Positions 1 to 64,000 of a DNA stretch of 64,000 nt are shown in pieces; positions within the stretch are counted from its first letter, which is position 1, and each line of letters begins with the position of its first letter. Position numbers and translations under genes: made by a program. The DNA lies in the NCBI RefSeq assembly GCF_014205135.1, contig NZ_JACHMY010000001.1, forward strand, positions 62,001-126,000. Direction: 5' to 3'. The notes beneath the pieces are model-generated. The model was not told the DNA's origin. It saw only the letters and a program-made list of their open reading frames with translations, and made no database searches. The DNA comes from Kribbella italica. Lineage in GTDB: Bacteria > Actinomycetota > Actinomycetes > Propionibacteriales > Kribbellaceae.

Positions 1-744
1 TCGAGCTCGTTCAAGCCGACCGAGGTGATCTTCCGCGAGCCGTCGCTGCTGCCGAGCAAGGTGCAGTTCAGCAACTACACCGACGGCTGGACGGCGCTCG
101 CGCACCCGTTCGAGCACTACCTGCTGAACTCGGCGCTGATCGCGGTGCTGGCGATCGTCGGCAACCTGCTGACCTGCTCGCTGGCGGCGTACGCGTTCGC
201 CCGGGTCGAGTTCCCGCTGAAGAAGCTGTGGTTCGCGTTGATGCTCGGCACGATCATGCTGCCGATCCACGTGCTGATCGTGCCGCAGTACGTGCTGTTC
301 TCGAAGCTGGACTGGATCAACACGATCCTCCCGCTGGTGGTGCCGAAGTTCCTGGCCCACGACGCGTTCTTCGTGTTCCTGATGGTCCAGTTCATCCGGG
401 GGCTGCCGCGCGAGCTGGACGAGGCGGCCCGGCTGGACGGCTGCGGGCACTTCCGGATCTACGCGCGGATCGTGATGCCGCTGTGCCTGCCGGCGCTGGC
501 CACGTCGGCGGTGTTCACGTTCATCTGGACCTGGAACGACTTCTTCAGCCAGCTGATCTTCCTCACCGACCCGGACAAGTACACCGTGCCGGTCGCGCTG
601 CGCTCCTTCATGGACGCCCAGAGCGGGACGTCGTGGGGACCGCTGTTCGCGATGTCGGTGGTCGCGCTGGTGCCGATCTTCGGCTTCTTCCTGGCGGGCC
701 AGCGCTACCTCACCCGCGGCATCGCCACCACGGGGCTCAAATGA
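1..744 (+). CDS. Carbohydrate ABC transporter permease, MalG type (5' end outside window)
   Basis: Inner-membrane permease of a sugar ABC importer. The reading frame is open from base 1 (SSSFKPTEVIF...), so the N-terminus and first membrane segment lie upstream; the ATG at 25 is internal. Several hydrophobic segments are visible. The EAA loop that docks the ATPase is seen as ELDEAARLDGCGHFRIYARI, followed by VMPLCLPAL and the typical TWNDFF stretch. The stop overlaps an ATG that could start the next gene, and a solute-binding lipoprotein follows, as expected for a CUT1-type sugar operon. The ATPase is not in the window; such systems often share MsiK. Substrate is unknown. Confidence 0.92.
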   Translation, partial: SSSFKPTEVIFREPSLLPSKVQFSNYTDGWTALAHPFEHYLLNSALIAVLAIVGNLLTCSLAAYAFARVEFPLKKLWFALMLGTIMLPIHVLIVPQYVLFSKLDWINTILPLVVPKFLAHDAFFVFLMVQFIRGLPRELDEAARLDGCGHFRIYARIVMPLCLPALATSAVFTFIWTWNDFFSQLIFLTDPDKYTVPVALRSFMDAQSGTSWGPLFAMSVVALVPIFGFFLAGQRYLTRGIATTGLK

Positions 745-767
745 CCATCGGACAAAGGACCACGATC

Positions 768-2069
768 ATGAAGCGTTCGACGTACCGGCGGATCGCCGCG
801 CTGGGATTGGCCGGTCTGCTGCTTGCCCTGCCCGGCTGCGGCGGGGACTCCGGCGGAGCCTCGGACGACCCGAACGCGCCGGTCACGCTGCGGTTCTCCT
901 GGTGGGGCAACCAGGACCGCGCCGCGCTGACCCAGAAGGCGATCGACGCGTTCCAGACCGCGAATCCGGGCATCACGGTCAAGCCGGAGTACGGCGACTT
1001 CAACGGGTACTTCGACAAGCTCGCGACCAGCGTCGCGGCCAACGACGCACCCGACGTGATCACGCTGGGCGGCGCGTACCCGCGGGAGTACGGCGATCGC
1101 GGCGCGCTGCTCGACCTGGCCGAGGTCAAGGACACGCTGAAGACGGACAAGATCGACGCGGCGTCGCTGTCCAACGGCAACTTCGACGACAAGCAGTACG
1201 GCGTACCGACGGGCGTGAACGCCTTCGGTGTCGTGGTGAACCCGAAGGTGTTCAAGGCGGCCGGGGTCGCGCTGCCGGACGACAGCACGTGGACCTGGGA
1301 CGATTTCCAGCGGATCGCGGGCCAGTTGGCGAAGGCGTCGCCGAAGGGGACGTACGGCGCGGAGGACCCGACGAGCGCCGACGTACTGGATCTGTACGCG
1401 CGGCAGCGGGGTGAGTCGCTCTACACCGACGACGGCAAGGTCGGGCTGGGCGAGCAGACGCTGACCGACTGGTTCACGATGACGACCGGGCTGCGGGACG
1501 CGGGCGCGACGCCCCCGGCCGCGGTGACGTCGGAGCTGGCCGGGCAGCCGGCGCCGGAGCAGAGCCTGATGGGTCGCGGGCTGGCCGGGATGCAGCTGGA
1601 CTGGACGAACCAGCTCGGATCGTTGCGCAAGGCATCGGGTTCGGAGTTGCAGTTACTGCGGGCACCGGGTGAGGGTGCGGCGACCAAACCGGGGATGTGG
1701 CTGCAGGCCTCGCAGATCTACACGATCAGTGCGCGGACCAAGCACCAGGAGGCGGCGGCGAAGCTGGTCGACTTCCTGGTGAACGACCCGGCGGCGGGCA
1801 AGATCACGCTGGCGAACCGGGGCATCCCGGCGAACTCCGAGGTGCTGGCCGCGGTCAAGCCGTCGCTGCCGAAGGACGAGGCCGCGTCGGCGGACTTCAT
1901 CGCGGCGATCGCGCCGAAGGTCGGGCCGGCCTTGATCATCGGGCCGACGGGGTCGACGGAGAGCGTGAAGATCCTGGAGCGGACGAACGCGGAGGTGCTG
2001 TTCAACCGGCAAACCCCGGCGCAAGGGGCGAAGCGGTTCCTCGAGGAGTTGGCGGCGGCGATCCAGTGA
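768..2069 (+). CDS. ABC transporter sugar-binding lipoprotein
   Basis: Extracellular solute-binding protein of 433 residues that delivers a sugar to the preceding permease. The start ATG at 768 has an AAAGGA site 8 bases upstream; an earlier in-frame ATG at 741 overlaps the permease stop but has no clear ribosome site. The signal peptide begins MKRSTYRR, has a hydrophobic core and ends in a lipobox LPGC, so the cysteine is lipid-anchored. Further features are the FSWWGNQDRA opening, typical of family 1 binding proteins, and the internal DVITLGGAYPREYG region. It is co-transcribed with the permease and the glycosidase-like gene, so a mono- or oligosaccharide ligand is inferred. Confidence 0.92.
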   Translation: MKRSTYRRIAALGLAGLLLALPGCGGDSGGASDDPNAPVTLRFSWWGNQDRAALTQKAIDAFQTANPGITVKPEYGDFNGYFDKLATSVAANDAPDVITLGGAYPREYGDRGALLDLAEVKDTLKTDKIDAASLSNGNFDDKQYGVPTGVNAFGVVVNPKVFKAAGVALPDDSTWTWDDFQRIAGQLAKASPKGTYGAEDPTSADVLDLYARQRGESLYTDDGKVGLGEQTLTDWFTMTTGLRDAGATPPAAVTSELAGQPAPEQSLMGRGLAGMQLDWTNQLGSLRKASGSELQLLRAPGEGAATKPGMWLQASQIYTISARTKHQEAAAKLVDFLVNDPAAGKITLANRGIPANSEVLAAVKPSLPKDEAASADFIAAIAPKVGPALIIGPTGSTESVKILERTNAEVLFNRQTPAQGAKRFLEELAAAIQ

Positions 2070-4081
2070 CCTCGATCGACCGGCGGGCGCTGGTGGGACG
2101 GCACGACGTCCAGGTGGCGGGCGTCGTACCGGAGTCGCCGTTGTCGGTGGGGAACGGGGAGTTCTGCTTCACGGTGGACGTGACGGGGTTGCAGACCTGG
2201 CCGGAGCGGTACCCGGTGGAGCCGCGGACCGGCGACGACCCGGTCGGGTCGCTGCTGGGGACGTTGTCGCAGTGGGGATGGCACAGCTTTCCCGGGGCTT
2301 TTGAGTTGGGCGAGACGCGACGGGACTATTCGACACCGCGCGGGCCGGTGCCGTACGTCGATCTGGGCGGGGAGATGGAGCTCGGGACGACCTCCGAGCC
2401 GGGCCAGACGCCGGCCGAGGAGTGGTTGCGGGCGAATCCGCACCGGCTCGAACTGGGGCAGATCGGGTTCGTGCTCCCGGGATCGCCGGAGGATGCTCAG
2501 CAGCGGCTGGATCTGTGGGGCGGGGTGATCGACAGCTCGTTCGTCGTCGACGGGCAGGACGTGCGGGTGCGGACGTTGTGCGCGCCGGACGAGGACGTGA
2601 TCGCCGTACGGGTCGAGTCGATGGCGCGACTCGGGGTGCGGCTCGCCTTTCCGTACGGATCGGGGGCGTGGGGCAACGGCGCGGACTGGGAGCAGCCTGG
2701 GGCGCACACGACGACGGTGCACGCGGTGGACGGTGGCTGGCAGCTCGAACGGTGGCTGGACGGCACGCAGTACTGGGTGATTGTCGGTGCCGAGGGTGCG
2801 CGGCTGGAGCAGATCGGGACGCACGAGTTCTTGCTCAGGGCAATGGCTGAGGTGCTGGAGCTGCGGATCGCCTTCTCGGCCGCGCGGCGGGCGGTGCCGG
2901 CCGGATTCGCGGAGATCGAGGCGGACTGTCGCCGGTCGTGGGAGAGGTTCTGGGAGTCCGGGGCGGCGGTCTCGTTGGCCGGGGACGCGCGGGCTGTTGA
3001 GATCGAGCGGCGGGTGGTGCTGTCGCAGTACCTGACGGCGATCAACTGTGCGGGGTCAGTGCCGCCGCAGGAGACCGGGCTGGTCTGCAACAGCTGGCGG
3101 GGGCGGTTCCATCTCGAGATGCACTGGTGGCACGGCGCGCATTTCGCCTTGTGGGGAAGGGGCGAGCTGCTCGAGGGGAGCCTCGGGTGGTACGAGCGGA
3201 TCTTGCCGGTGGCGCGGGAGACGGCGCGGATTCAGGGGTACGGCGGGGTGCGGTGGCCGAAACAGGTCGCGCCGGACGGGCGGGAGAGTCCGAGCAGCAT
3301 CGGGCCGTTCCTGGTGTGGCAGCAGCCGCATCCGATCTACCTGGCGGAGCTGGTTCGGCGTACGGGGTCATTGGACGCGGTCGAGCGGTACGGGCGGGTC
3401 GTGCTGGAGAGCGCGGAGTTCATGGCGTCGTACGCGGTGAAGACGGCGCGCGGGTACCAGCTCGGGCCGCCGTTGATCCCGGCGCAGGAGTCGTACTCGG
3501 CGATCCGGGGCTCGGTGGTGAACCCGACGTTCGAGTTGGCGTACTGGCGCTGGGGGCTGCTGGTCGCGCAGGAGTGGCGTTCGCTTCTCGGACTGCCGCG
3601 GGAGCCGCGGTGGGCCGAGGTGGCCGACGGGCTGGTCGCCGCGCCGGTCGAGGACGGTTGTTATGCAGCGATCGAGGGGACGACCGTGCGCACGGATCAT
3701 CCGTCGATGCTGTACGCGCTCGGGGTGGTGCCGGATACGGCGTACGTCGACCATGAGGTGATGCGGCGGACGTTGGCCGGCGTACTGGATGACTGGGACT
3801 GGGAGAGTACGTGGGGGTGGGACTTCCCGGCGATCGCGATGACGGCCGCGCGGCTCGGGGAGCCGGAGCTCGCGGTTGACGCATTGTTGCTGAAGGCCAC
3901 CAAGAACGACGTCCTGCCGAACGGGCACAACCGGCAGACGCCCTCGCTGCCGGTCTACCTGCCGGGCAACGGCGGTCTGCTGGCCGCCGTCGCGTTGATG
4001 GCGGCGGGCGCCGACGGTGTCGCCCCCGCTTTCCCTCGCGACTGGACTGTCCGCCACGAAGGACTGCACCGCTCACCATGA
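2066..4081 (+). CDS. (alpha/alpha)6-barrel glycoside hydrolase-like protein
   Basis: 671-residue cytoplasmic protein without signal peptide. The GTG start overlaps the binding-protein stop (GTGA), so translation is probably coupled. An N-terminal beta-rich part (about 1-270) is followed by a helical-toroid region with motifs seen in GH65/GH95-like enzymes: TGLVCNSWRGRFHLEMHWWH near residue 340, with the glutamate of HLEMHWW the likely acid, then the conserved WPKQVAPDG and ESTWGWDFP stretches. In context it probably cleaves the imported sugar, upstream of the adjacent dehydrogenase. I cannot assign a GH family number from sequence alone; substrate is unknown. Confidence 0.75.
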   Translation: MTSIDRRALVGRHDVQVAGVVPESPLSVGNGEFCFTVDVTGLQTWPERYPVEPRTGDDPVGSLLGTLSQWGWHSFPGAFELGETRRDYSTPRGPVPYVDLGGEMELGTTSEPGQTPAEEWLRANPHRLELGQIGFVLPGSPEDAQQRLDLWGGVIDSSFVVDGQDVRVRTLCAPDEDVIAVRVESMARLGVRLAFPYGSGAWGNGADWEQPGAHTTTVHAVDGGWQLERWLDGTQYWVIVGAEGARLEQIGTHEFLLRAMAEVLELRIAFSAARRAVPAGFAEIEADCRRSWERFWESGAAVSLAGDARAVEIERRVVLSQYLTAINCAGSVPPQETGLVCNSWRGRFHLEMHWWHGAHFALWGRGELLEGSLGWYERILPVARETARIQGYGGVRWPKQVAPDGRESPSSIGPFLVWQQPHPIYLAELVRRTGSLDAVERYGRVVLESAEFMASYAVKTARGYQLGPPLIPAQESYSAIRGSVVNPTFELAYWRWGLLVAQEWRSLLGLPREPRWAEVADGLVAAPVEDGCYAAIEGTTVRTDHPSMLYALGVVPDTAYVDHEVMRRTLAGVLDDWDWESTWGWDFPAIAMTAARLGEPELAVDALLLKATKNDVLPNGHNRQTPSLPVYLPGNGGLLAAVALMAAGADGVAPAFPRDWTVRHEGLHRSP

Positions 4082-4095
4082 ATCCAAGGAGACTC

Positions 4096-5436
4096 GTGAC
4101 GCTCACCAAGAACCGCCGCTACGCTCTGGTCGGGACCGGTTCGCGCGCCGGCATGTACGTCGGCGCCCTGACAGCGACGTACGCCGATGTCGGGACGCTC
4201 GTGGCCTGGTGCGACACCAACCCGACGCGGATGGCGTACTACGACCAGGTGGTGACGGCCGCCGGTGGGACGGCACCGCCGCATTACGGGCCGGACGACT
4301 TCGCGCGCTTGCTCGAGGAACAGCGGCCGGAGGTCGTGATCGTCACGTCGCCGGACGCGACGCACCACCGGTACGCGACGGCCGCGCTGGCGGCCGGCTG
4401 CGACGTGGTCGTGGAGAAGCCGCTGACGACGTCGCTCGAACCGGCCCGGCAGATCGCCGAGGCGGTCGAAGGGTCGTCGGGGGATCTGGTGGTGACGTTC
4501 AACTACCGGTACTCGCCGCGCAACAGCGAGGTCCGGCGGCTGATCGCGTCCGGGGCGATCGGCACGGTGACGTCGATCCACTTCGAGTGGGCGCTGGACA
4601 CCGTGCACGGCGCCGACTACTTCCGCCGCTGGCACCGCCGGAAGGAGATCTCCGGCGGCCTGCTCGTGCACAAGTCGAGCCACCACTTCGACCTGGTGAA
4701 CTGGTGGCTCGCGGACGTCCCCGAACTCGTCGTCGCTGCTGGCGGTCTGCGCTTCTACGGCGACAAGAACGCCGCCGACCGCGGCCTCACCGACCGACCG
4801 GCGCGTTCGGCCGGAGCCCCGGGGCTGTCCTCCGACCCGTTCGCGCTGGACCTGGCCGCCGACGAGAAGCTGCGCGCCTTGTACCTGGATGCCGAGGGCG
4901 ACGACGGCTACATCCGCGACCAGGATGTCTTCAGCCCCGGCATCACCATCGAGGACAACATGGGGCTGCTCGTCACGTACCGCTCGGGCGCGATCCTCAC
5001 CTACTCCCTGAACGCCCACGCCCCCTGGGAGGGCTACCGGGTCTCCATCAACGGCACGGAAGGCCGCCTGGAGCTGGAGGTCGTCGAACGCAGCTTCGTC
5101 GGTACGGCGGCCGCGGTCGACCCCAGCATGAACCCCGACGACCCGAAAGCCACCGCCACCAACCCCCGCCCGGCCGGCGAACGCATCCTGCTCCAGCGCC
5201 ACTGGGAGCCCGCCGAGGAGATCCCCATCCCGGCCGGCGAAGGCGGCCACGGCGGCGGCGACAACCACCTGCTGGACGACATCTTCCGCCCGAGCACCAC
5301 TCCCGACCCCCTTCACCACCGGGCGGGCTATCAGGACGGCCTCCGCAGCGTGGCCGTGGGGATTGCCGCCAACCGCTCGCTGGAGACGGGTCTGCCGGTG
5401 AACATCGGGGAGTTTGGTCTGCCGCTGGACCGCTGA
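4096..5436 (+). CDS. Gfo/Idh/MocA family oxidoreductase
   Basis: NAD(P)-dependent sugar or sugar-acid dehydrogenase of 446 residues. The N-terminal Rossmann domain carries YALVGTGSRAGMYV. The family EKP motif appears as DVVVEKPLTT, with the catalytic lysine, and the dimerisation domain contains NYRYSPRNSE. GTG at 4096 is preferred because AAGGAG lies 4 bases before it; an ATG at 4078 overlapping the previous stop (ATGA) would add six residues. As last gene of the sugar operon it probably oxidises or epimerises the released sugar. A glycine-rich acidic loop near residue 390 (GEGGHGGGDN) is common in this subgroup. Confidence 0.88.
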   Translation: MTLTKNRRYALVGTGSRAGMYVGALTATYADVGTLVAWCDTNPTRMAYYDQVVTAAGGTAPPHYGPDDFARLLEEQRPEVVIVTSPDATHHRYATAALAAGCDVVVEKPLTTSLEPARQIAEAVEGSSGDLVVTFNYRYSPRNSEVRRLIASGAIGTVTSIHFEWALDTVHGADYFRRWHRRKEISGGLLVHKSSHHFDLVNWWLADVPELVVAAGGLRFYGDKNAADRGLTDRPARSAGAPGLSSDPFALDLAADEKLRALYLDAEGDDGYIRDQDVFSPGITIEDNMGLLVTYRSGAILTYSLNAHAPWEGYRVSINGTEGRLELEVVERSFVGTAAAVDPSMNPDDPKATATNPRPAGERILLQRHWEPAEEIPIPAGEGGHGGGDNHLLDDIFRPSTTPDPLHHRAGYQDGLRSVAVGIAANRSLETGLPVNIGEFGLPLDR

Positions 5437-5495
5437 CCCACACCGCGCCCACACGCCAGAGAGGAGAGAAGGCGGCGTCGTGGGCGCAGGCGGGC

Positions 5496-6011
5496 TCAGG
5501 TGCCGTTGGTGCGGGCTGAGGTGGTGGCCAGGGCTTGCTCGTAGCCGCCGCTACGGGTGGGGGTCCAGAGAGTGCCGTTGACGATGAGCGAGCGGGTGCC
5601 CAGAGGGCGGGCCGCGGTGGCCAGGACTGGTTTGCGTTGCCAGGTGCAGCCGGTGCGGTAGGCCTGTTGGGTTACCCGGACGGCTACGGCGCCGGGCCCC
5701 TCGGCGTACGTGGTGGCTCGGAGGGCGCGGGTGCAGCCGGCGGGGGTGGCGACGATGAGGACCAGTTGGCGGTCGTCGGCGACTACCGGGCGGATCTCGA
5801 AGACCTTGACCGTTGTGGTCTTCGGCGTGGGGGTAGGTGCCGGGGCGGCTTGGGTGACCGGCGGTGGAGCGGGTGCGGGGCCGGGCTCGGAGGAGCCGAA
5901 AACCTTGGCGAGGACGAACACGCTGAAGGCGAGCAGGCCGATCAGGAAGGTCACCACCACGGCGACCGCGTACACGAACCACACGCTTCCTGAGGACTTC
6001 ATCTCCGTCAT
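5496..6011 (-). CDS. Hypothetical membrane-anchored protein with Pro/Ala-rich linker
   Basis: 171-residue protein not recognised as a named family. A short cytoplasmic tail (MTEMKSSGS) leads into one membrane helix (about 9-31). A Pro/Ala/Thr linker (about 38-60) and an extracellular domain with two cysteines (AGCTRAL and RTGCTWQR), which could form a disulfide, follow. ATG at 6011 is favoured because the ATG at 6002 directly abuts its GGAG. It is transcribed convergently with the dehydrogenase at 4096-5436. Function unknown. Confidence 0.7.
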   Translation of the reverse strand: MTEMKSSGSVWFVYAVAVVVTFLIGLLAFSVFVLAKVFGSSEPGPAPAPPPVTQAAPAPTPTPKTTTVKVFEIRPVVADDRQLVLIVATPAGCTRALRATTYAEGPGAVAVRVTQQAYRTGCTWQRKPVLATAARPLGTRSLIVNGTLWTPTRSGGYEQALATTSARTNGT

Positions 6012-6128
6012 GTTCTCAAACAGAACAGTCCAAGTCGCGCCCGCAACGCTGTCCCGGCGGCCAGGTGCCGTAGATGTCACAAGGTGCAATCCACGGCAGA
6101 CCAGGTGTGGGGCATCGGCCCGCAGCGG

Positions 6129-6950
6129 TCAGTTCTCGGGAAGGAGTTGTTCGGCTGAGCACCACCAGCTGGTTCGGCCGCCGACGGTGCCGGTGGTCAT
6201 CGGTGCGTGGTCGCGTGGGCACGTGCCACCTGGGCGCCGGTGGGGAACGACGGTGAGGGTGTGCACACCTCCTCCACGAAAGGCGGCCGCGATCGCGGTC
6301 CGGATCGAGCGCAGGAGCTTCGTGGTCTGGGCCGGCGACAGGTCCCGGACGGTCGTTGCCGGATGCAACCTCGCTCGCCACAGCACCTCGTCGGCGAGCA
6401 GGTTGCCGATGCCCGCGATGCGGTGCTGGTCCAGCAGACGCGCTTTGACCGCGGTCGACCCACCGCTGGACAACGCCGTCCGGAACTCGCCCGGCGTCAT
6501 CGTCTGCGCGTCCGGGCCGAGCTGGTCCACCGGGGGATCGAGCCGGACCCGCCCGAGCCGGCGGGGGTCGACGAGCATCAGCCGCCCGCCGTCCTCGAAG
6601 GTGAGCGTGAACCGCGCCCAGTTGTAGTCGCCAGGCTGTCGCCGGCCCTCCCAGTAGTCGCCGCCGTCGGTTTCGGTACCGTCGGGATCGGCGACGACGA
6701 TCTTCCCCGACATCCCGAGATGGATCCCGAGGGTGACCGCGCTCTTGGCGCCGTGGCTCTCGCACCACATGCTCTTGCCCTGGCGCTGGGCGCTCACGAG
6801 TGTGCTGCCGAGCAGCGCCGCGCGGATCTCACCCGGCCGGTGCGGACGGCAGACAAAGGAGTCGCTGTCGTCGACCTCGACGATCCGCCGCCGCAGACCG
6901 TGCTGTTCGACCACCGATCTGGCCGCCTCGACCTCGGGAAGCTCAGGCAC
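6129..6950 (-). CDS. Fpg/Nei family DNA glycosylase with degenerate zinc finger
   Basis: Base-excision repair glycosylase/AP lyase of 273 residues. The GTG at 6950 is chosen over the ATG one codon earlier because only this start leaves the catalytic proline as residue 2 (PELPEVE), as the mechanism requires. Other features are the lysine of GKSMWCESH, the helix-2-turn-helix region HRIAGIGNLLADE, and the C-terminal beta-hairpin finger. The usual C-x2-C...C-x2-C finger is reduced to CPRDH...WWCSAEQ, so two of four zinc ligands are gone, as in some zinc-less Nei relatives. Lesion preference cannot be read from sequence. Confidence 0.9.
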   Translation of the reverse strand: MPELPEVEAARSVVEQHGLRRRIVEVDDSDSFVCRPHRPGEIRAALLGSTLVSAQRQGKSMWCESHGAKSAVTLGIHLGMSGKIVVADPDGTETDGGDYWEGRRQPGDYNWARFTLTFEDGGRLMLVDPRRLGRVRLDPPVDQLGPDAQTMTPGEFRTALSSGGSTAVKARLLDQHRIAGIGNLLADEVLWRARLHPATTVRDLSPAQTTKLLRSIRTAIAAAFRGGGVHTLTVVPHRRPGGTCPRDHAPMTTGTVGGRTSWWCSAEQLLPEN

Positions 6951-7051
6951 CATCCGAGAGTAGCGTCACCGCGATTGCCCGAGGTCCACGGCTTGACCAA
7001 CTGTCGGCGTGACCGCACCGAACCAGGCGCCCTGACTGGACGGCGTGGGAT

Positions 7052-7165
7052 CTAGAAGACGTCGCGCAGGGTCTCCAGGAGGCGGGCGATGTTCGCCTCG
7101 TCGCGACGGTAAGAGGTCCGCTTGCCCCGCCGGGTGGCGACCACAAGCCCTGCTTGCCGCAGCAT
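7052..7165 (-). pseudogene. C-terminal remnant of an ArsR-type HTH regulator
   Basis: The reading frame encodes MLRQAGLVVATRRGKRTSYR followed by an ending in LLETLRDVF, the wing and last helix of an ArsR-like winged helix. A FALID-like piece of the N-terminal helices can be seen near 7190-7210 in another frame, but the recognition-helix segment between them is absent. This looks like an internal deletion. The fragment meets the dehydrogenase tail on the opposite strand, suggesting one deletion joined two genes. Confidence 0.5.
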
Positions 7166-7170
7166 CGCGG

Positions 7171-7343
7171 GCCAAACTCGCGGCCCCTGGCCGCCTGGTC
7201 GATGAGGGCAAACTCCGGCCGGTGATCGGCGCTGTGCTGGAACTGGCAGACATCGCACAGGCGCACACATGCTGGAAGGCGGCTCTGGCCGCGAGGGTCG
7301 TCGACGCCCACGCGGCAAGGTCGCCATCGCTGTGCACCAGTGA
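7171..7343 (+). pseudogene. C-terminal remnant of a zinc-type alcohol dehydrogenase/quinone oxidoreductase
   Basis: Plus-strand translation gives LVDEGKLRPVIGAVLELADI then AQAH, the standard C-terminal strand-helix of MDR dehydrogenases. After about 7258 the homology continues in another frame (LEGG...RGKVAIAVHQ, stop at 7341-7343), so there is a one-base frameshift. The N-terminal catalytic and Rossmann domains are missing. Together with the ArsR fragment this fills most of the 500-base gap between the DNA glycosylase and the Rrf2 gene; nothing else is recognisable there. Confidence 0.55.
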
Positions 7344-7457
7344 GTGTGCGGGGTGATCGAGGACGTACGCCGTGAACGCGGGCCGCCAAGCCATCCTCGA
7401 TATCGGCGTCATCGTCAATGGCGACTGTCTCGTCGCGCCGTTCGTTCGGGTCGTCGG

Positions 7458-7892
7458 CTAGCGGGGGACCGCCAGTACGGCCTGCAGGATGTCTTCGAGT
7501 GTGGTCTTGCTCAGCTGGGTCCGCACGGTGCCCTCGATGCCGGCGTAGACATCTTGCAGCGCGGGCTGGACGCCGTGGCCGATCACGCACCCCTCGTCGG
7601 GGCTGGCGCGATGTAAGGCGAAGAGTGGTCCGGGTTCGACCGCGTCGTACACGTCGAGCAGGGTCATCGAGGCGAGGTCGCGGGTCAGTGACCAGCCGGC
7701 GCCGGCACCGCGGCGCGCCTCGACCAGCCCGGCCTCGCGCAGCTCACCGAGCAGGCGGCGGATCACGACCGGGTTGGTGTTCGCGCTCCCCGCGATCTGG
7801 TCCGAGGTGGCGACCGGGTGGCCCTGGCGCTGGTACAGACCGATCCAGGCCAGCGCGTGCGCCGCGATGGTCAGCCTGCTGTTCGCGCTCAC
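7458..7892 (-). CDS. Rrf2 family transcriptional regulator
   Basis: 144-residue winged-helix regulator. The N-terminal Rrf2 helix-turn-helix is visible (HPVATSDQIAGSANTNPVVI) with the wing GLVEARRGAGAGWSLTRD. Only one cysteine occurs in the region where IscR/NsrR proteins carry three cluster ligands (DEGCVIGHG), so it probably does not bind an iron-sulfur cluster; YwnA-like members respond by other means. It is divergent from the SDR gene 90 bases away, and repeated GTTAC half-sites fill the gap, so it likely represses both itself and the dehydrogenase. Confidence 0.88.
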   Translation of the reverse strand: MSANSRLTIAAHALAWIGLYQRQGHPVATSDQIAGSANTNPVVIRRLLGELREAGLVEARRGAGAGWSLTRDLASMTLLDVYDAVEPGPLFALHRASPDEGCVIGHGVQPALQDVYAGIEGTVRTQLSKTTLEDILQAVLAVPR

Positions 7893-7930
7893 GGTGACAA
7901 GGCTACGGCAGCTGTTGTCGTAATCAAGTG

Positions 7931-7965
7931 TGTTACGTTGATCGCGATGTAACCATTCTTGTTAC
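7931..7965. promoter_or_regulatory. Putative Rrf2-regulator operator with GTTAC half-sites
   Basis: Between the divergent Rrf2 and SDR genes the sequence has TGTTAC (7931-7936), GTAAC (7949-7953) and GTTAC (7961-7965). The first two form a perfect inverted pair with 12 bases between the GTTAC and GTAAC blocks. The SDR ribosome site (GAGGAG) follows at 7970. The operator role is inferred from symmetry and position. Confidence 0.5.
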
Positions 7966-7981
7966 GATTGAGGAGCAGGGT

Positions 7982-8734
7982 ATGAGCAAGGCATTGGCGG
8001 GCAAGGTTGCGCTGGTCACCGGAGGGTCCCGAGGGCTGGGTGCTTCGACGGTCCGGTTGCTGGCCGGGCAGGGCGCGGACGTCGCGTTCACCTACGTGCA
8101 TTCGGCGGCCAAGGCACAAGCCGTGGTCGACGAGGTCCAGGCGCTCGGGGCCAAGGCCGTCGCGTTCCAGGTCGACCACGCCGACACAAGTCAGGCACCG
8201 GCGCTGATGGACCAGGTGGTCGCGACGTACGGCGGACTCGACATCCTGGTGAACAACGCGGCCATCTCGGTCGAACAGGGCCGGACCGTCGACGACCCGG
8301 ACGTGGACACCACAGCCCTCGACCGGATGCACGCCGTCAACTACCTCGGCGTGATCGCCGTCGTCCGGGCCGCGGTCAAGGTGCTCCGCGACAACGGCCG
8401 GATCATCACGATCAGTTCCGGGCTCGGCTCGCGCGTCGGCGTCCCCGGCGTGGCCGACTACGCCGCAACCAAGTCCGGAATCGAGCGCTACACGCTAGGC
8501 GTCGCCCGCGACCTCGGCCCCCGCGGCATCACCGCGAACGTCGTCGAGGCCGGCCTGATGGAGTCCGGCATGAACCCGGACCCCGAGACACTGCAAGCGC
8601 TGGTCTCCAGCCTTTCCATCCAGCGGATCGGCCACCCCGACGAAATCGCCGCCGCCATCGGCTTCCTAGCCGGCCCCACCGCCACCTATGTCACCGGCGC
8701 CGTCCTCGACGCCCACGGCGGCTACAACGCCTGA
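7982..8734 (+). CDS. SDR family NAD(P)-dependent oxidoreductase
   Basis: 250-residue classical short-chain dehydrogenase. It shows the cofactor motif TGGSRGLGAS near residue 13, the NNAAIS structural motif, catalytic serine in ITISSGLGSR, and Tyr-x3-Lys in DYAATKSG. The start has GAGGAG 6 bases upstream. The C-terminal AHGGYNA is typical of FabG-like reductases. The partner regulator is the divergent Rrf2 protein. Substrate is unknown; a quinone or aldehyde stress role would fit the Rrf2 pairing but is only inference. Confidence 0.9.
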   Translation: MSKALAGKVALVTGGSRGLGASTVRLLAGQGADVAFTYVHSAAKAQAVVDEVQALGAKAVAFQVDHADTSQAPALMDQVVATYGGLDILVNNAAISVEQGRTVDDPDVDTTALDRMHAVNYLGVIAVVRAAVKVLRDNGRIITISSGLGSRVGVPGVADYAATKSGIERYTLGVARDLGPRGITANVVEAGLMESGMNPDPETLQALVSSLSIQRIGHPDEIAAAIGFLAGPTATYVTGAVLDAHGGYNA

Positions 8735-8841
8735 AGCCACCCTTGGACACACTGGTCCTTAGCCTGCACTCACTCCTCCGTAGGCCAAAGGTCCATTGAC
8801 CTAGGTGAAGCTGGTGCCCCGAACAGCACACCCGACCGACA

Positions 8842-8956
8842 ACCCCAACCACAGCAGCCGAGCAAAGCGAAGGCAAGCGGCCGCAGGCTGATCGTGGTGC
8901 ACCACAACGCGGTAGCACAACCCACCCCAACCACAGCAGCCGAGCGAAGCGAAGGC
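8842..8956. repeat. Two 33-base intergenic repeats
   Basis: Nearly identical 33-mers at 8842-8874 and 8924-8956 (ACCCCAACCACAGCAGCCGA then GCRAAGCGAAGGC) differ at one base and are 82 bases apart. They sit in the 337-base gap between the SDR gene and tRNA-His, which otherwise shows only further AGCGAAG-type low-complexity repeats and no plausible gene. Confidence 0.8.
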
Positions 8957-9071
8957 GCAGGGGGTGCGGGTGGCGAAGCCCCCGCAACGCGGCAAGCGAA
9001 GCGCAGCCGCACAAAATGCCGAAGGCGACCCGGTCCGCGCTTTCCGCGGACATGGGTCGCCTTCGCCTGAG

Positions 9072-9144
9072 GGTGAGTAACGGGACTTGAACCCGCGGCC
9101 CCCTGGACCACAACCAGGTGCTCTACCAGCTGAGCTATACCCAC
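9072..9144 (-). tRNA. tRNA-His (GTG anticodon)
   Basis: On the minus strand the acceptor GTGGGTA pairs with TACTCAC (one G-U). The D-arm contains TAGCTCAGCTGGTAGAGC, the anticodon stem-loop CTGGTTGTGGTCCAG gives anticodon GTG, and the T-arm is GCGGGTTCAAGTCCCGT. The base before the acceptor (9145) reads G on this strand, matching the extra G-1 of tRNA-His. CCA is not encoded. Confidence 0.96.
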
Positions 9145-9148
9145 CATT

Positions 9149-9165
9149 GCCGCCCTGACTGCGGC
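9149..9165 (-). terminator. Small GC hairpin between orn and tRNA-His
   Basis: GCCGC (9149-9153) and GCGGC (9161-9165) form a short stem downstream of the oligoribonuclease gene and just before the tRNA. There is no T-run, so this is a weak terminator or processing-site candidate. Confidence 0.3.
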
Positions 9166-9190
9166 GGCTCGGTAATCATAGCGACGTTGG

Positions 9191-9799
9191 TCAGTTGTCG
9201 GAAATCGGGGTGGTGACCAGGCTGGCGGCGGCGCGGGCGGTGTCGGAGTCGGGGCCGGGCTGGGGGACGAAGACGGTCTGGCGGTAGTAGCGCAGCTCGG
9301 AGATCGACTCGGTGATGTCGGCCAGGGCGCGGTGGTTTCCGGTCTTGGCGGGGGTGGCGTAGTAGACGCGCGGGTACCACCGGCGGACGAGTTCCTTGAT
9401 GGAGCTGACGTCGACGTTGCGGTAGTGCAGGTGGGCTTCGACCTTGGGCATGTCGCGGACCAGGAAGGTGCGGTCGGTGCCGACGGAGTTGCCGGCCAGG
9501 GCGGCCTTGCGGGGTTCCTTGACGTAGCCGCTGATGAAGTCGAGCACCTGCTGCTCGGCGTCGGCGAGCGGGATGCCGGCGGGCAGTTCCTCGAGCAGGC
9601 CGGAGGCGGTGTGCATGTCGCGGACGAAGTCGCCCATCTGCTCCAGCGCCTGCGGGGGCGGGGCGATCACGAGGTCGATGCCGTCGCCGAGGACGTTGAG
9701 TTCGTAGTCGGTGACGAGTACGGCGACCTCGATCAAGGCATCGTTCACCAGGTCGAGGCCGGTCATCTCGCAGTCGATCCACACCAGCCGGTCATTCAT
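9191..9799 (-). CDS. orn: Oligoribonuclease
   Basis: 3'-5' exoribonuclease of the DEDDh family (202 residues) that degrades 2-5 nt RNAs at the end of mRNA turnover. The first catalytic motif is [12 protein letters not shown], then [18 protein letters not shown], the central [10 protein letters not shown] with the second aspartate, and [11 protein letters not shown] with the last histidine and aspartate. The ATG at 9799 is preferred, with AAGGTGAG 6 bases upstream; a GTG two codons earlier is possible. The tRNA-His gene lies 47 bases downstream on the same strand. Confidence 0.95.
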
Positions 9800-9890
9800 G
9801 GGCACTCACCTTACGGCGCGTCCGTGGCGAGGTCGCGCCCGGCAGCCGAATTACCGGGCGTGGCGGGGTCGGCTGTACGGCGTACGGAGG

Positions 9891-10805
9891 TCAGCTGGGT
9901 GCGTGGCCGACGTGGATGCTGCGGGCGGACAGCGAGGCCAGGTCGGTCCGCCGGCCGAGGAAGTGCGGGCTGTCCGGGTCGAGCAGTTGGTGCCAGACGG
10001 AGAGGTCTGTGGTGGACAGGAACACTTCTTCGGACGCATGGCCGTGGCCGTGCCCGGTGGGCTCGGAGGCAGCTGGGTCGAGGCGGGCGACGCGGTGGCG
10101 GAGTTGGTCGATGACCTGGTCGCGGTCGGCGTCCGACAGTGGGACGGGTTTCTCGGTGAGGACCGTGCGAGTGGTGACGGCGGTCAGGCCGGCGCATTGG
10201 AGGGCGTCGGTCCAGCCGTACGGCATGGGGACCGAGCCGGGGATGCCCTCGCGCATGGCGGCGAACCAGCGGTCCTGAGCAGCGTCGAGGCGTAGCTCGA
10301 GACCGGGCTCGCCGAGGCCGAGATCCCAGGGGAGCATGCGGGTTGGCAGGCCGCCTTCGGCGAGTGCAAGCCGGCCGCCGGAGGCGAGGAGCGATGCGAG
10401 CGCCGCGACAGCCGCCTGCTGGTCGGCCGCGTGGTGGACGGAGGCGGATGCCCAGATGAGGTCGGCATGTGGGGAAGCGGAGGAGGCGGCGGCAGCGGTG
10501 GCGATCGCCGCGCGGAGCGGTTCGGGGCCGTCGTCCATCGAGACCAGTTCGCAGCGGACCAGGCCGGCGGTGTGTTTGCGGGCCTGCTGGAGGACCTCCT
10601 CGTCGGCGTCGAGGGCGACGACCGTGGCTTCCGGTACGGCGGTCGCCAGAGCCATGGCCATGCCGCCGCCTCCGCAGCCGACGTCGACGATCAGCCGGTC
10701 GGTCGGGCGGACCAGGTCGGTGGCGGCGAGGGCGTTCCAGCCGGCCTCGTCGGTCGCGGTCTTGCGCAGGTGCTCGGCGTGAGCGGCCCAGTCGATCTCG
10801 GTCAT
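9891..10805 (-). CDS. Class I SAM-dependent methyltransferase
   Basis: 304-residue cytoplasmic methyltransferase. SAM motif I is LIVDVGCGGGGMAMAL near residue 40, followed by ATVVALDADEEVL (motif II acidic residue) and a typical DLIWASASVHHA motif. Start MTEIDW at 10805. A C-terminal stretch has a short His/Gly run (GHGHGH). It is divergent from the GNAT gene. Substrate unknown. Confidence 0.82.
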   Translation of the reverse strand: MTEIDWAAHAEHLRKTATDEAGWNALAATDLVRPTDRLIVDVGCGGGGMAMALATAVPEATVVALDADEEVLQQARKHTAGLVRCELVSMDDGPEPLRAAIATAAAASSASPHADLIWASASVHHAADQQAAVAALASLLASGGRLALAEGGLPTRMLPWDLGLGEPGLELRLDAAQDRWFAAMREGIPGSVPMPYGWTDALQCAGLTAVTTRTVLTEKPVPLSDADRDQVIDQLRHRVARLDPAASEPTGHGHGHASEEVFLSTTDLSVWHQLLDPDSPHFLGRRTDLASLSARSIHVGHAPS

Positions 10806-10852
10806 GCGGCCAGTGTCGCGGATCACGCGCGTCGGCGTCGTACGGTGTGCGG

Positions 10853-11335
10853 ATGATCGCGACGAAGTTCTCGACCGAGCGGCTGGAGCTGCTGCCGCTG
10901 GCCGTCGAGTACGCCGAGGAGATGGCGGCGGTGCTGGCGGCGCCGGAGCTGTACGGGTTCACCGGAGGTGAGCCGCCGTCGGTGGAGCAGTTGACGCAGC
11001 GCTACCAGAAGCAGACGGCAGGTCCGGGGCGGCCTGGTGAGTACTGGCTGAACTGGGTGATCAGCCTGGACGGCGTACTGGTCGGCTACGTGCAGGCGAC
11101 GGTGATCGGCGCCGAAGCGGAGATCGCGTGGGTCGTCGGCGCGGACTGGCAGGGCCGGGGAATCGCGCGGGAGGCGGCGATCGGCCTCACCGAGTGGCTG
11201 CGGAAGCAGGGAACTGAGCGACTGGTGGCTCAGGTGCACCCGGAGCACGTCGCGTCGGCGAAGGTGGCCGCGGCCGCCGGGCTCGAGGCGACCGGCGAGC
11301 TGGACGACGACGGGGAAGAACGCTGGCAAGGCTGA
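10853..11335 (+). CDS. GNAT family N-acetyltransferase
   Basis: 160-residue acetyltransferase of the RimJ/RimL-like branch. Motif A (acetyl-CoA pyrophosphate loop) is DWQGRGIAREAAIGL, preceded by the beta-4 strand AEIAWVVGA, and the terminal HPEHVASAKVAAAAGL is characteristic. It starts 47 bases from the divergent methyltransferase. The acceptor is not predictable. Confidence 0.88.
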   Translation: MIATKFSTERLELLPLAVEYAEEMAAVLAAPELYGFTGGEPPSVEQLTQRYQKQTAGPGRPGEYWLNWVISLDGVLVGYVQATVIGAEAEIAWVVGADWQGRGIAREAAIGLTEWLRKQGTERLVAQVHPEHVASAKVAAAAGLEATGELDDDGEERWQG

Positions 11336-11353
11336 ACCACGCCGTACCAACGG

Positions 11354-11389
11354 AACAGGCCCGCACCGACGAGTCGGGGCGAGCCTGTT
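11354..11389. terminator. Bidirectional terminator hairpin
   Basis: AACAGGC (11354-11360) pairs with GCCTGTT (11383-11389), with an inner CCGA/TCGG stem, between the converging GNAT and cold-shock genes. It could serve both. Confidence 0.6.
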
Positions 11390-11402
11390 ACGCGCTTGGG
11401 GT

Positions 11403-11606
11403 TCAGACCGGGCGGACGTTCTCCGCCTGCGGGCCCTTCGGGCCCTGGGCCAGGTCGAACTCGACCTTCTGGTTCTCGTCGAGGGTCCGGAAGCCGTCCG
11501 TCGCGATCGCCGAGTAGTGCACGAACACGTCGGCGCCGCCGCCGTCCTGCGAGATGAAGCCGAAGCCCTTTTCGCCGTTGAACCACTTCACTGTTCCGCT
11601 AGCCAT
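11403..11606 (-). CDS. Cold-shock protein (CspA family)
   Basis: 67-residue nucleic-acid chaperone with an OB fold. RNP1 is KGFGFI and RNP2 is VFVHYSAI, with the family opening [25 protein letters not shown] lies 6 bases before the ATG at 11606. The upstream 180 bases have no gene and are a likely long 5' leader, as in other csp genes, including the stretch near 11700-11740 (CGCCCTGCGGATCACAACC). Confidence 0.96.
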
Positions 11607-11874
11607 GATCTGCTCCTTTGGTGGGGCGGGTATCAGGTCCGACGGTTGCCGGCACCTGGGTTGCCGAACGAGCCCTCCCACCCGGACCGTGGCCCGGAAA
11701 TGGAAAAACGCCCTGCGGATCACAACCTCCGCGGGCGTTTCAAGAACGAACGTGGAACTGCAAAACTGCAACCGACGGAAACGGTAGCACGAAATCACTG
11801 CGAGTACAGAGAGTGCCGCCGCCGCGTCCGGGGGATCCCGAATTCCCCCGGACGGCGCAGGTCTGGCACCCGGT

Positions 11875-12672
11875 TCAGCGGGCGTGGTCGACGGCCCAGG
11901 CCAGCGCGTCGTCGGCGATCGTCTCCCAGCCGGGCTCGGCCGGCATCAGGTGCGAGCGACCCGGGTAGACCTTCAGTTCCGTGACGGTCTGGTCCGACTT
12001 GTAGTGCTTGTAGTTGGAGCGCTGGATCGCCGGCGGCATCAGGTGGTCCTCGCCGCCCGACATCAGCAGCAGGGGAGCGCGCCGGTCGTTGGCGTAGTCG
12101 ACCCAGGTGGCCTGCTTGCCGGGCCTGAAGTTGGCCAGCACGCTGTCCCACAGGATCCCGCCCGAGGCGGGGATGTGGTACCGCTCGTACAGCCGGCGCG
12201 ACTCCTCCTCGGAGAACGTGTTCGTGAACGCGTAGTGCCATTGCTCGTGGGTGTAGCCGATCGCCTTCTTCCGGTTCGCCGGGTTGTTCAGGACGGGGAA
12301 GGTCGCCTTCACCTGGTTCGGCGGGATCACCCGGACGCCCTCGGTCGGCGCGGAGTTGATCGCGACGCCGGCCGCGCCGTACCCGTGGTCGAGCAGGATC
12401 TGCACGAACGCGCCACCGGCGGAGTGCCCGATCAGGATCGGCGGGGTGTCCAGCGCGCCGATGACCTTCTCGTAGTGGGCGATGATCTCCGGCACGGTGA
12501 TGTCCCGGATCGGGGTCGAGTCGGCGTTCAGCGCCTCGACCTCCACCTCGTAGCCCGGGTACGCCGGGGCGATCACCGTGTAGCCGAGGCCCTCGTAGTG
12601 CGCGATCCAGTGTTCCCAGCTGCGCGGCGTGACCCAGAAACCGTGGACCAGGACGATCGTGTCGGGTGTCAT
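11875..12672 (-). CDS. Alpha/beta hydrolase
   Basis: 265-residue hydrolase of the esterase/haloperoxidase-like fold. The oxyanion-loop segment is [15 protein letters not shown], the nucleophile elbow is LIGHSAGG (GHSAG), the acid lies near [12 protein letters not shown] and the base histidine is in [11 protein letters not shown]. The start at 12672 has AGGAGG 9 bases upstream. It is divergent from a GlxA-type regulator 122 bases away, which probably controls it. Substrate unknown. Confidence 0.87.
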
Positions 12673-12793
12673 CTGTCTGTCCTCCTGAGAAGTGCTGCGG
12701 TCGATGACTCCAGTCTTCGTCCACAGGCCCCCCGCGCACGCCCCGATCCGGGCCATACTTGCCCCAGATCAGGACACCCGAAAGGGGGCCGAG

Positions 12794-13750
12794 ATGGCCG
12801 ACAGGCACCGGGTCGCGATCGCGGTGCTCGGGGGGACGATGGCGCTCGACCTGGCCGTCGCCGTACAGGCGTTCGGGCGGCGCCCGACGATGTTCGACCG
12901 GATCCGCACCGAGCCGGAGTCCCCGTACGACGTGGTGCTGTGCGGGCGGACCGGCGTACCGACCTTCGGTGAGCTGCTCCCGATGGCCGAGCTGGCCACC
13001 GCGGACACCGTCGTCATTCCCGGCGTCGACGACCCGCTCGCCGCCCGTGACCCCGAGACGCTGGAGGCGATCGCGTCGGCGGCCGGTGACGGCGCCCGGC
13101 TGATCTCGCTCTGCGCGGGCGCGTTCGTCCTCGGGTACGCCGGGGTCCTGGACGGGCATCGCGTCACCACGCACTGGGCGCTGGCCGACGACTTCCGCGC
13201 CGAGTTCCCACGGGTGGAGCTGGCCGAGCACGAGCTGTACGTCGACGACGGGCAGGTCCTCACGTCGGGCGGGATGCTCGCGGCGGCCGACCTGTGCCTG
13301 CACGTACTCCGGTCCGACCACGGCCAGTCGTACGCGAACGACATGTCCCGGCTGCTGGTCAGCCCGCCGCACCGCGCCGGCGGTCAGGCGCAGTACACGA
13401 AGATCATCGAGAAGCCGCTGACCGGCGGGCTCGCGCCCGTGCTGGCGTGGATGATCGAGCACCTCGACGAGCCGCTGTCCCTGCAGTACGTCGCGGACCA
13501 CGCGCACATGAGCACGCGGACGCTGGCGCGGCGTTTCCGGGCCGAGACCGGGCAGTCGCTGCTCGACTGGGTGGTGATGCGACGGGTCGAGAGAGCACGC
13601 GAGCTGCTGGAGGAGTCGGACCTGACCGTCACCCAGATCGCGTACGCCGCCGGCTTCGGCTCGACCGAGTCGCTGCGCCGGCACTTCCTGCTGAGCAGCG
13701 GGACCAGCCCGGGCGCGTACCGCGCGACCTTCAAGCTCGCGGCCGGGTAG
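12794..13750 (+). CDS. GlxA-type regulator: DJ-1/PfpI domain plus AraC HTH
   Basis: 318-residue regulator. The N-terminal DJ-1/PfpI-like sensor domain (about 5-170) has the elbow SLCAGAFVLGYAG with a cysteine at the nucleophile position. The C-terminal AraC/XylS DNA-binding region has two helix-turn-helix motifs (LQYVADHAHMSTRTLARRF and VTQIAYAAGFGSTESLRRHF). GAGATG is preceded by GGGGGCC. The stop abuts that of the MFS gene at 13751. The likely target is the divergent hydrolase. Confidence 0.9.
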   Translation: MADRHRVAIAVLGGTMALDLAVAVQAFGRRPTMFDRIRTEPESPYDVVLCGRTGVPTFGELLPMAELATADTVVIPGVDDPLAARDPETLEAIASAAGDGARLISLCAGAFVLGYAGVLDGHRVTTHWALADDFRAEFPRVELAEHELYVDDGQVLTSGGMLAAADLCLHVLRSDHGQSYANDMSRLLVSPPHRAGGQAQYTKIIEKPLTGGLAPVLAWMIEHLDEPLSLQYVADHAHMSTRTLARRFRAETGQSLLDWVVMRRVERARELLEESDLTVTQIAYAAGFGSTESLRRHFLLSSGTSPGAYRATFKLAAG

Positions 13751-15193
13751 CTACCAGGAGCCGCGGTGGTCCGGCACCATGAACGCGAACGGGATGATCA
13801 GCACCAGCACCGCCGCGAACACGATGAAGCTGTGCGCCTGCGCGACCCCCGGGTTGGCGGCGTGCGACAGGATCGCCGTGGTCACCGAGACCGCGATGAT
13901 CCCGCCCGACTGCCGGAACATCCCGCGCAGCCCGGCGATGGCGGAGATCTGGTCCGGCGCGAGCTGCAGCGACGCGTTGTTCGAGGCCGGGATCGACAAC
14001 CCCATCCCGATCCCTGTCACGGCGGCCGCCGCGGCCAGCCACGCGTACGGCGTGAGGCCGTGCGGCGCCAGCGACATGATCGTCATCCCGCCCGCGACCA
14101 GCAGGAACCCGCCGATCATCGGCGCGCGGTAGCCCGTACGGCGCAACGCGAACACGGCCAGCCCGGCCACGCAGATCATCCCGACAGCCCTTGCCGTGAG
14201 CAACGTTCCGGCCTCGAGCGGCTGGATCCCGTAGCGGGCCTCGGCGTACAGGGGGACGAGCGCGCCGAAGCCGAGTACGGCGGCGCCGTACAGGAGGTTG
14301 ATCGCGTTCATCACGCCGAAGCCGCGGCCGCGCAGCAGCCGGACCGGGATGAACGGGTCGGCGGCGCGGTTGGCGTGCCGGACGAAGAGGATCCCGAAGA
14401 CGAGGGCGAGCACCTCGCTGGCGATGAACAGCGGGTCCGACGGCGACGCGCCGCCACTGCCGAGCGAGCTGATCCCGTACATGCCGAGCAGGATCGTCAG
14501 CGCGAGCAGAGCCGCGCCGACCAGGTCGATCCGGGCCGCCTTCTTCGGCGCGCTGTGCGGGATGAACTTCCACGCCAGCAGGATCAGCAGGATCCCGGCC
14601 GGGACGTTGACCAGGAAGATCTCCCGCCACGACCAGTACGTGACGATCACGCCGCCGATGATCGGGCCGAGGATGCCGCCGATCGGGAAGATCGAGGTGA
14701 ACATGCCGACCGCGCGGTCGCGGTCGCGGCCGAACTGCTCGGCGACGATGCCGGTCGCGGTCGGCATGAAGGCGCCGCCGCCGATCGCCTGGAACGCGCG
14801 GAACACGACCAGCAGGTAGATGTTGTCGGCCAGACTGCAGGCCAGCGAGGCGACGGTGAACAGGACGGCGGCGAGCAGGAAGATCTTCTTCCGGCCGAAC
14901 TGGTCGCCGAGCCGGCCGGCCACCGGCATCACCAGGATCTGGCCGAGCGCGTAGATGGTGATCGTCCAGCCGCTCCAGTTCAGCTGCGCGCCGAGGTCGC
15001 GCTGGATCGCGATCAGGGCGGTGGCCACGATGGTCTGGTCGATCGAGGCCATCAGCAGCGCGATCGAGACGATCGGGAAGACGATCCACCGCTTCGGCGA
15101 CGGCTCGTCCCCGCCGAGCGCGGGCCCGTCGACGACGGTGGTCGGCCCATCACTGGAAGGGCCGGCGGCGGCTGGGAGACTCTGGGGTTCCAT
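13751..15193 (-). CDS. MFS transporter, EmrB/QacA-like drug efflux
   Basis: 480-residue membrane protein with a hydrophilic N-terminal tail and about 12-14 hydrophobic helices. Motif A is GRLGDQFGRKKIFL between helices 2 and 3, and the antiporter motif C region FQAIGGGAFMPTATG is visible; a start motif DQTIVATAL in helix 1 is typical of the DHA2 family. It is divergent from a MarR regulator with a palindrome between them, the standard arrangement of a substrate-induced efflux pump. Confidence 0.9.
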   Translation of the reverse strand: MEPQSLPAAAGPSSDGPTTVVDGPALGGDEPSPKRWIVFPIVSIALLMASIDQTIVATALIAIQRDLGAQLNWSGWTITIYALGQILVMPVAGRLGDQFGRKKIFLLAAVLFTVASLACSLADNIYLLVVFRAFQAIGGGAFMPTATGIVAEQFGRDRDRAVGMFTSIFPIGGILGPIIGGVIVTYWSWREIFLVNVPAGILLILLAWKFIPHSAPKKAARIDLVGAALLALTILLGMYGISSLGSGGASPSDPLFIASEVLALVFGILFVRHANRAADPFIPVRLLRGRGFGVMNAINLLYGAAVLGFGALVPLYAEARYGIQPLEAGTLLTARAVGMICVAGLAVFALRRTGYRAPMIGGFLLVAGGMTIMSLAPHGLTPYAWLAAAAAVTGIGMGLSIPASNNASLQLAPDQISAIAGLRGMFRQSGGIIAVSVTTAILSHAANPGVAQAHSFIVFAAVLVLIIPFAFMVPDHRGSW

Positions 15194-15208
15194 CAGCAGT
15201 CAGAGTAC

Positions 15209-15228
15209 ATTGCTTGCCAGCAGGCAAT
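15209..15228. promoter_or_regulatory. MarR-type operator between efflux gene and regulator
   Basis: ATTGCTTGCCAGCAGGCAAT contains perfect inverted halves TTGCC-AGCA-GGCAA and outer ATTGC/GCAAT. It lies 13 bases from the MarR start and 16 from the pump start. Operator function is inferred; MarR sites commonly are 16-20-base palindromes of this kind. Confidence 0.65.
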
Positions 15229-15241
15229 AAAGGGGTAGCGG

Positions 15242-15679
15242 ATGTCCGACACCGAGACGTTGAACAAGCTGCGCGGCGTGATCTCGCGGCTCGCGCGGGA
15301 GCTCAACGCCACGGCCACCGACGAGGGCCTGACGCCGACCCAGGCGTCGGTGCTCGGGCTGATCGCGTTCCGGGGCCCGCTCGGCCTGACCGAACTGGCC
15401 CAGCTGGAGGGCCTGAACCCGACGATGGTCTCCCGCGTGATCGGCCGGCTGACCGAGCTCGGCCTGATCCAGCGCGACCCGAATCCGGCCGACCTGCGTG
15501 CCATCCAGGTCGAGGCCACCGCCCAGGGCCACGAGCTGCAGAAGCGCATCAAGCTGCTGCGCACCGAGGCGATCGGCAAGTGCCTCGACCAGCTCCCGGA
15601 GGAGTCCGCCCGCACGATCATCGACGCGTTGCCCGCGCTGGAGGAACTGGCCATCGCGCTGCGCTCGACGCACGGCTGA
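15242..15679 (+). CDS. MarR family transcriptional regulator
   Basis: 145-residue winged-helix dimer. Recognition helix region is GLTELAQLEGLNPTMVSRVI and the wing is LGLIQRDPNPADLRAI, with the conserved Asp-x-Arg of the wing tip. It probably represses the divergent pump and itself. Confidence 0.9.
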   Translation: MSDTETLNKLRGVISRLARELNATATDEGLTPTQASVLGLIAFRGPLGLTELAQLEGLNPTMVSRVIGRLTELGLIQRDPNPADLRAIQVEATAQGHELQKRIKLLRTEAIGKCLDQLPEESARTIIDALPALEELAIALRSTHG

Positions 15680-15755
15680 CCACCAGGGGTAGACACGACC
15701 GGCCTGGCCAGGGAACCCTGTACAACGTTGTAACCCCTGGACAGATGAGGCGTGC

Positions 15756-18700
15756 ATGAACCGTGAGGGCTCCCAGCGGAGAAGACGGACCGGACTGCTC
15801 GCGATGGCGATGGCAGTCATCGCGTCAGGAGTGGTCATGACCCCGGCCCAGGCCGCGCAGCCGGCCGCCGGCCTGACGGAAGTCACCGGGCAGCACACCG
15901 AAACCGTCACCTCGCCGGACGGGAAGCTGCGAGTCACGATCGGCAGCGAGAACGGCCGGCTCGTCTACAGCGTGCGGAGCCGGAGCAAGGTCCTCGTCGG
16001 CACGTCCGGACTCGGGCTCGACCTCGCGGGACGGCCCAGCCTGACGCAGGGCATGACGATCGAGTCGGTCGAACGGCGTACGGTCGACGAGACCTGGAAG
16101 CCCGTCTGGGGGACCTCGAGCCAGGTCAGGAACCACGCGAGCGAGCTCACCGTGCACGCCGTCCAGGCCGGTACGGGGTTCGAGCTCGACCTGGTCTTCC
16201 GGGTCTTCGACGACGGGGTCGGCTTCCGCTACCACTTCCCCGGCCAGCCCGGCCTCGACGACTACACCGTGACGGCCGAGAAGACCGAGTTCGCCCTCGA
16301 TCCCGCCGCGCGGAGCTGGTCGATCGCCGCGGGCACGGACTGGAACGCCGACGAGAAGCACTACCGCGACCTGCCGTTGTCCGGCGTCGCCACCGCGCAG
16401 ACGCCGATCACCGCGTCGCCGGCCGCCGACTCGTTCGTGGTGGTGCACGAGGCCGCGCTGATCGACTACCCGAGCATGACGCTGAAGGCGGTGCAGGGCC
16501 GGCCCGGCACGTTCGCCAGCGAGCTGATCTCCCTGCCGGACGGCACCAAGGCCAAGCTGGCCGGCGAGTTCTCGACGCCGTGGCGCACGCTGACGGTCGG
16601 GCAGCGCGCCGGCGATCTGGGCGAGTCGCACCTGATCGAGAACCTCAACGACCCGTGCAAGATCTGCACCGACACGTCCTGGATCAAGCCCGCGACGTAC
16701 GTCGGTGTCTGGTGGGAACTGCAGCGCCGCGACACCACCTGGTTCGCCGGGCCGAAGCACGGCGCGACCACCGCGCGGGTCAAGCAGTACATCGACCTGG
16801 CCAAGCGGGCGGGCGCCAAGTTCGTGCTGGCCGAGGGCTGGAACACCAACGCCGGTGGCCAGTGGGCCGGTCAGGACTTCCTCACGCCGCAGGCCGACTT
16901 CGACCTTCCCGAAGTCCTCCGGTACGCCGAGGCGAACGGCGTCGGCTACATCGCGCACAACGAGACCCGTGGCGACGTCGACTACTACGACGCGCACCTG
17001 GAGGAGATCTTCTCGACGTACGAGGAGCTCGGCATCCACGCGATCAAGACCGGCTACGCCACCAAGTTCCTGCTCGGCGGCGTGAACCGCAGCCACTACG
17101 ACCAGGAAGCAGTCCGCCACTACCAGCGCGCCGTCGACGCGGCCGCCCGGCACAAGATCACGGTCAACGCCCACGAGGCGATCAAGCCGACCGGCCTGGG
17201 CCGCACTTACCCGAACATGATGTCCGGCGAGGGCGTCGCCGGGATGGAGCAGCAGAACTACATGGGGGCCCAGGGCAACCCTCCGGCGCAGGCGACGATC
17301 CTGCCCTTCACCCGCTTCATGGGTGGGCCCGCCGACTACACGCCCGGCGTACTGAACGTGACCTGGGACCCGGCCCGCCTCGGGACCCGCGTGCAGACCA
17401 CGTCGGCCGCGCAGCTCGCGCTGTACCCGACGTTCTTCAGCCCGCTGCAGATGCTCGCGGACACGCCGGAGAACTACGCGGCCCATCCCGGATTCGCCTT
17501 CCTGAAGGACCTTCCGGCGAGCTGGGACGAGACGCGGGTCCTCGACAGCGTCATCGGGGACTACACCACGACGGCCCGGCGCAGCGGTTCCACCTGGTAC
17601 CTCGGTGCGATCACCGACGAGAACGACGGGGTGCTGCAGACGCCGCTGTCGTTCCTGCGGCGCGGCACGTTCGTGGCCGAGATCTACGCCGATGCCGAGG
17701 GGACGAGCTGGAAGGGTGACCCGCTGCCCGTCGAGATCAGCAAGGTGCTGGTCAACTCGTCGACCCGGTTGTCGATGGCGCTGGCCGGGGCCGGCGGCCA
17801 AGCGGTCAAGCTCAGGCCCGCGACCGCGACGGACCTGCGGACACTGTCCTGGTACGCCGGGCCGCGTGCGGGCTACGGCACGCCCACGACCGCGCTGGAC
17901 GCGGCGACCCAGCAGCTCAGCGTGAAGGTCCCGATCAGCAACTCGGGCAGCACCGTGGCCGGCTTCCCGGCGCAGGTGTTCATCGACGGTCGAGCCGTCG
18001 GACAGCCGCGCGATGTACGGGTCGCTGGTCGCGGGACGCGAACGGCCGAGTGGACGGTGCCTGCTTCCGCCGTACCGGATCGGGATTTCCTGGTGGCGGT
18101 GGGTGCGCCTGGTGGGCAGCGTGGTCGAGCGGTGCGAGTGGCTCAGCCGCGTTCGCTGCTGAAGCTCGTTCCTGAGCTGCGGCGGTCCGGCAAGTTGACG
18201 ACGTTCGCGATGGTGCGGCTCGAGGTCCCGCTGATCAAGGCGGAGGGCCAGCTACTGCGGGGTGACGTGAACGGCCGGCTGCTGGCTCTGCAGGAGGCGC
18301 GGCTGGCGCTGTACGGTCTGCCTGTTGCTGAGGTGAGTGCCGAGGCCCGTACGGCGATCGACGAGTTGCTGACCACTCGGCTCGGTGAGCCGCAGGGATT
18401 GTTGTCCTTGGCACTCAAGGTGCGGCAGGCGGCCGTGGACCCGGTGTTGTCGAGCCGGCTCCTTGCCGAGCTGAAGAGTGCGATCGCCGCGGCGGTCGTC
18501 GACGACCGGGCGGGGATGCAGGCGGCTGTCACCCGGTTCACCGCCCTGGTCGAGGCGGGGCCGATCGATCCCGCGGTGGCCGCGGAGCTGCTGGCGGCCG
18601 GTGGAGTGTTTGCCGCCGGCCCCCGAACGATCGAGGCGGAGTCCGCGGAGCTCGTCAGTGGCGCGTGCCGGCGTACTGATCACACGGGCTACACGGGCAC

Positions 18701-19022
18701 GGGTTTCGTGGCTTGTCTGAAGACCAAGGGCAGCGCCGTACGGTTCGTCGCGCCGGTCGTCGCGGCGGGTCTCTACTCGGTGCGTCTCCGCTATGCCAAC
18801 GCGATCGGCACGACCCAGACGATGACGCTGGCCAGTGGGACGAAGTCGGCCCAGCTCCAGCTGCCCACGCTGGCGAACTGGGACACCTGGTCGGAGCACG
18901 AGGTCGCCCTGCCGCTCGACCCGGGCAGTCCTGTGACGTTCACTTACGGGCCGAACGACAACGGCAACGTCAACCTGGACTCGATCACCCTGGAGGCCGA
19001 CCCCGGCGTGGTTCATCGCTGA
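15756..19022 (+). CDS. Secreted glycoside hydrolase family 97 protein with C-terminal CBM
   Basis: 1088-residue exported enzyme. The signal peptide has a twin-arginine-like QRRRRTGLLAMAMAV and cleaves near AQAAQ (about residue 33). The GH97 N-domain (about 45-300) includes FRYHFPGQ; the TIM barrel (about 300-590) contains KFVLAEGWNTN, and HEAIKPTGLGRTYPN (Glu near 474) and SGEGVAGME, the glutamates expected for inverting, SusB-like alpha-glucosidases. After the GH97 C-domain come an Ig-like segment (about 700-790), an unfamiliar helical region (about 795-950) and a CBM35/CBM6-like domain beginning IEAESAELV with HTGYTGTGFV. It is unusually long for GH97 (normally about 650-750). It presumably degrades alpha-glucans outside the cell. 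Confidence 0.9.
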   Translation: MNREGSQRRRRTGLLAMAMAVIASGVVMTPAQAAQPAAGLTEVTGQHTETVTSPDGKLRVTIGSENGRLVYSVRSRSKVLVGTSGLGLDLAGRPSLTQGMTIESVERRTVDETWKPVWGTSSQVRNHASELTVHAVQAGTGFELDLVFRVFDDGVGFRYHFPGQPGLDDYTVTAEKTEFALDPAARSWSIAAGTDWNADEKHYRDLPLSGVATAQTPITASPAADSFVVVHEAALIDYPSMTLKAVQGRPGTFASELISLPDGTKAKLAGEFSTPWRTLTVGQRAGDLGESHLIENLNDPCKICTDTSWIKPATYVGVWWELQRRDTTWFAGPKHGATTARVKQYIDLAKRAGAKFVLAEGWNTNAGGQWAGQDFLTPQADFDLPEVLRYAEANGVGYIAHNETRGDVDYYDAHLEEIFSTYEELGIHAIKTGYATKFLLGGVNRSHYDQEAVRHYQRAVDAAARHKITVNAHEAIKPTGLGRTYPNMMSGEGVAGMEQQNYMGAQGNPPAQATILPFTRFMGGPADYTPGVLNVTWDPARLGTRVQTTSAAQLALYPTFFSPLQMLADTPENYAAHPGFAFLKDLPASWDETRVLDSVIGDYTTTARRSGSTWYLGAITDENDGVLQTPLSFLRRGTFVAEIYADAEGTSWKGDPLPVEISKVLVNSSTRLSMALAGAGGQAVKLRPATATDLRTLSWYAGPRAGYGTPTTALDAATQQLSVKVPISNSGSTVAGFPAQVFIDGRAVGQPRDVRVAGRGTRTAEWTVPASAVPDRDFLVAVGAPGGQRGRAVRVAQPRSLLKLVPELRRSGKLTTFAMVRLEVPLIKAEGQLLRGDVNGRLLALQEARLALYGLPVAEVSAEARTAIDELLTTRLGEPQGLLSLALKVRQAAVDPVLSSRLLAELKSAIAAAVVDDRAGMQAAVTRFTALVEAGPIDPAVAAELLAAGGVFAAGPRTIEAESAELVSGACRRTDHTGYTGTGFVACLKTKGSAVRFVAPVVAAGLYSVRLRYANAIGTTQTMTLASGTKSAQLQLPTLANWDTWSEHEVALPLDPGSPVTFTYGPNDNGNVNLDSITLEADPGVVHR

Positions 19023-19421
19023 GCTGCGCTTCCGTCCGGCGTAGGTTTCACCCGGAGCGAGGTGCGGGAGGTCGCCGAAGATCTCCTGCACGGCCGCGGT
19101 GATCGCGGGCCAGTCGGGAGTAGCGGGGACATCGATGACCGGTCGGTCGTGCTCGGCCGCTTCCTCCCGGATCCGCCTGGCCAGCACGACATCGCGCGCG
19201 AGCAGACCTTCGAGGCGCTCTGGCAGCGGGGTCCTCCACGCGAGCTAGCCGGGCCTCCCGGGCTCGGCGAGTTTGCTCGGGGTCAGGGACGAGCCACACC
19301 GCGACAGGGACCTCACGGCCGACGACGGGAAGAGCTGCGGACCTTCGACCAGCGCCGGTACGGCGCCCAGGTCGCGGGCGCGGATGTTCTAGGAAACCGG
19401 CGGATCGGCAGCGTCGTTCAT
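19023..19421 (-). pseudogene. Decayed P-loop kinase-like gene
   Basis: The minus strand translates, across three frames, to one continuous protein tail: ALVEGPQLFP, then VAVWLVPDPEQTRRAREARL, then LLARDVVLARRIREEAAE and VIDVPATPDW. This resembles the C-terminal half of small AAA/P-loop kinases. An in-frame TAG occurs near 19390 and frameshifts near 19325 and 19215; the Walker A half is missing. This explains most of the 560-base gap between the GH97 gene and hyi. Confidence 0.6.
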
Positions 19422-19517
19422 CCGGCCGATCCTGCCACCCGACACGGGGGAGCGCTTTCCCGGAGCCTTGGTAGGCAGGGCCTATCGGATGACGCCGAAT
19501 GTGACGTTGGTCATGCC

Positions 19518-19561
19518 TTGACCCTTCTCGAACGCCCGGCCTACTGTATGCGGTATACCGA
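19518..19561 (+). promoter_or_regulatory. Promoter and operator of the hyi-gcl operon
   Basis: TTGACC (19518-19523) and TACTGT (19542-19547) are spaced 18 bases apart as -35 and -10. The -10 overlaps CTACTGTATGCGGTATACCG (19541-19560), a member of the site family found before the other oxalate-island units. A regulator bound there would cover the promoter, implying repression. The hyi ATG is at 19583. Confidence 0.6.
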
Positions 19562-19582
19562 GCCCCTCCGAAAGGCGGGACC

Positions 19583-20401
19583 ATGGAAACTGCTGTGCCC
19601 AGGTTCGCCGTGAACTGCTCGCTCCTGTTCACCGAACTGCCTTTGCTGCAAAGACCCGCCGCCGCTCGTACTGCCGGCTTCGAGGCCGTGGAGTTCTGGT
19701 GGCCGTTCGACTCCGCTCTGCCGGGGGACGCCGAGGTCGACGCGTTCGAGCGCGCGATCCTGGAAGCCGGCGTCCAGCTGACCGGACTGAACTTCGCTGC
19801 CGGTGACATGCCGGGTGGCGACCGCGGCCTGGTGTCCTGGCCGCAACGATCGCTGGAGTTCCGCGACAACCTCGCGGTCACGCTGGGGATCGGGGAACGC
19901 CTCGGCTGCCGTGCGTTCAACGCGCTGTACGGCAACCGGGTCGAGGGAGTCGCGCCCCAGGCGCAGGACGAACTGGCCGCCGAGAACCTCGCGCTGGCCG
20001 CCACCGCGGCCGGTTCCTTCGGCGCCACGGTCCTCGTCGAACCGGTCAGCGGCGCCGAACACTACCCGCTGCTGACCGCGGCCGACGCGATCGCGGTGAT
20101 CGACCGCGTGGTCGCCGAGTCCGGTGTCACGAGCATCGGGTTGCTGGCCGACCTGTACCACCTGACCGTCAACGGGGACGACGTGAGCAAGGCGATCACG
20201 ACGTACGCCGACCGGATCGCGCACGTACAGATCGCGGACGCCCCCGGGCGCAACGAGCCCGGCACCGGCACGATCCCGATCGGGCAGCATCTCGGCGAGC
20301 TCGCCGAGGCCGGGTACGACGGCTGGATCGGCTTGGAGTACAAGCCGTCCGGCCCGACCGCCGACAGCTTCGGCTGGCTGACCGACCGCGAATCGTCCTG
20401 A
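19583..20401 (+). CDS. hyi: Hydroxypyruvate isomerase
   Basis: 272-residue AP-endonuclease-2-like TIM barrel that interconverts hydroxypyruvate and tartronate semialdehyde. Family features include [20 protein letters not shown] at the start, [10 protein letters not shown], metal-ligand glutamates in [12 protein letters not shown] and GWIGLEYKP, and the [14 protein letters not shown] segment. It is first in an operon with gcl 28 bases downstream. It lets the cell use either hydroxypyruvate or tartronate semialdehyde on the way from glyoxylate to glycerate. Confidence 0.92.
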
Positions 20402-20429
20402 CCGACGTCCTGACCGACAAGGAGCTGGC

Positions 20430-22205
<1,776 letters not shown>

Positions 22206-22217
22206 AGGAGGGACACG

Positions 22218-23267
22218 ATGAGAGTCGCAGTTCTCGGCGCCGGAGCGATCGGCGCGTACGTCGGCGCGGCCCTGCACCGCGGCGGGACCGAGGTCCACCT
22301 GGTGGCTCGTGGCGCCCATCTCGAGGCGATCCGGAAGAACGGCGTCCAGGTGCACAGCCCGCGCGGCGACTGGCTCGCCCGGACGCCGGCCACCGACGAC
22401 CCGCAGGAGATCGGTCCGGTCGACTTCGTCTTCCTCGGGCTGAAGGCCAACTCGTACGCGACCAGCGGCCCGCTGCTGGAACCGCTGCTGCACGACAAGA
22501 CCGCGGTGATCGCGGCCCAGAACGGCATCCCGTGGTGGTACTTCCACGGGCTGCCGGGCCCGTACGAGGGGCACCGGATCGAGTCGGTCGACCCGGGTGG
22601 TGAGGTGACCCGGGTCATCCAGCTCGAACGCGCGATCGGCTGCGTCGTCTACTGCTCGACCGAGCTGGACGGGCCGGGCGTCGTACGGCATCTCGAAGGG
22701 ACCCGGTTCTCGATCGGCGAGCCGGTCGGCGGGCAGAGCGAGCGGTGCCTGGAGTTCAGCGAGGCGATGGTCGCGGGCGGGCTGAAGTGCCCGGTCGAGA
22801 ACGACGTCCGCAACGACATCTGGATCAAGCTGCTCGGCAACGCGGCGTTCAACCCGATCAGCGCGCTGGCCCGGGCGACGATGGTCGAGATCGCCACCCA
22901 CCAGGGCACCCGCGCGATGGTGAAGCTGATGATGGAGGAGACGCTGGAGATCGCCCGAGCGGTCGGCAGCACGCCCGACATCTCGGTCGACAAGCGGATC
23001 GACGGCGCCGAGCGGGTCGGCGAGCACAAGACCTCGATGCTGCAGGACCTGGAGAAGGACAAGCCGCTCGAGCTCGACGTGATCCTCGCGGCGGTGGTGG
23101 AGCTGGCCGACCTGACCGAGACCTTGGCGCCCACCCTGCGCGCGGTGCACGCCGTCGCGGATCTCTTGTCCAGCAAGGTCGGTACGTCGGCCGAGAAGGT
23201 CGCGCACGCTCCCACCTCGGGCCGGATCCCCGGCCCGGGCCGGCCGGCCGCGGTCGTCACCCCCTGA
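22218..23267 (+). CDS. PanE/ApbA-type reductase; candidate oxalyl-CoA reductase
   Basis: 349-residue NADPH-dependent reductase related to 2-dehydropantoate 2-reductase. The cofactor loop is VLGAGAIGAYVGAAL, the conserved lysine is in LGLKANSYA, QNGIPWWYFHGLPGPY follows, and the C-terminal domain has NDIWIKLLGNAAFNPISAL and the family lysine/serine segment GEHKTSMLQDLE. The start has AAGGAGG. It is the third gene of the hyi-gcl operon, far from pantothenate genes. Known biology: PanE2 of Methylobacterium extorquens, annotated the same way, was shown to reduce oxalyl-CoA to glyoxylate. That role fits here and is inferred; true pantothenate synthesis is the alternative. Confidence 0.8.
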   Translation: MRVAVLGAGAIGAYVGAALHRGGTEVHLVARGAHLEAIRKNGVQVHSPRGDWLARTPATDDPQEIGPVDFVFLGLKANSYATSGPLLEPLLHDKTAVIAAQNGIPWWYFHGLPGPYEGHRIESVDPGGEVTRVIQLERAIGCVVYCSTELDGPGVVRHLEGTRFSIGEPVGGQSERCLEFSEAMVAGGLKCPVENDVRNDIWIKLLGNAAFNPISALARATMVEIATHQGTRAMVKLMMEETLEIARAVGSTPDISVDKRIDGAERVGEHKTSMLQDLEKDKPLELDVILAAVVELADLTETLAPTLRAVHAVADLLSSKVGTSAEKVAHAPTSGRIPGPGRPAAVVTP

Positions 23268-23328
23268 CCAGGCGGGTCCGGAGGCGAGCCCTGCCCACTG
23301 CGCGCGTTCTGGGCCCACCTGTTCCACC

Positions 23329-23372
23329 CGCTGCGCTCCGAAGGACTCCGCGAGGTCTTTCGGGGCGCAGCG
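23329..23372 (+). terminator. Terminator hairpin after the hyi-gcl-reductase operon
   Basis: CGCTGCGCTCCGAAGGAC (23329-23346) and GTCTTTCGGGGCGCAGCG (23355-23372) form an 18-base stem with two mismatches or wobbles and an 8-base loop. There is no long T-run, as is common in actinobacteria. It lies in the 273-base gap that otherwise has no gene. Confidence 0.6.
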
Positions 23373-23540
23373 TCTATTTCGGTTGCCGGTCCTCAGCCCG
23401 GTGACTAGCGTTCCGGGCACGTCCTACCCCGCAGGGAGCTGAGGCATGCCCGGTCGTTCGCGCACGCGCTGACTCATCCGTCACCGCGTGCTGCCCGTTT
23501 CGGTGGCACCGCGACTCGTCGCGACCTCGAGGACTTCACC

Positions 23541-24748
23541 GTGCCCTGGAACGACCGTGAATTCGTCAAGCTCTGGATCGGCCAGACCGCTTCCAACCTT
23601 GGTGCCCAGACCGCCCAACTCACCCTGCCGCTCGTCGCGCTGACCGCGCTCGGCGGTGGTGCCGGACAGCTCGGCGCCCTCCGCGCCGCGCAGCAGATCC
23701 CGATCCTCGTCTGCTCGCTCGTCGTCGGCCGGCTGGTCGACCGCCTGCGGGCCCGCAACCTGATGGTGTACGCCGATCTCGGGCGCGCCGTCGTCCTGTC
23801 CGCGGTCCCGGCGGCCTGGCTGCTGGGCTGGCTCGGCCTGCCCTTGCTGTACTGCGTCGCCTTCCTGCTCGGCGTACTGTCCGTGTTCTTCGACGTCGCC
23901 TACCAGGCCTTCCTGCCCCGTCTGGTCCGCCGCGAGCAACTTGCCCAGGGCAACAGCCTGCTGGAGAGCGGCCGGTCGGTGACGCAGATCTCCGGGCCGG
24001 CCCTCGGGGGCGGACTGGTGTCGTTGCTCTCGGCGCCCGTCGCCGTCGTCGCGCCGGTGGTGTTCTACCTGTTCTCGTTCCTCTCGATCCAGCGGATCAA
24101 GCGGGCCGAGCGGCAGGCTCCGGTCGCGAGCCGGTCGGTGGGCTGCGGCTGGTCTTCGCCGACCGGTCGTTGCGGGCGATCGCGCTCGCGTCCGCGGTGG
24201 GCCACTTCTTCTTCGCCGGACTGATGACGGTGTACCTGGTCCACCTCGGCACGAGCTTCTCGGGCGGCGTTGTCGGGCTGGTCCTGGCGGCGCTGGGTCC
24301 GGGCGCGCTGATCGGCGCCGTGTTCTCCGCGCGGATTCCCCGGCGCTTCGGCTTCGGGCCGGTGATGATCCTGGCGGCGGTCGGCGCGGACGTCGTGATG
24401 CTCGTCGTACCGGTGTTCGCTCCGGGGGTGGTGGTCCTGATCGCCGTCAACGTGGTCTGCGGGGCGTTGACCCAGTTGATCGACGTCTCGGCCACCTCGG
24501 TACGGCAGGCGATCACGCCGCTGGACGCGCAGGGCCGGGTGGTTGCCGCGCTCAACTTCCTCGGGCTGGGGCTGGCGCCGGTGGGTTCCCTGCTCGCCGG
24601 CGCGGTGGCGGAGGTGCTCGGTGTTCGGGCGGTGCTGCTGGTGTGTGCGCTCGGGATGCTGCTGTCGCCGCTCGCGATGGTGCTGTCGCCGCTGGCGAGG
24701 CTCGGGCGGGTGCTGCCCGACCAGCAGGACCAGTGGTCTTCTCAGTAG
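23541..24748 (+). pseudogene. MFS transporter interrupted by one frameshift
   Basis: The first 195 codons encode a normal MFS half (MPWNDREFVKLWIGQTASNL; FFDVAYQAFLPRLVRREQLA; ESGRSVTQISGPALGG). Near 24126 the family alignment jumps to another frame (GGLRLVFADRSLRAIALASA), which continues to 24748 with six further helices. A single missing base would restore one 402-residue protein of the enterobactin-exporter/macrolide-efflux type. Start GTG at 23541. Either recent inactivation or a sequence error. Confidence 0.8.
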
Positions 24749-24812
24749 CCCACTGGTATCCGTGGTCCTGCCGTAGGGTCGAGGTGGAATCTCACGTCGC
24801 AAAGGAGCGAGC

Positions 24813-25601
24813 ATGAGGCTGGACCACCAGACCCCCGCACGGGCACCGGACGGCAGTGCGGGTGACGCCGACTACGGGCGGATCGGCGTCGACTACACCG
24901 CCTACCGCCGGCCCGAGCCGCAGATCGCCGCCGCGATCCGGGACGCGCTCGGCCCGGCCCGGAAGGTCCTGAACGTCGGCGCCGGCGCCGGTTCGTACGA
25001 ACCGACCGACGTGGACCTGGTCGCGGTCGAGCCGTCGGCGCAGATGCGCGCCCAGCGTCCGGCCGGCCTGGTCGAGGCGATCGACGCGACGGCCGAGGAG
25101 CTGCCGTTCGCCGACGGCACGTTCGACGGCGCGATGGCGACGTTCACGGTGCACCAGTGGCGCGACCTCGAGGCCGGCCTGACCGAGGTCCGCCGGGTGA
25201 CGCGCGGATCGGTCGCCGTACTGACGTGTGATCCGACCCTGCTGCGGCGCTTCTGGCTGCACGAGTACGCGCCCGAGGCGATCGACACCGAGGCACGCCG
25301 CTACCCGCCGATCGAGCGGATCGCGGCCGCGCTCGGCGGTGGGCAGGCGTTCAACGTGCCGATCCCGCTGCTGTGCACCGACGGCTTCGGCGAGGCGTAC
25401 TACGGACGGCCGGAGCGGCTCCTGGATCCAGGAGCTCGCCGGGCCAACTCCGCGTGGAGCTTCGTCCCGCCCGAGGTCCACGAGCGCTTCACCGAGCACC
25501 TCACCCGCGAGCTGGCCGACGGGACCTGGGACAGCAAGTACGGGCAGCTGCGCAACCAGCAGCACTTCGACGGCTCGCTGGTGCTGTTCGTCTCCGCCTG
25601 A
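24813..25601 (+). CDS. Class I SAM-dependent methyltransferase
   Basis: 262-residue methyltransferase. Motif I is VLNVGAGAGSYE near residue 53, motif II VDLVAVEPSA, and the FDGAMATFTVHQW region forms motif IV. AAGGAG precedes ATG at 24813. It is monocistronic between the broken transporter and a strong terminator. Substrate unknown. Confidence 0.85.
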   Translation: MRLDHQTPARAPDGSAGDADYGRIGVDYTAYRRPEPQIAAAIRDALGPARKVLNVGAGAGSYEPTDVDLVAVEPSAQMRAQRPAGLVEAIDATAEELPFADGTFDGAMATFTVHQWRDLEAGLTEVRRVTRGSVAVLTCDPTLLRRFWLHEYAPEAIDTEARRYPPIERIAAALGGGQAFNVPIPLLCTDGFGEAYYGRPERLLDPGARRANSAWSFVPPEVHERFTEHLTRELADGTWDSKYGQLRNQQHFDGSLVLFVSA

Positions 25602-25611
25602 CAGCGGACGA

Positions 25612-25647
25612 CCGCCGACGGGGGAGCTGGCTTTCCCCCGCCGGCGG
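25612..25647. terminator. Bidirectional terminator between methyltransferase and glxR
   Basis: CCGCCG (25612-25617) plus CGGGGGA pair with TCCCCCG and CGGCGG (25642-25647) around a short loop, between convergent genes. Confidence 0.65.
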
Positions 25648-25653
25648 CCCGCG

Positions 25654-26538
25654 TCAGGTGTTTCGTCCTGACAGTTCCTCGACCACCTTCAGCAGTGCCG
25701 AGTGGTCGAGGGATCCGTGACCCATGGCACGGGCCGCGGACACCAGTTGGGCGACCAGGCCGGTCACCGGCAGCGCGACGCCGGCCGCGCGGGCGGCGGA
25801 CAGCGCGATGCCCATGTCCTTGTGGTGCAGGTCGATCCGGAAGCCGGGGGCGAACTCCCGGCCCAGCATCGTCGACGCCTTGAGGTCGAGGATCCGGTTC
25901 CCGGCCAGGCCGCCGGCCAGCACCTCGAGCCCGCGCTCGCCGTCGACGCCGGACGCCTCCAGCAGCACGATCGCCTCGCTGACCAGCGAGATGATCCCGG
26001 CCACCATGAGCTGGTTGGCGGCCTTCACCGTCTGGCCCGCGCCGTGACCGCCGACGTGCACAATCGTCCGGCCGAGGTCCTCGAAGATCGGCCGTGCCGT
26101 CTCGAACACGTCGGCCTCACCGCCAACCATGATCGACAGCGACGCCTTGATCGCGCCCTGCTCGCCACCGCTGACCGGCGCGTCCAGCACCTGTACGCCG
26201 TGCTCCGCGCCGACCCGAGCGACCTCCAGCGAGGTCTCCGGCGCGATCGACGACATGTCGATCAGCAGCAGCCCGGCGGGAGCCGACTCCAGTACGCCGC
26301 CCGCTCCGAGCACCACCTCGGCCACCTGCGGCGAGTCCGGCAGCATGGTGATCACCACCTCCGCGCCCGCGACCGCCTCGGCGATCGTCGGCGCGGGCTT
26401 GCCGCCGGCTTGCAGCAGCTTCTCGACCGACGCCGGTACGACGTCGTACCCGCTGACGTCGTACCCGGCCCGGACCAGATTGGCTGCCATGTGCGACCCC
26501 ATGATCCCGAGGCCGATGAATCCGATCTTCCGCGCCAT
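25654..26538 (-). CDS. glxR: 2-hydroxy-3-oxopropionate (tartronate semialdehyde) reductase
   Basis: 294-residue beta-hydroxyacid dehydrogenase that reduces tartronate semialdehyde to glycerate. Cofactor motif IGFIGLGIMGSHMAANL, substrate motif DAPVSGGEQGA, catalytic lysine in KAANQLMVAG, and VMG-type cofactor-discrimination segment GYDV. The ATG overlaps the sucD stop (ATGA), so it is translationally coupled as third gene of sucC-sucD-glxR. It completes the glycerate pathway started by gcl and hyi. GarR-like paralogues are hard to separate by sequence, but the context supports this role. Confidence 0.88.
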   Translation of the reverse strand: MARKIGFIGLGIMGSHMAANLVRAGYDVSGYDVVPASVEKLLQAGGKPAPTIAEAVAGAEVVITMLPDSPQVAEVVLGAGGVLESAPAGLLLIDMSSIAPETSLEVARVGAEHGVQVLDAPVSGGEQGAIKASLSIMVGGEADVFETARPIFEDLGRTIVHVGGHGAGQTVKAANQLMVAGIISLVSEAIVLLEASGVDGERGLEVLAGGLAGNRILDLKASTMLGREFAPGFRIDLHHKDMGIALSAARAAGVALPVTGLVAQLVSAARAMGHGSLDHSALLKVVEELSGRNT

Positions 26539-27437
26539 CACGAACCCACCGGGTCGAGACTCTGCTCGAGCGCGACCCGCATCAGTCGCGCGGTCTCGGA
26601 CGGCGTCTTGCCGACCTTGACCCCGACCGCCTCCAGGGCCTCCTGCTTCGCGACCGCCGTACCGGACGAGCCGGAGACGATCGCGCCGGCGTGGCCCATC
26701 GTCTTGCCCTCGGGCGCGGTGAAGCCGGCCACGTACCCGACGACCGGCTTGGTCACGGACTCGGCGATGAACGCCGCCGCCCGCTCCTCCGCGTCGCCGC
26801 CGATCTCGCCGATCATCACGATCGCCTCGGTGTCGGGGTCGTCCTGGAACGCCCGGAGCGCGTCGATGTGGGTGGTGCCGATGATCGGGTCGCCGCCGAT
26901 GCCGATCGCGGTGGTGAAGCCGTACTCGCGCAGCTCGTACATCATCTGGTACGTCAGCGTGCCCGACTTCGAGACCAGCCCGATCCGGCCCGGACCGGCG
27001 ATGTCGGCCGGGATGATGCCGGCGTTGGCGAGGCCGGGGCTGATCAGGCCGGGGGAGTTCGGGCCGATGATCCGGGTCCCGTTCGCCTCGGCGTGCGCGA
27101 AGAACGCCGCGGTGTCGTGCACCGGGACGCCTTCGGTGATCACCACGACCAGGCCGAGGCCCGCGTCGACGGCCTCGATCACCGCACCCTTGACGAACCG
27201 CGGCGGCACGAACACCACCGAGGTGTCCGCGCCGGTCGACTTCACCGCGTCGGCGCAGGACCCGTAGACCGGGATCGAGCGCTTCGCGAAGTCGACCGAC
27301 TGGCCGCCCTTGCCCGGCGTCACGCCGCCGACGATGTTGGTGCCGGCGGCAAGCATCCGGGAGGTGTGCTTCTGCCCTTCGGCCCCGGTCATGCCCTGCA
27401 CGATGACCTTGCTCTTGTCGGTCAGAAAGATCGCCAT
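26538..27437 (-). CDS. sucD: Succinate-CoA ligase (or related dicarboxylate-CoA ligase) alpha subunit
   Basis: 299-residue CoA-binding subunit. [20 protein letters not shown] is the usual opening; the phosphohistidine is in [18 protein letters not shown] and the CoA region in GGVTPGKGG. It follows sucC closely with its own AGGAG. The surprising point is its place between sucC and glxR in an oxalate island: it may supply succinyl-CoA for an oxalate CoA-transferase, or be a malate-CoA or oxalate-CoA ligase. Sequence alone does not separate these. Confidence 0.92.
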
Positions 27438-27448
27438 CTGTCCAGCTC

Positions 27449-28606
27449 CTATCCGGCCTGCGCGGCCAGCTCGGCGGCGCGGTCGGCGGCACCGTCCATC
27501 GTGTCCACCACCGTCACCAGCGGGTGGTTCGCCGTGGCGAGGATCTTGCGGCCCTCGTCCACGTTGTTGCCGTCCAGCCGGACGACGAGCGGCTTGTTCG
27601 CCGTGGGGCCGAGCAGCTCGAGCGCCTGCACGATGCCGTTGGAGACCGCGTCGCAGGCGGTGATCCCGCCGAACACGTTCACGAACACGCTCTTCACCTG
27701 CGCGTCGCCGAGGATGATCCCCAGCCCGTTGGCCATCACCTCGGCACTGGCGCCGCCGCCGATGTCGAGGAAGTTCGCGGGCTTGACGCCACCGTGCGCC
27801 TCACCGGCGTACGCGACGACGTCGAGCGTCGACATCACCAGGCCGGCGCCGTTGCCGATGATCCCGACCTCGCCGTCGAGCTTGACGTAGTTCAGGCCCT
27901 TCTCCTGTGCGGCGGCCTCCAGCGGGTCGGCCGCGGCCTTGTCCTCGAAGGCGGCGTGGTCGACGTGCCGGTACGCCGCGTTCTCGTCCAGCGTGACCTT
28001 GCCGTCCAGCGCCTCCAGCGTGCCGTCGCCGAGCTTGACCAGTGGATTCACCTCGACCAGCGAGGCGTCCTCGGCGATGAACACCGTCCACAGGCTCTTC
28101 ACCACCTCGGCGGCGCCGTCCGGGAAGCCGGCCGCGGCGACGATCTCGGCGGCCTTCGCGTCGTCGACGCCGACCGCCGGGTCGATGGAGATCTTCGCGA
28201 TCGCGTCGGGGTTGGTGTGCGCGACCTCCTCGATCTCGACACCGCCCTCGGTGCTCGCGATACACAGGTAGCCGCGATTGGCCCGGTCGACCAGGAACGA
28301 CAGGTAGTACTCGTCGGCGATGTCGGCCGCCGGGGCGAGCAGGACCCGGCGTACGACGTGCCCTTTGATGTCCATCCCGAGGATGTCCCCGGCGCGGGCG
28401 GTCGCCTCGGCGGGATCGGCGGCCAGCTTGACGCCACCGGCCTTGCCGCGGCCGCCGGCCTTCACCTGCGCCTTCACCACGACCCGGCCGCCGAGCGCCT
28501 CGGCCGCCGCGGCCGCGTCGGCGGCGTCCTCGACCACGCGGCCGAGGGTGACCGGCACGGCGTGCCGGGCGAAGAGTTCTTTGGCTTGGTACTCCATCAG
28601 GTCCAC
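27449..28606 (-). CDS. sucC: Succinate-CoA ligase (or related ligase) beta subunit, ADP-forming type
   Basis: 385-residue ATP-grasp subunit. The GTG at 28606 starts [20 protein letters not shown], matching the family start; AGGAGAGGA lies upstream. ATP-grasp features include [31 protein letters not shown] and the C-terminal [12 protein letters not shown]. First gene of the leftward operon; an island operator lies 47 bases upstream and the OxlT-like gene starts divergently. Confidence 0.92.
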
Positions 28607-28652
28607 GGGGGCAGTCCTCTCCTCACACAGCACCTGCTTGGGCAATATGGCG

Positions 28653-28671
28653 ACTGTATGCTGTATGCAAG
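28653..28671. promoter_or_regulatory. Island operator, sucC side
   Basis: ACTGTATGCTGTATGCAAG contains two GTATGC half-sites, related to the sites before hyi, the OxlT-like gene, the Oxc-like gene and the small gene at 40848. It is 47 bases before the sucC start. Confidence 0.6.
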
Positions 28672-28729
28672 TTCACACACAAGGGCTCTGGGGTCTGGAC
28701 AAGAGGTAGCGGAGAGGAGTACCAAAGTT

Positions 28730-28747
28730 CCATACGGTATGCAGTAG
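28730..28747. promoter_or_regulatory. Island operator, oxlT side
   Basis: CCATACGGTATGCAGTAG includes the perfect palindrome CATAC-G-GTATG. It ends 13 bases before the carrier ATG at 28761, so it likely overlaps the promoter or leader. The ten bases CATACGGTAT plus GCA recur at 31061-31073. Confidence 0.65.
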
Positions 28748-28760
28748 TCAGGAGGCGATC

Positions 28761-30152
28761 ATGACGGACGCGACCACCAGTACGCCTCCCCGGGACGTTC
28801 GGGACGTGTACGGCCGCCGGTACCGCATCGGCGAAGACGCAACTGAACTGACCGGGCGCTCCCGCCGGTGGCAGCTGTGGGCAGCCTGGGCCTGCATGGC
28901 GGCGATCAGTCCGCTGCAGTACTCCTTCGGGGCGGCCGCGCTCGGCCTCGACTCGGGCCGGGCCTGGGGCACGGTCCAGACGATGTGGCTGCTGGCCGTC
29001 TTCGTGGCCTTCCAGGCGCTCGTCGCCATCCCCGCCGCCTGGCTCCAGCGCGTACGCCGGGTGACGCCGACCCAGCTCGTCGTCCTCGGTGGGTTCCTGG
29101 CCGCGGCCGGGCTGGTGACGCTCGCGCACGCCGGCAGCTACGTCGGCGCGTTGTTCGGGTACGCCGTCGTCGGCGGCGCCGGAGCCGGGCTCGTCTACTC
29201 CGCGTGCATCACCACGGCGGCGCGGTGGTTCCCCGACCGACGGACGTCGACGATCGGGTTCGTCACCGGCGGGTTCGCCGTCGGCGCGGTGCCGAGCATC
29301 GCGCTGCTCACGATCTTCGAGACCACTGGGGGTCAGCGCTACGTCTTCGACCTGACCGCGGTCGTCGCCCTGCTGATCGTGATGACCGCGGGCGGCCTGC
29401 TCAAGGACCCGCCGCGGCACTGGTGGCCGGCCGACATCGACGCTCAGGCCTGGGCCGTCGACCGCACGCTGAACCGCAGCATCCCGAACAACCTGCCCGC
29501 CGTGCGCTACTACCGTCCGGCCGAGGCGATGAGGACCGGCGCGCTGCCGCTGATGTGGCTGACGCTGGCGATCAGTACGGCGCTGTCGCTGTTCGGCATC
29601 GCGTTCGTGGTCAGCTACGCGACCGAGGCCCAGCTCGGTGTCGCCGTCGCCGGACTGGCCGCCGGACTGCTTGCCGCGGTCAACGGTCTCGGGCGGTCCT
29701 TCGCGGGCACGCTGTCCGACCGGTTCGGACGGCGGCGCGTGCTGGCCGCCGTACTGATGGTCGAGGGCTTCACCCATGTCGGTCTGGTGCTGGCTGGGGA
29801 AGCCGGGGCAGGCGTCGCATTCGTGCTGTGCGCGATGTTCGCCGGACTCGGCGGCGGTGCCTTCTACGCGATCATGGCGAACCTCGTGCTGGAGTTCTTC
29901 GGCGAGAACAGCCTGCTGCAGAACCAGTCGATCCTCTACAGCGCGAAGGCCGTCGGCGGCCTGGTCGGTGTCGGCGTCGCCGCGGGCCTGGTGGCCACGG
30001 TCGGCTACCGCCCCGTCTTCCTCGCGGCCGGCGCGCTCGGGCTGATCACCGCGCTGATCGTCCGCTTCCTGAAGCAACCCGGACGGCCTGCGCTGTCGGT
30101 GAGCTCCCACTTGGGTACGCCGGTAGCCGGCGCGATCAGGCCGGGCGAGTGA
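28761..30152 (+). CDS. MFS transporter, oxalate/formate antiporter (OxlT) type
   Basis: 463-residue carrier with 12 hydrophobic helices and a helical N-terminal extension. Motif features are AGAGLVYSACITTAARWFPDRR in the OxlT region (helix 4-5), YGRRRVLA-like GTLSDRFGRRRVLA between helices, and conserved QYSFGAAALGLDSG in the first helix. In Oxalobacter this family exchanges oxalate for formate; the neighbouring oxalate enzymes support oxalate uptake. GGAGG precedes the ATG. Confidence 0.85.
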   Translation: MTDATTSTPPRDVRDVYGRRYRIGEDATELTGRSRRWQLWAAWACMAAISPLQYSFGAAALGLDSGRAWGTVQTMWLLAVFVAFQALVAIPAAWLQRVRRVTPTQLVVLGGFLAAAGLVTLAHAGSYVGALFGYAVVGGAGAGLVYSACITTAARWFPDRRTSTIGFVTGGFAVGAVPSIALLTIFETTGGQRYVFDLTAVVALLIVMTAGGLLKDPPRHWWPADIDAQAWAVDRTLNRSIPNNLPAVRYYRPAEAMRTGALPLMWLTLAISTALSLFGIAFVVSYATEAQLGVAVAGLAAGLLAAVNGLGRSFAGTLSDRFGRRRVLAAVLMVEGFTHVGLVLAGEAGAGVAFVLCAMFAGLGGGAFYAIMANLVLEFFGENSLLQNQSILYSAKAVGGLVGVGVAAGLVATVGYRPVFLAAGALGLITALIVRFLKQPGRPALSVSSHLGTPVAGAIRPGE

Positions 30153-30715
30153 GCCGGACAGAGGTGGGCGCCGACCTCAGTTCCGAGTATGCCTGGGTGC
30201 GTCGCCCGGAACCCTGTGTTCTCGAGCTCGTCTCCAAGCTGGCCCGGGAGCCCTGGACGGACCGGCCGACTTGCGTGCATCCGGTCCTCGGGTCGGTCGC
30301 GCGGGCTGTGCACGACCACTGCAGCCCGCGCGGCCGGCGGGAATTGTTGCCGTTGGCCCCTTTGTTCCTCGACACCGCGCGGACAGGTTTCGACCTGTCC
30401 GCGCGGCTGGTCGCGCTGTGTGTGTCGAGCGCAGTGGCGGGTCCGGGGGAGTGCGGCGATGACGAGCACCGGCGACTGCGGAACGCGCAGGAGACCGCGT
30501 GCTACCTGCTGGCCGGCCGGTCGGGTGCTCCGCCCGGCAGACCCGCGCGCTGGTGGCTGCCCGCGTTGGACCGGCTGAAGCTCAGTGAGCCGTTCTACCG
30601 CACGGTTGTCGCGACCGAGCACGCCGCGGAAGCAGTCGTGGTCGCCGCCCGGGGCGACGACCACGACGTACGACTGAAGAGGCTTCTACGTCAGTGCCTC
30701 TCCCTCGCGTCCTAA
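30149..30715 (+). CDS. Hypothetical protein coupled to the OxlT-like carrier
   Basis: 188 residues, starting GTG that overlaps the carrier stop (GTGA), so co-translated. No signal peptide or membrane helix; Arg/Leu rich, with conserved-looking TACYLLAGR-like stretch NAQETACYLLAGRSG and cysteines CVLEL, TCVHP, DHCSPRG. Not recognised. Its coupling suggests a role in regulating or coordinating the carrier unit. It converges with the next small gene, overlapping by four bases. Confidence 0.65.
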   Translation: MSRTEVGADLSSEYAWVRRPEPCVLELVSKLAREPWTDRPTCVHPVLGSVARAVHDHCSPRGRRELLPLAPLFLDTARTGFDLSARLVALCVSSAVAGPGECGDDEHRRLRNAQETACYLLAGRSGAPPGRPARWWLPALDRLKLSEPFYRTVVATEHAAEAVVVAARGDDHDVRLKRLLRQCLSLAS

Positions 30716-30996
30716 GGAGTCCGGCGGCCCGGTGCGCCGAGACCTTCGTGGTCGACGTCGCCGGCGCCCCACAGTCCGTGCTCGCGGTCGTCGTCGGGAA
30801 TGACCATCAGCTCCTGGCGGTGCGGGGCGCGGACCTGCTGCTCGAGCCGGCGCAGGTCGGCCGTGCAGCGCGCGAGGTCGTCCATCAGGCGCAGGACGTC
30901 GAGGTGCGGGCCGAGGCGAATCCTCAACTCCGCAACGGCTCTGTCCAGTGCCTGGATCGCCTGCCGGGTGCGGTCGAGGTCCTCGTTGACGGTCAT
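30712..30996 (-). CDS. Small coiled-coil hypothetical protein
   Basis: 94 residues beginning MTVNEDLDRTRQAIQALDRA; heptad-like Leu/Ala spacing over residues 5-60 predicts a coiled coil, followed by an acidic tail. AAGGAG is 5 bases before the ATG at 30996. It is divergent from the Oxc-like gene and shares its promoter region. Function unknown. Confidence 0.65.
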   Translation of the reverse strand: MTVNEDLDRTRQAIQALDRAVAELRIRLGPHLDVLRLMDDLARCTADLRRLEQQVRAPHRQELMVIPDDDREHGLWGAGDVDHEGLGAPGRRTP

Positions 30997-31059
30997 CGCG
31001 GCTCCTTGCTCGACGGGTGCGACCTCTGGACAACGGAAAAACCGTGCGATATGACTACA

Positions 31060-31076
31060 CCATACGGTATGCAATC
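31060..31076. promoter_or_regulatory. Island operator before the Oxc-like operon
   Basis: CCATACGGTATGCAATC repeats the first 14 bases of the site at 28730 exactly. It lies 40 bases before the decarboxylase start, where it would overlap a promoter. Confidence 0.65.
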
Positions 31077-31115
31077 TACGAAGTGTCTGCCTTTCCTGAG
31101 GAGATGACTGCACAG

Positions 31116-32840
31116 ATGGCCCAAACAGTGTCCGAATCGAACGCGGTCGCGAACCCGACCGAGCCGGAGCCGAAGGCCGCCACGATCTCGGGCGGGCACC
31201 TGGTGGCCAAGGCTCTGAAGGCCGAGGGGATCGACGTGATCTTCACCCTCTGCGGCGGTCACATCATCGACATCTACGACGGCTGCGTCGACGAGGGCAT
31301 CGCCGTCGTCGACGTCCGGCACGAGCAGGTCGCCGCACACGCGGCCGACGGCTACGCCCGGATGACCGGCAAGCCGGGGTGCGCCGTGGTGACCGCGGGT
31401 CCTGGTACGACGGACGCCGTCACCGGTGTGGCCAACGCGTTCCGCGCGGAGAGCCCGATGCTGCTGATCGGCGGCCAGGGCGCGCTGAACCAGCACAAGA
31501 TGGGGTCCCTGCAGGACCTGCCGCACGTCGACATGATGACCCCGATCACCAAGTTCGCGGCCACCGTGCCGCACACCGCGCGGGTCGCCGACATGGTGTC
31601 GATGGCCTTCCGCGAGTGCTACAACGGCGCGCCCGGCCCGTCGTTCCTGGAGATCCCGCGCGACATCCTGGACAACTCCGTACCGGTCGACTCCGCGACC
31701 GTGCCGGAGGCCGGCCGCTACCGCGGTTCGACGAAGTCGATCGGTGACCCGGCCGCGGTCGAGGCGCTGGCCGACCTGCTGGCCCGCGCCGAGAAGCCGG
31801 TCGTGCTGCTCGGGACCCAGGTCTGGACGTCGCGCGGCAGCGACGCGGCGATCGAGTTCGTCCGCAAGAACAGCATCCCGGCCTTCATGAACGGCTCGGC
31901 CCGCGGCACCCTGCCGCCGGGCGACCCGCACCACTTCCACCTGTCGCGGCGCTACGGCTTCAACAACGCCGACCTGATCCTGATCGTCGGGACGCCGTTC
32001 GACTTCCGGATGGGCTACGGCCGCCGGCTGCCCAAGGGCGCGACCGTGGTCCAGATCGACATGGACTACCGCACCGTCGGCAAGAACCGCGACATCGACC
32101 TCGGGCTGGTCGGCGACCCGGGCGCGATCCTGGCCGCCGTCACCCAGGCCTCGTCGGGCCGGGTGCAGAAGGCCGGCGACCGCAAGGCCTGGTTCAACGA
32201 GCTGCGGGCCGAGGAGGACGCGGCGTACCAGAAGCGGCTGCCCAAGCAGCTGTCGGACGCCAACCCGATCCACCCGCTGCGGCTGGCCCACGAGATCAAC
32301 GAGTTCCTCACCGAGGACTCGATCTACATCGGCGACGGCGGTGACATCGTCACCTTCTCCGGCGGTGTCGTCCAGCCCAAGTCGCCCGGCCACTGGATGG
32401 ACCCGGGCCCGCTCGGCACCATCGGCGTCGGCATCCCGTTCGTGATGGCGGCCAAGTACGCCCGTCCGGACAAGGAGGTCGTCGCGCTGTTCGGTGACGG
32501 TGCCTTCTCGCTGACCGGCTGGGACTTCGAGACGCTGGTCCGGTTCAAGCTCCCGTTCGTCGGGGTGGTCGGCAACAACTCCTCGATGAACCAGATCCGC
32601 TACGGCCAGGAGGCCAAGTACGGCCACGACCGCGGCCGGATCGGCAACACCCTCGGCGACGTCAAGTACGACGAGTTCGCCAAGATGCTCGGCGGCTACG
32701 GCGAAGAGGTCCGCGACCCCAAGGACATCGGGCCGGCGATGCAGCGGGCCCGCGAGTCGGGGCTGCCGTCACTGATCAACGTGTGGGTCGACCCGGACGC
32801 GTACGCGCCCGGAACGATGAACCAGACCATGTACAAGTAG
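31116..32840 (+). CDS. TPP-dependent decarboxylase, probable oxalyl-CoA decarboxylase
   Basis: 574-residue TPP enzyme. The catalytic glutamate is in VVDVRHEQVAAHAADGYARM; the TPP/Mg site is GDGAFSLTGWDFETLV ending in NN (VVGNNSSMNQ). The start is taken at 31116, 12 bases after GAGGAG; ATG at 31104 directly abuts that site. The family also includes acetolactate synthases and 2-hydroxyacyl-CoA lyases, and this member is distant from the Oxalobacter enzyme. The assignment rests on its operon with a formyl-CoA transferase-like gene and nearby formate dehydrogenase and OxlT-like carrier. It would convert oxalyl-CoA to formyl-CoA and CO2. Confidence 0.75.
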   Translation: MAQTVSESNAVANPTEPEPKAATISGGHLVAKALKAEGIDVIFTLCGGHIIDIYDGCVDEGIAVVDVRHEQVAAHAADGYARMTGKPGCAVVTAGPGTTDAVTGVANAFRAESPMLLIGGQGALNQHKMGSLQDLPHVDMMTPITKFAATVPHTARVADMVSMAFRECYNGAPGPSFLEIPRDILDNSVPVDSATVPEAGRYRGSTKSIGDPAAVEALADLLARAEKPVVLLGTQVWTSRGSDAAIEFVRKNSIPAFMNGSARGTLPPGDPHHFHLSRRYGFNNADLILIVGTPFDFRMGYGRRLPKGATVVQIDMDYRTVGKNRDIDLGLVGDPGAILAAVTQASSGRVQKAGDRKAWFNELRAEEDAAYQKRLPKQLSDANPIHPLRLAHEINEFLTEDSIYIGDGGDIVTFSGGVVQPKSPGHWMDPGPLGTIGVGIPFVMAAKYARPDKEVVALFGDGAFSLTGWDFETLVRFKLPFVGVVGNNSSMNQIRYGQEAKYGHDRGRIGNTLGDVKYDEFAKMLGGYGEEVRDPKDIGPAMQRARESGLPSLINVWVDPDAYAPGTMNQTMYK

Positions 32841-32900
32841 CGATCCCCGGTGTGCGGTCCGTACGCCGTACGGACCGCCACCCAGTACTGGAGGACCACT

Positions 32901-34127
32901 ATGGGTAAGGCCCTTGAAGGTGTTCGCGTACTCGACATGACCCACGTGCAGTCGGGACCGTCCTGCACCCAGATCCTCGCCTGGCTCGGCGCCGACGTGG
33001 TCAAGCTCGAAGCGCCGACCGGTGACATCACCCGCCAGCAGCTGCGCGACCTGCCCGACGTCGACAGCCTCTACTTCACGATGCTCAACTGCAACAAGCG
33101 CAGCATCACCTTGAACATGAAGTCCGAGCGTGGCAAGGAGATCTTCACCGACCTGGTGAAGAACTCCGACGTCCTGGTGGAGAACTTCGCCCCCGGCGCG
33201 ATCGACCGGATGGGCTTCACCTGGGACCGGCTGCAGCTGATCAACCCCGAGCTGATCTTCGCCTCGATCAAGGGCTTCGGCCCCGGCCGGTACGAGGAGT
33301 TCAAGGCCTACGAGGTGGTCGCCCAGGCGATGGGCGGCGCGATGAGCACGACCGGGTTCGAGGACGGCCCGCCGCTGGCCACCGGCGCTCAGATCGGTGA
33401 CTCCGGCACGGGCATCCACCTGGTCGCCGGCATCCTGGCCGCGCTGTACCAGCGGACCGTCACCGGCAAGGGCCAGCGGGTGAGCGTGGCGATGCAGGAG
33501 GCCGTGCTGAACCTCACCCGGGTCAAGCTGCGCGACCAGCAGCGGCTCGCGCACGGCCCGCTGAAGGAGTTCCCGAACGACACCTTCGGCGACGAGGTGC
33601 CGCGCTCGGGCAACGCCTCCGGCGGCGGCCAGCCCGGCTGGGCGGTCAAGACCGCGCCCGGCGGCCCGAACGACTACATCTACGTGATCGTCCAGCCGCC
33701 CGGCTGGGCCCCGATCGCGAGCCTGATCGGCAAGCCCGAGCTGGCCGAGGACCCCGACTGGTCCACGCCCGCGGCCCGGCTCGACAAGCTCGACAAGATG
33801 TTCGCGCTGATCGAGCAGTGGACCGAGCAGCACACCAAGTTCGAGGTGATGGAGAAGCTGAACGCGCTGAACGTGCCGTGCGGCCCGATCCTGTCCACCA
33901 AGGAACTGATCGAGGACGAGACGCTGGCCGAGCTCGGTGCCGTGGTCGAGGTCAAGCACCCGGCCCGGGGCGCGTTCAAGACCGTCGGCTGCCCGATCAA
34001 GCTGTCCGACTCGCCGGTCCAGGTGGAGACCTCACCGGGCCTCGGCGAACACAACTCCGTGATCTACGGCGGCCTCGGCATCGACACCGCCGAGCTGGAA
34101 GAGCTCAAGGCCGCCGGCGTCGTCTGA
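32901..34127 (+). CDS. CaiB/BaiF family CoA-transferase, probable formyl-CoA:oxalate CoA-transferase
   Basis: 408-residue class III CoA-transferase. Opening [34 protein letters not shown] and [16 protein letters not shown] are typical of Frc; the catalytic aspartate is in [21 protein letters not shown] lies before ATG 32901. Second in the operon, 60 bases after the decarboxylase. It moves CoA from formyl-CoA (or succinyl-CoA) to oxalate, making oxalyl-CoA. The donor cannot be decided by eye. Confidence 0.87.
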
Positions 34128-34165
34128 ACGCCGTACCGACAACCCACGCTAGGGAGCTTCAGGCA

Positions 34166-36310
34166 ATGACCTATGACAAGGCAGCAGTCCAGTCCATCCT
34201 CGACCAGGCTCTGGCGGAAGGCCGCACCTCGCTGAGCGCACCCGAGGCCAAACTGGTCGCGGACGCGTACGGCATCCCGACCCCGGGAGAGGGCCTGGCC
34301 ACCACTGCCGAGGGCGCCGCGGGCCTCGCGGCCGAGATCGGTTTCCCGGTCGTCCTGAAGATCGTGTCGCCCGACATCCTGCACAAGACCGAGGCGGGCG
34401 GCGTGGTGGTCGGTGTCGACAGCGCCGAGGCGGCCAAGACGGCGTACGACCAGATCGTCGGCAACGCGAAGGCGTACGACGCCAGCGCCTCGATCACCGG
34501 CGTGCAGGTGCAGAAGATGCTGGTCACCGGCGGTGACGTGCAGGAGGTCATCGTCGGCGCGGTCACCGACCAGACGTTCGGCAAGATCGTCGCCTTCGGC
34601 CTGGGCGGTGTCCTGGTCGAGGTGCTCAAGGACGTCACCTTCCGGCTGGCGCCGACCTCGCCGGACGAGGCCCGCTCGATGATCGAGGGGATCGGCGCGC
34701 ACGAGATGCTGAACGGCGTCCGTGGTGCCAAGCCGGTGGACAAGGAGGCGATCGCCCGGATCATCACCAAACTGTCCGACCTGGTCGAGGACTTCCCGCA
34801 GTTCGCCGAGGTGGACCTGAACCCGGTGCTGGCCGGACCGGACGGCGCCACCGCGGTGGACTTCCGGATCATCGTGGACGCCGAGGCCGGCAAGCCGGTG
34901 GAGCGCTACACCCAGGAACAGATCCAGACCGCGATGACCCGGATCATGAAGCCGCGGGCGGTCGCCGTGATCGGCGCCTCGAACGAGGACGGCAAGATCG
35001 GCAACTCGGTGATGAAGAACCTGGTCAACGGCGGCTATCAAGGCGACATCTACCCGGTCAACCCCAAGGGTGGCGAGGTCCTCGGGCTGAAGGCGTTCCC
35101 GAGCATCACCGACATCCCGGGTGACGTCGACGTCGCGGTGTTCGCCGTACCGGCCAAGTTCGTCGGCGGCGCGCTCGAGCAGTGCGGCCAGAAGGGCGTC
35201 GCGGGCGCGATCCTGATCCCGTCCGGGTTCGCCGAGACCGGCGAGCAGGAGCTGCAGGACGAGGTCGTGGCGATCGCCAAGAAGCATGACGTGCGGATCC
35301 TCGGGCCGAACATCTACGGGTACTACTACCTGCCGGAGAACCTCTGCGCGACGTTCTGTACGCCGTACGACGTGAAGGGCAGCGTGGCGCTGTCGTCACA
35401 GAGCGGTGGGATCGGGATGGCGATCCTCGGGTTCAGCCGGTCCAGCCGGATGGGCGTCTCCGCGATCGTTGGGGTAGGCAACAAGGCCGACATCGACGAG
35501 GATGACCTCCTGACGTTCTTCGAGACCGACGACAACACCAACCTGATCGCCATGCACCTGGAAGACCTCAAGGACGGCCGGGCCTTCGCCGAGACCGCGG
35601 CGCGGGTGTCGAAGAAGAAGCCGGTGGTCGTGCTGAAGGCCGGCCGCACCGACATGGGTGCCCGGGCGGCGAGCTCGCACACCGGCGCGCTGGCCGGCAA
35701 CGACAAGGTGTACGACGACATCCTGCGCCAGAGCGGCGTCGTCCGCGCCCCGGGCCTGAACGAGATGCTCCAGTACGCCCGGGGCATCCCGCTGCTGCCG
35801 ACCCCCAAGGGCGAGAACGTCGTCATCATCACCGGCGCCGGCGGCTCGGGCGTCCTGCTGTCGGACGCCTGCGTCGACAACGGCCTGCAGCTGATGGCGA
35901 TGCCCGACGACCTGGACGCCGCGTTCAAGAAGTTCATCCCGCCGTTCGGTGCCTCCGGCAACCCGGTCGACATCACCGGCGGCGAGCCGCCGTCGACGTA
36001 CCGGAACACGGTGGCGCTGGGCCTGCAGGACGACCGGATCCACGCCCTGATCCTGGGCTACTGGCACACCATCGTCACCCCTCCGATGGTGTTCGCGAAG
36101 CTCGTCGCCGAGGTGGTCGAGGAGTACCGGGCCAAGGGCATCGACAAGCCCGTGGTCGCCTCGCTGTCCGGCGACGTCGAGGTCGAGGAGGCCAGCCAGT
36201 ACCTGTTCGAGCACGGCGTGGTCGCCTATCCCTACACCACCGAGACGCCCGTCCAGGTGCTCGGCGCCAAGTACCGGTGGGCCCGCAACGCGGGACCGCT
36301 CGGGTCTTGA
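34166..36310 (+). CDS. ADP-forming acyl-CoA ligase (acetate-CoA ligase family), beta-alpha fusion
   Basis: 714 residues. An N-terminal ATP-grasp (beta) domain (about 1-240, VVLKIVSPDILHKTEAGGVV) is followed by CoA-binding/ligase (alpha) domains (AVAVIGASNEDGKIGNSVMK; SSQSGGIGMA; phosphohistidine in ASSHTGALAGND). This is the reverse of the more common alpha-then-beta order. It follows frc by 39 bases. Possible roles: activating oxalate to oxalyl-CoA, or running backwards on formyl-CoA to yield formate plus ATP. Both are inference; acetate is the default substrate of the family. Confidence 0.85.
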   Translation: MTYDKAAVQSILDQALAEGRTSLSAPEAKLVADAYGIPTPGEGLATTAEGAAGLAAEIGFPVVLKIVSPDILHKTEAGGVVVGVDSAEAAKTAYDQIVGNAKAYDASASITGVQVQKMLVTGGDVQEVIVGAVTDQTFGKIVAFGLGGVLVEVLKDVTFRLAPTSPDEARSMIEGIGAHEMLNGVRGAKPVDKEAIARIITKLSDLVEDFPQFAEVDLNPVLAGPDGATAVDFRIIVDAEAGKPVERYTQEQIQTAMTRIMKPRAVAVIGASNEDGKIGNSVMKNLVNGGYQGDIYPVNPKGGEVLGLKAFPSITDIPGDVDVAVFAVPAKFVGGALEQCGQKGVAGAILIPSGFAETGEQELQDEVVAIAKKHDVRILGPNIYGYYYLPENLCATFCTPYDVKGSVALSSQSGGIGMAILGFSRSSRMGVSAIVGVGNKADIDEDDLLTFFETDDNTNLIAMHLEDLKDGRAFAETAARVSKKKPVVVLKAGRTDMGARAASSHTGALAGNDKVYDDILRQSGVVRAPGLNEMLQYARGIPLLPTPKGENVVIITGAGGSGVLLSDACVDNGLQLMAMPDDLDAAFKKFIPPFGASGNPVDITGGEPPSTYRNTVALGLQDDRIHALILGYWHTIVTPPMVFAKLVAEVVEEYRAKGIDKPVVASLSGDVEVEEASQYLFEHGVVAYPYTTETPVQVLGAKYRWARNAGPLGS

Positions 36311-36419
36311 GTCCCCGCCACTCCACACAGTAGAAAGCCGGTGATGCGTTTGGGCCGGGGGGAAGTGCACGGGGGAGCCGTAAGTCTCGTCAAGCTGGCG
36401 TCGATATAAGGAGTCCGCC

Positions 36420-37919
36420 TTGGACGTCACAAGCAAGACCTCAGAAGTACCCGAAGAGCCCGCGGCGGCCGCCGGGACCGAGCGCGTCTGGAAGGCCGGC
36501 CGGCTCGAACCGATGCCGATCCGGCCCCTGCCGCCGGCACCGCCTTCCCTGCACATCCTCGGTCCGACCGTCTTCCTGGTCGCGCTGGGCGTCGGCATGG
36601 GTGAGTCCTACATGTGGCCCCGGCTCGTCCTGGTGTTCGGTCCGGACATCCGGTGGCTGTTCCTGGTCGGTGTCACCCTGCAGGCGTTCGTGCTGCTGGA
36701 GATGGCCCGGTACGCGATGGCGACCGGTGAGTCGATCTTCTTCGGCGCGGCCCGGATCTTCAAACCGATGATGTGGTTCTTCTACGTCGCGGCGATCCTG
36801 ATCTACATGTGGCCCGGCCACCTGTCGGCCGGCGCCTCGGCGTTCGAGGAAGTCAGCGGCATCCCCTGGCAGGCGACAGCCTGTGTGGCGCTGGTCTTCG
36901 TGGGGGTGCTGTTCAGCCTGCTGTCGGTGATCTACAACTTCCTGGAGAAGTTGCTCGGCTTCCTGATCGGCCTGCTGGTGGTCGGGACGTCGGTGATCGC
37001 GGCCATCGTCGGCCAGTGGGGCGACCTGGCCGACACCATCCAGGGCATGTTCGCGTTCGGGTACTTCCCGGACAAGGCCCTGTCGTCGGCGTGGTTCCCG
37101 ATCGTGGTGGGTTCGATCGCCTTCGCCGGCCCGTCCGGCATGCAGCAGATGTGGTACACCCTGCAGCTGCGCGACTCCGGGGCCGGCATGGGCGCGCACA
37201 TCCCGAAGATCCGCGGGCTGCGGTCGTCCGGCGAGGCCGAGGCGATGCCGTCGCGCGGCTTCATGTTCGACACCGAGGACCCCGAGGAGATGAAGAAGTG
37301 GAAGGGGTGGCGCAAGTGGGTCACCTTCGATGCGCTGCTGCTCTTCTGGGGCATCACGATGCTGGTCACGATCTCGTTCACGGTGCTCGCGCTGTCGGCG
37401 GCCCGGGAGAACCCGAACGTGGCCGGCCTGATCGAGGGCGGGGACCGCGAGGCCGCGCTGAAGGCGATGTCCGACGCCTTCGCCTCGGCCGGCAGCCCGT
37501 TCCTGGGCTCGCTGTTCTTCGGCTTCATCGCGCTGATCGGTCTCAACGCGACGCTCGGTCTGTTCGACTCGTTCAGCCGGGGCCAGGCCGACATGACGTA
37601 CTACTTCATCCCCGGGGCCAAGCGGTTCTCGATGTCGAGGATCTACTTCGGGTTCCTGTGGGGCGTCATCGTCTTCGGGATCCTGATCCTGCTGTTCGGT
37701 CCGGCCGACGGACCCGCCGGAATCCTCGACGTCCTGGCGTTCTTGTCCACGTTCGCGATGGGCGCGTACTGCATCGTGTTGCTCCTGGTGAACAACAAGT
37801 TGCTGCCCAAACCGATCCGGCCGGGGCCGCTGCGCAACGTCATCATCGGGTTCGGCGCGGTCTTCTACCTCGGCATGCTGTTCTACAGCCTGATCCGCTT
37901 CGGCGTGGTCCTGGACTGA
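36420..37919 (+). CDS. Nramp-fold membrane transporter lacking the canonical metal motif
   Basis: 499 residues with about 11 hydrophobic helices and a soluble N-terminal tail of 40 residues. TTG start with AAGGAG 5 bases upstream. The first helix reads LGPTVFLVALGVGMGESYMW where metal-ion Nramps have the DPGN turn, and helix 6 reads GPSGMQQMWYTLQLRDSG instead of MPHNL. The overall pattern GP-x3-LVA and MARYAMATGES follow Nramp order. Metal-binding residues are therefore replaced. As fourth gene of the oxalate operon it may carry an organic acid or Mg/Mn; unknown. Confidence 0.7.
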   Translation: MDVTSKTSEVPEEPAAAAGTERVWKAGRLEPMPIRPLPPAPPSLHILGPTVFLVALGVGMGESYMWPRLVLVFGPDIRWLFLVGVTLQAFVLLEMARYAMATGESIFFGAARIFKPMMWFFYVAAILIYMWPGHLSAGASAFEEVSGIPWQATACVALVFVGVLFSLLSVIYNFLEKLLGFLIGLLVVGTSVIAAIVGQWGDLADTIQGMFAFGYFPDKALSSAWFPIVVGSIAFAGPSGMQQMWYTLQLRDSGAGMGAHIPKIRGLRSSGEAEAMPSRGFMFDTEDPEEMKKWKGWRKWVTFDALLLFWGITMLVTISFTVLALSAARENPNVAGLIEGGDREAALKAMSDAFASAGSPFLGSLFFGFIALIGLNATLGLFDSFSRGQADMTYYFIPGAKRFSMSRIYFGFLWGVIVFGILILLFGPADGPAGILDVLAFLSTFAMGAYCIVLLLVNNKLLPKPIRPGPLRNVIIGFGAVFYLGMLFYSLIRFGVVLD

Positions 37920-37920
37920 C

Positions 37921-38469
37921 ATGACCACCGAGACGAAGATCCACCAACTCGTGGAGTTCACGCTCCCGGCCTCCGTGGTCGGGATCTCGGCCGGCCTGAT
38001 CGCCGCGCTGCTGGGCGGCTTCGCCGGCCAGCCGCTCGGCTGGGCCGCGATCACCGGACTCGGCCTGGCGGTGCCGCTCGTCGTCCTCGGCATCGGGTAC
38101 TCGGCCCTGGTCGGTCTCGGCAAGGCGCCGGCCGGGGTGTTCGCCCCGGCCGCCGCCTACTGGGCGATCGGGTTCCCGCTGGCGATGCTGGTGCACGCGA
38201 TCACCACCGAGTGGGCGGTCACCGGTACGCCGGGACTGCCCGACCAGCCGCTGCAGTTCCTGGCCTTCCGGGCGCTGCTCAGCATGGGGTTCGCGATCGG
38301 GTTCCTCTGGATGCACGAGCAGGTCGGCCGGCACTGGTGGCCCCGCATCATGGAGCACAACGTGTACGCCCAGCACACGGTGGAGCAGTACGTCCACCTG
38401 GCCGAGTCCATGGAGGCCCGCAAGCAGGCCGCCGCCCGGAACCGGAAGAAGCGGAAGGCGCACGTCTGA
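37921..38469 (+). CDS. Small four-helix membrane protein, probable partner of the Nramp-like transporter
   Basis: 182 residues. Four hydrophobic helices (about 14-36, 39-62, 70-90, 112-130) precede a basic C-terminal tail rich in Lys/Arg (ARNRKKRKAHV). It starts one base after the transporter stop with little independent ribosome site, indicating coupled translation. No family recognised. Tight coupling suggests an accessory subunit. Confidence 0.7.
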   Translation: MTTETKIHQLVEFTLPASVVGISAGLIAALLGGFAGQPLGWAAITGLGLAVPLVVLGIGYSALVGLGKAPAGVFAPAAAYWAIGFPLAMLVHAITTEWAVTGTPGLPDQPLQFLAFRALLSMGFAIGFLWMHEQVGRHWWPRIMEHNVYAQHTVEQYVHLAESMEARKQAAARNRKKRKAHV

Positions 38470-38598
38470 CCCAGGTTCGTCAGGGGTGTCCCACCCTGTT
38501 CCCGCATCACACGCCGCCCGCGACTGCCCTGCCAGCCGCGGGCGGCGGCGTACCCGGCCCTGCCCGCCGGGTGTGCTCGAGCACCGTGGAGGAGAATC

Positions 38599-39581
38599 AT
38601 GAACGTTTCGCTGTCGGCGTGGATCATCACCATCGCCGCCCTGCTGGCCCTGCTGGTGCTGGACTTCCTGATCGTGGCCAGGAAGCCGCACGAACCGTCC
38701 CTGCGCGAGGCGACCCTGTGGGTGTCCTTCTACGTCGGCATCGCGCTGCTGTTCGGCGTCGGCCTGACGGTCGCCGCCGGCGGTGAGTCCGGTGGGGAGT
38801 TCTTCGCCGGCTGGCTGACCGAGTACTCGCTGTCGGTCGACAACCTGTTCGTGTTCATCATCATCATGGGCAAGTTCGCCGTGCCCCGGCAGTACCAGCA
38901 GAAGGTGCTGCTGGTCGGGGTCGCGCTGGCGCTGGTGATGCGCGGGATCTTCATCGCCGTCGGGGCGGAGGCGATCTCGCACTTCAACTGGGTGTTCTAC
39001 ATCTTCGGCGCGTTCCTGCTCTACACCGCGTGGAAGCTGGCGACGTCGCACGACGACGAGGACGAGTTCAAGGAGAACGTCGTGCTCGCGAAGGTGCGCA
39101 AGGTGGTGCCGACCACCGAGACGTACCACGAGGCGAAGCTGACCACCCGGATCGACGGCAAGCGGTTCGCGACGCCGATGCTGATCGTGATGATCGCGAT
39201 CGGGACCACGGACCTGCTGTTCGCGCTGGACTCGATCCCGGCGATCTTCGGGCTCACGCAGGAGCCGTATCTGGTGTTCACCGCCAACGCCTTTGCCCTG
39301 ATGGGGTGTTGCGGCAGCTGTTCTTCCTGATCGGCGGGCTGCTGGATCGGCTGGTCTACCTGTCGTACGGGCTGTCGGTGGTGCTCGGGTTCATCGGCGT
39401 GAAGCTGATCCTGGAGGCGCTGCACCACAGCGGCGTGAAGTGGGCGCCGGAGATCCCGATCGTGGTGTCGCTGTCGATCATCCTCGGCACGCTGGTGGTC
39501 ACGGCGGTGCTGAGTCTTGTGAAGTCGTCGCGGGACGAGAAGGCGAAGGCCAGAGAAGAAGAGGTTGCCGGAGTCGAGTGA
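38599..39581 (+). pseudogene. TerC family membrane protein with a frameshift
   Basis: ATG 38599 with GGAGGA. Helices 1-6 read normally (NVSLSAWIITIAALLALLVL; TEYSLSVDNLFVFIIIMGKF with the conserved aspartate; TTDLLFALDSIPAIFG). At about 39305 the expected FALMG-LRQLFFLIGGLLDR is broken: the frame changes, and LFFLIGGLLDRLVYLSYGLS continues to 39581 in another frame. Two extra bases or one missing G in the GGGG run would explain it. TerC proteins are linked to metal (Mn) homeostasis; here it is downstream of the Nramp-like gene. Confidence 0.85.
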
Positions 39582-39595
39582 GGTCACCAAAGAAC

Positions 39596-39630
39596 GCGCC
39601 CCGGCGGACCTTCGGTCCGCCGGGGCGCGG
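39596..39630. terminator. Strong bidirectional terminator
   Basis: CGCGCCCGGCGGACC and GGTCCGCCGGGGCGCG form a 15-base stem with one bulge and a TTC loop, between the convergent TerC-like and GntR genes. Confidence 0.8.
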
Positions 39631-39684
39631 GGGTATGGGAAGGGGGGCCTGGCCGCCGGGGCTCGTCGGCTTCGCCGACGTCGA

Positions 39685-40443
39685 TCAGTCGGTGGTGCGG
39701 CGGCGTCTGGTGGCCGGCTTCTTCTCCGGGGCCGGGGTTGCGGGAGCTTGGCCGGACTGGAGCTCGTGATACGCCGTACGGGTGTGTTCGGTGTGCTCGC
39801 GCATGATCTGGGCGGCCTTGTCCTCGTCGGCCTCGCTGATCGCCTTGACCAGGCGGGCGTGCTCGCGCCAGGAGGCGGCGCCGCGGACGGGGGCGACGGG
39901 GGTGTAGTACCAGCGGACGCGGCGATCGACCTGGCCGGCGAAGTCGACCAGGAAACGGTTGCCGGACATCGCGGTGATCATCGCGTGCAGCTCGCCGTTG
40001 GTGCGCACCGCGCCGTCGATGTCACCGGACTCCTGGAACGCCGTGCCGACCTTGCAGAGCTCCTTGAGCTGCGCGACCGCCTCCTTGGTGGCGTGCCGGG
40101 CCGCGAGCCGCGCGGACTCCGACTCCAGCGCGGCCCGCGCCGCCAGGAGCTGGTCGACCTCGTCCTCGGCCGGGACATGGACCATCGCGCCGAAGCCGGG
40201 GCGCAGGTCCACCCAGCCCTCGTTGTTGAGCCGCTGGAGGGCCTCACGGACGGGCTGGCGGGAGACGCCGAGCATGCCGGCCAGCTCGACCTCGACCAGG
40301 TGCCGGCCGCGCTCCAGCGTGCCGTCGATGATCATCTCGGTGAGGGCCTCGTAGACCGACTCGCGCAGCGGTGTCGGCCGCTTGACGTGCCGAACGCCGG
40401 GGGAGTCGGCGGAGGAATCCGGGCCCGCGCTGATGGTGGTCAT
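39685..40443 (-). CDS. GntR family regulator, FadR subfamily (FCD domain)
   Basis: 252 residues. N-terminal winged helix (LVEVELAGMLGVSRQPVREA; wing GWVDLRPGFGAMV), then an all-helical FCD ligand domain with metal/ligand histidines in GELHAMITAMSGN, WREHARLVKAI and MREHTEHT. The C-terminal tail is basic (KKPATRRRRTTD). ATG 40443 is chosen. A 29-base perfect palindrome lies 24 bases upstream, implying autoregulation. It is the prime candidate for controlling the oxalate island through sites of similar geometry. Confidence 0.9.
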   Translation of the reverse strand: MTTISAGPDSSADSPGVRHVKRPTPLRESVYEALTEMIIDGTLERGRHLVEVELAGMLGVSRQPVREALQRLNNEGWVDLRPGFGAMVHVPAEDEVDQLLAARAALESESARLAARHATKEAVAQLKELCKVGTAFQESGDIDGAVRTNGELHAMITAMSGNRFLVDFAGQVDRRVRWYYTPVAPVRGAASWREHARLVKAISEADEDKAAQIMREHTEHTRTAYHELQSGQAPATPAPEKKPATRRRRTTD

Positions 40444-40467
40444 GAGGTCCTTCCCGAACAACGTGAT

Positions 40468-40496
40468 GGCACTTGGTAGACAGTCTACCAAGTGCC
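40468..40496. promoter_or_regulatory. Perfect 29-base palindromic operator of the GntR gene
   Basis: GGCACTTGGTAGAC-A-GTCTACCAAGTGCC: 14-base arms around a single base, with no mismatch. The core GTAGAC-A-GTCTAC has the GTAnnC-n-GnnTAC layout used by FadR-type repressors. Located 24 bases before the gntR ATG. Confidence 0.8.
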
Positions 40497-40683
40497 AGGT
40501 CTGTTGCCACGCTCTTCGTTGAGCTAGCGGATTTTCTTGTGGTGGAGCCTGACGGTTCCCGTCCTGCTCCCGGTGCTCCGGATCCATGGATCGTGTCCCG
40601 CGGGGAGTCCGCCGCCGCGGTCCGGATCCAGGTGCCGGCGGGTGCCGGTCATCCGTGCCCGGAGCACCGATTCGGGGTGTGGG

Positions 40684-40848
40684 TCAGGCCGCTGTCGTCT
40701 CACGCACGGGCTGCTGGGCCTCGTCGTCGCGCCGGGTCTCGTGGGCCCGGTCGATGTCGGCGTCGAGGTTCAGTTCCCGCCGCAGCTCCGGGGAGTCCGG
40801 GAACTGCCGGCGAGCTGCGAGAGCGCCGAACCTACGGGTGAAGATCAT
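40684..40848 (-). CDS. Small hypothetical protein in the oxalate/formate region
   Basis: 54 residues, starting MIFTRRFGALAARRQFPDSP; very charged, no membrane helix. GGAAG lies just before the ATG at 40848, and an island-type operator (40874-40889) lies 26 bases upstream, so it is probably expressed with the oxalate genes. Not recognised. It sits between formate dehydrogenase and gntR. Confidence 0.55.
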   Translation of the reverse strand: MIFTRRFGALAARRQFPDSPELRRELNLDADIDRAHETRRDDEAQQPVRETTAA

Positions 40849-40873
40849 TTCTTCCTCTCTCTCTAAATACTGG

Positions 40874-40889
40874 CTACTGCATACATTCA
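40874..40889. promoter_or_regulatory. Island-type operator upstream of the 54-residue gene
   Basis: CTACTGCATACATTCA matches the reverse complement of the 28730 site over its first 11 bases (CTACTGCATAC). It lies in the gap between the fdh stop and the small gene. Confidence 0.5.
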
Positions 40890-40957
40890 ACCAGAGGGAT
40901 CTGGGCGTTATGCCCGGATCTCACGTGATCCCGGTAACACGGTGTCCCTACGGGTTC

Positions 40958-42118
40958 TCACGACTTCGCCGAGTAGGAGTGCGCGCCGGCTCCGGCCAGC
41001 CGGCCGCCGTCGACGATCAGGTACTCGTCGCGGATCGGCGTCCGCGCGAACCACGACTCGAGAATCTCGCGCGTCCCCGCGGCGTACCGGGTCTGCGCCG
41101 ACAGCGACGAGCCGGAGATGTGCGGCGTCATGCCGTGGTGCGGCATCGAGCGCCACGGGTGGTCGGCCGGTGCGGGCTGCGGGTACCAGACGTCCCCGGC
41201 GTACCCGGCGAGCTGTCCGCTCTCCAGGGCCCGTACGACGGCGTCGCGGTCGACGATCTTGGCCCGGGCGGTGTTGATCAGGTAGGTGCCGCGCTTCATC
41301 GTCGCGAGCAGCTTGTCGTCGAACAACCCCTCGGTCTCCGGGTGCAGCGGTGCGTTGATGGTCACCACGTCGCAGTGCGGCACCATGCTCGCGGTGTCGG
41401 GGTGGAAGGTCAGGTTGAGCTCGCGCTCGACCGACTCGGGCAGCCGGTGCCGGTCGGTGTAGTGCAGCTTCATGTCGAACGGCGCGAGGCGGCGCAGGAC
41501 CGCGAGCCCGATCCGGCCGGCCGCGACGGTGCCGACGTGCAGGCCTTCGACGTCGTACGAGCGGGAGACGGCGTCGGCGATGTTCCAGCCGCCGTCGGTG
41601 ACGATCTGGTAGGAGGGGATGTAGTTGCGGACCAGGCCGAGCGTCATCATCACCACGTGCTCGGCGACGCTGATGCTGTTGGAGTAGGTGACCTCGGCAA
41701 CGGTCACGCCGGCCGCGATCGCGGCGTCCAGGTCGACGTGGTCGGAGCCGATACCGGCCGTGATCGCCAGCTTCAGGTGCGGCGCCTTCGCGATCCGCTC
41801 CGCGGTCAGGTACGCCGGCCAGAACGGCTGCGAGATGACGATGTCGGTGTCGGGCAGCTCACGGTCGAGGACCGAGTCGTCGCCCTCCTTCGACGAGGTC
41901 ACGACCAGCGTGTGGCCCTGGCTCTCCAGGAAGTTCCGCAGGCCGAGCTCGCCGGACACGCTGCCGAGCAGCGCGCCGGGCCGGAAGTCGATCGCCGACG
42001 GGGACGGCGCGGTCTGTCCGCCGGGGTAGGACTCGATGACCGGTACGTCGTCGCGCGCGTACGACGTCGGGTAGCCGTCGGTCGGGTCGTCGTACAGGAC
42101 GCAGAGGACCTTCGCCAT
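40958..42118 (-). CDS. fdh: NAD-dependent formate dehydrogenase
   Basis: 386-residue D-2-hydroxyacid dehydrogenase-fold enzyme oxidising formate to CO2 with NADH. Diagnostic features are QPFWPAYLTAERI near the formate site, the NSISVAEHVVMMTL segment with the substrate asparagine, NAD loop VGTVAAGRIGLAVLRRL, NAD-selective YTDRHRLPE, and the catalytic histidine in TPHISGSSLSAQTRYAAG. The ATG at 42118 has AAGGAG 9 bases upstream; an in-frame TTG three codons earlier abuts that site. Metal-free cytosolic type. It consumes the formate made from oxalate. The LysR gene upstream probably regulates it. Confidence 0.95.
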   Translation of the reverse strand: MAKVLCVLYDDPTDGYPTSYARDDVPVIESYPGGQTAPSPSAIDFRPGALLGSVSGELGLRNFLESQGHTLVVTSSKEGDDSVLDRELPDTDIVISQPFWPAYLTAERIAKAPHLKLAITAGIGSDHVDLDAAIAAGVTVAEVTYSNSISVAEHVVMMTLGLVRNYIPSYQIVTDGGWNIADAVSRSYDVEGLHVGTVAAGRIGLAVLRRLAPFDMKLHYTDRHRLPESVERELNLTFHPDTASMVPHCDVVTINAPLHPETEGLFDDKLLATMKRGTYLINTARAKIVDRDAVVRALESGQLAGYAGDVWYPQPAPADHPWRSMPHHGMTPHISGSSLSAQTRYAAGTREILESWFARTPIRDEYLIVDGGRLAGAGAHSYSAKS

Positions 42119-42220
42119 GGTGAGCAACTCCTTGTTCTGAAGGGGTTTCCGTCCCTTCAGCCTGGCGGTGACGAGGCCGCCAGGTCCAAGACTTGCTCGC
42201 TATGTCGGGATAGCGGGCGG

Positions 42221-43174
42221 CTATCCGGCCAGCTCCGACGAATAGCCGGAGCCCATCAGATGCACGTCCAGCAGCTCGTCCAGCGCGGTGTGCACGCCGG
42301 CCTGCCGCGCGACGTCGAGCAGAGCGCGGGCCAGGACCGGCTCGGGGCTGCGGGCGGCGATCACCAGTCCCACTCGCGGTCCGTGCGCGGGGCTCTTCAG
42401 CGGTACGACGCGCATCCCGTCCGGTACGCCGAACATGTGCAGCCAGGCGTGCGAGATGACGGTCGACCAGTGGTTGCCGTGCAGGTGGCTGTAGAGACCG
42501 GAGACGGTGTCGCTCTCGATCGCGGGCTCGGCACTGACGCCGTCGTCGGTGAAGTAGCCGTTCATGATCCGGCGGTTGCGCATCTGCGGCGACAGCAGGC
42601 ACAACGGCTGCTCGGCGACCTGCCCCCAACTGGCGACCGGCAGGTTGGCCAGGTCGCTGTCCTGCGGGGTGAGCAGCAGGTAGCGCTCCTCGTACAAGGG
42701 GGTCTTGCGCACACTGCCGAGCGTGTCGTCGTCGAGGTAGGTCATCGCGACGTCCAGCTCGAACCCGGCCAGCTTCTGGGTGATGTCGCGCGACGACAGC
42801 GACTCCAGCGTCACCCGGGCCTGGTCGTGCCGCTCGCAGAACGGCGTGGTCAGCAGGGAGACGACCGGCATCGCGGTCGGGATCGCGCCGAGCCGCAGCG
42901 TGCCGGTCAGGCCGCCGCGCATCACCGACAGCTCGTGGCGCAGGGCGTCGCGCTCGGCGAGGATGCGCTGGGCCCAGAGCAGGACGCGTTCACCCTCGGG
43001 AGTAAGGCCTTCGAAGCGGCGGCCGCGGCGCACGATCGGGACGTCGAGCTCCTGCTCGAGCTTGCGGATCGCGGCCGACAGTGACGGCTGGGAGACGTAG
43101 CAGGCGTCGGCGGCCCGGGCGAAGTGGCGTTCGCGGGCGAGGGCGACGAGGTACTCGAGCTGGCGGAGCAACAT
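42221..43174 (-). CDS. LysR family transcriptional regulator
   Basis: 317 residues. N-terminal HTH (RQLEYLVALARERHFARAAD and VSQPSLSAAIRKLEQEL) with a substrate-binding domain starting near residue 90 (GTLRLGAIPTAMPV). It precedes fdh in the same direction with a 102-base gap, unlike the usual divergent LysR layout. LysR proteins related to FdsR control formate dehydrogenases in several bacteria, so formate control is a reasonable inference. Confidence 0.88.
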   Translation of the reverse strand: MLLRQLEYLVALARERHFARAADACYVSQPSLSAAIRKLEQELDVPIVRRGRRFEGLTPEGERVLLWAQRILAERDALRHELSVMRGGLTGTLRLGAIPTAMPVVSLLTTPFCERHDQARVTLESLSSRDITQKLAGFELDVAMTYLDDDTLGSVRKTPLYEERYLLLTPQDSDLANLPVASWGQVAEQPLCLLSPQMRNRRIMNGYFTDDGVSAEPAIESDTVSGLYSHLHGNHWSTVISHAWLHMFGVPDGMRVVPLKSPAHGPRVGLVIAARSPEPVLARALLDVARQAGVHTALDELLDVHLMGSGYSSELAG

Positions 43175-43286
43175 GGATCAGCCTCGTTCCGGCCGGACGG
43201 AATACCGATCGCTTGTATACATAATCCAGTATTACATGCAGGTGAAGTGGCTGGAAGGCCGAGGGTGCCGAGGAGGGGACGGGTAG

Positions 43287-43302
43287 TGTGACCTGGATCA
43301 CA
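43287..43302. promoter_or_regulatory. CRP-like binding site
   Basis: TGTGACCTGGATCACA is an exact TGTGA-N6-TCACA palindrome, the binding pattern of Crp/GlxR-type cAMP regulators. It lies between the LysR gene start (43174) and the hydrolase start (43382). A TTGTATACA element at 43214-43222 lies closer to LysR. Confidence 0.6.
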
Positions 43303-43381
43303 GTTGTGGGGTGTCTGCCCGGCGGTGCTTCGTTCGACGCGTTGGCACAGGCACCAGTCAGGCGACGCAAAGGACAGCGAC

Positions 43382-44152
43382 ATGGACAAGGTCATCTCCT
43401 CGGACGGTACCGAGATCGCGTACGACACGTTCGGGTCCGGGCCCGCTCTGGTCCTGGTGGCCGGCGCGATGACCGACCGGCTGTCGTACGGGCCGAGGGC
43501 GGCTGTGCTCGGCGAGTACTTCACGGTCGTCACCTACGACCGGAGGGGACGCGGCGACTCGGGCGACCAGCCGGAGTACGCGGTCGAGTGTGAGGTCGAG
43601 GATCTGGAGGCGGTCCGGGCGGTCACCGGTGCGACGTACGGGTCGGCTGACTCCTCGGGCGTGATGGTGCTGCTGCGGGCGGCCGCGGCCGGATCGGCGT
43701 TCGACAAGCTGTCGATCATGGAGCCGCCGTTCCGTGTGGAGGGCGCGCCGCCGGCGCCGCACCGCTATCTCGAGCGACTGCAGGAGTTCGTTGCCGAGGG
43801 CAACCCGGGTGGGGCCGCGGAGCTGTTCATGGTCGAGGCGGTGGGGCAGCCGCAGGAGCAGGTCGACGCGATGAGGTCCGCGCCGTTCTGGGCCGGTCTG
43901 GAGGCGATCGCGCCAACGCTGGTCTACGACGCGCTGCAGTTGGACGGCGAGGTGCCGAAGGACCTGCTCGCGACGGTCGCGCAGCCGACGCTGGCGCTGC
44001 ACAGCACGTCCAGCCCGGAGTGGCTCCAGCGAGCTACCGCCGCGGCTGCTGCCGCTCTGCCGAACAGCACGCTGCTCGGGCTCGAGGGGAGCTTCCACGA
44101 CATCGCGCCGGAGGTGCTGGCGCCGGCGCTGGTCAACCACTTCCTCGGTTAG
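43382..44152 (+). CDS. Alpha/beta hydrolase with altered nucleophile elbow
   Basis: 256 residues of the prolyl-aminopeptidase/esterase-like fold: DGTEIAYDTFGSGPALVLV opening, YDRRGRGDSGDQPEYAVE, and C-terminal base histidine in LEGSFHDIAPE. The usual GxSxG elbow is replaced by YGSADSSGVMVLL, where the first glycine is missing. It may be inactive or use an unusual elbow. Single gene, possibly under the CRP-like site. Confidence 0.8.
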   Translation: MDKVISSDGTEIAYDTFGSGPALVLVAGAMTDRLSYGPRAAVLGEYFTVVTYDRRGRGDSGDQPEYAVECEVEDLEAVRAVTGATYGSADSSGVMVLLRAAAAGSAFDKLSIMEPPFRVEGAPPAPHRYLERLQEFVAEGNPGGAAELFMVEAVGQPQEQVDAMRSAPFWAGLEAIAPTLVYDALQLDGEVPKDLLATVAQPTLALHSTSSPEWLQRATAAAAAALPNSTLLGLEGSFHDIAPEVLAPALVNHFLG

Positions 44153-44296
44153 CGGTCGTCGTACGCGTCTCTGGCGGGTACCGGCGGGCTGCCCCTGGGC
44201 GCCTTTCGACTGCCTCCGGAATCGCCGTAAAGAAGTCGTAAGCGGGTCGGGTGATGCTTCTCGGCATCAACTCGATCCGCTCGAAAGGCGACTCCG

Positions 44297-44848
44297 ATGC
44301 GCAAGCTCAAGCTCCAGGTCCAGACCACGGCCGACGGGTTCATGGCCGGCCTGAACCACGAGATGGACTGGATGCGGTTCCCCTGGACCGACGACCTGAG
44401 CGCGTACGTCGACGCGTTGACCACGCCGGTCGACACGATCGTGCTCGGCCGCAAGCTCGCCGAGGGTTTCATCCCGGCCTGGGCGTCGCGCCCGGAGCAC
44501 GAGGACGAGGCGTCGATCGACTGGATGAACAACACGCCCAAGGTGGTCGTCAGCCGGAGCCTGACCGCGTCGCCGTGGGACAACGCCGTGGTCGCGAACG
44601 ACCTGGTCAAGGCCGTCACCGAACTCAAGTCCCAGCCGGGCGGCGACCTGATCGCGTACGGCGGCAGCACGCTGATCACCGGGCTGATCGCCGAGGGCCT
44701 GGTCGACGACATCTACCTGTTCGTCAACCCGACCGCGATCGGCGCGGGACTGCCGGTGTTCCCGGTCGGTGCTCAGCCGCTCGATCTGGTCGAGGCCGTC
44801 GGGTTCGAGTGCGGCATCACCGCGCTGCACTTCGTACCGAAGCCCTAG
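44297..44848 (+). CDS. RibD C-terminal/dihydrofolate-reductase-like protein
   Basis: 183 residues with the DHFR-like fold: MRKLKLQVQTTADGFMAGL, TIVLGRKLAEGF, VVVSRSLT, the NADPH-type loop DLIAYGGSTLITGLI and DIYLFVNPTAIGAG. Such YyaP/YwjB-type proteins are common in actinobacteria; the substrate is unknown and a role in riboflavin synthesis is unlikely without a deaminase domain. Confidence 0.88.
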   Translation: MRKLKLQVQTTADGFMAGLNHEMDWMRFPWTDDLSAYVDALTTPVDTIVLGRKLAEGFIPAWASRPEHEDEASIDWMNNTPKVVVSRSLTASPWDNAVVANDLVKAVTELKSQPGGDLIAYGGSTLITGLIAEGLVDDIYLFVNPTAIGAGLPVFPVGAQPLDLVEAVGFECGITALHFVPKP

Positions 44849-44880
44849 GTCGTCGTCACGGGGGCACGCTGACGTCGGCG

Positions 44881-44902
44881 CCGGCCTTCCGCGGAAGGCC
44901 GG
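44881..44902. terminator. Palindromic terminator
   Basis: CCGGCCTTCC-GC-GGAAGGCCGG is a perfect 10-base stem between converging genes; no T-run. Confidence 0.65.
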
Positions 44903-44919
44903 TCCGCCGGTGGGTCAGG

Positions 44920-45147
44920 TCAGAGAACGTGCAGCTTGTCGAAGGGGGCGAGGACCCGGAGCAGCTTGCCGCCGCCGAGATCGACCACCACCGCGTGCGT
45001 TCCCTCGACGGCGCTGATCCGGCCCATCCCCTCCTTGTCGTGGGAGACCCGGTCGCCCTCCTCGAAGGTCTTGATCGGCTTGGGTTCCCTGGGCTTGAAG
45101 GGACTCGTGGACAGGTGACGACGCGTCGTCGCGCGAGAAGGCTCCAT
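44920..45147 (-). CDS. Small SH3/CarD-like hypothetical protein
   Basis: 75 residues. The core FEEGDRVSHDKEGMGRISAV is followed by EGTHAVVVDLGGG and LLRVLAPFDKLHVL, a pattern like a single KOW/CarD-type beta-barrel seen in many actinobacterial small proteins. N-terminal tail is basic. Function unknown. Confidence 0.7.
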   Translation of the reverse strand: MEPSRATTRRHLSTSPFKPREPKPIKTFEEGDRVSHDKEGMGRISAVEGTHAVVVDLGGGKLLRVLAPFDKLHVL

Positions 45148-45259
45148 CAGAACTCAAGTATGCGCCTCTTTCCGCCGTCGCGTCTCGGCCAGGCTTGTCA
45201 AAGCTGATCGCCCGGTCGCGTTCGGTAGTAGTCCGAGCACTGTGGGTGCTCGTCGTGTG

Positions 45260-48200
45260 TCAGTTGGGCTGGGTGCCCGTCACCGTGACCTCGGCCAGGG
45301 CGATCACACCGGCGCTGGTGGCCGGCGACTGCACCTTGACGTACCGGGCCACGGTGTTGGTCGGCCGACTGGTGACCGCCCCCGGCGTCGCCCCGAGGCT
45401 CAGCTTGGTCACCGTGGAGTCGGCCATCAGCTGGGCGTAGGTCCGGCCCGACATGCTGGCGGTGGAGAGGAACACCACCGCGTTGTTCAGCTTGTCGGCC
45501 GAGGCGTCGGTCCGGTTGTGCACCGTGACGTTGCCGACCCGGGAGTTGGTCAGCAGGTCGACCTGCCACCACGGCTGCGAGCTGGACGCCGTCCGGCTCA
45601 CCGACCCGGCGGCGAAGACGCCGTTGGTGTTCCCGTCCACGGCGCGGGCGGCGGTGCCGACGTCGGTCGACGACTGCGTGGCCGGCCGGTTGGTGGACAG
45701 GTTCACGGTGCCGGTGGTGCCGCCGACCTGCAGCTCGGCCAGGTTCAGGGTGGCGAAGATGCTCGACAGCTGCACCCGCACGTACCGGCCGGTGGCGTTG
45801 CCCGCGTTCAGGGTCAGGCTGTTGGTGGCGGACGAGAACGCCGAGAACGACATCTCCTTCACCGAGTCGTCGGCCTGCAGCGAGGACATCGACCGGCCGG
45901 TCATGCTGGTCGAGGAGATGAACACCGAGCCGCTGCCCATCCGGTTCGAGTCGGTCCGGCTCCACACCGTGACCGTGGAGACGGCCGCCGCGGAACCGAG
46001 GTCGACCTGCCACCACGGCTGGGTGGAGAGGTTGGTCTGGGTCACCGAGCCGCTCGCGAACACGCCGTTGGTGTTGCCGTCCACCGCCCGGGCCGCCACC
46101 GCGGTACCGCTGGTGCTCGACTGGGTGGCGGCCTTGCCCCGGGCCAGGTTCGGACCGGTGACGGTCACCGTGGTGGTCGACACCGCGCTGTCCACCTTGC
46201 CGTCCCGCACGACCAGGCTGAAGGTCAGCGTGGCCGGTGTGGACGGGGTGGTGAAGGTCGGCTTCTGCACCGTCCGGCTGGACAGCGTCACCGCGGGTCC
46301 ACCGGTCTGGGTCCAGGTGTAGGTGAGTGGGTCGTTGTCGGCGTCGCGGCTGCCGGAGCCGTCCAGCGTCGCGGTGACGCCGGACTCGGCCGACTGCGCC
46401 GCCCCCGCGCTCGCCACCGGCACCGTGTTGTTGGTGGTGACCGTGGTGGTGACGGCGGGGCTGTTGGCCTTGCCGTCCCGCACCACCAGGCTGAACGTCA
46501 GCGTGGTCTTGGTGGACGGGGCGGTGAAGGTCGGCTTCTGCACCGTCCGGCTGGACAGCGTCACCGCGGGTCCACCGGTCTGGGTCCACGTGTAGGTGAG
46601 CGGGTCGTTGTCGGCGTCGCGGCTGCCGGAGCCGTCCAGCGTCACCGCGGCACCCGTGTTGACCGTCTGCGCCGTACCGGCGTTCGCCACCGGCACCTGG
46701 TTGACCGGGCTGGTGGTGGTCACCGTTGTGGTCGCCGCCGCGCTGTTGGCCAGGCCGTCCCGCACCACCAGGCTGAAGGTCAGCGTGGAGGCCGAGGACG
46801 GGGCGGTGAAGGTCGGCTTCGCGGCCGTCGTACTGGACAGCGTCACCGCCGGTCCACCGGTCTGGGTCCACGCGTAGGTGAGGTCGTCGCCGTCGGCGTC
46901 GGTGCCGGACCCGTTCAGGGTCACGGTCGTACCAGCCACGACCGACTGCGGCGCACCCGCGTTCGCCACCGGGACGCGGTTGTTCGACTCCGAGAGCGGC
47001 CGCGGGGTGCAGTTGCTCATCGAGACCGTGAAGGGCTGGACGTCGTTGTCCGTCTCGATCAGGGCTCCGTCCTCGGCGCCGTCAAGCGAGATGGTGTACG
47101 ACTGGCCGGCGTTCACGCGGATCTCGGTCCACTCGTCCGTACCGCGTTCCCACTCGACGATCAGGACCCGGCCGGTGACCACGCGGACGGTGCACCCGTC
47201 GGCCCAGGAACCCATGTACGGGTAGAGCGGAACGCCCGACTCCGTGTAGACGTTGCGTGCGTTGTCGCCGGCGCGGCCGTTGCCCTGGTACGCCGTTCCG
47301 ACCGGCCAGGTGATCACGCCGCCGTACCAGTCACCGGGGTTCTCGCCGGTGCCGGCGTAGCGCCAGCGGGCGTTGACCCAGGAGACCGGGTCGCAGGTGG
47401 TGGGGTCGGTGCAGTCGGGCGGCGTCGGCGGGACCGGCGGGCCGGGCACGAAGGCGTACTCGAACGGCGTACCGCTCTGCACGCTGACGATGCTGCTGCC
47501 GCTCAGAGTGGTCGGCACGGTGTAGCTCTGGCCGGCCGACAGGTTGGCCAGCGACGCGTGCGAGTCCCCGACCGGGCCGGAGAACACGGTGGCGCTGCCC
47601 GACGTGATGGTGATCTTCCAGTTCGCCAGCTGCGGGGCCGGCGCGTAGACGTCGTGCGAGGCCGTGTAGCCGTAGCGGGCCCTGGTGGGGTCGGTCTCGG
47701 CCGGCCAGACGGCGGCGTACCCGCTGTCCGACGGACCCCACGGGCACGGGCTGCTGGTGCAGGTCCAGGTCACCCGGGGCGACTCGCCGTCGCCGGCCGG
47801 CGGGGGCGTGACCGGCCCACCCGGGGTGAACGTGTACTCGAACGCGGCGCCGCCCTGCACGCTCACGATGCTGCTGCTGCTCAGGGCGCTCGACACGGTG
47901 TAGCTCTCGCCGGCCGACAGCGCGGCCAGCGACGAGTGCGAGTCCCCGACCGGGCCCGCGTACACGGCGGCGCTGCCGGAGGTGACGGTGATCTTCCAGC
48001 CGGCCACCTTCGCCGCCGTGGCGTACACGTCGTGGGAGACGGTGTAGCCGTAGCGGGTCCGGGTGGGCTCGACCGTCGCGGGCCAGACTGCCGCGTTGCT
48101 GGTGTAGCTCGTACCCGACGGGCAGGGCGTGCCGGTGCAGTTCCAGGTGGCCGGCACCGATCCGTCGCCGGACGCCGGCGGCGGCGTGGTCGGCTCGCCC

Positions 48201-49027
48201 GGAGTGAAGGTGACCCGGAACGCGCCGTCGTCCTGGATGCTCACGATGCTGCTGTTGCTGAGCGTGCTGGACACGGTGTAGCTCTGGCCGGCCGACAGCG
48301 CGGCCAGCGACGAGTGCGAGTCGTCGGCCGGGCCCGCGTAGACCGTGGCGCTGCCGGAGACGACGGTGATCTTCCAGCCGGCGACCTGGGACACCGGAGC
48401 GTAGACGTCGTGGGAGACGGTGTAGCCGTAGCGGGCCCGGACCGGCTGGGCCGCGGCCGGCCAGACGCCTGCGTTGCTGGTGTAGCTCTGGCCTGACGGG
48501 CAGGGGCTGGTGGTGCAGTTCCAGGTGGCCAGCACCGAGCCGTCACCGGAGGTCGGCGGCGGCGGGTCGGTCGGGGTGCCGGGGGTGATCGTGTAGTCGA
48601 ACGACCCGCCGCTCTGCACGCTGACGAGGCTGCTAGTGCTCAGGGTGCTGGGCACCGTGTAGCTGTCGCCGGTCTCCAGATTGGCCAGCGACGCGTGCGA
48701 GTCGTCGGCCGGGCCGGCGAACACGGTGGCGCTGCCGGACGTGACGGTGATCTTCCAGCCCGCCACCTTGGGCGCCGGGGCGTACACGTCGTGGGAGACG
48801 GTATAACCGTAGCGGGCCCGGACCGGCTCGGCCGCGGCCGGCCAGACCGCCGCGTTGCTGGTGTCCGACGGGCCCCACGGGCACGGGCTGCTGGTGCAGG
48901 ACCACGTCGCCACCACGGAGGACGCAGGATCACCCTCGGCTGCCAGTGCGGGTGGGGCGGTGAGGCCCAGCACCATCAAGATTGCAGTGGTGAGAACGCA
49001 CAACGCGGTCGCGAAACGTTTCGGCAT
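45260..49027 (-). CDS. Large secreted multidomain protein: four novel repeats, PKD/Ig-like and F5/8C domains
   Basis: 1255 residues. Signal peptide 1-30 (cut near PALA-AEGD). Four repeats of about 110 residues (about 40-150, 164-288, 290-403, 418-530), each with TW-x-C-T-x3-PCP, ARYGYTVSHDVYA and GWKITVTSGSATV, a serine-rich SYTV core, and Pro-rich linkers. A unique region (547-682) with cysteine pairs follows, then three K319L/PKD-like Ig domains (685-957; VANAG, GSGTDADGDDLTYAWTQTGG) and two F5/8-type C domains (958-1103, 1108-1253; GKAATQSST, QPWWQVDLG). No catalytic domain is recognisable. Probably a surface or polysaccharide-binding protein. The repeat family is not one I recognise. Confidence 0.85.
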   Translation of the reverse strand: MPKRFATALCVLTTAILMVLGLTAPPALAAEGDPASSVVATWSCTSSPCPWGPSDTSNAAVWPAAAEPVRARYGYTVSHDVYAPAPKVAGWKITVTSGSATVFAGPADDSHASLANLETGDSYTVPSTLSTSSLVSVQSGGSFDYTITPGTPTDPPPPTSGDGSVLATWNCTTSPCPSGQSYTSNAGVWPAAAQPVRARYGYTVSHDVYAPVSQVAGWKITVVSGSATVYAGPADDSHSSLAALSAGQSYTVSSTLSNSSIVSIQDDGAFRVTFTPGEPTTPPPASGDGSVPATWNCTGTPCPSGTSYTSNAAVWPATVEPTRTRYGYTVSHDVYATAAKVAGWKITVTSGSAAVYAGPVGDSHSSLAALSAGESYTVSSALSSSSIVSVQGGAAFEYTFTPGGPVTPPPAGDGESPRVTWTCTSSPCPWGPSDSGYAAVWPAETDPTRARYGYTASHDVYAPAPQLANWKITITSGSATVFSGPVGDSHASLANLSAGQSYTVPTTLSGSSIVSVQSGTPFEYAFVPGPPVPPTPPDCTDPTTCDPVSWVNARWRYAGTGENPGDWYGGVITWPVGTAYQGNGRAGDNARNVYTESGVPLYPYMGSWADGCTVRVVTGRVLIVEWERGTDEWTEIRVNAGQSYTISLDGAEDGALIETDNDVQPFTVSMSNCTPRPLSESNNRVPVANAGAPQSVVAGTTVTLNGSGTDADGDDLTYAWTQTGGPAVTLSSTTAAKPTFTAPSSASTLTFSLVVRDGLANSAAATTTVTTTSPVNQVPVANAGTAQTVNTGAAVTLDGSGSRDADNDPLTYTWTQTGGPAVTLSSRTVQKPTFTAPSTKTTLTFSLVVRDGKANSPAVTTTVTTNNTVPVASAGAAQSAESGVTATLDGSGSRDADNDPLTYTWTQTGGPAVTLSSRTVQKPTFTTPSTPATLTFSLVVRDGKVDSAVSTTTVTVTGPNLARGKAATQSSTSGTAVAARAVDGNTNGVFASGSVTQTNLSTQPWWQVDLGSAAAVSTVTVWSRTDSNRMGSGSVFISSTSMTGRSMSSLQADDSVKEMSFSAFSSATNSLTLNAGNATGRYVRVQLSSIFATLNLAELQVGGTTGTVNLSTNRPATQSSTDVGTAARAVDGNTNGVFAAGSVSRTASSSQPWWQVDLLTNSRVGNVTVHNRTDASADKLNNAVVFLSTASMSGRTYAQLMADSTVTKLSLGATPGAVTSRPTNTVARYVKVQSPATSAGVIALAEVTVTGTQPN

Positions 49028-49326
49028 GCCGGCCCCCCGGATTGTGACTCTCTGCTTGCGGCAAACCGTCGCCCCAAAGACGCTCTCTGTCAACAGAAAG
49101 AAGCGAAAAGAGGCAGCTGCGAAGCATTTGCCAGGGACTTCATCACGCTACGGAAAATCGCCATTACGCATTGATGAGAAATGGGGATATCGCGGGACCG
49201 AAGGGCGCGGGGCGAGTACGGAGCGTAGCGATGATCAGAGGGCCCTGCCCGGCCGGCTAGGTGAGAGTCCGCCGGGGACGCGGCTCGGTTCGATGCCCGA
49301 TCAGTCGGGCCTCTCGGCGATATCGC
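49028..49326. other. 299-base stretch without a recognisable gene
   Basis: Upstream region of the large secreted protein. The AT-richer part 49080-49180 (CATCACGCTACGGAAAATCG) is the likely promoter region. I see no conserved small gene or clear hairpin. Confidence 0.5.
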
Positions 49327-49938
49327 TTACTTCCAGTAGAGGTTGCCCTGGGTGCTGAGGCTGAGGCGTACCTGGTCAGGGTCCGCGAAGATGACCCGGC
49401 ACGTCTGGAAGCGCGAACCCGGTGCGATCCACCCGGCCGGCGGGGAGCTGTAGTCGGTGCAACTCGGCAGCTCGAGATTCCCGCCCAGCAATCGGAATGC
49501 GCCGGCGTCGCCGCCGTGCAGGTCGCCGGTGAGATTCGGCCCACTGTAACCACTGAAGGCGCTGTCGCCCTTGTCGCCATCTTCGTTGACCAGCACTACC
49601 CGGATCAGGTAGGCCGACCGCGAGACCTGGTCCGGGTACGCGCCACGCAGGAAGTTCATGTCTTCGTCCGAGGCCTTGTTCACGCCGGTGACGATCACCC
49701 CGACCCGCGTCGGGCGATCGGCCCGGCCGATCGTGATCACCGCTTTGGCACCGAACCTCAGGCGCGTGCCCGCCCGCGTGGAACCGGGCAGCGGCGACGG
49801 CGGAGTGAGATTCGGCGCCAACAACAGAAGGTAGTCCACTTCCGGCGCCCAACCCTGCTTCGTCGAGTAACCGATGTTCGGTCGAAAGGCGCACGGCCCC
49901 ACGCGAGCGTGTTCATCGCGGCCTTGCTCACGGCCCAC
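49327..49938 (-). CDS. Hypothetical protein, N-terminus uncertain
   Basis: Up to 203 residues. The C-terminal two-thirds looks like a conserved extracellular domain (TRLRFGAKAVITIGRADRPT; SRSAYLIRVVLVNEDGD; two cysteines), reminiscent of DUF4352-like lipoprotein domains. The first 35 residues do not look like a signal peptide or lipobox, so the 5' end may be lost or the start lies at an internal GTG. It ends next to the tRNA remnant at the junction with the integrated element. Confidence 0.5.
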   Translation of the reverse strand: MGREQGRDEHARVGPCAFRPNIGYSTKQGWAPEVDYLLLLAPNLTPPSPLPGSTRAGTRLRFGAKAVITIGRADRPTRVGVIVTGVNKASDEDMNFLRGAYPDQVSRSAYLIRVVLVNEDGDKGDSAFSGYSGPNLTGDLHGGDAGAFRLLGGNLELPSCTDYSSPPAGWIAPGSRFQTCRVIFADPDQVRLSLSTQGNLYWK

Positions 49939-49962
49939 TGCGCCGTGGCCTGCGGCTTTGGT

Positions 49963-49994
49963 TGGCGCGCCCGGCAGGATTCGAACCTGCGACC
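49963..49994 (-). other. tRNA 3'-end remnant, attachment site of the integrated element
   Basis: On the minus strand GGTCGCAGGTTCGAATCCTG continues to CCGGGCGCGCCA: a complete T-arm (GCAGG-TTCGAAT-CCTGC), acceptor strand CGGGCGC and CCA. No matching D-arm, anticodon arm or 5' acceptor (GCGCCCG) precedes it. The T-arm/acceptor sequence resembles actinobacterial tRNA-Arg, but the lost anticodon prevents proof. A tRNA 3' fragment of this kind is the typical att core left by a tyrosine integrase; the full tRNA should lie at the other end of the element, right of the window. Confidence 0.75.
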
Positions 49995-50112
49995 AACGGA
50001 GTCGCAGTTCGAGTCATCATCGGAGATCATCGACGGTCCGGAAACTGCACCTGACCTGGGCATATGCCTTGTTTCGGATGGAGCTGAGTTCATCCGGCAT
50101 CAGGGGTAATCA

Positions 50113-50469
50113 TCATGAATAAGCCCCTTCACCGGTAACGGAACCGGTAACTCCGTCGCGCTTCTCCTGCTCGTACAGAGTCAGTGCTGCGGCGATGCGA
50201 GCAGCCAGGCGATCGGCCGGCTCAGCGATGCCCTCGGCTGGATCGACGTAGGCGCGCGGCCGGCTGGAGGTGACGACCGTCCCTCGCCGCCGAACCGGCG
50301 TCACCATGCCCTCGGCCGCGAGGACGCTGATCGCAGCACGGACGGTCTTCACGGTCGTGCCATAGTGCTCGGCCAGGTCTGCCTGACGGGGAAGTGTCGA
50401 GTCCACGGGGTAGTCACCGCGAGAGATCGCGGACCTCAGCTCGTCGGCGATCTCTCGGTATCCAGTCAC
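50113..50469 (-). CDS. Small GntR-type regulator
   Basis: 118 residues with the GntR winged helix (YREIADELRSAISRGDYPVD; LPRQADLAEHYGTTVKTVRA; wing GMVTPVRRRGTVV) and only a short C-terminal helix instead of an effector domain. GntR proteins of this type (KorSA-like) occur next to att sites in actinobacterial integrative elements, controlling excision or transfer. Confidence 0.85.
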   Translation of the reverse strand: MTGYREIADELRSAISRGDYPVDSTLPRQADLAEHYGTTVKTVRAAISVLAAEGMVTPVRRRGTVVTSSRPRAYVDPAEGIAEPADRLAARIAAALTLYEQEKRDGVTGSVTGEGAYS

Positions 50470-50478
50470 GCCGGCAGG

Positions 50479-50655
50479 CTAGCGAACGATGAAGGTGTTC
50501 GGGTCGACGACCTCGACGCGGGAGGCGTCGCCGCCTGACCTGCGCTCGGCCTCGGTTCGGGCCAGCGGGGTGAGATGGTTAAGGCCCAGCCGGACTGTGG
50601 TCACCGGCTGGGCCTTCGGCTTGCTGGACTGGGACGGAAGTCGTTTCCTCGGCAT
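50479..50655 (-). CDS. Small basic hypothetical protein
   Basis: 58 residues starting MPRKRLPSQSSKPKAQPVTT, Lys/Arg-rich, ending VEVVDPNTFIVR. Ten bases upstream of the GntR gene on the same strand. Unknown. Confidence 0.5.
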   Translation of the reverse strand: MPRKRLPSQSSKPKAQPVTTVRLGLNHLTPLARTEAERRSGGDASRVEVVDPNTFIVR

Positions 50656-50672
50656 GCCGCCCACCCTATCGA

Positions 50673-50858
50673 TCAGACAGGGGGCTGGAAGCCCTTTCGG
50701 CTGCCGTTCCCGTGGCACGTCTTGCACGTCTCGGTCACCGATGCCGTTCCGCCCTGCCCGGTCCCGAGCTGAACCACCGCCCGCGCAACACGAATCTCCC
50801 CGCTGCCCCCGCAGTCCGGGCACAGCGTGTTGAACTCGGCCTTCATCGGTTCGTCCAT
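50673..50858 (-). CDS. DnaJ-type zinc-ribbon small protein
   Basis: 61 residues from MDEPMKAEFN with CPDCGGSGEIR and CKTCHGNGSRKG, two CxxCxGxG motifs as in the DnaJ zinc centre. GGAGGATCAGG precedes the ATG. It overlaps the upstream zinc-ribbon gene by 16 bases. Confidence 0.75.
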   Translation of the reverse strand: MDEPMKAEFNTLCPDCGGSGEIRVARAVVQLGTGQGGTASVTETCKTCHGNGSRKGFQPPV

Positions 50859-51004
50859 CCTGATCCTCCGCACTGCGGACAGGGCTCCTGCACGTTCTCG
50901 GTCACGGCCTTGCCGTTCTTCATCCGCACCTTCGGCGTAGTCTTCCACGCCTTACCCTTGCAGGAAGGGCAGATCTGCTGCGGAGGTCGATTGTCTCGTG
51001 GCAT
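50843..51004 (-). CDS. Zinc-ribbon small protein
   Basis: 53 residues: MPRDNRPPQQICPSCKGKAW, a central KVRMKNGKAVTE stretch and CPQCGGSGWTNR. Two CxxC pairs form a probable zinc ribbon related to the next gene. GGGAGAAGAG precedes the ATG. Likely a tandem pair of paralogous Zn-ribbon proteins. Confidence 0.7.
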   Translation of the reverse strand: MPRDNRPPQQICPSCKGKAWKTTPKVRMKNGKAVTENVQEPCPQCGGSGWTNR

Positions 51005-51019
51005 TGCTCTTCTCCCATT

Positions 51020-51295
51020 CTAGGCCAAGAGGCCGTAGACGGCGCCAAAGAGGATCAGCCCGCCGATGACCACCAGGCACGCCCAGAAGGCGAAGGTGAG
51101 TCGCGGCGAGGTTAGGCCGGCATCTCGCGCCTCGCTCGCCTCGCGGTACTCGTCGAGCATGGGCTGCGTGATGGCCGCACCAATGTCAATGACACTCGGC
51201 CTGGACTGCTGCGGCTTCGGGCGCTCGCCCCGCCGAGGCCAGGCGAACGTCACGATCGTTGAGGTGTGCGGAACCGGCTGATCGTCCTGGGTCAC
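51020..51295 (-). CDS. Tail-anchored hypothetical protein
   Basis: 91 residues from GTG 51295, which overlaps the stop of the small upstream gene (GTGA). A soluble N-terminal part contains QPMLDEYREASEARDAG; one hydrophobic helix (about 69-90, FWACLVVIGGLILFGAVYGL) ends the protein. Unknown; the two coupled genes both carry one membrane helix and may form a complex. Confidence 0.65.
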   Translation of the reverse strand: MTQDDQPVPHTSTIVTFAWPRRGERPKPQQSRPSVIDIGAAITQPMLDEYREASEARDAGLTSPRLTFAFWACLVVIGGLILFGAVYGLLA

Positions 51296-51450
51296 CGCTT
51301 CAGGATACGCATGACCAGCGCAACGAGTCCGATCCCCACCACCACGGTTGGCGGTGCAACCATGCAACCGCCGCTGCCCTTTCGGTGGTCCGTGTTGCCC
51401 TTGTGGTTCTTGCCCTTGGCCTTGTCCTGGTATTCCTTGTACTCGCTCAT
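51292..51450 (-). CDS. Small single-helix membrane protein
   Basis: 52 residues: a Lys/Asn/Gly-rich head (MSEYKEYQDKAKGKNHKG) then the helix APPTVVVGIGLVALVMRIL. GGGAG lies 6 bases before the ATG. Coupled to the downstream tail-anchored protein. Confidence 0.65.
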   Translation of the reverse strand: MSEYKEYQDKAKGKNHKGNTDHRKGSGGCMVAPPTVVVGIGLVALVMRILKR

Positions 51451-51475
51451 CTTTACTCCCGTGGAGTTGGACGGA

Positions 51476-51588
51476 CCAGGCCCCCTCTCGGCAGAGGAGG
51501 AGAACGTGAGGAGCGTTCAAGCCGAGAGAGGGCCTGGGATGGAGGGCGGGGTTGCCGCCGTCGCAGGGGACAGGACGGCAACCCCGCC
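51476..51588. other. Two long stem-loops in tandem
   Basis: CCAGGCCCCCTCTCGGC (51476-51492) pairs with GCCGAGAGAGGGCCTGG (51521-51537), one mismatch, with a 28-base loop. GGCGGGGTTGCCG (51545-51557) pairs perfectly with CGGCAACCCCGCC (51576-51588). They fill the 150-base gap between two leftward small genes. They could be a terminator, a processed leader or a small RNA. Confidence 0.6.
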
Positions 51589-51600
51589 GATCATGGGGCG

Positions 51601-51801
51601 CTAGTCGCGCGGGTCGTACGGCTGGTCGGGTGGGTAGGCGGCTTCGTAGTCAGAGACCTGCTTCGCCCGGATCTGATCGTTCGGGTAGCGGAGCCGCAGC
51701 ACGTTGGCGTACGCCTCGGCGAGCGACGTCGGCGCTACTCGCCAGTCGATGATGACGTTGTCGCGGATGACCATCACCCTCCAGAAGGTTCGCTCAATCA
51801 T
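51601..51801 (-). CDS. Small phage-type hypothetical protein
   Basis: 66 residues from MIERTFWRVMVIRDNVIIDW, with AEAYANVLRLRYPNDQI. The ATG overlaps the upstream stop (ATGA). Its fold is not recognised. Confidence 0.6.
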   Translation of the reverse strand: MIERTFWRVMVIRDNVIIDWRVAPTSLAEAYANVLRLRYPNDQIRAKQVSDYEAAYPPDQPYDPRD

Positions 51802-51977
51802 CAGTCGGGCGGAGTGACCGGCTCGTTGGTGATGAGCAGCCTGGCGAATCGTTGACGATGCAAGGCTTCGAGCTTGTCCGCCAGATCGGAAACGCAGGTC
51901 GAATCCGCGATCGCGAACTCCCCGAACCACACTCGAACTCGTCGCCATTCAGGCTCCCCCTCGGTCGTGGCGTGCAT
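51801..51977 (-). CDS. Small phage-type hypothetical protein
   Basis: 58 residues: MHATTEGEPEWRRVRVWFGE, then LADKLEALHRQRFARLLITN. It overlaps the gene before by 29 bases and is coupled to the one after. Unknown. Confidence 0.55.
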   Translation of the reverse strand: MHATTEGEPEWRRVRVWFGEFAIADSTCVSDLADKLEALHRQRFARLLITNEPVTPPD

Positions 51978-52149
51978 CCCGGTCTTCGTCTCCCCGCTCG
52001 ATCAGATCCCCATCGAGGTGCCGCTCACCACGGAGCCACCCCTCGAACGCCTTCCGCTGGCCCTCGGGGCATCGAGCCACCAGCGAGGCGATCTCACCCT
52101 CACTGAGCGCATCCTGAGCACTCAGTGCGTCGTCCCTTGTCAGCGCCAT
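51949..52149 (-). CDS. Small hypothetical protein
   Basis: 66 residues from MALTRDDALSAQDALSEGEI, then ASLVARCPEGQRKAFEGWLR, helical and charged. First gene of the leftward small-gene block, divergent from the XRE regulator, with an operator between them. Confidence 0.6.
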   Translation of the reverse strand: MALTRDDALSAQDALSEGEIASLVARCPEGQRKAFEGWLRGERHLDGDLIERGDEDRDARHDRGGA

Positions 52150-52183
52150 GGCACTGACCGTAATCACCTGAGAGCTAGGAAGT

Positions 52184-52198
52184 ATTACCAGCCGTAAT
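52184..52198. promoter_or_regulatory. Putative XRE operator
   Basis: ATTAC-CAGCC-GTAAT is a perfect inverted repeat in the 91-base divergent gap, and a further GTAAT occurs at 52160-52164. Probably bound by the XRE protein to control both directions. Confidence 0.5.
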
Positions 52199-52240
52199 GC
52201 AGCCCTCACGGAGTTCACGAAGCGGGGCTACGCTGGAGAC

Positions 52241-53449
52241 ATGAGCGAGATCGATGACGAGCGATTCATCGGGCAGCGGGTCAAGATGTACCGCAAGCTC
52301 CGGAACATGACACAGAAGCAGCTTGGCGACTTCGTGGGTAAGTCTCAGTCTGCCATCGCGCAGTACGAGAGCGGGTTCCGGCCGGTCGCCGACAGGGATG
52401 TTCTCTACGGCCTGGCGCTGGCTCTCCAGGTCACGGTTGGCGACCTCACGGGCCACGCCGAGGACAAGGCCAACCCTGCCGTCGCAGCCTTCCACGCCCA
52501 GGTGCCTCGCATTGAGGCGGCGCTGATGAATCAGGGACACGGGGATGACCCGAGCGACCCCAGGCCGCTCGATGCTCTCGCTGCCGACGCTCGACGGGCG
52601 CTCAAGATCAGGATGAAGAACGACTACGCCACGCTTGGCGGCATCCTGCCCGGCCTGATCAACGACCTGTACCGGCACACGGCCTCGGATGACGAGCGCA
52701 CACGGCTCCGGGCATGGAGCGAGCTCGCGACGGCCGGCTTCGTCACGACGCTGGCGACGAAGGGGCTGGGCTTCGTGAGCCTGGCTTGGAACGCGGCAGG
52801 CGCGACGACGGAGGCCGCTCGGATCGTCGGCGACCCAGGCGCGATGGCTGCGGCCGAGTTCGCACGGGCTCAGGTACTGCTCTCTACGCCGGGCTCTCTC
52901 CGGGCGTCACTCGCGCACTCCGCCGGCGGAGCCGACAGGCTTCAGTCTGAGCTGACCAGCCCCGAGGGGGCAGAGCTGTACGGGATGCTCCACCTTCAGG
53001 CAGGGCTCACCTCGGCCGCCGTAGGGCAGGACCCAGCGGCGCACATCCGGGAGGCTGCCGAGACGGTGCGAAGGTCTGGCGACGGCTCTGCCTTCGAGCT
53101 GGCCTTCGGCGCTGAGAACGTGACCGTTTGGCGGATGTCGATCGCCAACGAGCAGCGGCGCCCCGGCGCGGTGATCGAGATCGCAGAGTCCATCAATCCG
53201 GAGGCGATCACCACGGAGGACCGAAAGTCGCGGTACTTCATCGAGCTGGGTCGCGCGCACGTGGCCGAGAAGAACTACCGGGCGGGGATGTCTGCATTGC
53301 TCCGCGCCGAACTGGTTGCCCCGCAGCAGGTGCGCTCGCGCACCGTCGTCAAGGAGTTGGTAGGGCATATGCTCCGCAGGGCTCAGCGTGAGTTGGCCAC
53401 CGGAGAGCTGGGCAAGCTGGCTCAGCGCGTGGGTGCCGTACCAGCCTGA
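52241..53449 (+). CDS. XRE family regulator with TPR-like C-terminal domain
   Basis: 402 residues. HTH at about 12-66 (RKLRNMTQKQLGDFVGKSQS; AIAQYESGFRPVADRDVLYG). The long helical remainder (AWSELATAGFVTTLATKGLG; ARAQVLLSTPGSLRASLAHS) looks like TPR helices of the Streptomyces XRE/TPR regulators, which bind peptides or small proteins. In this element it is the likely immunity or lifestyle regulator. Confidence 0.85.
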   Translation: MSEIDDERFIGQRVKMYRKLRNMTQKQLGDFVGKSQSAIAQYESGFRPVADRDVLYGLALALQVTVGDLTGHAEDKANPAVAAFHAQVPRIEAALMNQGHGDDPSDPRPLDALAADARRALKIRMKNDYATLGGILPGLINDLYRHTASDDERTRLRAWSELATAGFVTTLATKGLGFVSLAWNAAGATTEAARIVGDPGAMAAAEFARAQVLLSTPGSLRASLAHSAGGADRLQSELTSPEGAELYGMLHLQAGLTSAAVGQDPAAHIREAAETVRRSGDGSAFELAFGAENVTVWRMSIANEQRRPGAVIEIAESINPEAITTEDRKSRYFIELGRAHVAEKNYRAGMSALLRAELVAPQQVRSRTVVKELVGHMLRRAQRELATGELGKLAQRVGAVPA

Positions 53450-53527
53450 GACTGGACACCCGCCCCCAACTCGGGGATGATTTCCGGTCGGGTCAGGGGT
53501 GGCCCGTCATCTACCTGGGGGGATCTC

Positions 53528-53911
53528 ATGAAATCAGTCCTGCGCGCCATCACGCTCCTTGCTCTGGCCGGCGCACTCACAGCCTGCGGGGGGAGCGAGG
53601 AGCCGGCATCTGCGCCAGCTCCGACCACCGCAGCTTCGACCGTCGCGCCGGCTGTGAACAAGGCGGCCACCGAGCAGGCGTACGTGCTGGAGGTGGCCGC
53701 GGCTGTGCCCGAGGGCCTGCTCGCCCGAGCCGAGCTGATCGAGGCCGGCTACGCGAGCTGCAAGGCGTTCCGCGACAAGCCGGGGAACATGGCCACGCTC
53801 GTCGAGAACATGAAGAAGGACAATCAGACGGAGGAGAAGATCGCACAGACCAAGGCCATTGCAACGGCGGCGATCCACAACCTCTGCGTCGACCAGGCCG
53901 GCGACCTGTAG
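53528..53911 (+). CDS. Small lipoprotein of the integrated element
   Basis: 127 residues: signal MKSVLRAITLLALAGALTAC with lipobox LTAC, a Pro/Ala/Thr linker and a helical domain with two cysteines (ASCKAFRDK, HNLCVDQ), like DUF732 lipoproteins of actinobacteria. In prophages, such lipoproteins next to the repressor often block superinfection; that role is inferred. Confidence 0.8.
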   Translation: MKSVLRAITLLALAGALTACGGSEEPASAPAPTTAASTVAPAVNKAATEQAYVLEVAAAVPEGLLARAELIEAGYASCKAFRDKPGNMATLVENMKKDNQTEEKIAQTKAIATAAIHNLCVDQAGDL

Positions 53912-53924
53912 GTAACGCAACAAA

Positions 53925-53957
53925 GCCCCCGACCTCAGTCCGAGGTCGGGGGCTTTT
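53925..53957. terminator. Intrinsic terminator
   Basis: GCCCCCGACCTC-AGTCC-GAGGTCGGGGGC followed by TTTT: perfect 12-base stem and T-run. It ends the lipoprotein transcript. AAAG on the other flank makes it usable both ways, and the converging gene ends inside it. Confidence 0.93.
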
Positions 53958-54222
53958 CGTGTGCGTCCGCACCTGGGAGCCAGAAGCCGACAGGGTTGCA
54001 GCGGCGGTCGCCGATCGCCACGAAGACATGGCCGGGAACCCACTTGGTCGCGCGCCCGTCGATCCACTCCTCGCCGTCCACGCTCCACACGACTCGGGCT
54101 CGGACGGGGCGACCCGCCTGCTCCGGGATGTCGCGAGCGTTGGGCGGCCAGCTCTCGTTCAGCGCCGTCTGCCACTTGTTGTGCATCGGCGCCATCCGCT
54201 CGAAGGCGTCTGCGTTAGGCAT
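53935..54222 (-). CDS. Hypothetical protein, probably SOS-controlled
   Basis: 95 residues from MPNADAFERMAPMHNKWQTA; contains VRARVVWSVDGEEWIDGRAT, NPVGFWLPGADAHE. A SOS box lies at 54231-54246, directly before the gene. Its last codons form part of the terminator hairpin. Unknown function; phage genes under LexA often act in induction or DNA damage response. Confidence 0.65.
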   Translation of the reverse strand: MPNADAFERMAPMHNKWQTALNESWPPNARDIPEQAGRPVRARVVWSVDGEEWIDGRATKWVPGHVFVAIGDRRCNPVGFWLPGADAHEKPPTSD

Positions 54223-54230
54223 GGATTTAT

Positions 54231-54246
54231 TAGAACACGTGTTCGA
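54231..54246 (-). promoter_or_regulatory. LexA (SOS) box
   Basis: On the minus strand TCGAAC-ACGT-GTTCTA matches the actinobacterial LexA consensus TCGAAC-N4-GTTCGA at 11 of 12 fixed bases. It lies 9 bases upstream of the gene start at 54222. Confidence 0.65.
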
Positions 54247-54260
54247 CAACGCAGGAAAGC

Positions 54261-54275
54261 CCCGACCGCGACACC
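54261..54275. repeat. 15-base target-site duplication, left copy
   Basis: CCCGACCGCGACACC immediately before the insertion sequence, repeated exactly after its right end at 55734-55748. Confidence 0.9.
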
Positions 54276-55733
54276 TGTTATGTCGCAGGACATAGGTGAC
54301 GGATCCACATCAGGACATCGGTGACACTTTCGGGGATCTTGGTGGTGACACTTCGGTGAGTCGTCGGGGTCGGTGGTGTCCTGGCTCGGTCGACTCCGCG
54401 GGTGTCGAAGAATGAGCTTGTTGATCCTCGTGTCCGTCTCGCGATCGCACAGTGGCCGTCTAACGCTCCACGTGGGGCGGTGACGACCTTCTGTGCCGAG
54501 CACGGCATCTCGCGCAAGACGTTCTATGAGATCCGGCGGCGCAGCCTCACCGACGGGCCCGCGGCGGCGCTGGAGCCGAGATCGCGGCGACCGAAGTCGA
54601 GCCCGTCGAAGCTGGCCGATGAGGTCAAGCAGCAGGCGATCGGGGTCCGGGCTGCACTCGAGCAGTCCGGGCTGGACTGCGGCCCGATCAGCGTGCACGA
54701 CAAGATGCACGCGATGGGCCTAGAGGTGGTGCCTTCGGTCGCGTCGCTGGCCAGGATCTTCCGCGAGGCCGGCGTGGCACGGCTGGAACCAAGGAAGAAG
54801 CCAAGGGCTGCGTGGCGCCGGTTCGTCTATCCGGCCCCGAACGCCTGCTGGCAGCTCGACGCCACCGAGTACGTGCTCACTCGCGGCCGCAAATGCGTGA
54901 TCTTCCAGCTCATCGACGACCACTCCCGCTACGCGGTCGCTTCCCACGTCGCGTGGGGCGAGACCTCCGAGGCGGCGATCGTCGTGTTCGACAAGGCCGT
55001 GACCGCCTATGGCGTGCCCCAGCGGCTGTTGTCCGACAACGGATCGGCGCTCAACCCCTCGCGGCGCGGACTCCTTGGCCAGCTCGTCGTCCACCTGATG
55101 GCCCTAGGCGTCGAGCCGATCACCGGCAAGCCCTACAAACCAACCACCCAGGGCAAGAACGAACGCTTCCACCAGACCCTGTTCCGCTACCTCGACAAGC
55201 AGCCACTGGCCGCCGATCTGGCCCAGCTGCAGACCCAGGTCGACGCCTTCGACCACATCTACAACACCCAGCGCCCCCACCAAGGACTGCCCGGCCGCAT
55301 CACACCCCTGACCGCCTGGCAGGCCACCGAGAAGACCGAGGCACCCCGCCCCACCCGCGATCTGTTCCGCCGTCCCGTCACCCGGCCCCGACCCGCCCGG
55401 ACACCGGTGCCTACCGACCTGCCCGACGGCACCGTCGTCAAGAAGCTGGCCAGCAACGGCGTCTTCATGCTGAACAAGGTCCAGTACATGGTCGACGGGC
55501 GACGAGGTTTCCAGCAGGTCCTCGTCATCACAGCCGGCGACAAGATCACCGTTGCCGACCTCGAAGGCGAGATCCTCATCGAGCACACCAGGCCCGCGCC
55601 CGGAGTGACCTACGTCGGCAACGGCCGCCCCAGCGGCCCACGCCAAACCTCTAAACCGTCACCGATGTCCTGACACATCCAGTGTCACCGATCTCCTGAT
55701 CCAGAACTGTCACCCATGTCCTGAGACATCACA
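54276..55733 (+). mobile_element. IS481-family-type insertion sequence, 1458 bp
   Basis: Terminal inverted repeats: TGTTATGTCGCAGGACATAG (continuing GTGAC) on the left; the right end in reverse complement reads TGTGATGTCTCAGGACATGG (continuing GTGAC). Exact 15-base target duplications flank it, showing a fairly recent insertion. GGACATCGGTGACACT-like subterminal repeats occur at both ends (54315-54332; 55656-55720), probable transposase sites. It encodes one transposase. Confidence 0.92.
54402..55673 (+). CDS. IS481-type DDE transposase
   Basis: 423 residues, GTG start. N-terminal HTH (VTTFCAEHGISRKTFYEIRR), then the integrase core: first aspartate in CWQLDATEYVLT, second in RLLSDNGSALN, glutamate in GKNERFHQTLFRY, and NTQRPHQGLPGR. 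A C-terminal beta domain follows (VKKLASNGVFMLNKVQYMVD). It looks intact. Confidence 0.93.
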   Translation: MSKNELVDPRVRLAIAQWPSNAPRGAVTTFCAEHGISRKTFYEIRRRSLTDGPAAALEPRSRRPKSSPSKLADEVKQQAIGVRAALEQSGLDCGPISVHDKMHAMGLEVVPSVASLARIFREAGVARLEPRKKPRAAWRRFVYPAPNACWQLDATEYVLTRGRKCVIFQLIDDHSRYAVASHVAWGETSEAAIVVFDKAVTAYGVPQRLLSDNGSALNPSRRGLLGQLVVHLMALGVEPITGKPYKPTTQGKNERFHQTLFRYLDKQPLAADLAQLQTQVDAFDHIYNTQRPHQGLPGRITPLTAWQATEKTEAPRPTRDLFRRPVTRPRPARTPVPTDLPDGTVVKKLASNGVFMLNKVQYMVDGRRGFQQVLVITAGDKITVADLEGEILIEHTRPAPGVTYVGNGRPSGPRQTSKPSPMS

Positions 55734-55748
55734 CCCGACCGCGACACC
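55734..55748. repeat. 15-base target-site duplication, right copy
   Basis: Exact second copy of CCCGACCGCGACACC directly after the IS right end. Confidence 0.9.
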
Positions 55749-55774
55749 CGACCGCGATGGTCGAGGGCTGGTCC

Positions 55775-55885
55775 CTAGTCGTGGCCGGCCGGGCAGACCC
55801 ACCGGATCGGCAAGCCCTCGGCCCACACCAGGACGGCGTGGCACCGAGGGCACTTCACCCGCACGGACGGTCGAGGTGGCGTCAC
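55775..55885 (-). CDS. Very small zinc-ribbon protein
   Basis: 36 residues from GTG 55885: VTPPRPSVRVKCPRCHAVLV then WVCPAGHD. CPRC plus CPAGH could bind zinc. It starts 3 bases after the upstream stop codon. Last surviving gene of the leftward early block before the IS. Confidence 0.55.
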   Translation of the reverse strand: MTPPRPSVRVKCPRCHAVLVWAEGLPIRWVCPAGHD

Positions 55886-55887
55886 TA

Positions 55888-56253
55888 CTAACACACTGCG
55901 GCCTCAGTGAACTCGCCGCCGTTGAGGTGGGCAACCAACTTCCCGACCCCGGTGAAGAGGCGGACGTTGATGCCCTGCGGCGAGATCTCCTGGTTGTACG
56001 CGACATCCTTCTCGGACCAGTCGAGCCCGTAGTGCAGGAAGATCGCGCGCCGCTCCTTCAGGGTCAGCTCGGCCTTCTCCCACCCGGTGTTCATGTCCGC
56101 CAGGTGGGCGTACAGGGTGTTGCCCTCTTTCTTGTTCGGCGTCGCCCGAGGCATGTCCTGCGGAGGAGCCTGCGGGGCCTTCGCGCCCCACACGGCGTCC
56201 GGATCCCAGAGCATGGGCAGGAGTTGCTCGACCATCTCTCGGGTGTAGGTCAT
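55888..56253 (-). CDS. Sigma-70 region 4-like/HTH protein
   Basis: 121 residues. The C-terminal half (ELTLKERRAIFLHYGLDWSE; KDVAYNQEISPQGINVRLFT; GKLVAHLNGGE) follows the sigma region 4 pattern of LxxRxRxVxxLxYxxxxSxxxIA and a helix-turn-helix. The N-terminal half is not recognised. It overlaps the preceding gene by four bases. Could be a late-gene activator (RinA-like) or half of a split sigma factor. Confidence 0.65.
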   Translation of the reverse strand: MTYTREMVEQLLPMLWDPDAVWGAKAPQAPPQDMPRATPNKKEGNTLYAHLADMNTGWEKAELTLKERRAIFLHYGLDWSEKDVAYNQEISPQGINVRLFTGVGKLVAHLNGGEFTEAAVC

Positions 56254-56528
56254 CGGACTCTCACCGAGAACGGCACGTCGGGATACCGCCAGCGAAACCG
56301 GTCGAGCTCCTGATCCACTGTCCGGTTCGTGGACTCCGCGATGGGTAGCCGGCGGATGTCGTAAATCCCCTCGATCATGTCGCCGCGCAGGCCCTGCAAG
56401 CCGTGAGTGTTCGTCGGCGTGAGGATGATCGGCTTGCCCAGCTCACTCTTCATCGGGTGCGGAAAGTGGAGGTCCAGGAAGTCGCGAGCGTCGCCGGAGA
56501 AGCTGGCCACCACTACGACAGGCTTCAC
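56250..56528 (-). CDS. Phage hypothetical protein
   Basis: 92 residues, GTG start overlapping the upstream stop (GTGA). VKPVVVVASFSGDARDFLDL and GKPIILTPTNTHGLQGLRGD give an alpha/beta appearance, possibly a nucleotide- or DNA-processing fold. Not recognised. Confidence 0.6.
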   Translation of the reverse strand: MKPVVVVASFSGDARDFLDLHFPHPMKSELGKPIILTPTNTHGLQGLRGDMIEGIYDIRRLPIAESTNRTVDQELDRFRWRYPDVPFSVRVR

Positions 56529-56842
56529 TCGACACCTGCCTTCTCCAGGAGCACGTCGTACGAGGTCAGCTTGTCGGCGTGCTTGGCCTTGGTCTTGTAC
56601 TGGTCCTTCAAGTCCTGGACCAAGCGGTGGTGCAGCAGGCCCAGCTCGTCGCCGTAGGCGCACTCCTGAAGGTCTTCCTTGGTGGCGACCAGGATGCGAG
56701 CGTCCTGCTCCAGGTCTTCGATCTCGACAGCGTGCCGGTACTTCTCGTTCTTGCTGATGGACCGAGCTGCCCGCTCGATCACCTGGGCGACCCCCTCCAC
56801 GTCAAGGACCGCCCAGTCGATGTTCAGGTCTTCGTCGTTCAC
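56525..56842 (-). CDS. Phage protein with sigma region 2-like segment
   Basis: 105 residues from GTG 56842. AQVIERAARSISKNEKYRHA then VEIEDLEQDARILVATKEDL resemble the core helices of sigma region 2 (DLxQEA). It lies one gene upstream of the region 4-like protein. Assignment is tentative. Confidence 0.5.
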   Translation of the reverse strand: MNDEDLNIDWAVLDVEGVAQVIERAARSISKNEKYRHAVEIEDLEQDARILVATKEDLQECAYGDELGLLHHRLVQDLKDQYKTKAKHADKLTSYDVLLEKAGVE

Positions 56843-58038
56843 TAGCGGATCAACTCCCTCACGTCGATGCGGTGGTCCTTCGCGATGCCGATGAGCAGGC
56901 CGGGGGCGCCGCCAGTCCCCTTGAAGTGGCGGAACCAGGTGCTCTCGGACTCCATGGCCGGCACGCCCAGGAAGAGGCGGTTACCCTCGGTGTCGACCTC
57001 CTCGTGGTGGAGGTGGCCTTCCACGAGCACGTCGACCATGTGCATCGGCGAGCTGGCGTTGAACGCCTGGTCGCTCCACCAGGTCATGTGCTTGCCCGGC
57101 TTGTGCTTGTGGCCGTGGGCGTGGGCGATGATCGTGTTCGCCACATCGACGACGACGATCATCTCGTCGGTCTGCGGGACGAAGAACTCGACGTGACCGA
57201 ACTTCTCCGGCGCGAGCTTGGCCGCGTCCGAGACCGCGATGAGCGACTCGGTGTCGTGGCTGTCGTCGTAGCGGGTGAGGCCCTTGCCCTCGAAGCGGAT
57301 CGTGTCGCCGTGGTTGCCCGGAACCGCGGCCATGGTCAGGCGCTCGGCCAGCGGCGCGAACGTGAGCATGGCGTGGAGCATCACGCGCCGGGTGAGGCGG
57401 ATCTGCTCGGTCAGGGTCAGCGGCGTGCGCCAGGCGTTGGCTCCGCCCTGCGACTGGAAGCCCTCAATGTGGTCGCCGAGCCAGCCGATGTGCACGTGGC
57501 CGATGTCGTAGCCGGCGAACCGGTACCAGGCCAGCTTGTTCGCCGCCTGGTTCAGGCAGTCGATGGTCCGGCGGACCGTGCCCTCCGCGCCGTCGCCGTC
57601 GATCTTGCCGAACTGCATGTCGCCGAGGAAGATCGTGAAGCCGTGTGTGCCCTGTGGGCGCTTGACGACCGGCTCGTACAGGTCGATGGCCGAGAGCAGC
57701 TCGTCGAGCGGGAGAGCGGAACGTCCGGCCGCTGCGACCCGCTTGAAGGTGTACCGGTTCGACTCGCCGGTCTCGCCGTTGGCCATGGTCCACTCGCCCG
57801 AGCGGAAGCCGGTGGCCTCCCACTCGTCGGGGTTCTCCCCCTTGGCGCGCAGGTAGAACCGCGCCGCGGACTCGTCGGCCTCGCCTGCCTGATCCTTCAC
57901 GGTCACAGTGGCGGTGTCGCCGCTGATCTCGATCTGCCGGGTGAAGTCCTGCTCGGGGTTCAGCTCGCGGGCCGGGGTCGCCGGGCCTACGGGCTTGTCG
58001 AGCAACTGCTGGAGGAGTGCGCTAGTCAAGGTGCTCAC
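56842..58038 (-). CDS. Calcineurin-like metallophosphoesterase (phage)
   Basis: 398 residues. Metal-site motifs in order: FLGDMQFGKIDGDG (D-x-Q instead of D-x-H), GDHIEGF, PGNHGDTIRF (GNHD-type), HAHGHKHK and GHLHHEEV. A beta-rich N-terminal domain of about 140 residues precedes it. The GTG at 58038 overlaps the upstream stop (GTGA); TTG at 58029 has better spacing from AAGGGAG. Related phage proteins sit beside replication genes and act on DNA or RNA ends; the substrate is unknown. Confidence 0.82.
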   Translation of the reverse strand: MSTLTSALLQQLLDKPVGPATPARELNPEQDFTRQIEISGDTATVTVKDQAGEADESAARFYLRAKGENPDEWEATGFRSGEWTMANGETGESNRYTFKRVAAAGRSALPLDELLSAIDLYEPVVKRPQGTHGFTIFLGDMQFGKIDGDGAEGTVRRTIDCLNQAANKLAWYRFAGYDIGHVHIGWLGDHIEGFQSQGGANAWRTPLTLTEQIRLTRRVMLHAMLTFAPLAERLTMAAVPGNHGDTIRFEGKGLTRYDDSHDTESLIAVSDAAKLAPEKFGHVEFFVPQTDEMIVVVDVANTIIAHAHGHKHKPGKHMTWWSDQAFNASSPMHMVDVLVEGHLHHEEVDTEGNRLFLGVPAMESESTWFRHFKGTGGAPGLLIGIAKDHRIDVRELIR

Positions 58039-58238
58039 ACTCCCTTCTGAAGTGCTCGTCGGTAGTTGCGGATGGTGGTGGCGGACACGGGGAGTCCGTG
58101 CTCGTTGAGGAGGGAGGAGAGCCAGTCGGCGCTGGTCCCTCCGAGGAGGTGCTCTGCGAAGCGGGCTCGCGCCTCGTCCTCCATCGACGACCAGGCGTCG
58201 GTGAGCTTCGGGCCGGGCTTGCCGGGGAGCTTGATCAC
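58035..58238 (-). CDS. Small HTH protein (phage)
   Basis: 67 residues: MIKLPGKPGPKLTDAWSSME, then LLGGTSADWLSSLLNEHGLP and VSATTIRNYRRALQ, a helix-turn-helix of the phage terminase-small or resolvase style. Start and stop both overlap neighbours by four bases. Confidence 0.65.
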   Translation of the reverse strand: MIKLPGKPGPKLTDAWSSMEDEARARFAEHLLGGTSADWLSSLLNEHGLPVSATTIRNYRRALQKGV

Positions 58239-58483
58239 CGGTCGACCTCCAGGCTGAAGCTCGGGATCTGGAGTGTGCCGTCGCGACCGGCGAGCACGCG
58301 AAAGACCTTCTTCGCCTGCCGCACCGTCTCCACCAGGTCGTCGCCGACCGGCCGGAACTCGACAGCAAACCCCGTCAGCGAGTGGGTCAGGTCGCCGATG
58401 ACCACGGCGTTGATCCGCTCGCGCGTCCCGTCCTCGTGCTCCAGGGACATCTCGCCCGGCACCTCGCCGGAGACCAGCCTCAC
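58235..58483 (-). CDS. Phage hypothetical protein
   Basis: 82 residues from GTG 58483, overlapping the upstream stop. Contains VIGDLTHSLTGFAVEFRPVG and ends LQIPSFSLEVDR. Unknown. Confidence 0.6.
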   Translation of the reverse strand: MRLVSGEVPGEMSLEHEDGTRERINAVVIGDLTHSLTGFAVEFRPVGDDLVETVRQAKKVFRVLAGRDGTLQIPSFSLEVDR

Positions 58484-58872
58484 AGGCTGGCCACGTAGTT
58501 GCGGTAGAGATCGGTGACCGGGGTCTTCGAGCGGAAGTACGGACCGCTGAGCAGGTGCCGCGGCGTCGCGGTGAGGTTGGCCATGTGCCAGACCGACTGA
58601 TTGATCCGGTCCTGCATCGCCTTCAGATCCGCGGCTTCCTTCGCCTTCTTCTCGGCAAGCGCGTCGGCCTTGCGCTTGGCTGCCGCGTCGATGCCCTCGA
58701 TCTCGTTGAGGATGTCGGCGGCCTGCTCGATCAGCCCAGCGCGGCGCTCGTCCGGCTTCGACCACTCACTGACGTCGTCCTCGCCGACCTCCATGCGCAA
58801 GTCCATCCACGCGCTGGCGATCTCCTCGGTGATCTTGGTGAGCCGATCGGTTACCTCTTCGGTGTACGTCAC
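58480..58872 (-). CDS. Phage coiled-coil protein
   Basis: 130 residues; a long charged helix with Ala/Lys/Glu (IDAAAKRKADALAEKKAKEA) predicts a coiled coil, followed by WHMANLTATPRHLLSGPYFR. The start overlaps the primase-gene stop. Unknown. Confidence 0.65.
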   Translation of the reverse strand: MTYTEEVTDRLTKITEEIASAWMDLRMEVGEDDVSEWSKPDERRAGLIEQAADILNEIEGIDAAAKRKADALAEKKAKEAADLKAMQDRINQSVWHMANLTATPRHLLSGPYFRSKTPVTDLYRNYVASL

Positions 58873-59537
58873 GCTGCTACCGCCTCTCGTCCAAGGGCAG
58901 CGAAGATCGCGTCCGCGCCGCCCGCCAGGTATGTGTCAGTCACGTCCGCGGTGAGGCGGACGGGTTTGGCCGAGCGCAGAGCTCGGGTGATCTTGGCTGT
59001 CAGTTCGGCGCCGGCATCGTCGGGATCTGCCCAGACGTAGACCCGGCTGAAGCCCGCGAGCATGCGGCGGTGCCGGTTGGCCCACATCTTGGCGCCGGGC
59101 ACAGCTACGGCATGGAGCCCCAGCATCCGAAGGACAACCGCGTCGAGCTCTCCCTCGCAGACATGGATCTCGTCGCCGGCCAGGTGAATCGCGCCGATGC
59201 CGTACATCCGGGGGATGTCGTCGGCGATCGTCATGTACTTGCCGTGGAACAGGTCCCGGCAGTTGTGGTCCTGCAAGCACCGGAACCGGATGGTCAGCGG
59301 GCGACCGTCCTTGTCCAGGTAGGGGATTGCGAGGAAGCCCTGGAACTTGCCGTGTCCGGGGAAGGGATCGCTAACGACGCCAAGACGGTTTGTAACCGCC
59401 GCCTCGCGGCTGATTCCCCGATCGAGCAGGTACCTTGCGACGGCCGGCGTAACGGCTGCCTGATAGGCGCTCGTCGCCTCCTCCAGAAGCTCCATCTGCG
59501 AGTCCGAGAGCGGCCGCAAAGTCTCGTGCTCCGACAA
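58869..59537 (-). CDS. TOPRIM-domain primase subunit (phage)
   Basis: 222 residues. DnaG-like core: RLGVVSDPFPGHGKFQGFLA, IPYLDKDGRPLTIRFRC, the TOPRIM glutamate in EIHVCEGELDAVVLRMLG and aspartates in VYVWADPDDAGAELTAKI. The TTG at 59537 would overlap the zinc-ribbon gene by 167 bases; ATG 59495 is a shorter alternative. With the next feature it forms a two-gene primase. Confidence 0.82.
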   Translation of the reverse strand: MSEHETLRPLSDSQMELLEEATSAYQAAVTPAVARYLLDRGISREAAVTNRLGVVSDPFPGHGKFQGFLAIPYLDKDGRPLTIRFRCLQDHNCRDLFHGKYMTIADDIPRMYGIGAIHLAGDEIHVCEGELDAVVLRMLGLHAVAVPGAKMWANRHRRMLAGFSRVYVWADPDDAGAELTAKITRALRSAKPVRLTADVTDTYLAGGADAIFAALGREAVAA

Positions 59538-59751
59538 AGTTCACACCTTCTTTCTGCTTGATGAGTTCGTACGAGTCACCGCCGTTGCCGCACGAGTGGC
59601 AGTTCCACAGGCCGCGCTCGGTGTTGATCGAGCACGACGCCGTGCGGTCCTCGTGCAGCGGGCACTTGACCATCTGGGAGACCCGGCCGCGGTTGACCGG
59701 CACGTCGTAGTGCTCCAGTAGGTCGGCGAGGTCGGGCCTCCCGTCGCTCAT
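59371..59751 (-). CDS. DnaG-type zinc-binding primase subunit (phage)
   Basis: 126 residues: CHC2-type ribbon CPLHEDRTASCSINTERGLW then NCHSCGNGGDSYELI. The ATG at 59751 overlaps the previous stop. After residue 80 (AALGLADGASGGG) the sequence becomes Arg/Gly-rich, over the stretch where the TOPRIM gene is already open in another frame. Either a genuine overlap or a frameshift joining the two. Confidence 0.75.
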   Translation of the reverse strand: MSDGRPDLADLLEHYDVPVNRGRVSQMVKCPLHEDRTASCSINTERGLWNCHSCGNGGDSYELIKQKEGVNFVGARDFAAALGLADGASGGGDERLSGSRYAGRRKVPARSGNQPRGGGYKPSWRR

Positions 59752-59930
59752 CGGGTGACGCCCTCTTCGCGCAGCTCGCGCACCAGCACGAAGGGGTCGA
59801 GCGGCGTGCCGAGGAAGTGCTCCTCCAGCTCGACCAGCTCGATGTGCGCACCCCACTCGTCGTGGGCGCCGAGGAAGTCGATGCCGGCGGCAAGCACCTC
59901 GTCGTACTCGGTACGCGTCAGGCCGGCCAC
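59748..59930 (-). CDS. Small phage hypothetical protein
   Basis: 60 residues from GTG 59930: VAGLTRTEYDEVLAAGIDFL, then LVELEEHFLGTPLDPFVLVR. It overlaps both neighbours. Unknown, acidic and helical. Confidence 0.6.
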   Translation of the reverse strand: MAGLTRTEYDEVLAAGIDFLGAHDEWGAHIELVELEEHFLGTPLDPFVLVRELREEGVTR

Positions 59931-60478
59931 GCCGCACCGCCCATCGCTTCGAGCTTCTTGATGTCGGTCGGGTCGTCCGGGCGAATGTCGGCCAGCGGCC
60001 AGTGGATGTGCCGACTGCCCATGGCTGCGAGGATCACCGCGTCGCCCACGTCGTTGTTCGGGATGTGGAAGCCGAGCGGTTCGTACGTCGCCTTCGCGGC
60101 GGCGTAGACCTCGGGCTTCTTTGCGGCTCCGTTGCCGGTGCCGTACTTCGCCCGACCTTGCGGCGAGACCGTGGCGACCGGGATCTCGAACGACATCAGC
60201 GCATCGACGACCATCCACCACAGGCCGGAGCGATCGTGTGGCGAGCCGAACGACGAGCCGTAGCTCGGGTTCTCGATGACCGCCAGGTCGACGTGGGTGT
60301 GGGGAACGATCTCGCCGACGATCTCCTGGCACAACGCGCTCAGGCGCTGCTGGCGGGTGGCCAGGTTGTCGGTCTTCTTGCCCGTCGACTTCGCGGTGTA
60401 CGTCCACTCCGGCTTGCCGAGGTGGATCATCGCAATGCCGGTGGACGTGAGCGACAGATCCAATCCTGCTACTCGCAC
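59918..60478 (-). CDS. RuvC-like Holliday junction resolvase (phage)
   Basis: 186 residues of the RNase H-like fold: first acidic residue in VAGLDLSLTSTGIAMIHLG, second in DLAVIENPSYGSSFGSPHD, last in NNDVGDAVILAAMG. GTG start. Such proteins resolve branched DNA in phage recombination and packaging. Confidence 0.82.
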   Translation of the reverse strand: MRVAGLDLSLTSTGIAMIHLGKPEWTYTAKSTGKKTDNLATRQQRLSALCQEIVGEIVPHTHVDLAVIENPSYGSSFGSPHDRSGLWWMVVDALMSFEIPVATVSPQGRAKYGTGNGAAKKPEVYAAAKATYEPLGFHIPNNDVGDAVILAAMGSRHIHWPLADIRPDDPTDIKKLEAMGGAAWPA

Positions 60479-60494
60479 TGCCTCACCTCCTCTC

Positions 60495-61301
60495 TCATGC
60501 GGCCATCCGGTTGATGGCGTGGAACCTCGTCTTGTCCGGCTCGCACCGGAGCACGGCGAAGTTCCGTCCGGTCGCGTCTGATGGCCCCATTCGTTGCTTG
60601 AGGCAAGCGACCTTGTATTCCAGGGTGTTCGGGTCGAGCGCGACGGAGAGGCTCAGCTCGGGCTTCTCGGACAGGCCGCCCTTCACCTGGTCGCGCGACG
60701 GCGGGTTCCATGGGTCCGCCTTGGCATCCCACGACTTGTCGGATGCGTGGTGCATGAGGATGACCGTCGCGCCGGTGGCTCTCGCCAGCTCGGTCGCGTT
60801 GGACATCACTGCCATCTGTTCGGTGTAATCGCTCTCCGCACCCTCGAAGTCCATGAGGTTGTCGAACACGATGACCTCGGGATAGCTGTTGTGCAGCTCG
60901 ACGTACGCCTCCAGCTCCTCATCCACCTGCTGCCAGGTGATCGGGGCGCCGAACGAGAAGGTGAAGTTCAGATCCGACAGGGCCTCGGTGTAGAGGTCCC
61001 GGTTCGTGGCGAATCCTTGCTCGACCTGCTCTGTCGTCTGGTTCGTCTTCATCGAAGCGAGCCGCGACGACGCGGTGAAGGCGGACATGTCGGCGCTGAA
61101 GTACAGCGTCCGGAGGTTCATCTGTGCCGTCCAGAAGAGGGCGAAGCCCGACTTCTGGGTGCCTGATCGGCCGACGACCATGATGACCTCGCCGAAGCGG
61201 GGGCGAACTCCCTTGGCGTAGATCGCCGAGAAGGCGTCCACGCGGGGGAGTTCGCGCCCCGATTCAGAGTTGAGCGCGAGCGACCTCGAAGGGGTCAGCA
61301 C
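60495..61301 (-). CDS. RecA/DnaB-fold ATPase, probable replicative helicase (phage)
   Basis: 268 residues. Walker A GRSGTQKS near residue 44, Walker B VIVFDNLMD, and the sensor-like VILMHHASDK. Opening shows VDAFSAIYAKGVRPRFGEVI. Short compared with DnaB because the N-terminal domain is missing, as in many phage versions. GTG start. It lies between the RuvC-like and ssDNA-binding-like genes. Confidence 0.8.
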   Translation of the reverse strand: MLTPSRSLALNSESGRELPRVDAFSAIYAKGVRPRFGEVIMVVGRSGTQKSGFALFWTAQMNLRTLYFSADMSAFTASSRLASMKTNQTTEQVEQGFATNRDLYTEALSDLNFTFSFGAPITWQQVDEELEAYVELHNSYPEVIVFDNLMDFEGAESDYTEQMAVMSNATELARATGATVILMHHASDKSWDAKADPWNPPSRDQVKGGLSEKPELSLSVALDPNTLEYKVACLKQRMGPSDATGRNFAVLRCEPDKTRFHAINRMAA

Positions 61302-61318
61302 TCAGCAGTCTCCGTAGC

Positions 61319-61762
61319 TCAGTCGAAGCCCGGAGCGTCGGCGGTGGCGGCCTCGGTGGCGGCCTCGCGCTTGATGTAGTAGGCGCCGACCGCGGCGACC
61401 CGGTCACCCGGCACGTTGAAGTCGAAGACGTAGTAGTTCTTGCCCGTCGCCTTCTTGACCGTGACCAGCATCGGAACGCCGGTGCCGATGTGCTCGCGCG
61501 CCTCGCCGGCCAACGCAGAGTGCGTGATCTTCGCGTCGCGGAGCACGTCGAACGGCGCTCCCTCGTCGAGGTTCTGCGAGTTCCGGAAGATCGTGATGTC
61601 GCAGACGATCTCGTCGCGGTAGGTCACGTCACCCTGGAACTCGTTCCTCTGGTTCTCCAGGACCCGCTTCGGCTCGATCATCAGGGCCAGGTCGGCAGCG
61701 TGCTCGGCCGGCTTGAAGAAGGCGCCGTTGGTGTTCTTCTGGGTCGCGAAGGGGTTCGTCAC
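61319..61762 (-). CDS. Phage hypothetical protein, possible ssDNA-binding
   Basis: 147 residues from GTG 61762 (AGGAG 10-14 bases upstream). VTNPFATQKNTNGAFFKPAE and RVLENQRNEFQGDVTYRDEI, beta-rich with VPMLVTVKKATGKNYYVFDF. The OB-like beta pattern and place next to the helicase suggest a single-strand binding role; inference only. Two repeated promoters lie upstream. Confidence 0.6.
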   Translation of the reverse strand: MTNPFATQKNTNGAFFKPAEHAADLALMIEPKRVLENQRNEFQGDVTYRDEIVCDITIFRNSQNLDEGAPFDVLRDAKITHSALAGEAREHIGTGVPMLVTVKKATGKNYYVFDFNVPGDRVAAVGAYYIKREAATEAATADAPGFD

Positions 61763-61818
61763 GGTTGTGGTTCTCCTGTCAGTCAAGGGATGTGAGGGCA
61801 TGCGACAGGGCCGGTGGC

Positions 61819-61848
61819 ACACTAACACACCAGCCCTGAAAATGAGCG
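61819..61848 (-). promoter_or_regulatory. Phage promoter repeat, copy 2
   Basis: Minus strand: GGTGTGTTAGTGTGCC with -10 TAGTGT (61824-61819). The -35 region is weak. It precedes the gene starting at 61762. Confidence 0.45.
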
Positions 61849-61885
61849 CGAGGGAGCGTTCGCTCAACCCGCGTCAGCGAGAGTT

Positions 61886-61915
61886 ACACTAACACACTCT
61901 CGCGACGATGTCGAA
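61886..61915 (-). promoter_or_regulatory. Phage promoter repeat, copy 3
   Basis: Minus strand: TTCGAC (61915-61910), 18-base spacer, TAGTGT (61891-61886). The core GTGTGTTAGTGT is enclosed by the inverted repeat GCGAGAGT/ACTCTCGC (61877-61884 and 61896-61903). Confidence 0.6.
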
Positions 61916-61918
61916 CCG

Positions 61919-62278
61919 TCAGACCAGGGCGCGGATCTTCTCGGCGCGGTCGTACGCCGCCCAGGCGTCGTTGTATGCAGCGTCGGCCAGCTCGCTCAGG
62001 CCGGTCACCTTGAGGGAGTGGTCCGCCTCCAGGTCGTCGAGCTCGCGCTCGTGCCGGCTGACCATGCGCTCACGCTCGTCGGCGTAGGCGATCTCGGCCT
62101 GCTCGATCTGGAACGTGGCCTCGTTGGCGACGGCGCTCAGCTCGGCCTCGGCCTGGACGTGGTCCTCGATCAGGTTCTCGAAGACGGAGGCGGCCGACGA
62201 GTGCAGCGCCAAGGCCGCGCCGTACTGCTCGCCGAGGGACGGGGTGGGCGGGGTCTTCTTCAGCAGGTTCTTGATCAC
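61919..62278 (-). CDS. Coiled-coil phage protein
   Basis: 119 residues, GTG start. The middle (QAEAELSAVANEATFQIEQA; ERMVSRHERELDDLEADHSL) is a continuous charged helix. Unknown; perhaps structural in a replication complex. Confidence 0.65.
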   Translation of the reverse strand: MIKNLLKKTPPTPSLGEQYGAALALHSSAASVFENLIEDHVQAEAELSAVANEATFQIEQAEIAYADERERMVSRHERELDDLEADHSLKVTGLSELADAAYNDAWAAYDRAEKIRALV

Positions 62279-62300
62279 GATTAGGTGGTCCTCTCTCTCG

Positions 62301-62471
62301 TCAGTGCTTGAAGTTGGTGAGGCAGCGGGCCGGAACCTCGGCCGCCTTGGCGAACTGGAACCAGGCGCACGGGATGTGCGTGCTGATCCAGATCAGGAGG
62401 CCGATCACGATCAGCACGGGAATGCCGGCGAGCGCGATGGCCAGAGCTTCTTTGAGCTTGCGCCGGCTCAC
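62301..62471 (-). CDS. Small membrane protein (phage)
   Basis: 56 residues from GTG 62471, overlapping the upstream stop. One hydrophobic helix (ALAIALAGIPVLIVIGLLIW) with a basic N-terminus and two cysteines after it. Unknown. Confidence 0.6.
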   Translation of the reverse strand: MSRRKLKEALAIALAGIPVLIVIGLLIWISTHIPCAWFQFAKAAEVPARCLTNFKH

Positions 62472-62755
62472 GACTGCTGGACCGGCACGTCGTCGGGCAG
62501 CTCGTGGCCGAGGCAGTGGGCGCACTCGTTCGGCCAGAGCCACGAGTAGTCGCACCGCTCGGCCGGCAGGCCGTAGAGCAGGCGCAGGGTCGCGGGGTTC
62601 ACCTCGATGAGGTTGAACGTCGAGGAGAACGAGCGGAACTGGTGCCACCCGGTCAGCGCGATCTCGTGCAACTGCTCCATCGACTCGCTAGCCCTACCCA
62701 TCATCGGGCCGTAGCCCTCGACGAGGTCACCGTAGGTGTAGCCGACCGACTCCAT
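62468..62755 (-). CDS. Phage hypothetical protein
   Basis: 95 residues from MESVGYTYGDLVEGYGPMMG; includes FNLIEVNPATLRLLYGLPAE and C-terminal CDYSWLWPNECAHCLGHE with three cysteines, maybe metal-binding. Resembles thymidylate-synthase-adjacent phage genes only in style; unknown. Confidence 0.6.
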   Translation of the reverse strand: MESVGYTYGDLVEGYGPMMGRASESMEQLHEIALTGWHQFRSFSSTFNLIEVNPATLRLLYGLPAERCDYSWLWPNECAHCLGHELPDDVPVQQS

Positions 62756-62766
62756 GCTGACCGCGT

Positions 62767-62853
62767 TCAGGAGTCGTCCCGGATATCGTGCTCGGCCAGG
62801 GTCTCCTCGCGACCCTTGGTGTAGCCGTCGTCCCACCCGTCCGCGGTGCTCAC
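62767..62853 (-). CDS. Very small phage peptide gene
   Basis: 28 residues from GTG 62853, overlapping the upstream stop (GTGA): VSTADGWDDGYTKGREETLA then EHDIRDDS. The GWDDGYxKGxxET pattern is common in small actinophage proteins. Probably real because of exact coupling. Confidence 0.5.
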   Translation of the reverse strand: MSTADGWDDGYTKGREETLAEHDIRDDS

Positions 62854-63404
62854 GCCGCCGCCTGGAGGGACTTGCCCTTGGCCTTGTACGCGGCCATGAT
62901 CTCGGGGTTGGCGTCGAACAGCACCTTGTTCTCGGCCCACACGAGCTGGAGCGCCTTGACACTGGTCTGCGAGTTGACGGTGTCGATCATGACGTCGACC
63001 GGGTTCGGAGTGGGGTCCGCGGCCTCGGCCTTCGCAGGCGAGCTCGCGCCCTCGGCCGCCTTCCACGGGTCGCCGTCCTTCATGGCCTCGTGCACCGCCG
63101 CGGGGATCTGGTCGCGGGGCTGGGTGCTGGCCGCCGCGTTCGCTGCGGTCTCTTCGGACTTGGTCGCGAGGACCGCGCCGAGCTTGTTCTGCACCGTGGT
63201 CACGGCCTGGGCGACAGCGTCGCACATCAGGCGGATCTCGAAGTCGGTGCGACCGTCGCACTCGCTCGGCTTGAGGCCGAAGTAGGCGATCTGGTCGGCG
63301 CGAACCGCCTCGCGCTCGCCGCTGAAGTTGATCAGCGACTCCTTGTACTTCTCGCCGGTCTTGTAGGTGACGCTCGTCCGGCTGGTCAACTCGTTGTCTG
63401 TCAC
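62850..63404 (-). CDS. Phage hypothetical protein
   Basis: 184 residues. The GTG at 63404 follows GAGGAGAGGAG by 10 bases. N-terminal conserved part (TYKTGEKYKESLINFSGERE; VRADQIAYFG) is common next to Cas4-like nucleases in actinophages; an Ala/Pro linker and a C-terminal helix follow (VKALQLVWAENKVLFDANPE). Function unknown. Confidence 0.65.
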   Translation of the reverse strand: MTDNELTSRTSVTYKTGEKYKESLINFSGEREAVRADQIAYFGLKPSECDGRTDFEIRLMCDAVAQAVTTVQNKLGAVLATKSEETAANAAASTQPRDQIPAAVHEAMKDGDPWKAAEGASSPAKAEAADPTPNPVDVMIDTVNSQTSVKALQLVWAENKVLFDANPEIMAAYKAKGKSLQAAA

Positions 63405-63444
63405 TCGGTTGGTGCTCCTCTCCTCGGCGCCGCTTGTGAGGTAC

Positions 63445-63474
63445 ACACTAACACACTCACACCGGCGAGGTCAA
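63445..63474 (-). promoter_or_regulatory. Phage promoter repeat, copy 4
   Basis: Minus strand: TTGACC (63474-63469), 18-base spacer, TAGTGT (63450-63445), core GAGTGTGTTAGTGT. Flanked by inverted repeat TGTGAG/CTCACA. Transcript would start near 63438, 34 bases before the GTG at 63404. Confidence 0.7.
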
Positions 63475-63531
63475 GCTGATCTTTCAGGGCTTCGAGCGGG
63501 CCGCTAGCCACGCTCACGCAGTACACAGTAC

Positions 63532-63560
63532 ACAGTAACACACTTACGCCGAACGAACAA
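63532..63560 (-). promoter_or_regulatory. Phage promoter repeat, copy 5
   Basis: Minus strand: core AGTGTGTTACTGT with TACTGT (63537-63532) and a TTGTTC-like -35 at 17 bases. It overlaps the end of the nuclease gene. ACACAGTA repeats follow at 63522-63537. Confidence 0.5.
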
Positions 63561-64000
63561 GTTCGGTTCTGAGCGCGTTCTTGCTGAACGGGATGAGGGC
63601 CTTCTTCCCGCGGTTGCGCAGGTCCCGCACCTTGCCGGCGACCTGGACACCTTCCCAGCCCATGTCGAGGTCGGCCCAGTAGAGCTCGGCCTCGCCGCTG
63701 CCCGCCGGCAGGTTGATGATGATGCCCCAGTCCTTGCGGACCTCGCCCATCGGTCGACGGCAGTGCCTCACGCTCGCCGGGGTGTGGCTGTAGAACTCCC
63801 CGCGTGAGTAGATGGAGAGCTGCATGGCGATCTTGAGCTGGCCGAAGTCGACCCGCCCGGTCTTGAGGTCGGTGATGAGCAGGTCGTCCTCGTCGATGAT
63901 CTGCCCGTCCGGCGTCACCAGCTCGACGAACTCCCAGTCCTTGCGCCACTGGTCGTTGCTCAGGTCAAACTCTTCCTCCAGGTACGCCATGCTCACGTGC
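63544..64000 (-). CDS. PD-(D/E)xK exonuclease, RecB/Cas4-like (5' end outside window)
   Basis: Open to the window edge (HVSMAYLEEEF...), so 151 C-terminal residues are seen. The catalytic core is LLITDLKTGRVDFGQLKIAM with D and the D-x-K lysine (DLKTG), then QLSIYSRGEFYSH. Phage Cas4/RecB-like nucleases act in recombination or DNA processing. The usual cysteine cluster cannot be assessed. First gene of the leftward replication block. Confidence 0.75.
   Translation of the reverse strand, partial: HVSMAYLEEEFDLSNDQWRKDWEFVELVTPDGQIIDEDDLLITDLKTGRVDFGQLKIAMQLSIYSRGEFYSHTPASVRHCRRPMGEVRKDWGIIINLPAGSGEAELYWADLDMGWEGVQVAGKVRDLRNRGKKALIPFSKNALRTELVRSA

Follow-up and report, generated by a model that had tools for sequence, protein, structure and literature searches.

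A PanE/ApbA-family gene in an oxalate island of Kribbella italica as a probable oxalyl-CoA reductase

The closest described systems are proteobacterial. In the sections of the reports cited here, PanE2 of Methylobacterium extorquens is described as a characterised, putative oxalyl-CoA reductase that was used to pull oxalyl-CoA (PMC8411744), and purified M. extorquens PanE has a Km of 0.36 mM for glyoxylate when assayed together with CoA and NADP+, the reaction being called reversible (PMC9485241). Oxalate oxidation combined with assimilation through glyoxylate and glycerate is described for Cupriavidus, and in Cupriavidus necator the homologue ApbA2, 51% identical to PanE2, is encoded near frc-oxc; its deletion slows growth on oxalate, the doubling time rising from 6.5 to 10 h (PMC7486775, likewise from the part of the source cited). 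The Methylobacterium PanE2 had served as the precedent in the preliminary description of the locus analysed here, and to the extent of these sections that precedent is real and extends to ApbA2. Oxalyl-CoA reductases of the PanE2/ApbA2 type are thus already known; what the present locus adds is an actinobacterial member, and its more novel parts are an operator common to the pathway genes and an unexpected candidate substitute for the decarboxylase.

We analysed a window of 64,000 nucleotides, bases 62001–126000 of the single-contig, 8.885 Mb genome of Kribbella italica (Table 1). The PanE-like gene that the preliminary description placed behind hyi-gcl is intact at exactly the coordinates given for it: the PanE/ApbA-fold reductase reads uninterrupted over its full length of 349 aa and begins 12 bp beyond the stop codon of gcl. 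GAAGGAGG lies immediately 5′ of its ATG, giving a strong ribosome-binding sequence in the gcl–panE gap, so that hyi-gcl-panE, with only 12 bp between its last two members, reads as one run. Both ApbA domains are recognised in the product, ApbA with 98 bits and ApbA_C with 94, each above the Pfam cut-off. Its top NCBIfam family, NF005089 (438 bits; cut-off 223), is no discriminator, as four control PanE-like proteins reach 357–405 bits and also exceed that cut-off. The closest named relatives belong to Kribbella (83–87% identity). Just 3′ of the gene, two overlapping open reading frames on the same strand (23541–24224 and 24170–24748) correspond to the first and the second part of the MFS model TIGR00900, owing either to a frameshift in the gene or to an error in the sequence.

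From its context and kinship, the product of the gene is very probably an oxalyl-CoA reductase of the PanE2/ApbA2 type that uses NADPH (a CoA-acylating glyoxylate dehydrogenase) and forms the predicted entry to the assimilatory branch of an oxalate island. Four lines of evidence point to this reading, which the preliminary description had also favoured: linkage to and co-occurrence with frc, a common operator, grouping in the smaller of two trees with proteobacterial relatives from oxalate clusters, and dispensability for pantothenate.

Table 1. Genes and operator-like sites of the oxalate island, with coordinates in the window
Feature	Coordinates	Strand	Evidence
Operator-like site GYATRCNGTATRS, 5′ of hyi-gcl-panE2	19546..19558	+	
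Hydroxypyruvate isomerase-like (hyi), first in run	19583..20401	+	TIGR03234 best match, 265 bits, below equivalog cut-off 353
Glyoxylate carboligase (gcl), island paralogue	20430..22205	+	TIGR01504, 1086 bits, above cut-off 711
PanE/ApbA-family reductase, proposed NADPH-dependent oxalyl-CoA reductase (PanE2/ApbA2 type)	22218..23267	+	Family, alignment, tree, model
Tartronate semialdehyde reductase (TSR), start codon approximate	25654..26532	-	TIGR01505, 367.6 bits, above cut-off
Succinate-CoA ligase alpha (sucD paralogue)	26538..27437	-	Above cut-off
Succinate-CoA ligase beta (sucC paralogue)	27449..28645	-	Above cut-off
Operator-like site between sucC and transporter	28656..28668	+	
Second operator-like site between sucC and transporter	28730..28742	-	
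MFS transporter, oxalate/formate antiporter (OFA) type	28761..30152	+	TIGR00890 137.5 bits, TIGR04259 134.4 bits, both below cut-off
Operator-like site 5′ of ThDP enzyme (ThDP-frc pair)	31060..31072	-	
ThDP (TPP) enzyme in oxalyl-CoA decarboxylase place, HACL-like, likely start ATG 31104	31104..32840	+	TIGR03254, PDB match
Formyl-CoA:oxalate CoA-transferase (frc), likely start ATG 32901	32901..34127	+	TIGR03253, 654.9 bits, above cut-off 504
ADP-forming acyl-CoA synthetase (acetate-CoA ligase type)	34166..36310	+	Below equivalog cut-offs
GntR/FCD regulator, candidate operator owner	39685..40587	-	Pfam FCD and GntR
NAD-dependent formate dehydrogenase	40958..42127	-	NF005750, 694 bits, above cut-off

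The island proved larger than first described. Within 20 kb of the reductase gene lie frc, a ThDP enzyme resembling oxalyl-CoA decarboxylase (OXC), TSR, sucCD, an OFA-type transporter and an NAD-dependent formate dehydrogenase, the genes to be expected in a bacterium that both oxidises oxalate and assimilates it through glyoxylate and glycerate. The sucCD copies (26538–28645, minus strand) and the ADP-forming acyl-CoA synthetase on the plus strand also sit in the island, and may supply the CoA donor that a reductive branch uses up. The genome encodes gcl a second time, in a hyi-TSR-gcl-glycerate kinase operon (L128:7167-11717) that stands beside allantoinase and other purine genes, and the hyi-gcl pair of the window is best seen as a paralogue recruited into the oxalate regulon.

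Comparison with the described systems was made through relatives, with a Methylobacterium bullatum protein taken as proxy for M. extorquens PanE2; the M. bullatum and C. campinensis relatives are 50.6% identical, in line with the 51% published for PanE2 and ApbA2. The window protein resembles PanE2 in its PanE/ApbA family and in the reaction proposed, and the M. bullatum relative lies beside oxlT and a FAH-family gene; it differs in being ~40% identical to that relative, in its actinobacterial origin, in its place in a hyi-gcl run and in lying under a different operator. The Cupriavidus relatives, standing for ApbA2, are 41–42% identical to the window protein and have His270 in common with it, but C. 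campinensis and Cupriavidus sp. EM10 carry a canonical OXC, whereas the window island, like C. metallidurans, has another ThDP enzyme. With ketopantoate reductase (KPR; E. coli PanE and the structures 3ghy, 5ayv and 4ol9) the window protein has the fold and the catalytic Lys and Glu in common; unlike E. coli PanE, to which it is ~21% identical, it has His in place of Asn241 (or of Phe in 3ghy), and unlike a true PanE it appears, by its distribution, dispensable for pantothenate.

Across 38 genomes of the genus, the reductase (at least 82% identity) occurs in 33 and Frc above its cut-off in the identical 33, the same five genomes lacking both. The two genes lie 7.2–17.7 kb apart in 32 of these 33 and on different contigs in the remaining one. 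This co-occurrence (Fisher p 2e-6, among genomes that are related and not independent) is weaker than it appears, because linked genes can be gained or lost as a block. A sample of 197 genomes of the class contains at least 12 that match the reductase at E 1e-60; 11 of these are orthologues (63–100% identity, the match in G094 covering half its length only), and all 11 carry Frc (Fisher p 4e-15, again among related, non-independent genomes). G195 (36% identity, no Frc) was classed as a paralogue, and with its inclusion the count becomes 11 of 12. Frc occurs in at least 15 of the 197, four of them without the reductase, with misses possible because only part of the first-look candidates was scored in many class genomes (up to 10 for the reductase, 8 for Frc and 6 for ThDP/OXC).

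This distribution bears on the reading that the name suggests, namely an ordinary ketopantoate reductase (PanE) serving pantothenate and CoA synthesis and standing behind gcl by chance. Its name, fold and catalytic residues are indeed those of a KPR, but the gene is missing from five of the 38 genus genomes, and panB is present in all 38, these five included. Moreover, a different PanE-like protein (NF006083; 488 bits and above cut-off in the source genome) occurs in 37 of the 38, among them all five that lack the reductase, and a pantothenate role is therefore unlikely. The gene tracks frc, not panB, and Asn194 and Asn241 of E. coli PanE are replaced in it by Met/Leu and His. We consider an ordinary PanE very improbable. 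The preliminary description had counted the absence of a second panE as an argument against its own proposal; another PanE-like gene, the NF006083 member, does exist in the genome.

Gcl is encoded in all 38 genus genomes and lies directly 5′ of the reductase (21–40 nt by match coordinates) in 11 of the 33 carriers, the other 22 having no adjoining gcl match. The earlier claim that the gcl branch would have no source of glyoxylate without the reductase went too far, given this proportion and the second gcl operon in the purine-degradation locus. The same neighbourhood raises the reading of a second TSR that completes the hyi-gcl pathway in place of GlxR: a hyi-gcl run would normally include a TSR, and the second operon of the genome is ordered hyi-TSR-gcl. 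However, a true TSR above the TIGR01505 cut-off is encoded 2.4 kb away in the same island, which makes such a role for the reductase unlikely; TIGR01505 is absent from the 17 NCBIfam matches of the reductase (E 0.001), and the gene stands apart from any gcl match in the 22 genomes just mentioned. A TSR function is in our judgement less probable still than an ordinary PanE.

Neighbourhoods of relatives were surveyed in 80 actinobacterial loci from named genomes, with flanks of up to 8 kb, the Phyllobacterium ThDP protein (not a canonical OXC) and, separately, E. coli OXC being used as probes. The loci contain frc (31), the ThDP enzyme (30), canonical OXC (2) and gcl (7); OFA-type transporter probes match 9 and 26, and molybdenum formate dehydrogenase genes occur in 47–51, depending on the subunit. 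At least one of these markers (frc, ThDP enzyme, OXC, OFA-type transporter, molybdenum formate dehydrogenase or gcl) is present in 79 loci, and in the 80th, which is ended by its contig, hyi lies just upstream of the reductase relative. Proteobacterial relatives, drawn from plasmid-collection records, are found near frc in Phyllobacterium (2 records), Cupriavidus (3 records) and Caballeronia, and adjoin OxlT in M. bullatum and Azospirillum. Genes for pyridine nucleotide transhydrogenase, a source of NADPH, adjoin the relatives in Azospirillum, Skermanella and P. zundukense; the Skermanella stretches surveyed contain no oxalate gene, and their placement in the oxalate group follows kinship and the transhydrogenase only. 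In Rhodobacteraceae SC52 (L116:6418-8927), a His270-type PanE-like gene with ~45% identity to the window protein stands behind an AMP-binding protein that might be an oxalate-CoA ligase, and this locus has none of the surveyed markers. Eight loci with PanE-like proteins of 32–39% identity (L114, L117, L118, L120, L121, L123, L124 and L125) likewise have zero surveyed markers.

The alignment with E. coli PanE shows Lys176, Asn180 and Asn184 retained as Lys204, Asn208 and Asn212, and Asn98, Ser244 and Glu256 as Asn102, Ser273 and Glu285; we take these positions to be the functional residues of KPR, and Asn194 and Asn241 of E. coli PanE to be ligand-side residues. Nearly every row has Met or Leu at the Asn194 position. 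At the Asn241 position all 91 rows of the oxalate group have His270 (the window is among the 81 actinobacterial rows; the other 10 are proteobacterial), whereas the nine control rows have Phe or Ala and 3ghy has Phe. In a tree of 35 rows, comprising the window and 17 of the 80 actinobacterial loci among others, the His270 oxalate group is separated from six other PanE-like rows with support 95/88, after E. coli PanE, the genome's own paralogue, L118 and L124 had been dropped as long rows. A 42-row tree with distant outgroups did not resolve the order, and there the oxalate group was not recovered as one clade. The preliminary description had proposed placing the gene with PanE2 or with true PanE by such a tree; the oxalate group, with its proteobacterial relatives, is set apart from the six PanE-like rows in the smaller tree and is not resolved as a single clade in the larger one.

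An AlphaFold2 model of the reductase (mean pLDDT 87.5) adopts the KPR fold, with 3ghy as its best PDB structure match (Z 42.4, rmsd 1.9, 317 residues). KPR-like neighbours head the structure search, which does not tell functions apart, and D-mandelate dehydrogenase is among the matches. Structures of the same fold include, by entry title, 5ayv with CoA and 2-oxopantoate and 4ol9 with NADP and apparently oxamate, providing a precedent for CoA and for an oxalate-like ligand in the KPR fold. The D-mandelate dehydrogenase match indicates that the fold accepts other 2-oxo acids, and the enzyme might accordingly reduce a different 2-oxo acid or acyl-CoA of the island, for example glyoxylate to glycolate. 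Yet the nearest experimentally studied relatives work, in the cited portions of the reports on them, between oxalyl-CoA and glyoxylate, and reducing glyoxylate next to gcl would be waste; we regard such a substrate as the least probable of the three alternatives.

The pattern GYATRCNGTATRS, an operator-like palindrome, was derived from window sites 5′ of hyi, the transporter and the ThDP enzyme. It has four exact matches in the window versus 0.01 expected and none in 400 kb scanned elsewhere in the same genome. The 80 relative loci, which played no part in writing the pattern, contain 84 exact matches, compared with one in total in 10 dinucleotide shuffles of the set, and 83 of the 84 lie no more than 400 bp 5′ of a pathway gene, in zones that make up 13.7% of bases. 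At least one exact site is present in 37 loci, and 36 of the 80 have one before the reductase relative or hyi. In 46 loci the reductase relative has no exact site; 34 of these have a site with one mismatch no more than 300 bp from it, versus 0.35 expected. No site was found in 16 proteobacterial loci. The palindrome is kept before oxalate genes in several actinomycete families, and because it is common to the reductase run and the ThDP-frc pair, the reductase would, by sequence, belong to the frc regulon. We infer that the GntR/FCD protein of the island reads GYATRCNGTATRS. Chance placement of the gene was rejected, given Frc in the same 33 of 38 genomes and four operator-like sites in the window.

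The ThDP enzyme beside frc occupies the place of OXC, yet by the sequence tests applied it lies outside the OXC family. It scores 234 bits against the OXC model TIGR03254 (cut-off 739) and 510 bits against the acetolactate synthase model (cut-off 587), below the cut-off in both cases, and its best PDB sequence match is a 2-hydroxyacyl-CoA lyase. It is 64% identical to frc-adjoining proteins of Phyllobacterium and C. metallidurans, and 26% identical to E. coli OXC. A motif-based mapping places Leu, Gln and Asn at Tyr120, Glu121 and Ser553, which the cited part of PMC10192776 gives as active-site residues of OXC. Of the 15 Frc genomes in the class sample, four have a canonical OXC, which is directly beside frc in three of them and ~21.5 kb off on the same contig in one; in the remaining 11, frc has this ThDP type as its immediate neighbour. 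Four further class genomes (G103, G119, G206 and G216) have a canonical OXC and no Frc above its cut-off. Decarboxylation by the ThDP enzyme is not to be assumed, because M. extorquens OXC was turned into a glycolyl-CoA synthase by changing a set of residues that includes the equivalents of the Glu and Ser together with Tyr497 and Ala415 (PMC8411744, in the section cited). Among the papers listed by a literature search on OXC variants in actinobacteria and on oxalate use by Kribbella, none evidently assigns the reductase or the ThDP enzyme, although the Kribbella oxalate paper of Robertson and Meyers 2022 may cover part of this. We lean slightly towards a broader view in which annotation has missed both oxalyl-CoA enzymes, the reductase labelled PanE and a HACL-like ThDP enzyme that replaces OXC and may represent either a second origin of the decarboxylation or a formyl-CoA lyase/carboligase, and in which both enzymes share an operator in several actinomycete families; a GntR/FCD protein is its probable reader, and the whole would then be an oxalate regulon.

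We infer the substrate and direction of the reductase and each flux in the following scheme from this context and kinship. The OFA-type transporter would import oxalate, which Frc would convert to oxalyl-CoA. Part of the oxalyl-CoA would pass to formyl-CoA, the decarboxylation probably being carried out by the adjoining ThDP enzyme, and formate dehydrogenase would oxidise formate for energy. The remainder would be reduced to glyoxylate and CoA by the PanE-like enzyme, after which Gcl would join two glyoxylate molecules into tartronate semialdehyde and TSR would convert this to glycerate. Oxalyl-CoA is a 2-oxo acid with S-CoA as its side group, so a ketopantoate-reductase site could deliver hydride to it; the carbonyl that adjoins the carboxylate would be the acceptor, Lys204 and Glu285 would form the predicted catalytic pair, and the resulting hemithioacetal would collapse to glyoxylate and CoA, with no need for an active-site cysteine. 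Since the reductive branch would give free CoA and not formyl-CoA, the transferase would exhaust its donor, which would explain the CoA ligases of the island.

Oxalate is a large soil carbon pool derived from plants and fungi, and actinomycetes are prominent in soil. If the oxalyl-CoA reductase reading is true, a gene routinely mislabelled 2-dehydropantoate 2-reductase becomes a marker that separates oxalate assimilators from bacteria that only decarboxylate, a split that would run through the class sample at 11 of 15 Frc genomes with the reductase and four without. It would also supply an annotation rule, namely a PanE-like protein with His at position 270, encoded near frc with the operator upstream, and would open the regulon to test. 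If the neighbouring ThDP enzyme indeed takes the place of OXC, gene surveys based on canonical oxc would miss most of the oxalate users in the class sample (11 of 15).

An Nramp-family transporter gene (36420–37919, plus strand) adjoins the oxalate genes and has counterparts in 22 of the 80 relative loci; at a guess, it handles metal freed from metal oxalates.

Follow-up and report, generated by a model that had tools for sequence, protein, structure and literature searches.

An Nramp-related membrane protein (NRL) and the small membrane protein encoded immediately behind it (SMP) in an oxalate operon of Kribbella italica probably form a two-component oxalate importer built on an Nramp scaffold, a reading that includes import of oxalate as a metal complex. 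The fold of NRL, the loss of its metal-site motifs, the gene pairing, the linkage to two oxalate pathways and, at one locus, an OxlT-type carrier in the pair's place were each established by computation. What appears to be new is the use for oxalate, the partner protein and the exchange with an OxlT-type carrier, whereas Nramp-related proteins that lack the motifs are already known; our literature search found no paper linking Nramp proteins with oxalate transport. Both genes lie in the window, the whole stretch of 64,000 nucleotides analysed here, which contains the following features:

28761..30152, + strand: OFA-family (OxlT-like) MFS carrier, upstream of the operon (TIGR00890, 137 bits, below the cut-off of 375)
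31017..32840, + strand: TPP-dependent enzyme of the oxalyl-CoA decarboxylase (OXC)/2-hydroxyacyl-CoA lyase superfamily, probable OXC
32850..34127, + strand: formyl-CoA:oxalate CoA-transferase, frc (TIGR03253, 655 bits, cut-off 504)
34166..36310, + strand: ADP-forming acyl-CoA ligase, acetate--CoA ligase type (family searches)
36420..37919, + strand: NRL, Nramp-related membrane protein of 499 aa with a predicted Nramp/LeuT fold (NCBIfam NF037982 and VIA Z)
36594..36605, + strand: G59-M60-G61-E62 of NRL, at the position of the helix-1 DPGN of metal-transporting Nramps (family alignment)
36819..36821, + strand: His134 of NRL, at the position of the conserved helix-3 glutamate (alignment)
37125..37142, + strand: A236-G237-P238-S239-G240-M241, unwound part of helix 6 in NRL (model and alignment)
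37921..38469, + strand: SMP, membrane protein of 182 aa with four predicted transmembrane helices and a long C-terminal helix
38599..39330, + strand: TerC/Alx-family metal-transport protein, first part (TIGR03718, 306 bits)
39685..40587, − strand: GntR/FCD regulator

A preliminary description of this DNA had placed the gene in an oxalate operon, with a four-helix protein starting one base after its stop, and both statements held. NRL, whose TTG start codon follows an AGGAG at a distance of a few bases, lies downstream of frc (above cut-off), an OXC-superfamily TPP enzyme and an acyl-CoA ligase; the ATG of SMP follows the TGA of NRL by one base, and SMP is probably carried on the same transcript. 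The TPP enzyme reaches 234 bits on the OXC model, against a cut-off of 739, and models for acetolactate synthase and 2-hydroxyacyl-CoA lyase score it higher; OXC seems to be under-annotated in actinobacteria. Behind the pair, the TerC/Alx gene is frameshifted near 39305, with homology continuing in another frame to about 39581, and reflects either recent pseudogene formation or an error in the sequence; its relative in Kribbella sp. ALI-6-A (L032) has an intact frame. A GntR gene recurs near NRL clusters.

On the NCBIfam model NF037982, named ‘Nramp family divalent metal transporter’, NRL scores 470 bits (cut-off 50). A Pfam search returned only scattered weak matches and no family, PF01566 included, and neither the sequence nor a profile matched PDB sequences. 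A structural model built from 49 orthologs, of moderate confidence overall (pLDDT 74, pTM 0.77) and low confidence around the helix-1 break, has an Nramp (LeuT-type) fold in which helices 1 and 6 are unwound at residues 55–59 and 235–239, as in LeuT and Nramp. All top structural matches belong to the Nramp family, and nearly all transport metals (VIA-align Z of 34.5 for BfraNramp, 33.0 for EleNRMT, 32.2 for a YcsG model and about 32 for DraNramp), and the best amino-acid carriers fall below them at a Z of about 25.

Within this scaffold the metal-site motifs are replaced, as the preliminary description had claimed for DPGN in helix 1 and MPHN in helix 6. With the genome's own MntH as reference, the family alignment sets the D-P-G-N column against G59-M60-G61-E62 and the helix-6 MPH segment against P-S-G-M of NRL; helix 6 reads AGPSGMQQ, and the segment A236–M241 does not vary among 56 sequences from two classes. 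No helix-1 aspartate and no helix-6 Met/His appeared in the alignment, and a metal site at shifted positions did not emerge. Across the same 56 sequences G59, G61, E62, R68 and H134 are invariant and M60 varies to Leu. E62 is common to NRL and its nearest paralog group; R68, H134, S239 and Q243 are NRL-specific, the closest paralogs having Trp in place of His134. Because NRL has neither the helix-1 Asp nor the helix-3 Glu, the known metal site has, as far as the alignment goes, not simply moved to other positions, though one acid is kept: E62 is an invariant glutamate at the position of the metal-binding Asn of canonical Nramps and could bind a cation. The earlier phrase ‘without metal ligands’ is therefore slightly too strong.

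By alignment and predicted fold, NRL belongs with the Nramp-related proteins and is neither a canonical Nramp nor an NRMT. The helix-1 aspartate is described as universal in SLC11 (PMC8806188), and NRL has none of the DPGN, MPH and helix-3 glutamate of canonical SLC11/Nramp proteins. NRMTs move Mg2+ through an altered site with the binding-site motif DxxG-TxxA/T (PMC8806188), whereas helix 1 of NRL reads GxxE. EleNRMT and canonical MntH/Nramp proteins share the fold of NRL (VIA Z 32–34) but keep the helix-1 Asp and helix-3 Glu, in place of which NRL has Gly59 and His134. Nramp-related proteins without both motifs form a large paraphyletic group that is described as almost entirely uncharacterised (PMC12873925), and NRL falls among them by its fold, which comes with neither the helix-1/6 metal motif nor the helix-3 proton-pathway acids, and by the curated model NF037982, whose group shares with NRL the Nramp fold, a G-rich helix-1 motif and the lack of a canonical metal site. 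It differs from other Nramp-related proteins in its R68/H134 signature, its linkage to oxalate enzymes and SMP, and its own clade, which has 100/100 support and stands apart from canonical and PxpT sequences in a tree where several branches are long and the exact sister group is unsure. A further Nramp-related group carries GSGEW in helix 1 and shares the RDKGYGMG loop (L152:6224-7705, L151:763-2241).

Growth on 5-oxoproline depends on the Nramp-family protein PxpT (PMC13274462), a precedent that supports the oxalate reading. PxpT and its B. subtilis homolog YcsG resemble NRL in being Nramp-family proteins without DPGN that are encoded with an organic-acid catabolic enzyme (5-oxoprolinase), and differ from it in their separate branch, GPGF-type motif, lack of SMP and other substrate; the neighbours of NRL are oxalate genes rather than pxpABC. 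The genome that holds the window contains an Nramp-family pxpT followed by pxpABC in a complete operon (L157:6833-10388). In this genome, too, a GxGE paralog of NRL with 31% identity adjoins an SMP-30/gluconolactonase gene (L001/L005; L005:8345-10725), hinting at another organic-acid substrate.

The partner protein is recognizable chiefly by its position. Although the predicted model of SMP reaches a pLDDT of 96.8, Pfam and curated family models gave no family match beyond scattered weak Pfam matches, and its sequence had no relative in the PDB. The fold matches recovered (best Foldseek E 0.75, best VIA Z 7.0) were rejected as a common helical arrangement. We examined 80 orthologous NRL loci from actinobacterial genomes, mainly Kribbella, Lentzea, Nonomuraea, Planotetraspora and Saccharopolyspora; as a best-match set they are close relatives (74–97% identity). 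SMP lies directly downstream of NRL in 80/80, and in 73 of these the two genes are −1 to +3 bp apart; we noticed no natural fusion in these loci, a stop separating the genes in all. In an even sample of 148 genomes from the window's class, searched for NRL, SMP and frc, SMP occurs in the same five genomes as NRL and always beside it, plus one 26-residue match elsewhere, and it is present in 7/7 NRL genomes of a second class. So strict a pairing, with such constant spacing, argues for a two-part transporter, the arrangement that the preliminary description had suggested. SSS-family carboxylate symporters (such as ActP-YjcH) likewise combine a LeuT-fold carrier with a small membrane protein and have an acyl-CoA synthetase adjacent, a likeness in gene arrangement; they are a different family, and SMP has no Pfam match to such subunits. 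That SMP is instead an independent chaperone or regulator, merely co-transcribed, is a reading we hold to be possible and distinctly the less probable. It draws on the lack of a fold match and on faster sequence change (mean column identity 43%, against 83% for NRL), and has against it the universal adjacency with coupled spacing, the retention in the second class and, in the 148-genome sample, the near-absence of SMP from genomes without NRL.

NRL–SMP is closely linked to oxalate catabolism. In 79/80 orthologous loci frc and the acyl-CoA ligase lie directly upstream of the pair, the ligase being conserved between frc and NRL; conservation of the pair next to frc was a check named in the preliminary description. 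The pair does not occur mainly away from oxalate genes. The only locus without oxalate neighbours is in Kibdelosporangium persicum (L099:10001-11892), where NRL–SMP stands beside glycerol-utilisation-like genes with no oxalate genes within 10 kb. Among the 148 genomes NRL occurs in five and frc above cut-off in 11, that is, in 5/5 NRL genomes and 6/143 others (Fisher 8e-7, uncorrected for relatedness). Whole-genome searches also found an OFA MFS carrier in all 11 frc-type NRL genomes tested, as in the window; in frc lineages, therefore, NRL is an addition to the OxlT-type MFS and not a simple substitute. In a few Lentzea, positions compared by hand place the OFA MFS about 15–22 kb from NRL. 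A supposed absence of such carriers from Lentzea was dropped as evidence once they were found in 11/11 genomes checked. A different frc/TPP-enzyme locus (L196:3302-8298) has an AEC-type permease-like gene with 10 predicted helices, suggesting, from a look at the sequence, that one more family may fill the place of the oxalate transporter.

A second oxalate pathway accompanies the pair outside this class. In a wider sample of the phylum NRL was found at 65–68% identity in seven genomes of one family in another class (f50), where frc is absent and NRL–SMP is preceded by a three-gene oxalate oxidoreductase (OOR) set, except at one locus (L191) whose contig ends before the set. The alpha subunit matches Moorella oxalate oxidoreductase (1e-104) better than pyruvate:ferredoxin oxidoreductase (PFOR; 1e-62), as does the beta subunit (9e-91 and 1e-57); the alpha subunit carries YPIRP like OOR, in contrast to the YPITP of PFOR, and the neighbouring enzyme (L185–L190) thus groups with OOR by motif and by score. 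NCBIfam OOR models rank first for the set, with scores below their equivalog cut-offs. The OOR alpha subunit occurs in 8/39 genomes of this second class, and NRL in seven of those eight and 0/31 of the OOR-less genomes (Fisher 5e-7, uncorrected for relatedness). OOR converts oxalate to CO2 and releases no formate, and the compound common to the frc and OOR settings is therefore oxalate.

The slot taken by NRL–SMP can also hold a known type of oxalate carrier. Six of the seven NRL+OOR genomes gave no OFA MFS match, and the seventh has one remote 29% match with an internal stop. The eighth OOR genome (G227), without NRL, encodes an OFA MFS directly behind OOR (TIGR00890, 202 bits). Comparison with its sister genome G247 shows that the DNA on both sides of the slot is 95–98% identical, and that between these matching flanks NRL–SMP–yjbE–yjbE (L187) in G247 faces a single OFA MFS gene (L204) in G227; both yjbE copies are gone together with NRL–SMP, and the 3′ end of yjbE is left as a scar beside the MFS gene. 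Streptomyces-type genomes (group g21, genus inferred) have one or two OFA MFS genes behind the oxc-frc-ligase operon, 121–271 bp after the ligase, in the slot that NRL–SMP takes elsewhere (L179 without a called oxc). OxlT/OFA carriers would have the same role as NRL–SMP in the same operon position, and differ in their MFS fold, their single protein and the lack of a TerC neighbour in the sampled loci; NRL itself has an Nramp/APC fold and no MFS family match. The case for oxalate import by NRL–SMP draws on the linkage to both frc and OOR, the replacement by an OxlT-type carrier, the OFA MFS genes in the matching slot of Streptomyces-type operons, the constant pairing and the PxpT precedent.

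Other substrates have to be weighed against free oxalate. It is unlikely, in our estimate, that the pair imports Mg2+ or Mn2+ to supply TPP/Mg2+-dependent oxalate enzymes or to offset chelation by oxalate, with TerC exporting any surplus. The Nramp fold and the top structural matches, all from the Nramp family, would fit such a function, as would the adjoining TerC-family genes, Mg2+ transport by NRMTs through an altered site (PMC8806188) and the reported Mn2+ import by YcsG/MntG, which has no DPGN (PMC10448178). Yet the helix-1 Asp and helix-3 Glu are both gone, the genome that carries NRL has a canonical MntH with DPGN/MPH (L003/L006), and an OxlT-type carrier taking over at an OOR locus, with the metal-type genes lost too, would be unexpected for a metal importer. 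An Rfam search of the window region and six relatives found no riboswitch, Mn type included, the sole RNA being one tRNA. Still less credible is export of formate or an oxalate:formate exchange. The frc/oxc route does yield formate, and OxlT is an oxalate:formate exchanger, but the pair is equally tied to OOR, and given that link we judged formate transport to be very improbable.

Import of oxalate together with a divalent metal, as a Ca, Mg or Mn oxalate complex whose metal TerC-family proteins would expel, is a variant of the oxalate-import reading rather than a competitor; its probability overlaps with that of the whole, of which it takes perhaps a third, and by itself we regard it as tentative. 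TerC genes of two subfamilies accompany the pair, of the Alx type in 59/79 loci and of the YjbE type in 5/7 OOR-lineage loci, and none was found in the nine NRL-less oxalate loci sampled, that of G227 among them. Their presence beside NRL–SMP and absence from the MFS versions hint at a metal, as does the joint loss of both yjbE copies with NRL–SMP; E62 stays acidic, and Mg- or Ca-citrate carriers offer a parallel for citrate. On the other side, 13 Kribbella loci and seven others have no TerC directly downstream, the window copy is frameshifted, and TerC proteins may instead serve exoenzyme metalation or Mn stress (PMC10550928). The earlier suggestion that the substrate may not be a metal thus gains from the motif loss and the oxalate linkage, and is weakened in so far as a cation at E62 or TerC-linked metal co-transport is possible.

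For oxalate import by NRL–SMP we infer the substrate, its movement into the cell, a part for E62 in cation or proton handling, the ligand residues, SMP as a subunit, and the coupling and stoichiometry of the pair. NRL would be the carrier, its central site having shed the metal ligands Asp, Met and His as well as the helix-3 Glu, and the clade-specific R68, H134, S239 and Q243 would be among the residues that could bind a dicarboxylate; SMP would be its obligate partner subunit. Imported oxalate would pass to FRC, OXC and the ligase in most actinobacteria and to oxalate oxidoreductase in the second actinobacterial class.

Databases label NRL an ‘Nramp family divalent metal transporter’, and the evidence points to another substrate. 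If this is right, the pair is an oxalate uptake system unrelated to OxlT, one clade of an almost entirely uncharacterised Nramp-related group gains a function, and the Nramp scaffold has been put to use for an organic anion, together with a partner subunit. Metal–oxalate import, if true, would link the transport of metal ions and of organic acids in evolution and give bacteria a direct route to metal oxalates such as calcium oxalate. If oxalate import is right, NRL–SMP is also a target for study in the soil oxalotrophs that drive the oxalate–carbonate pathway.
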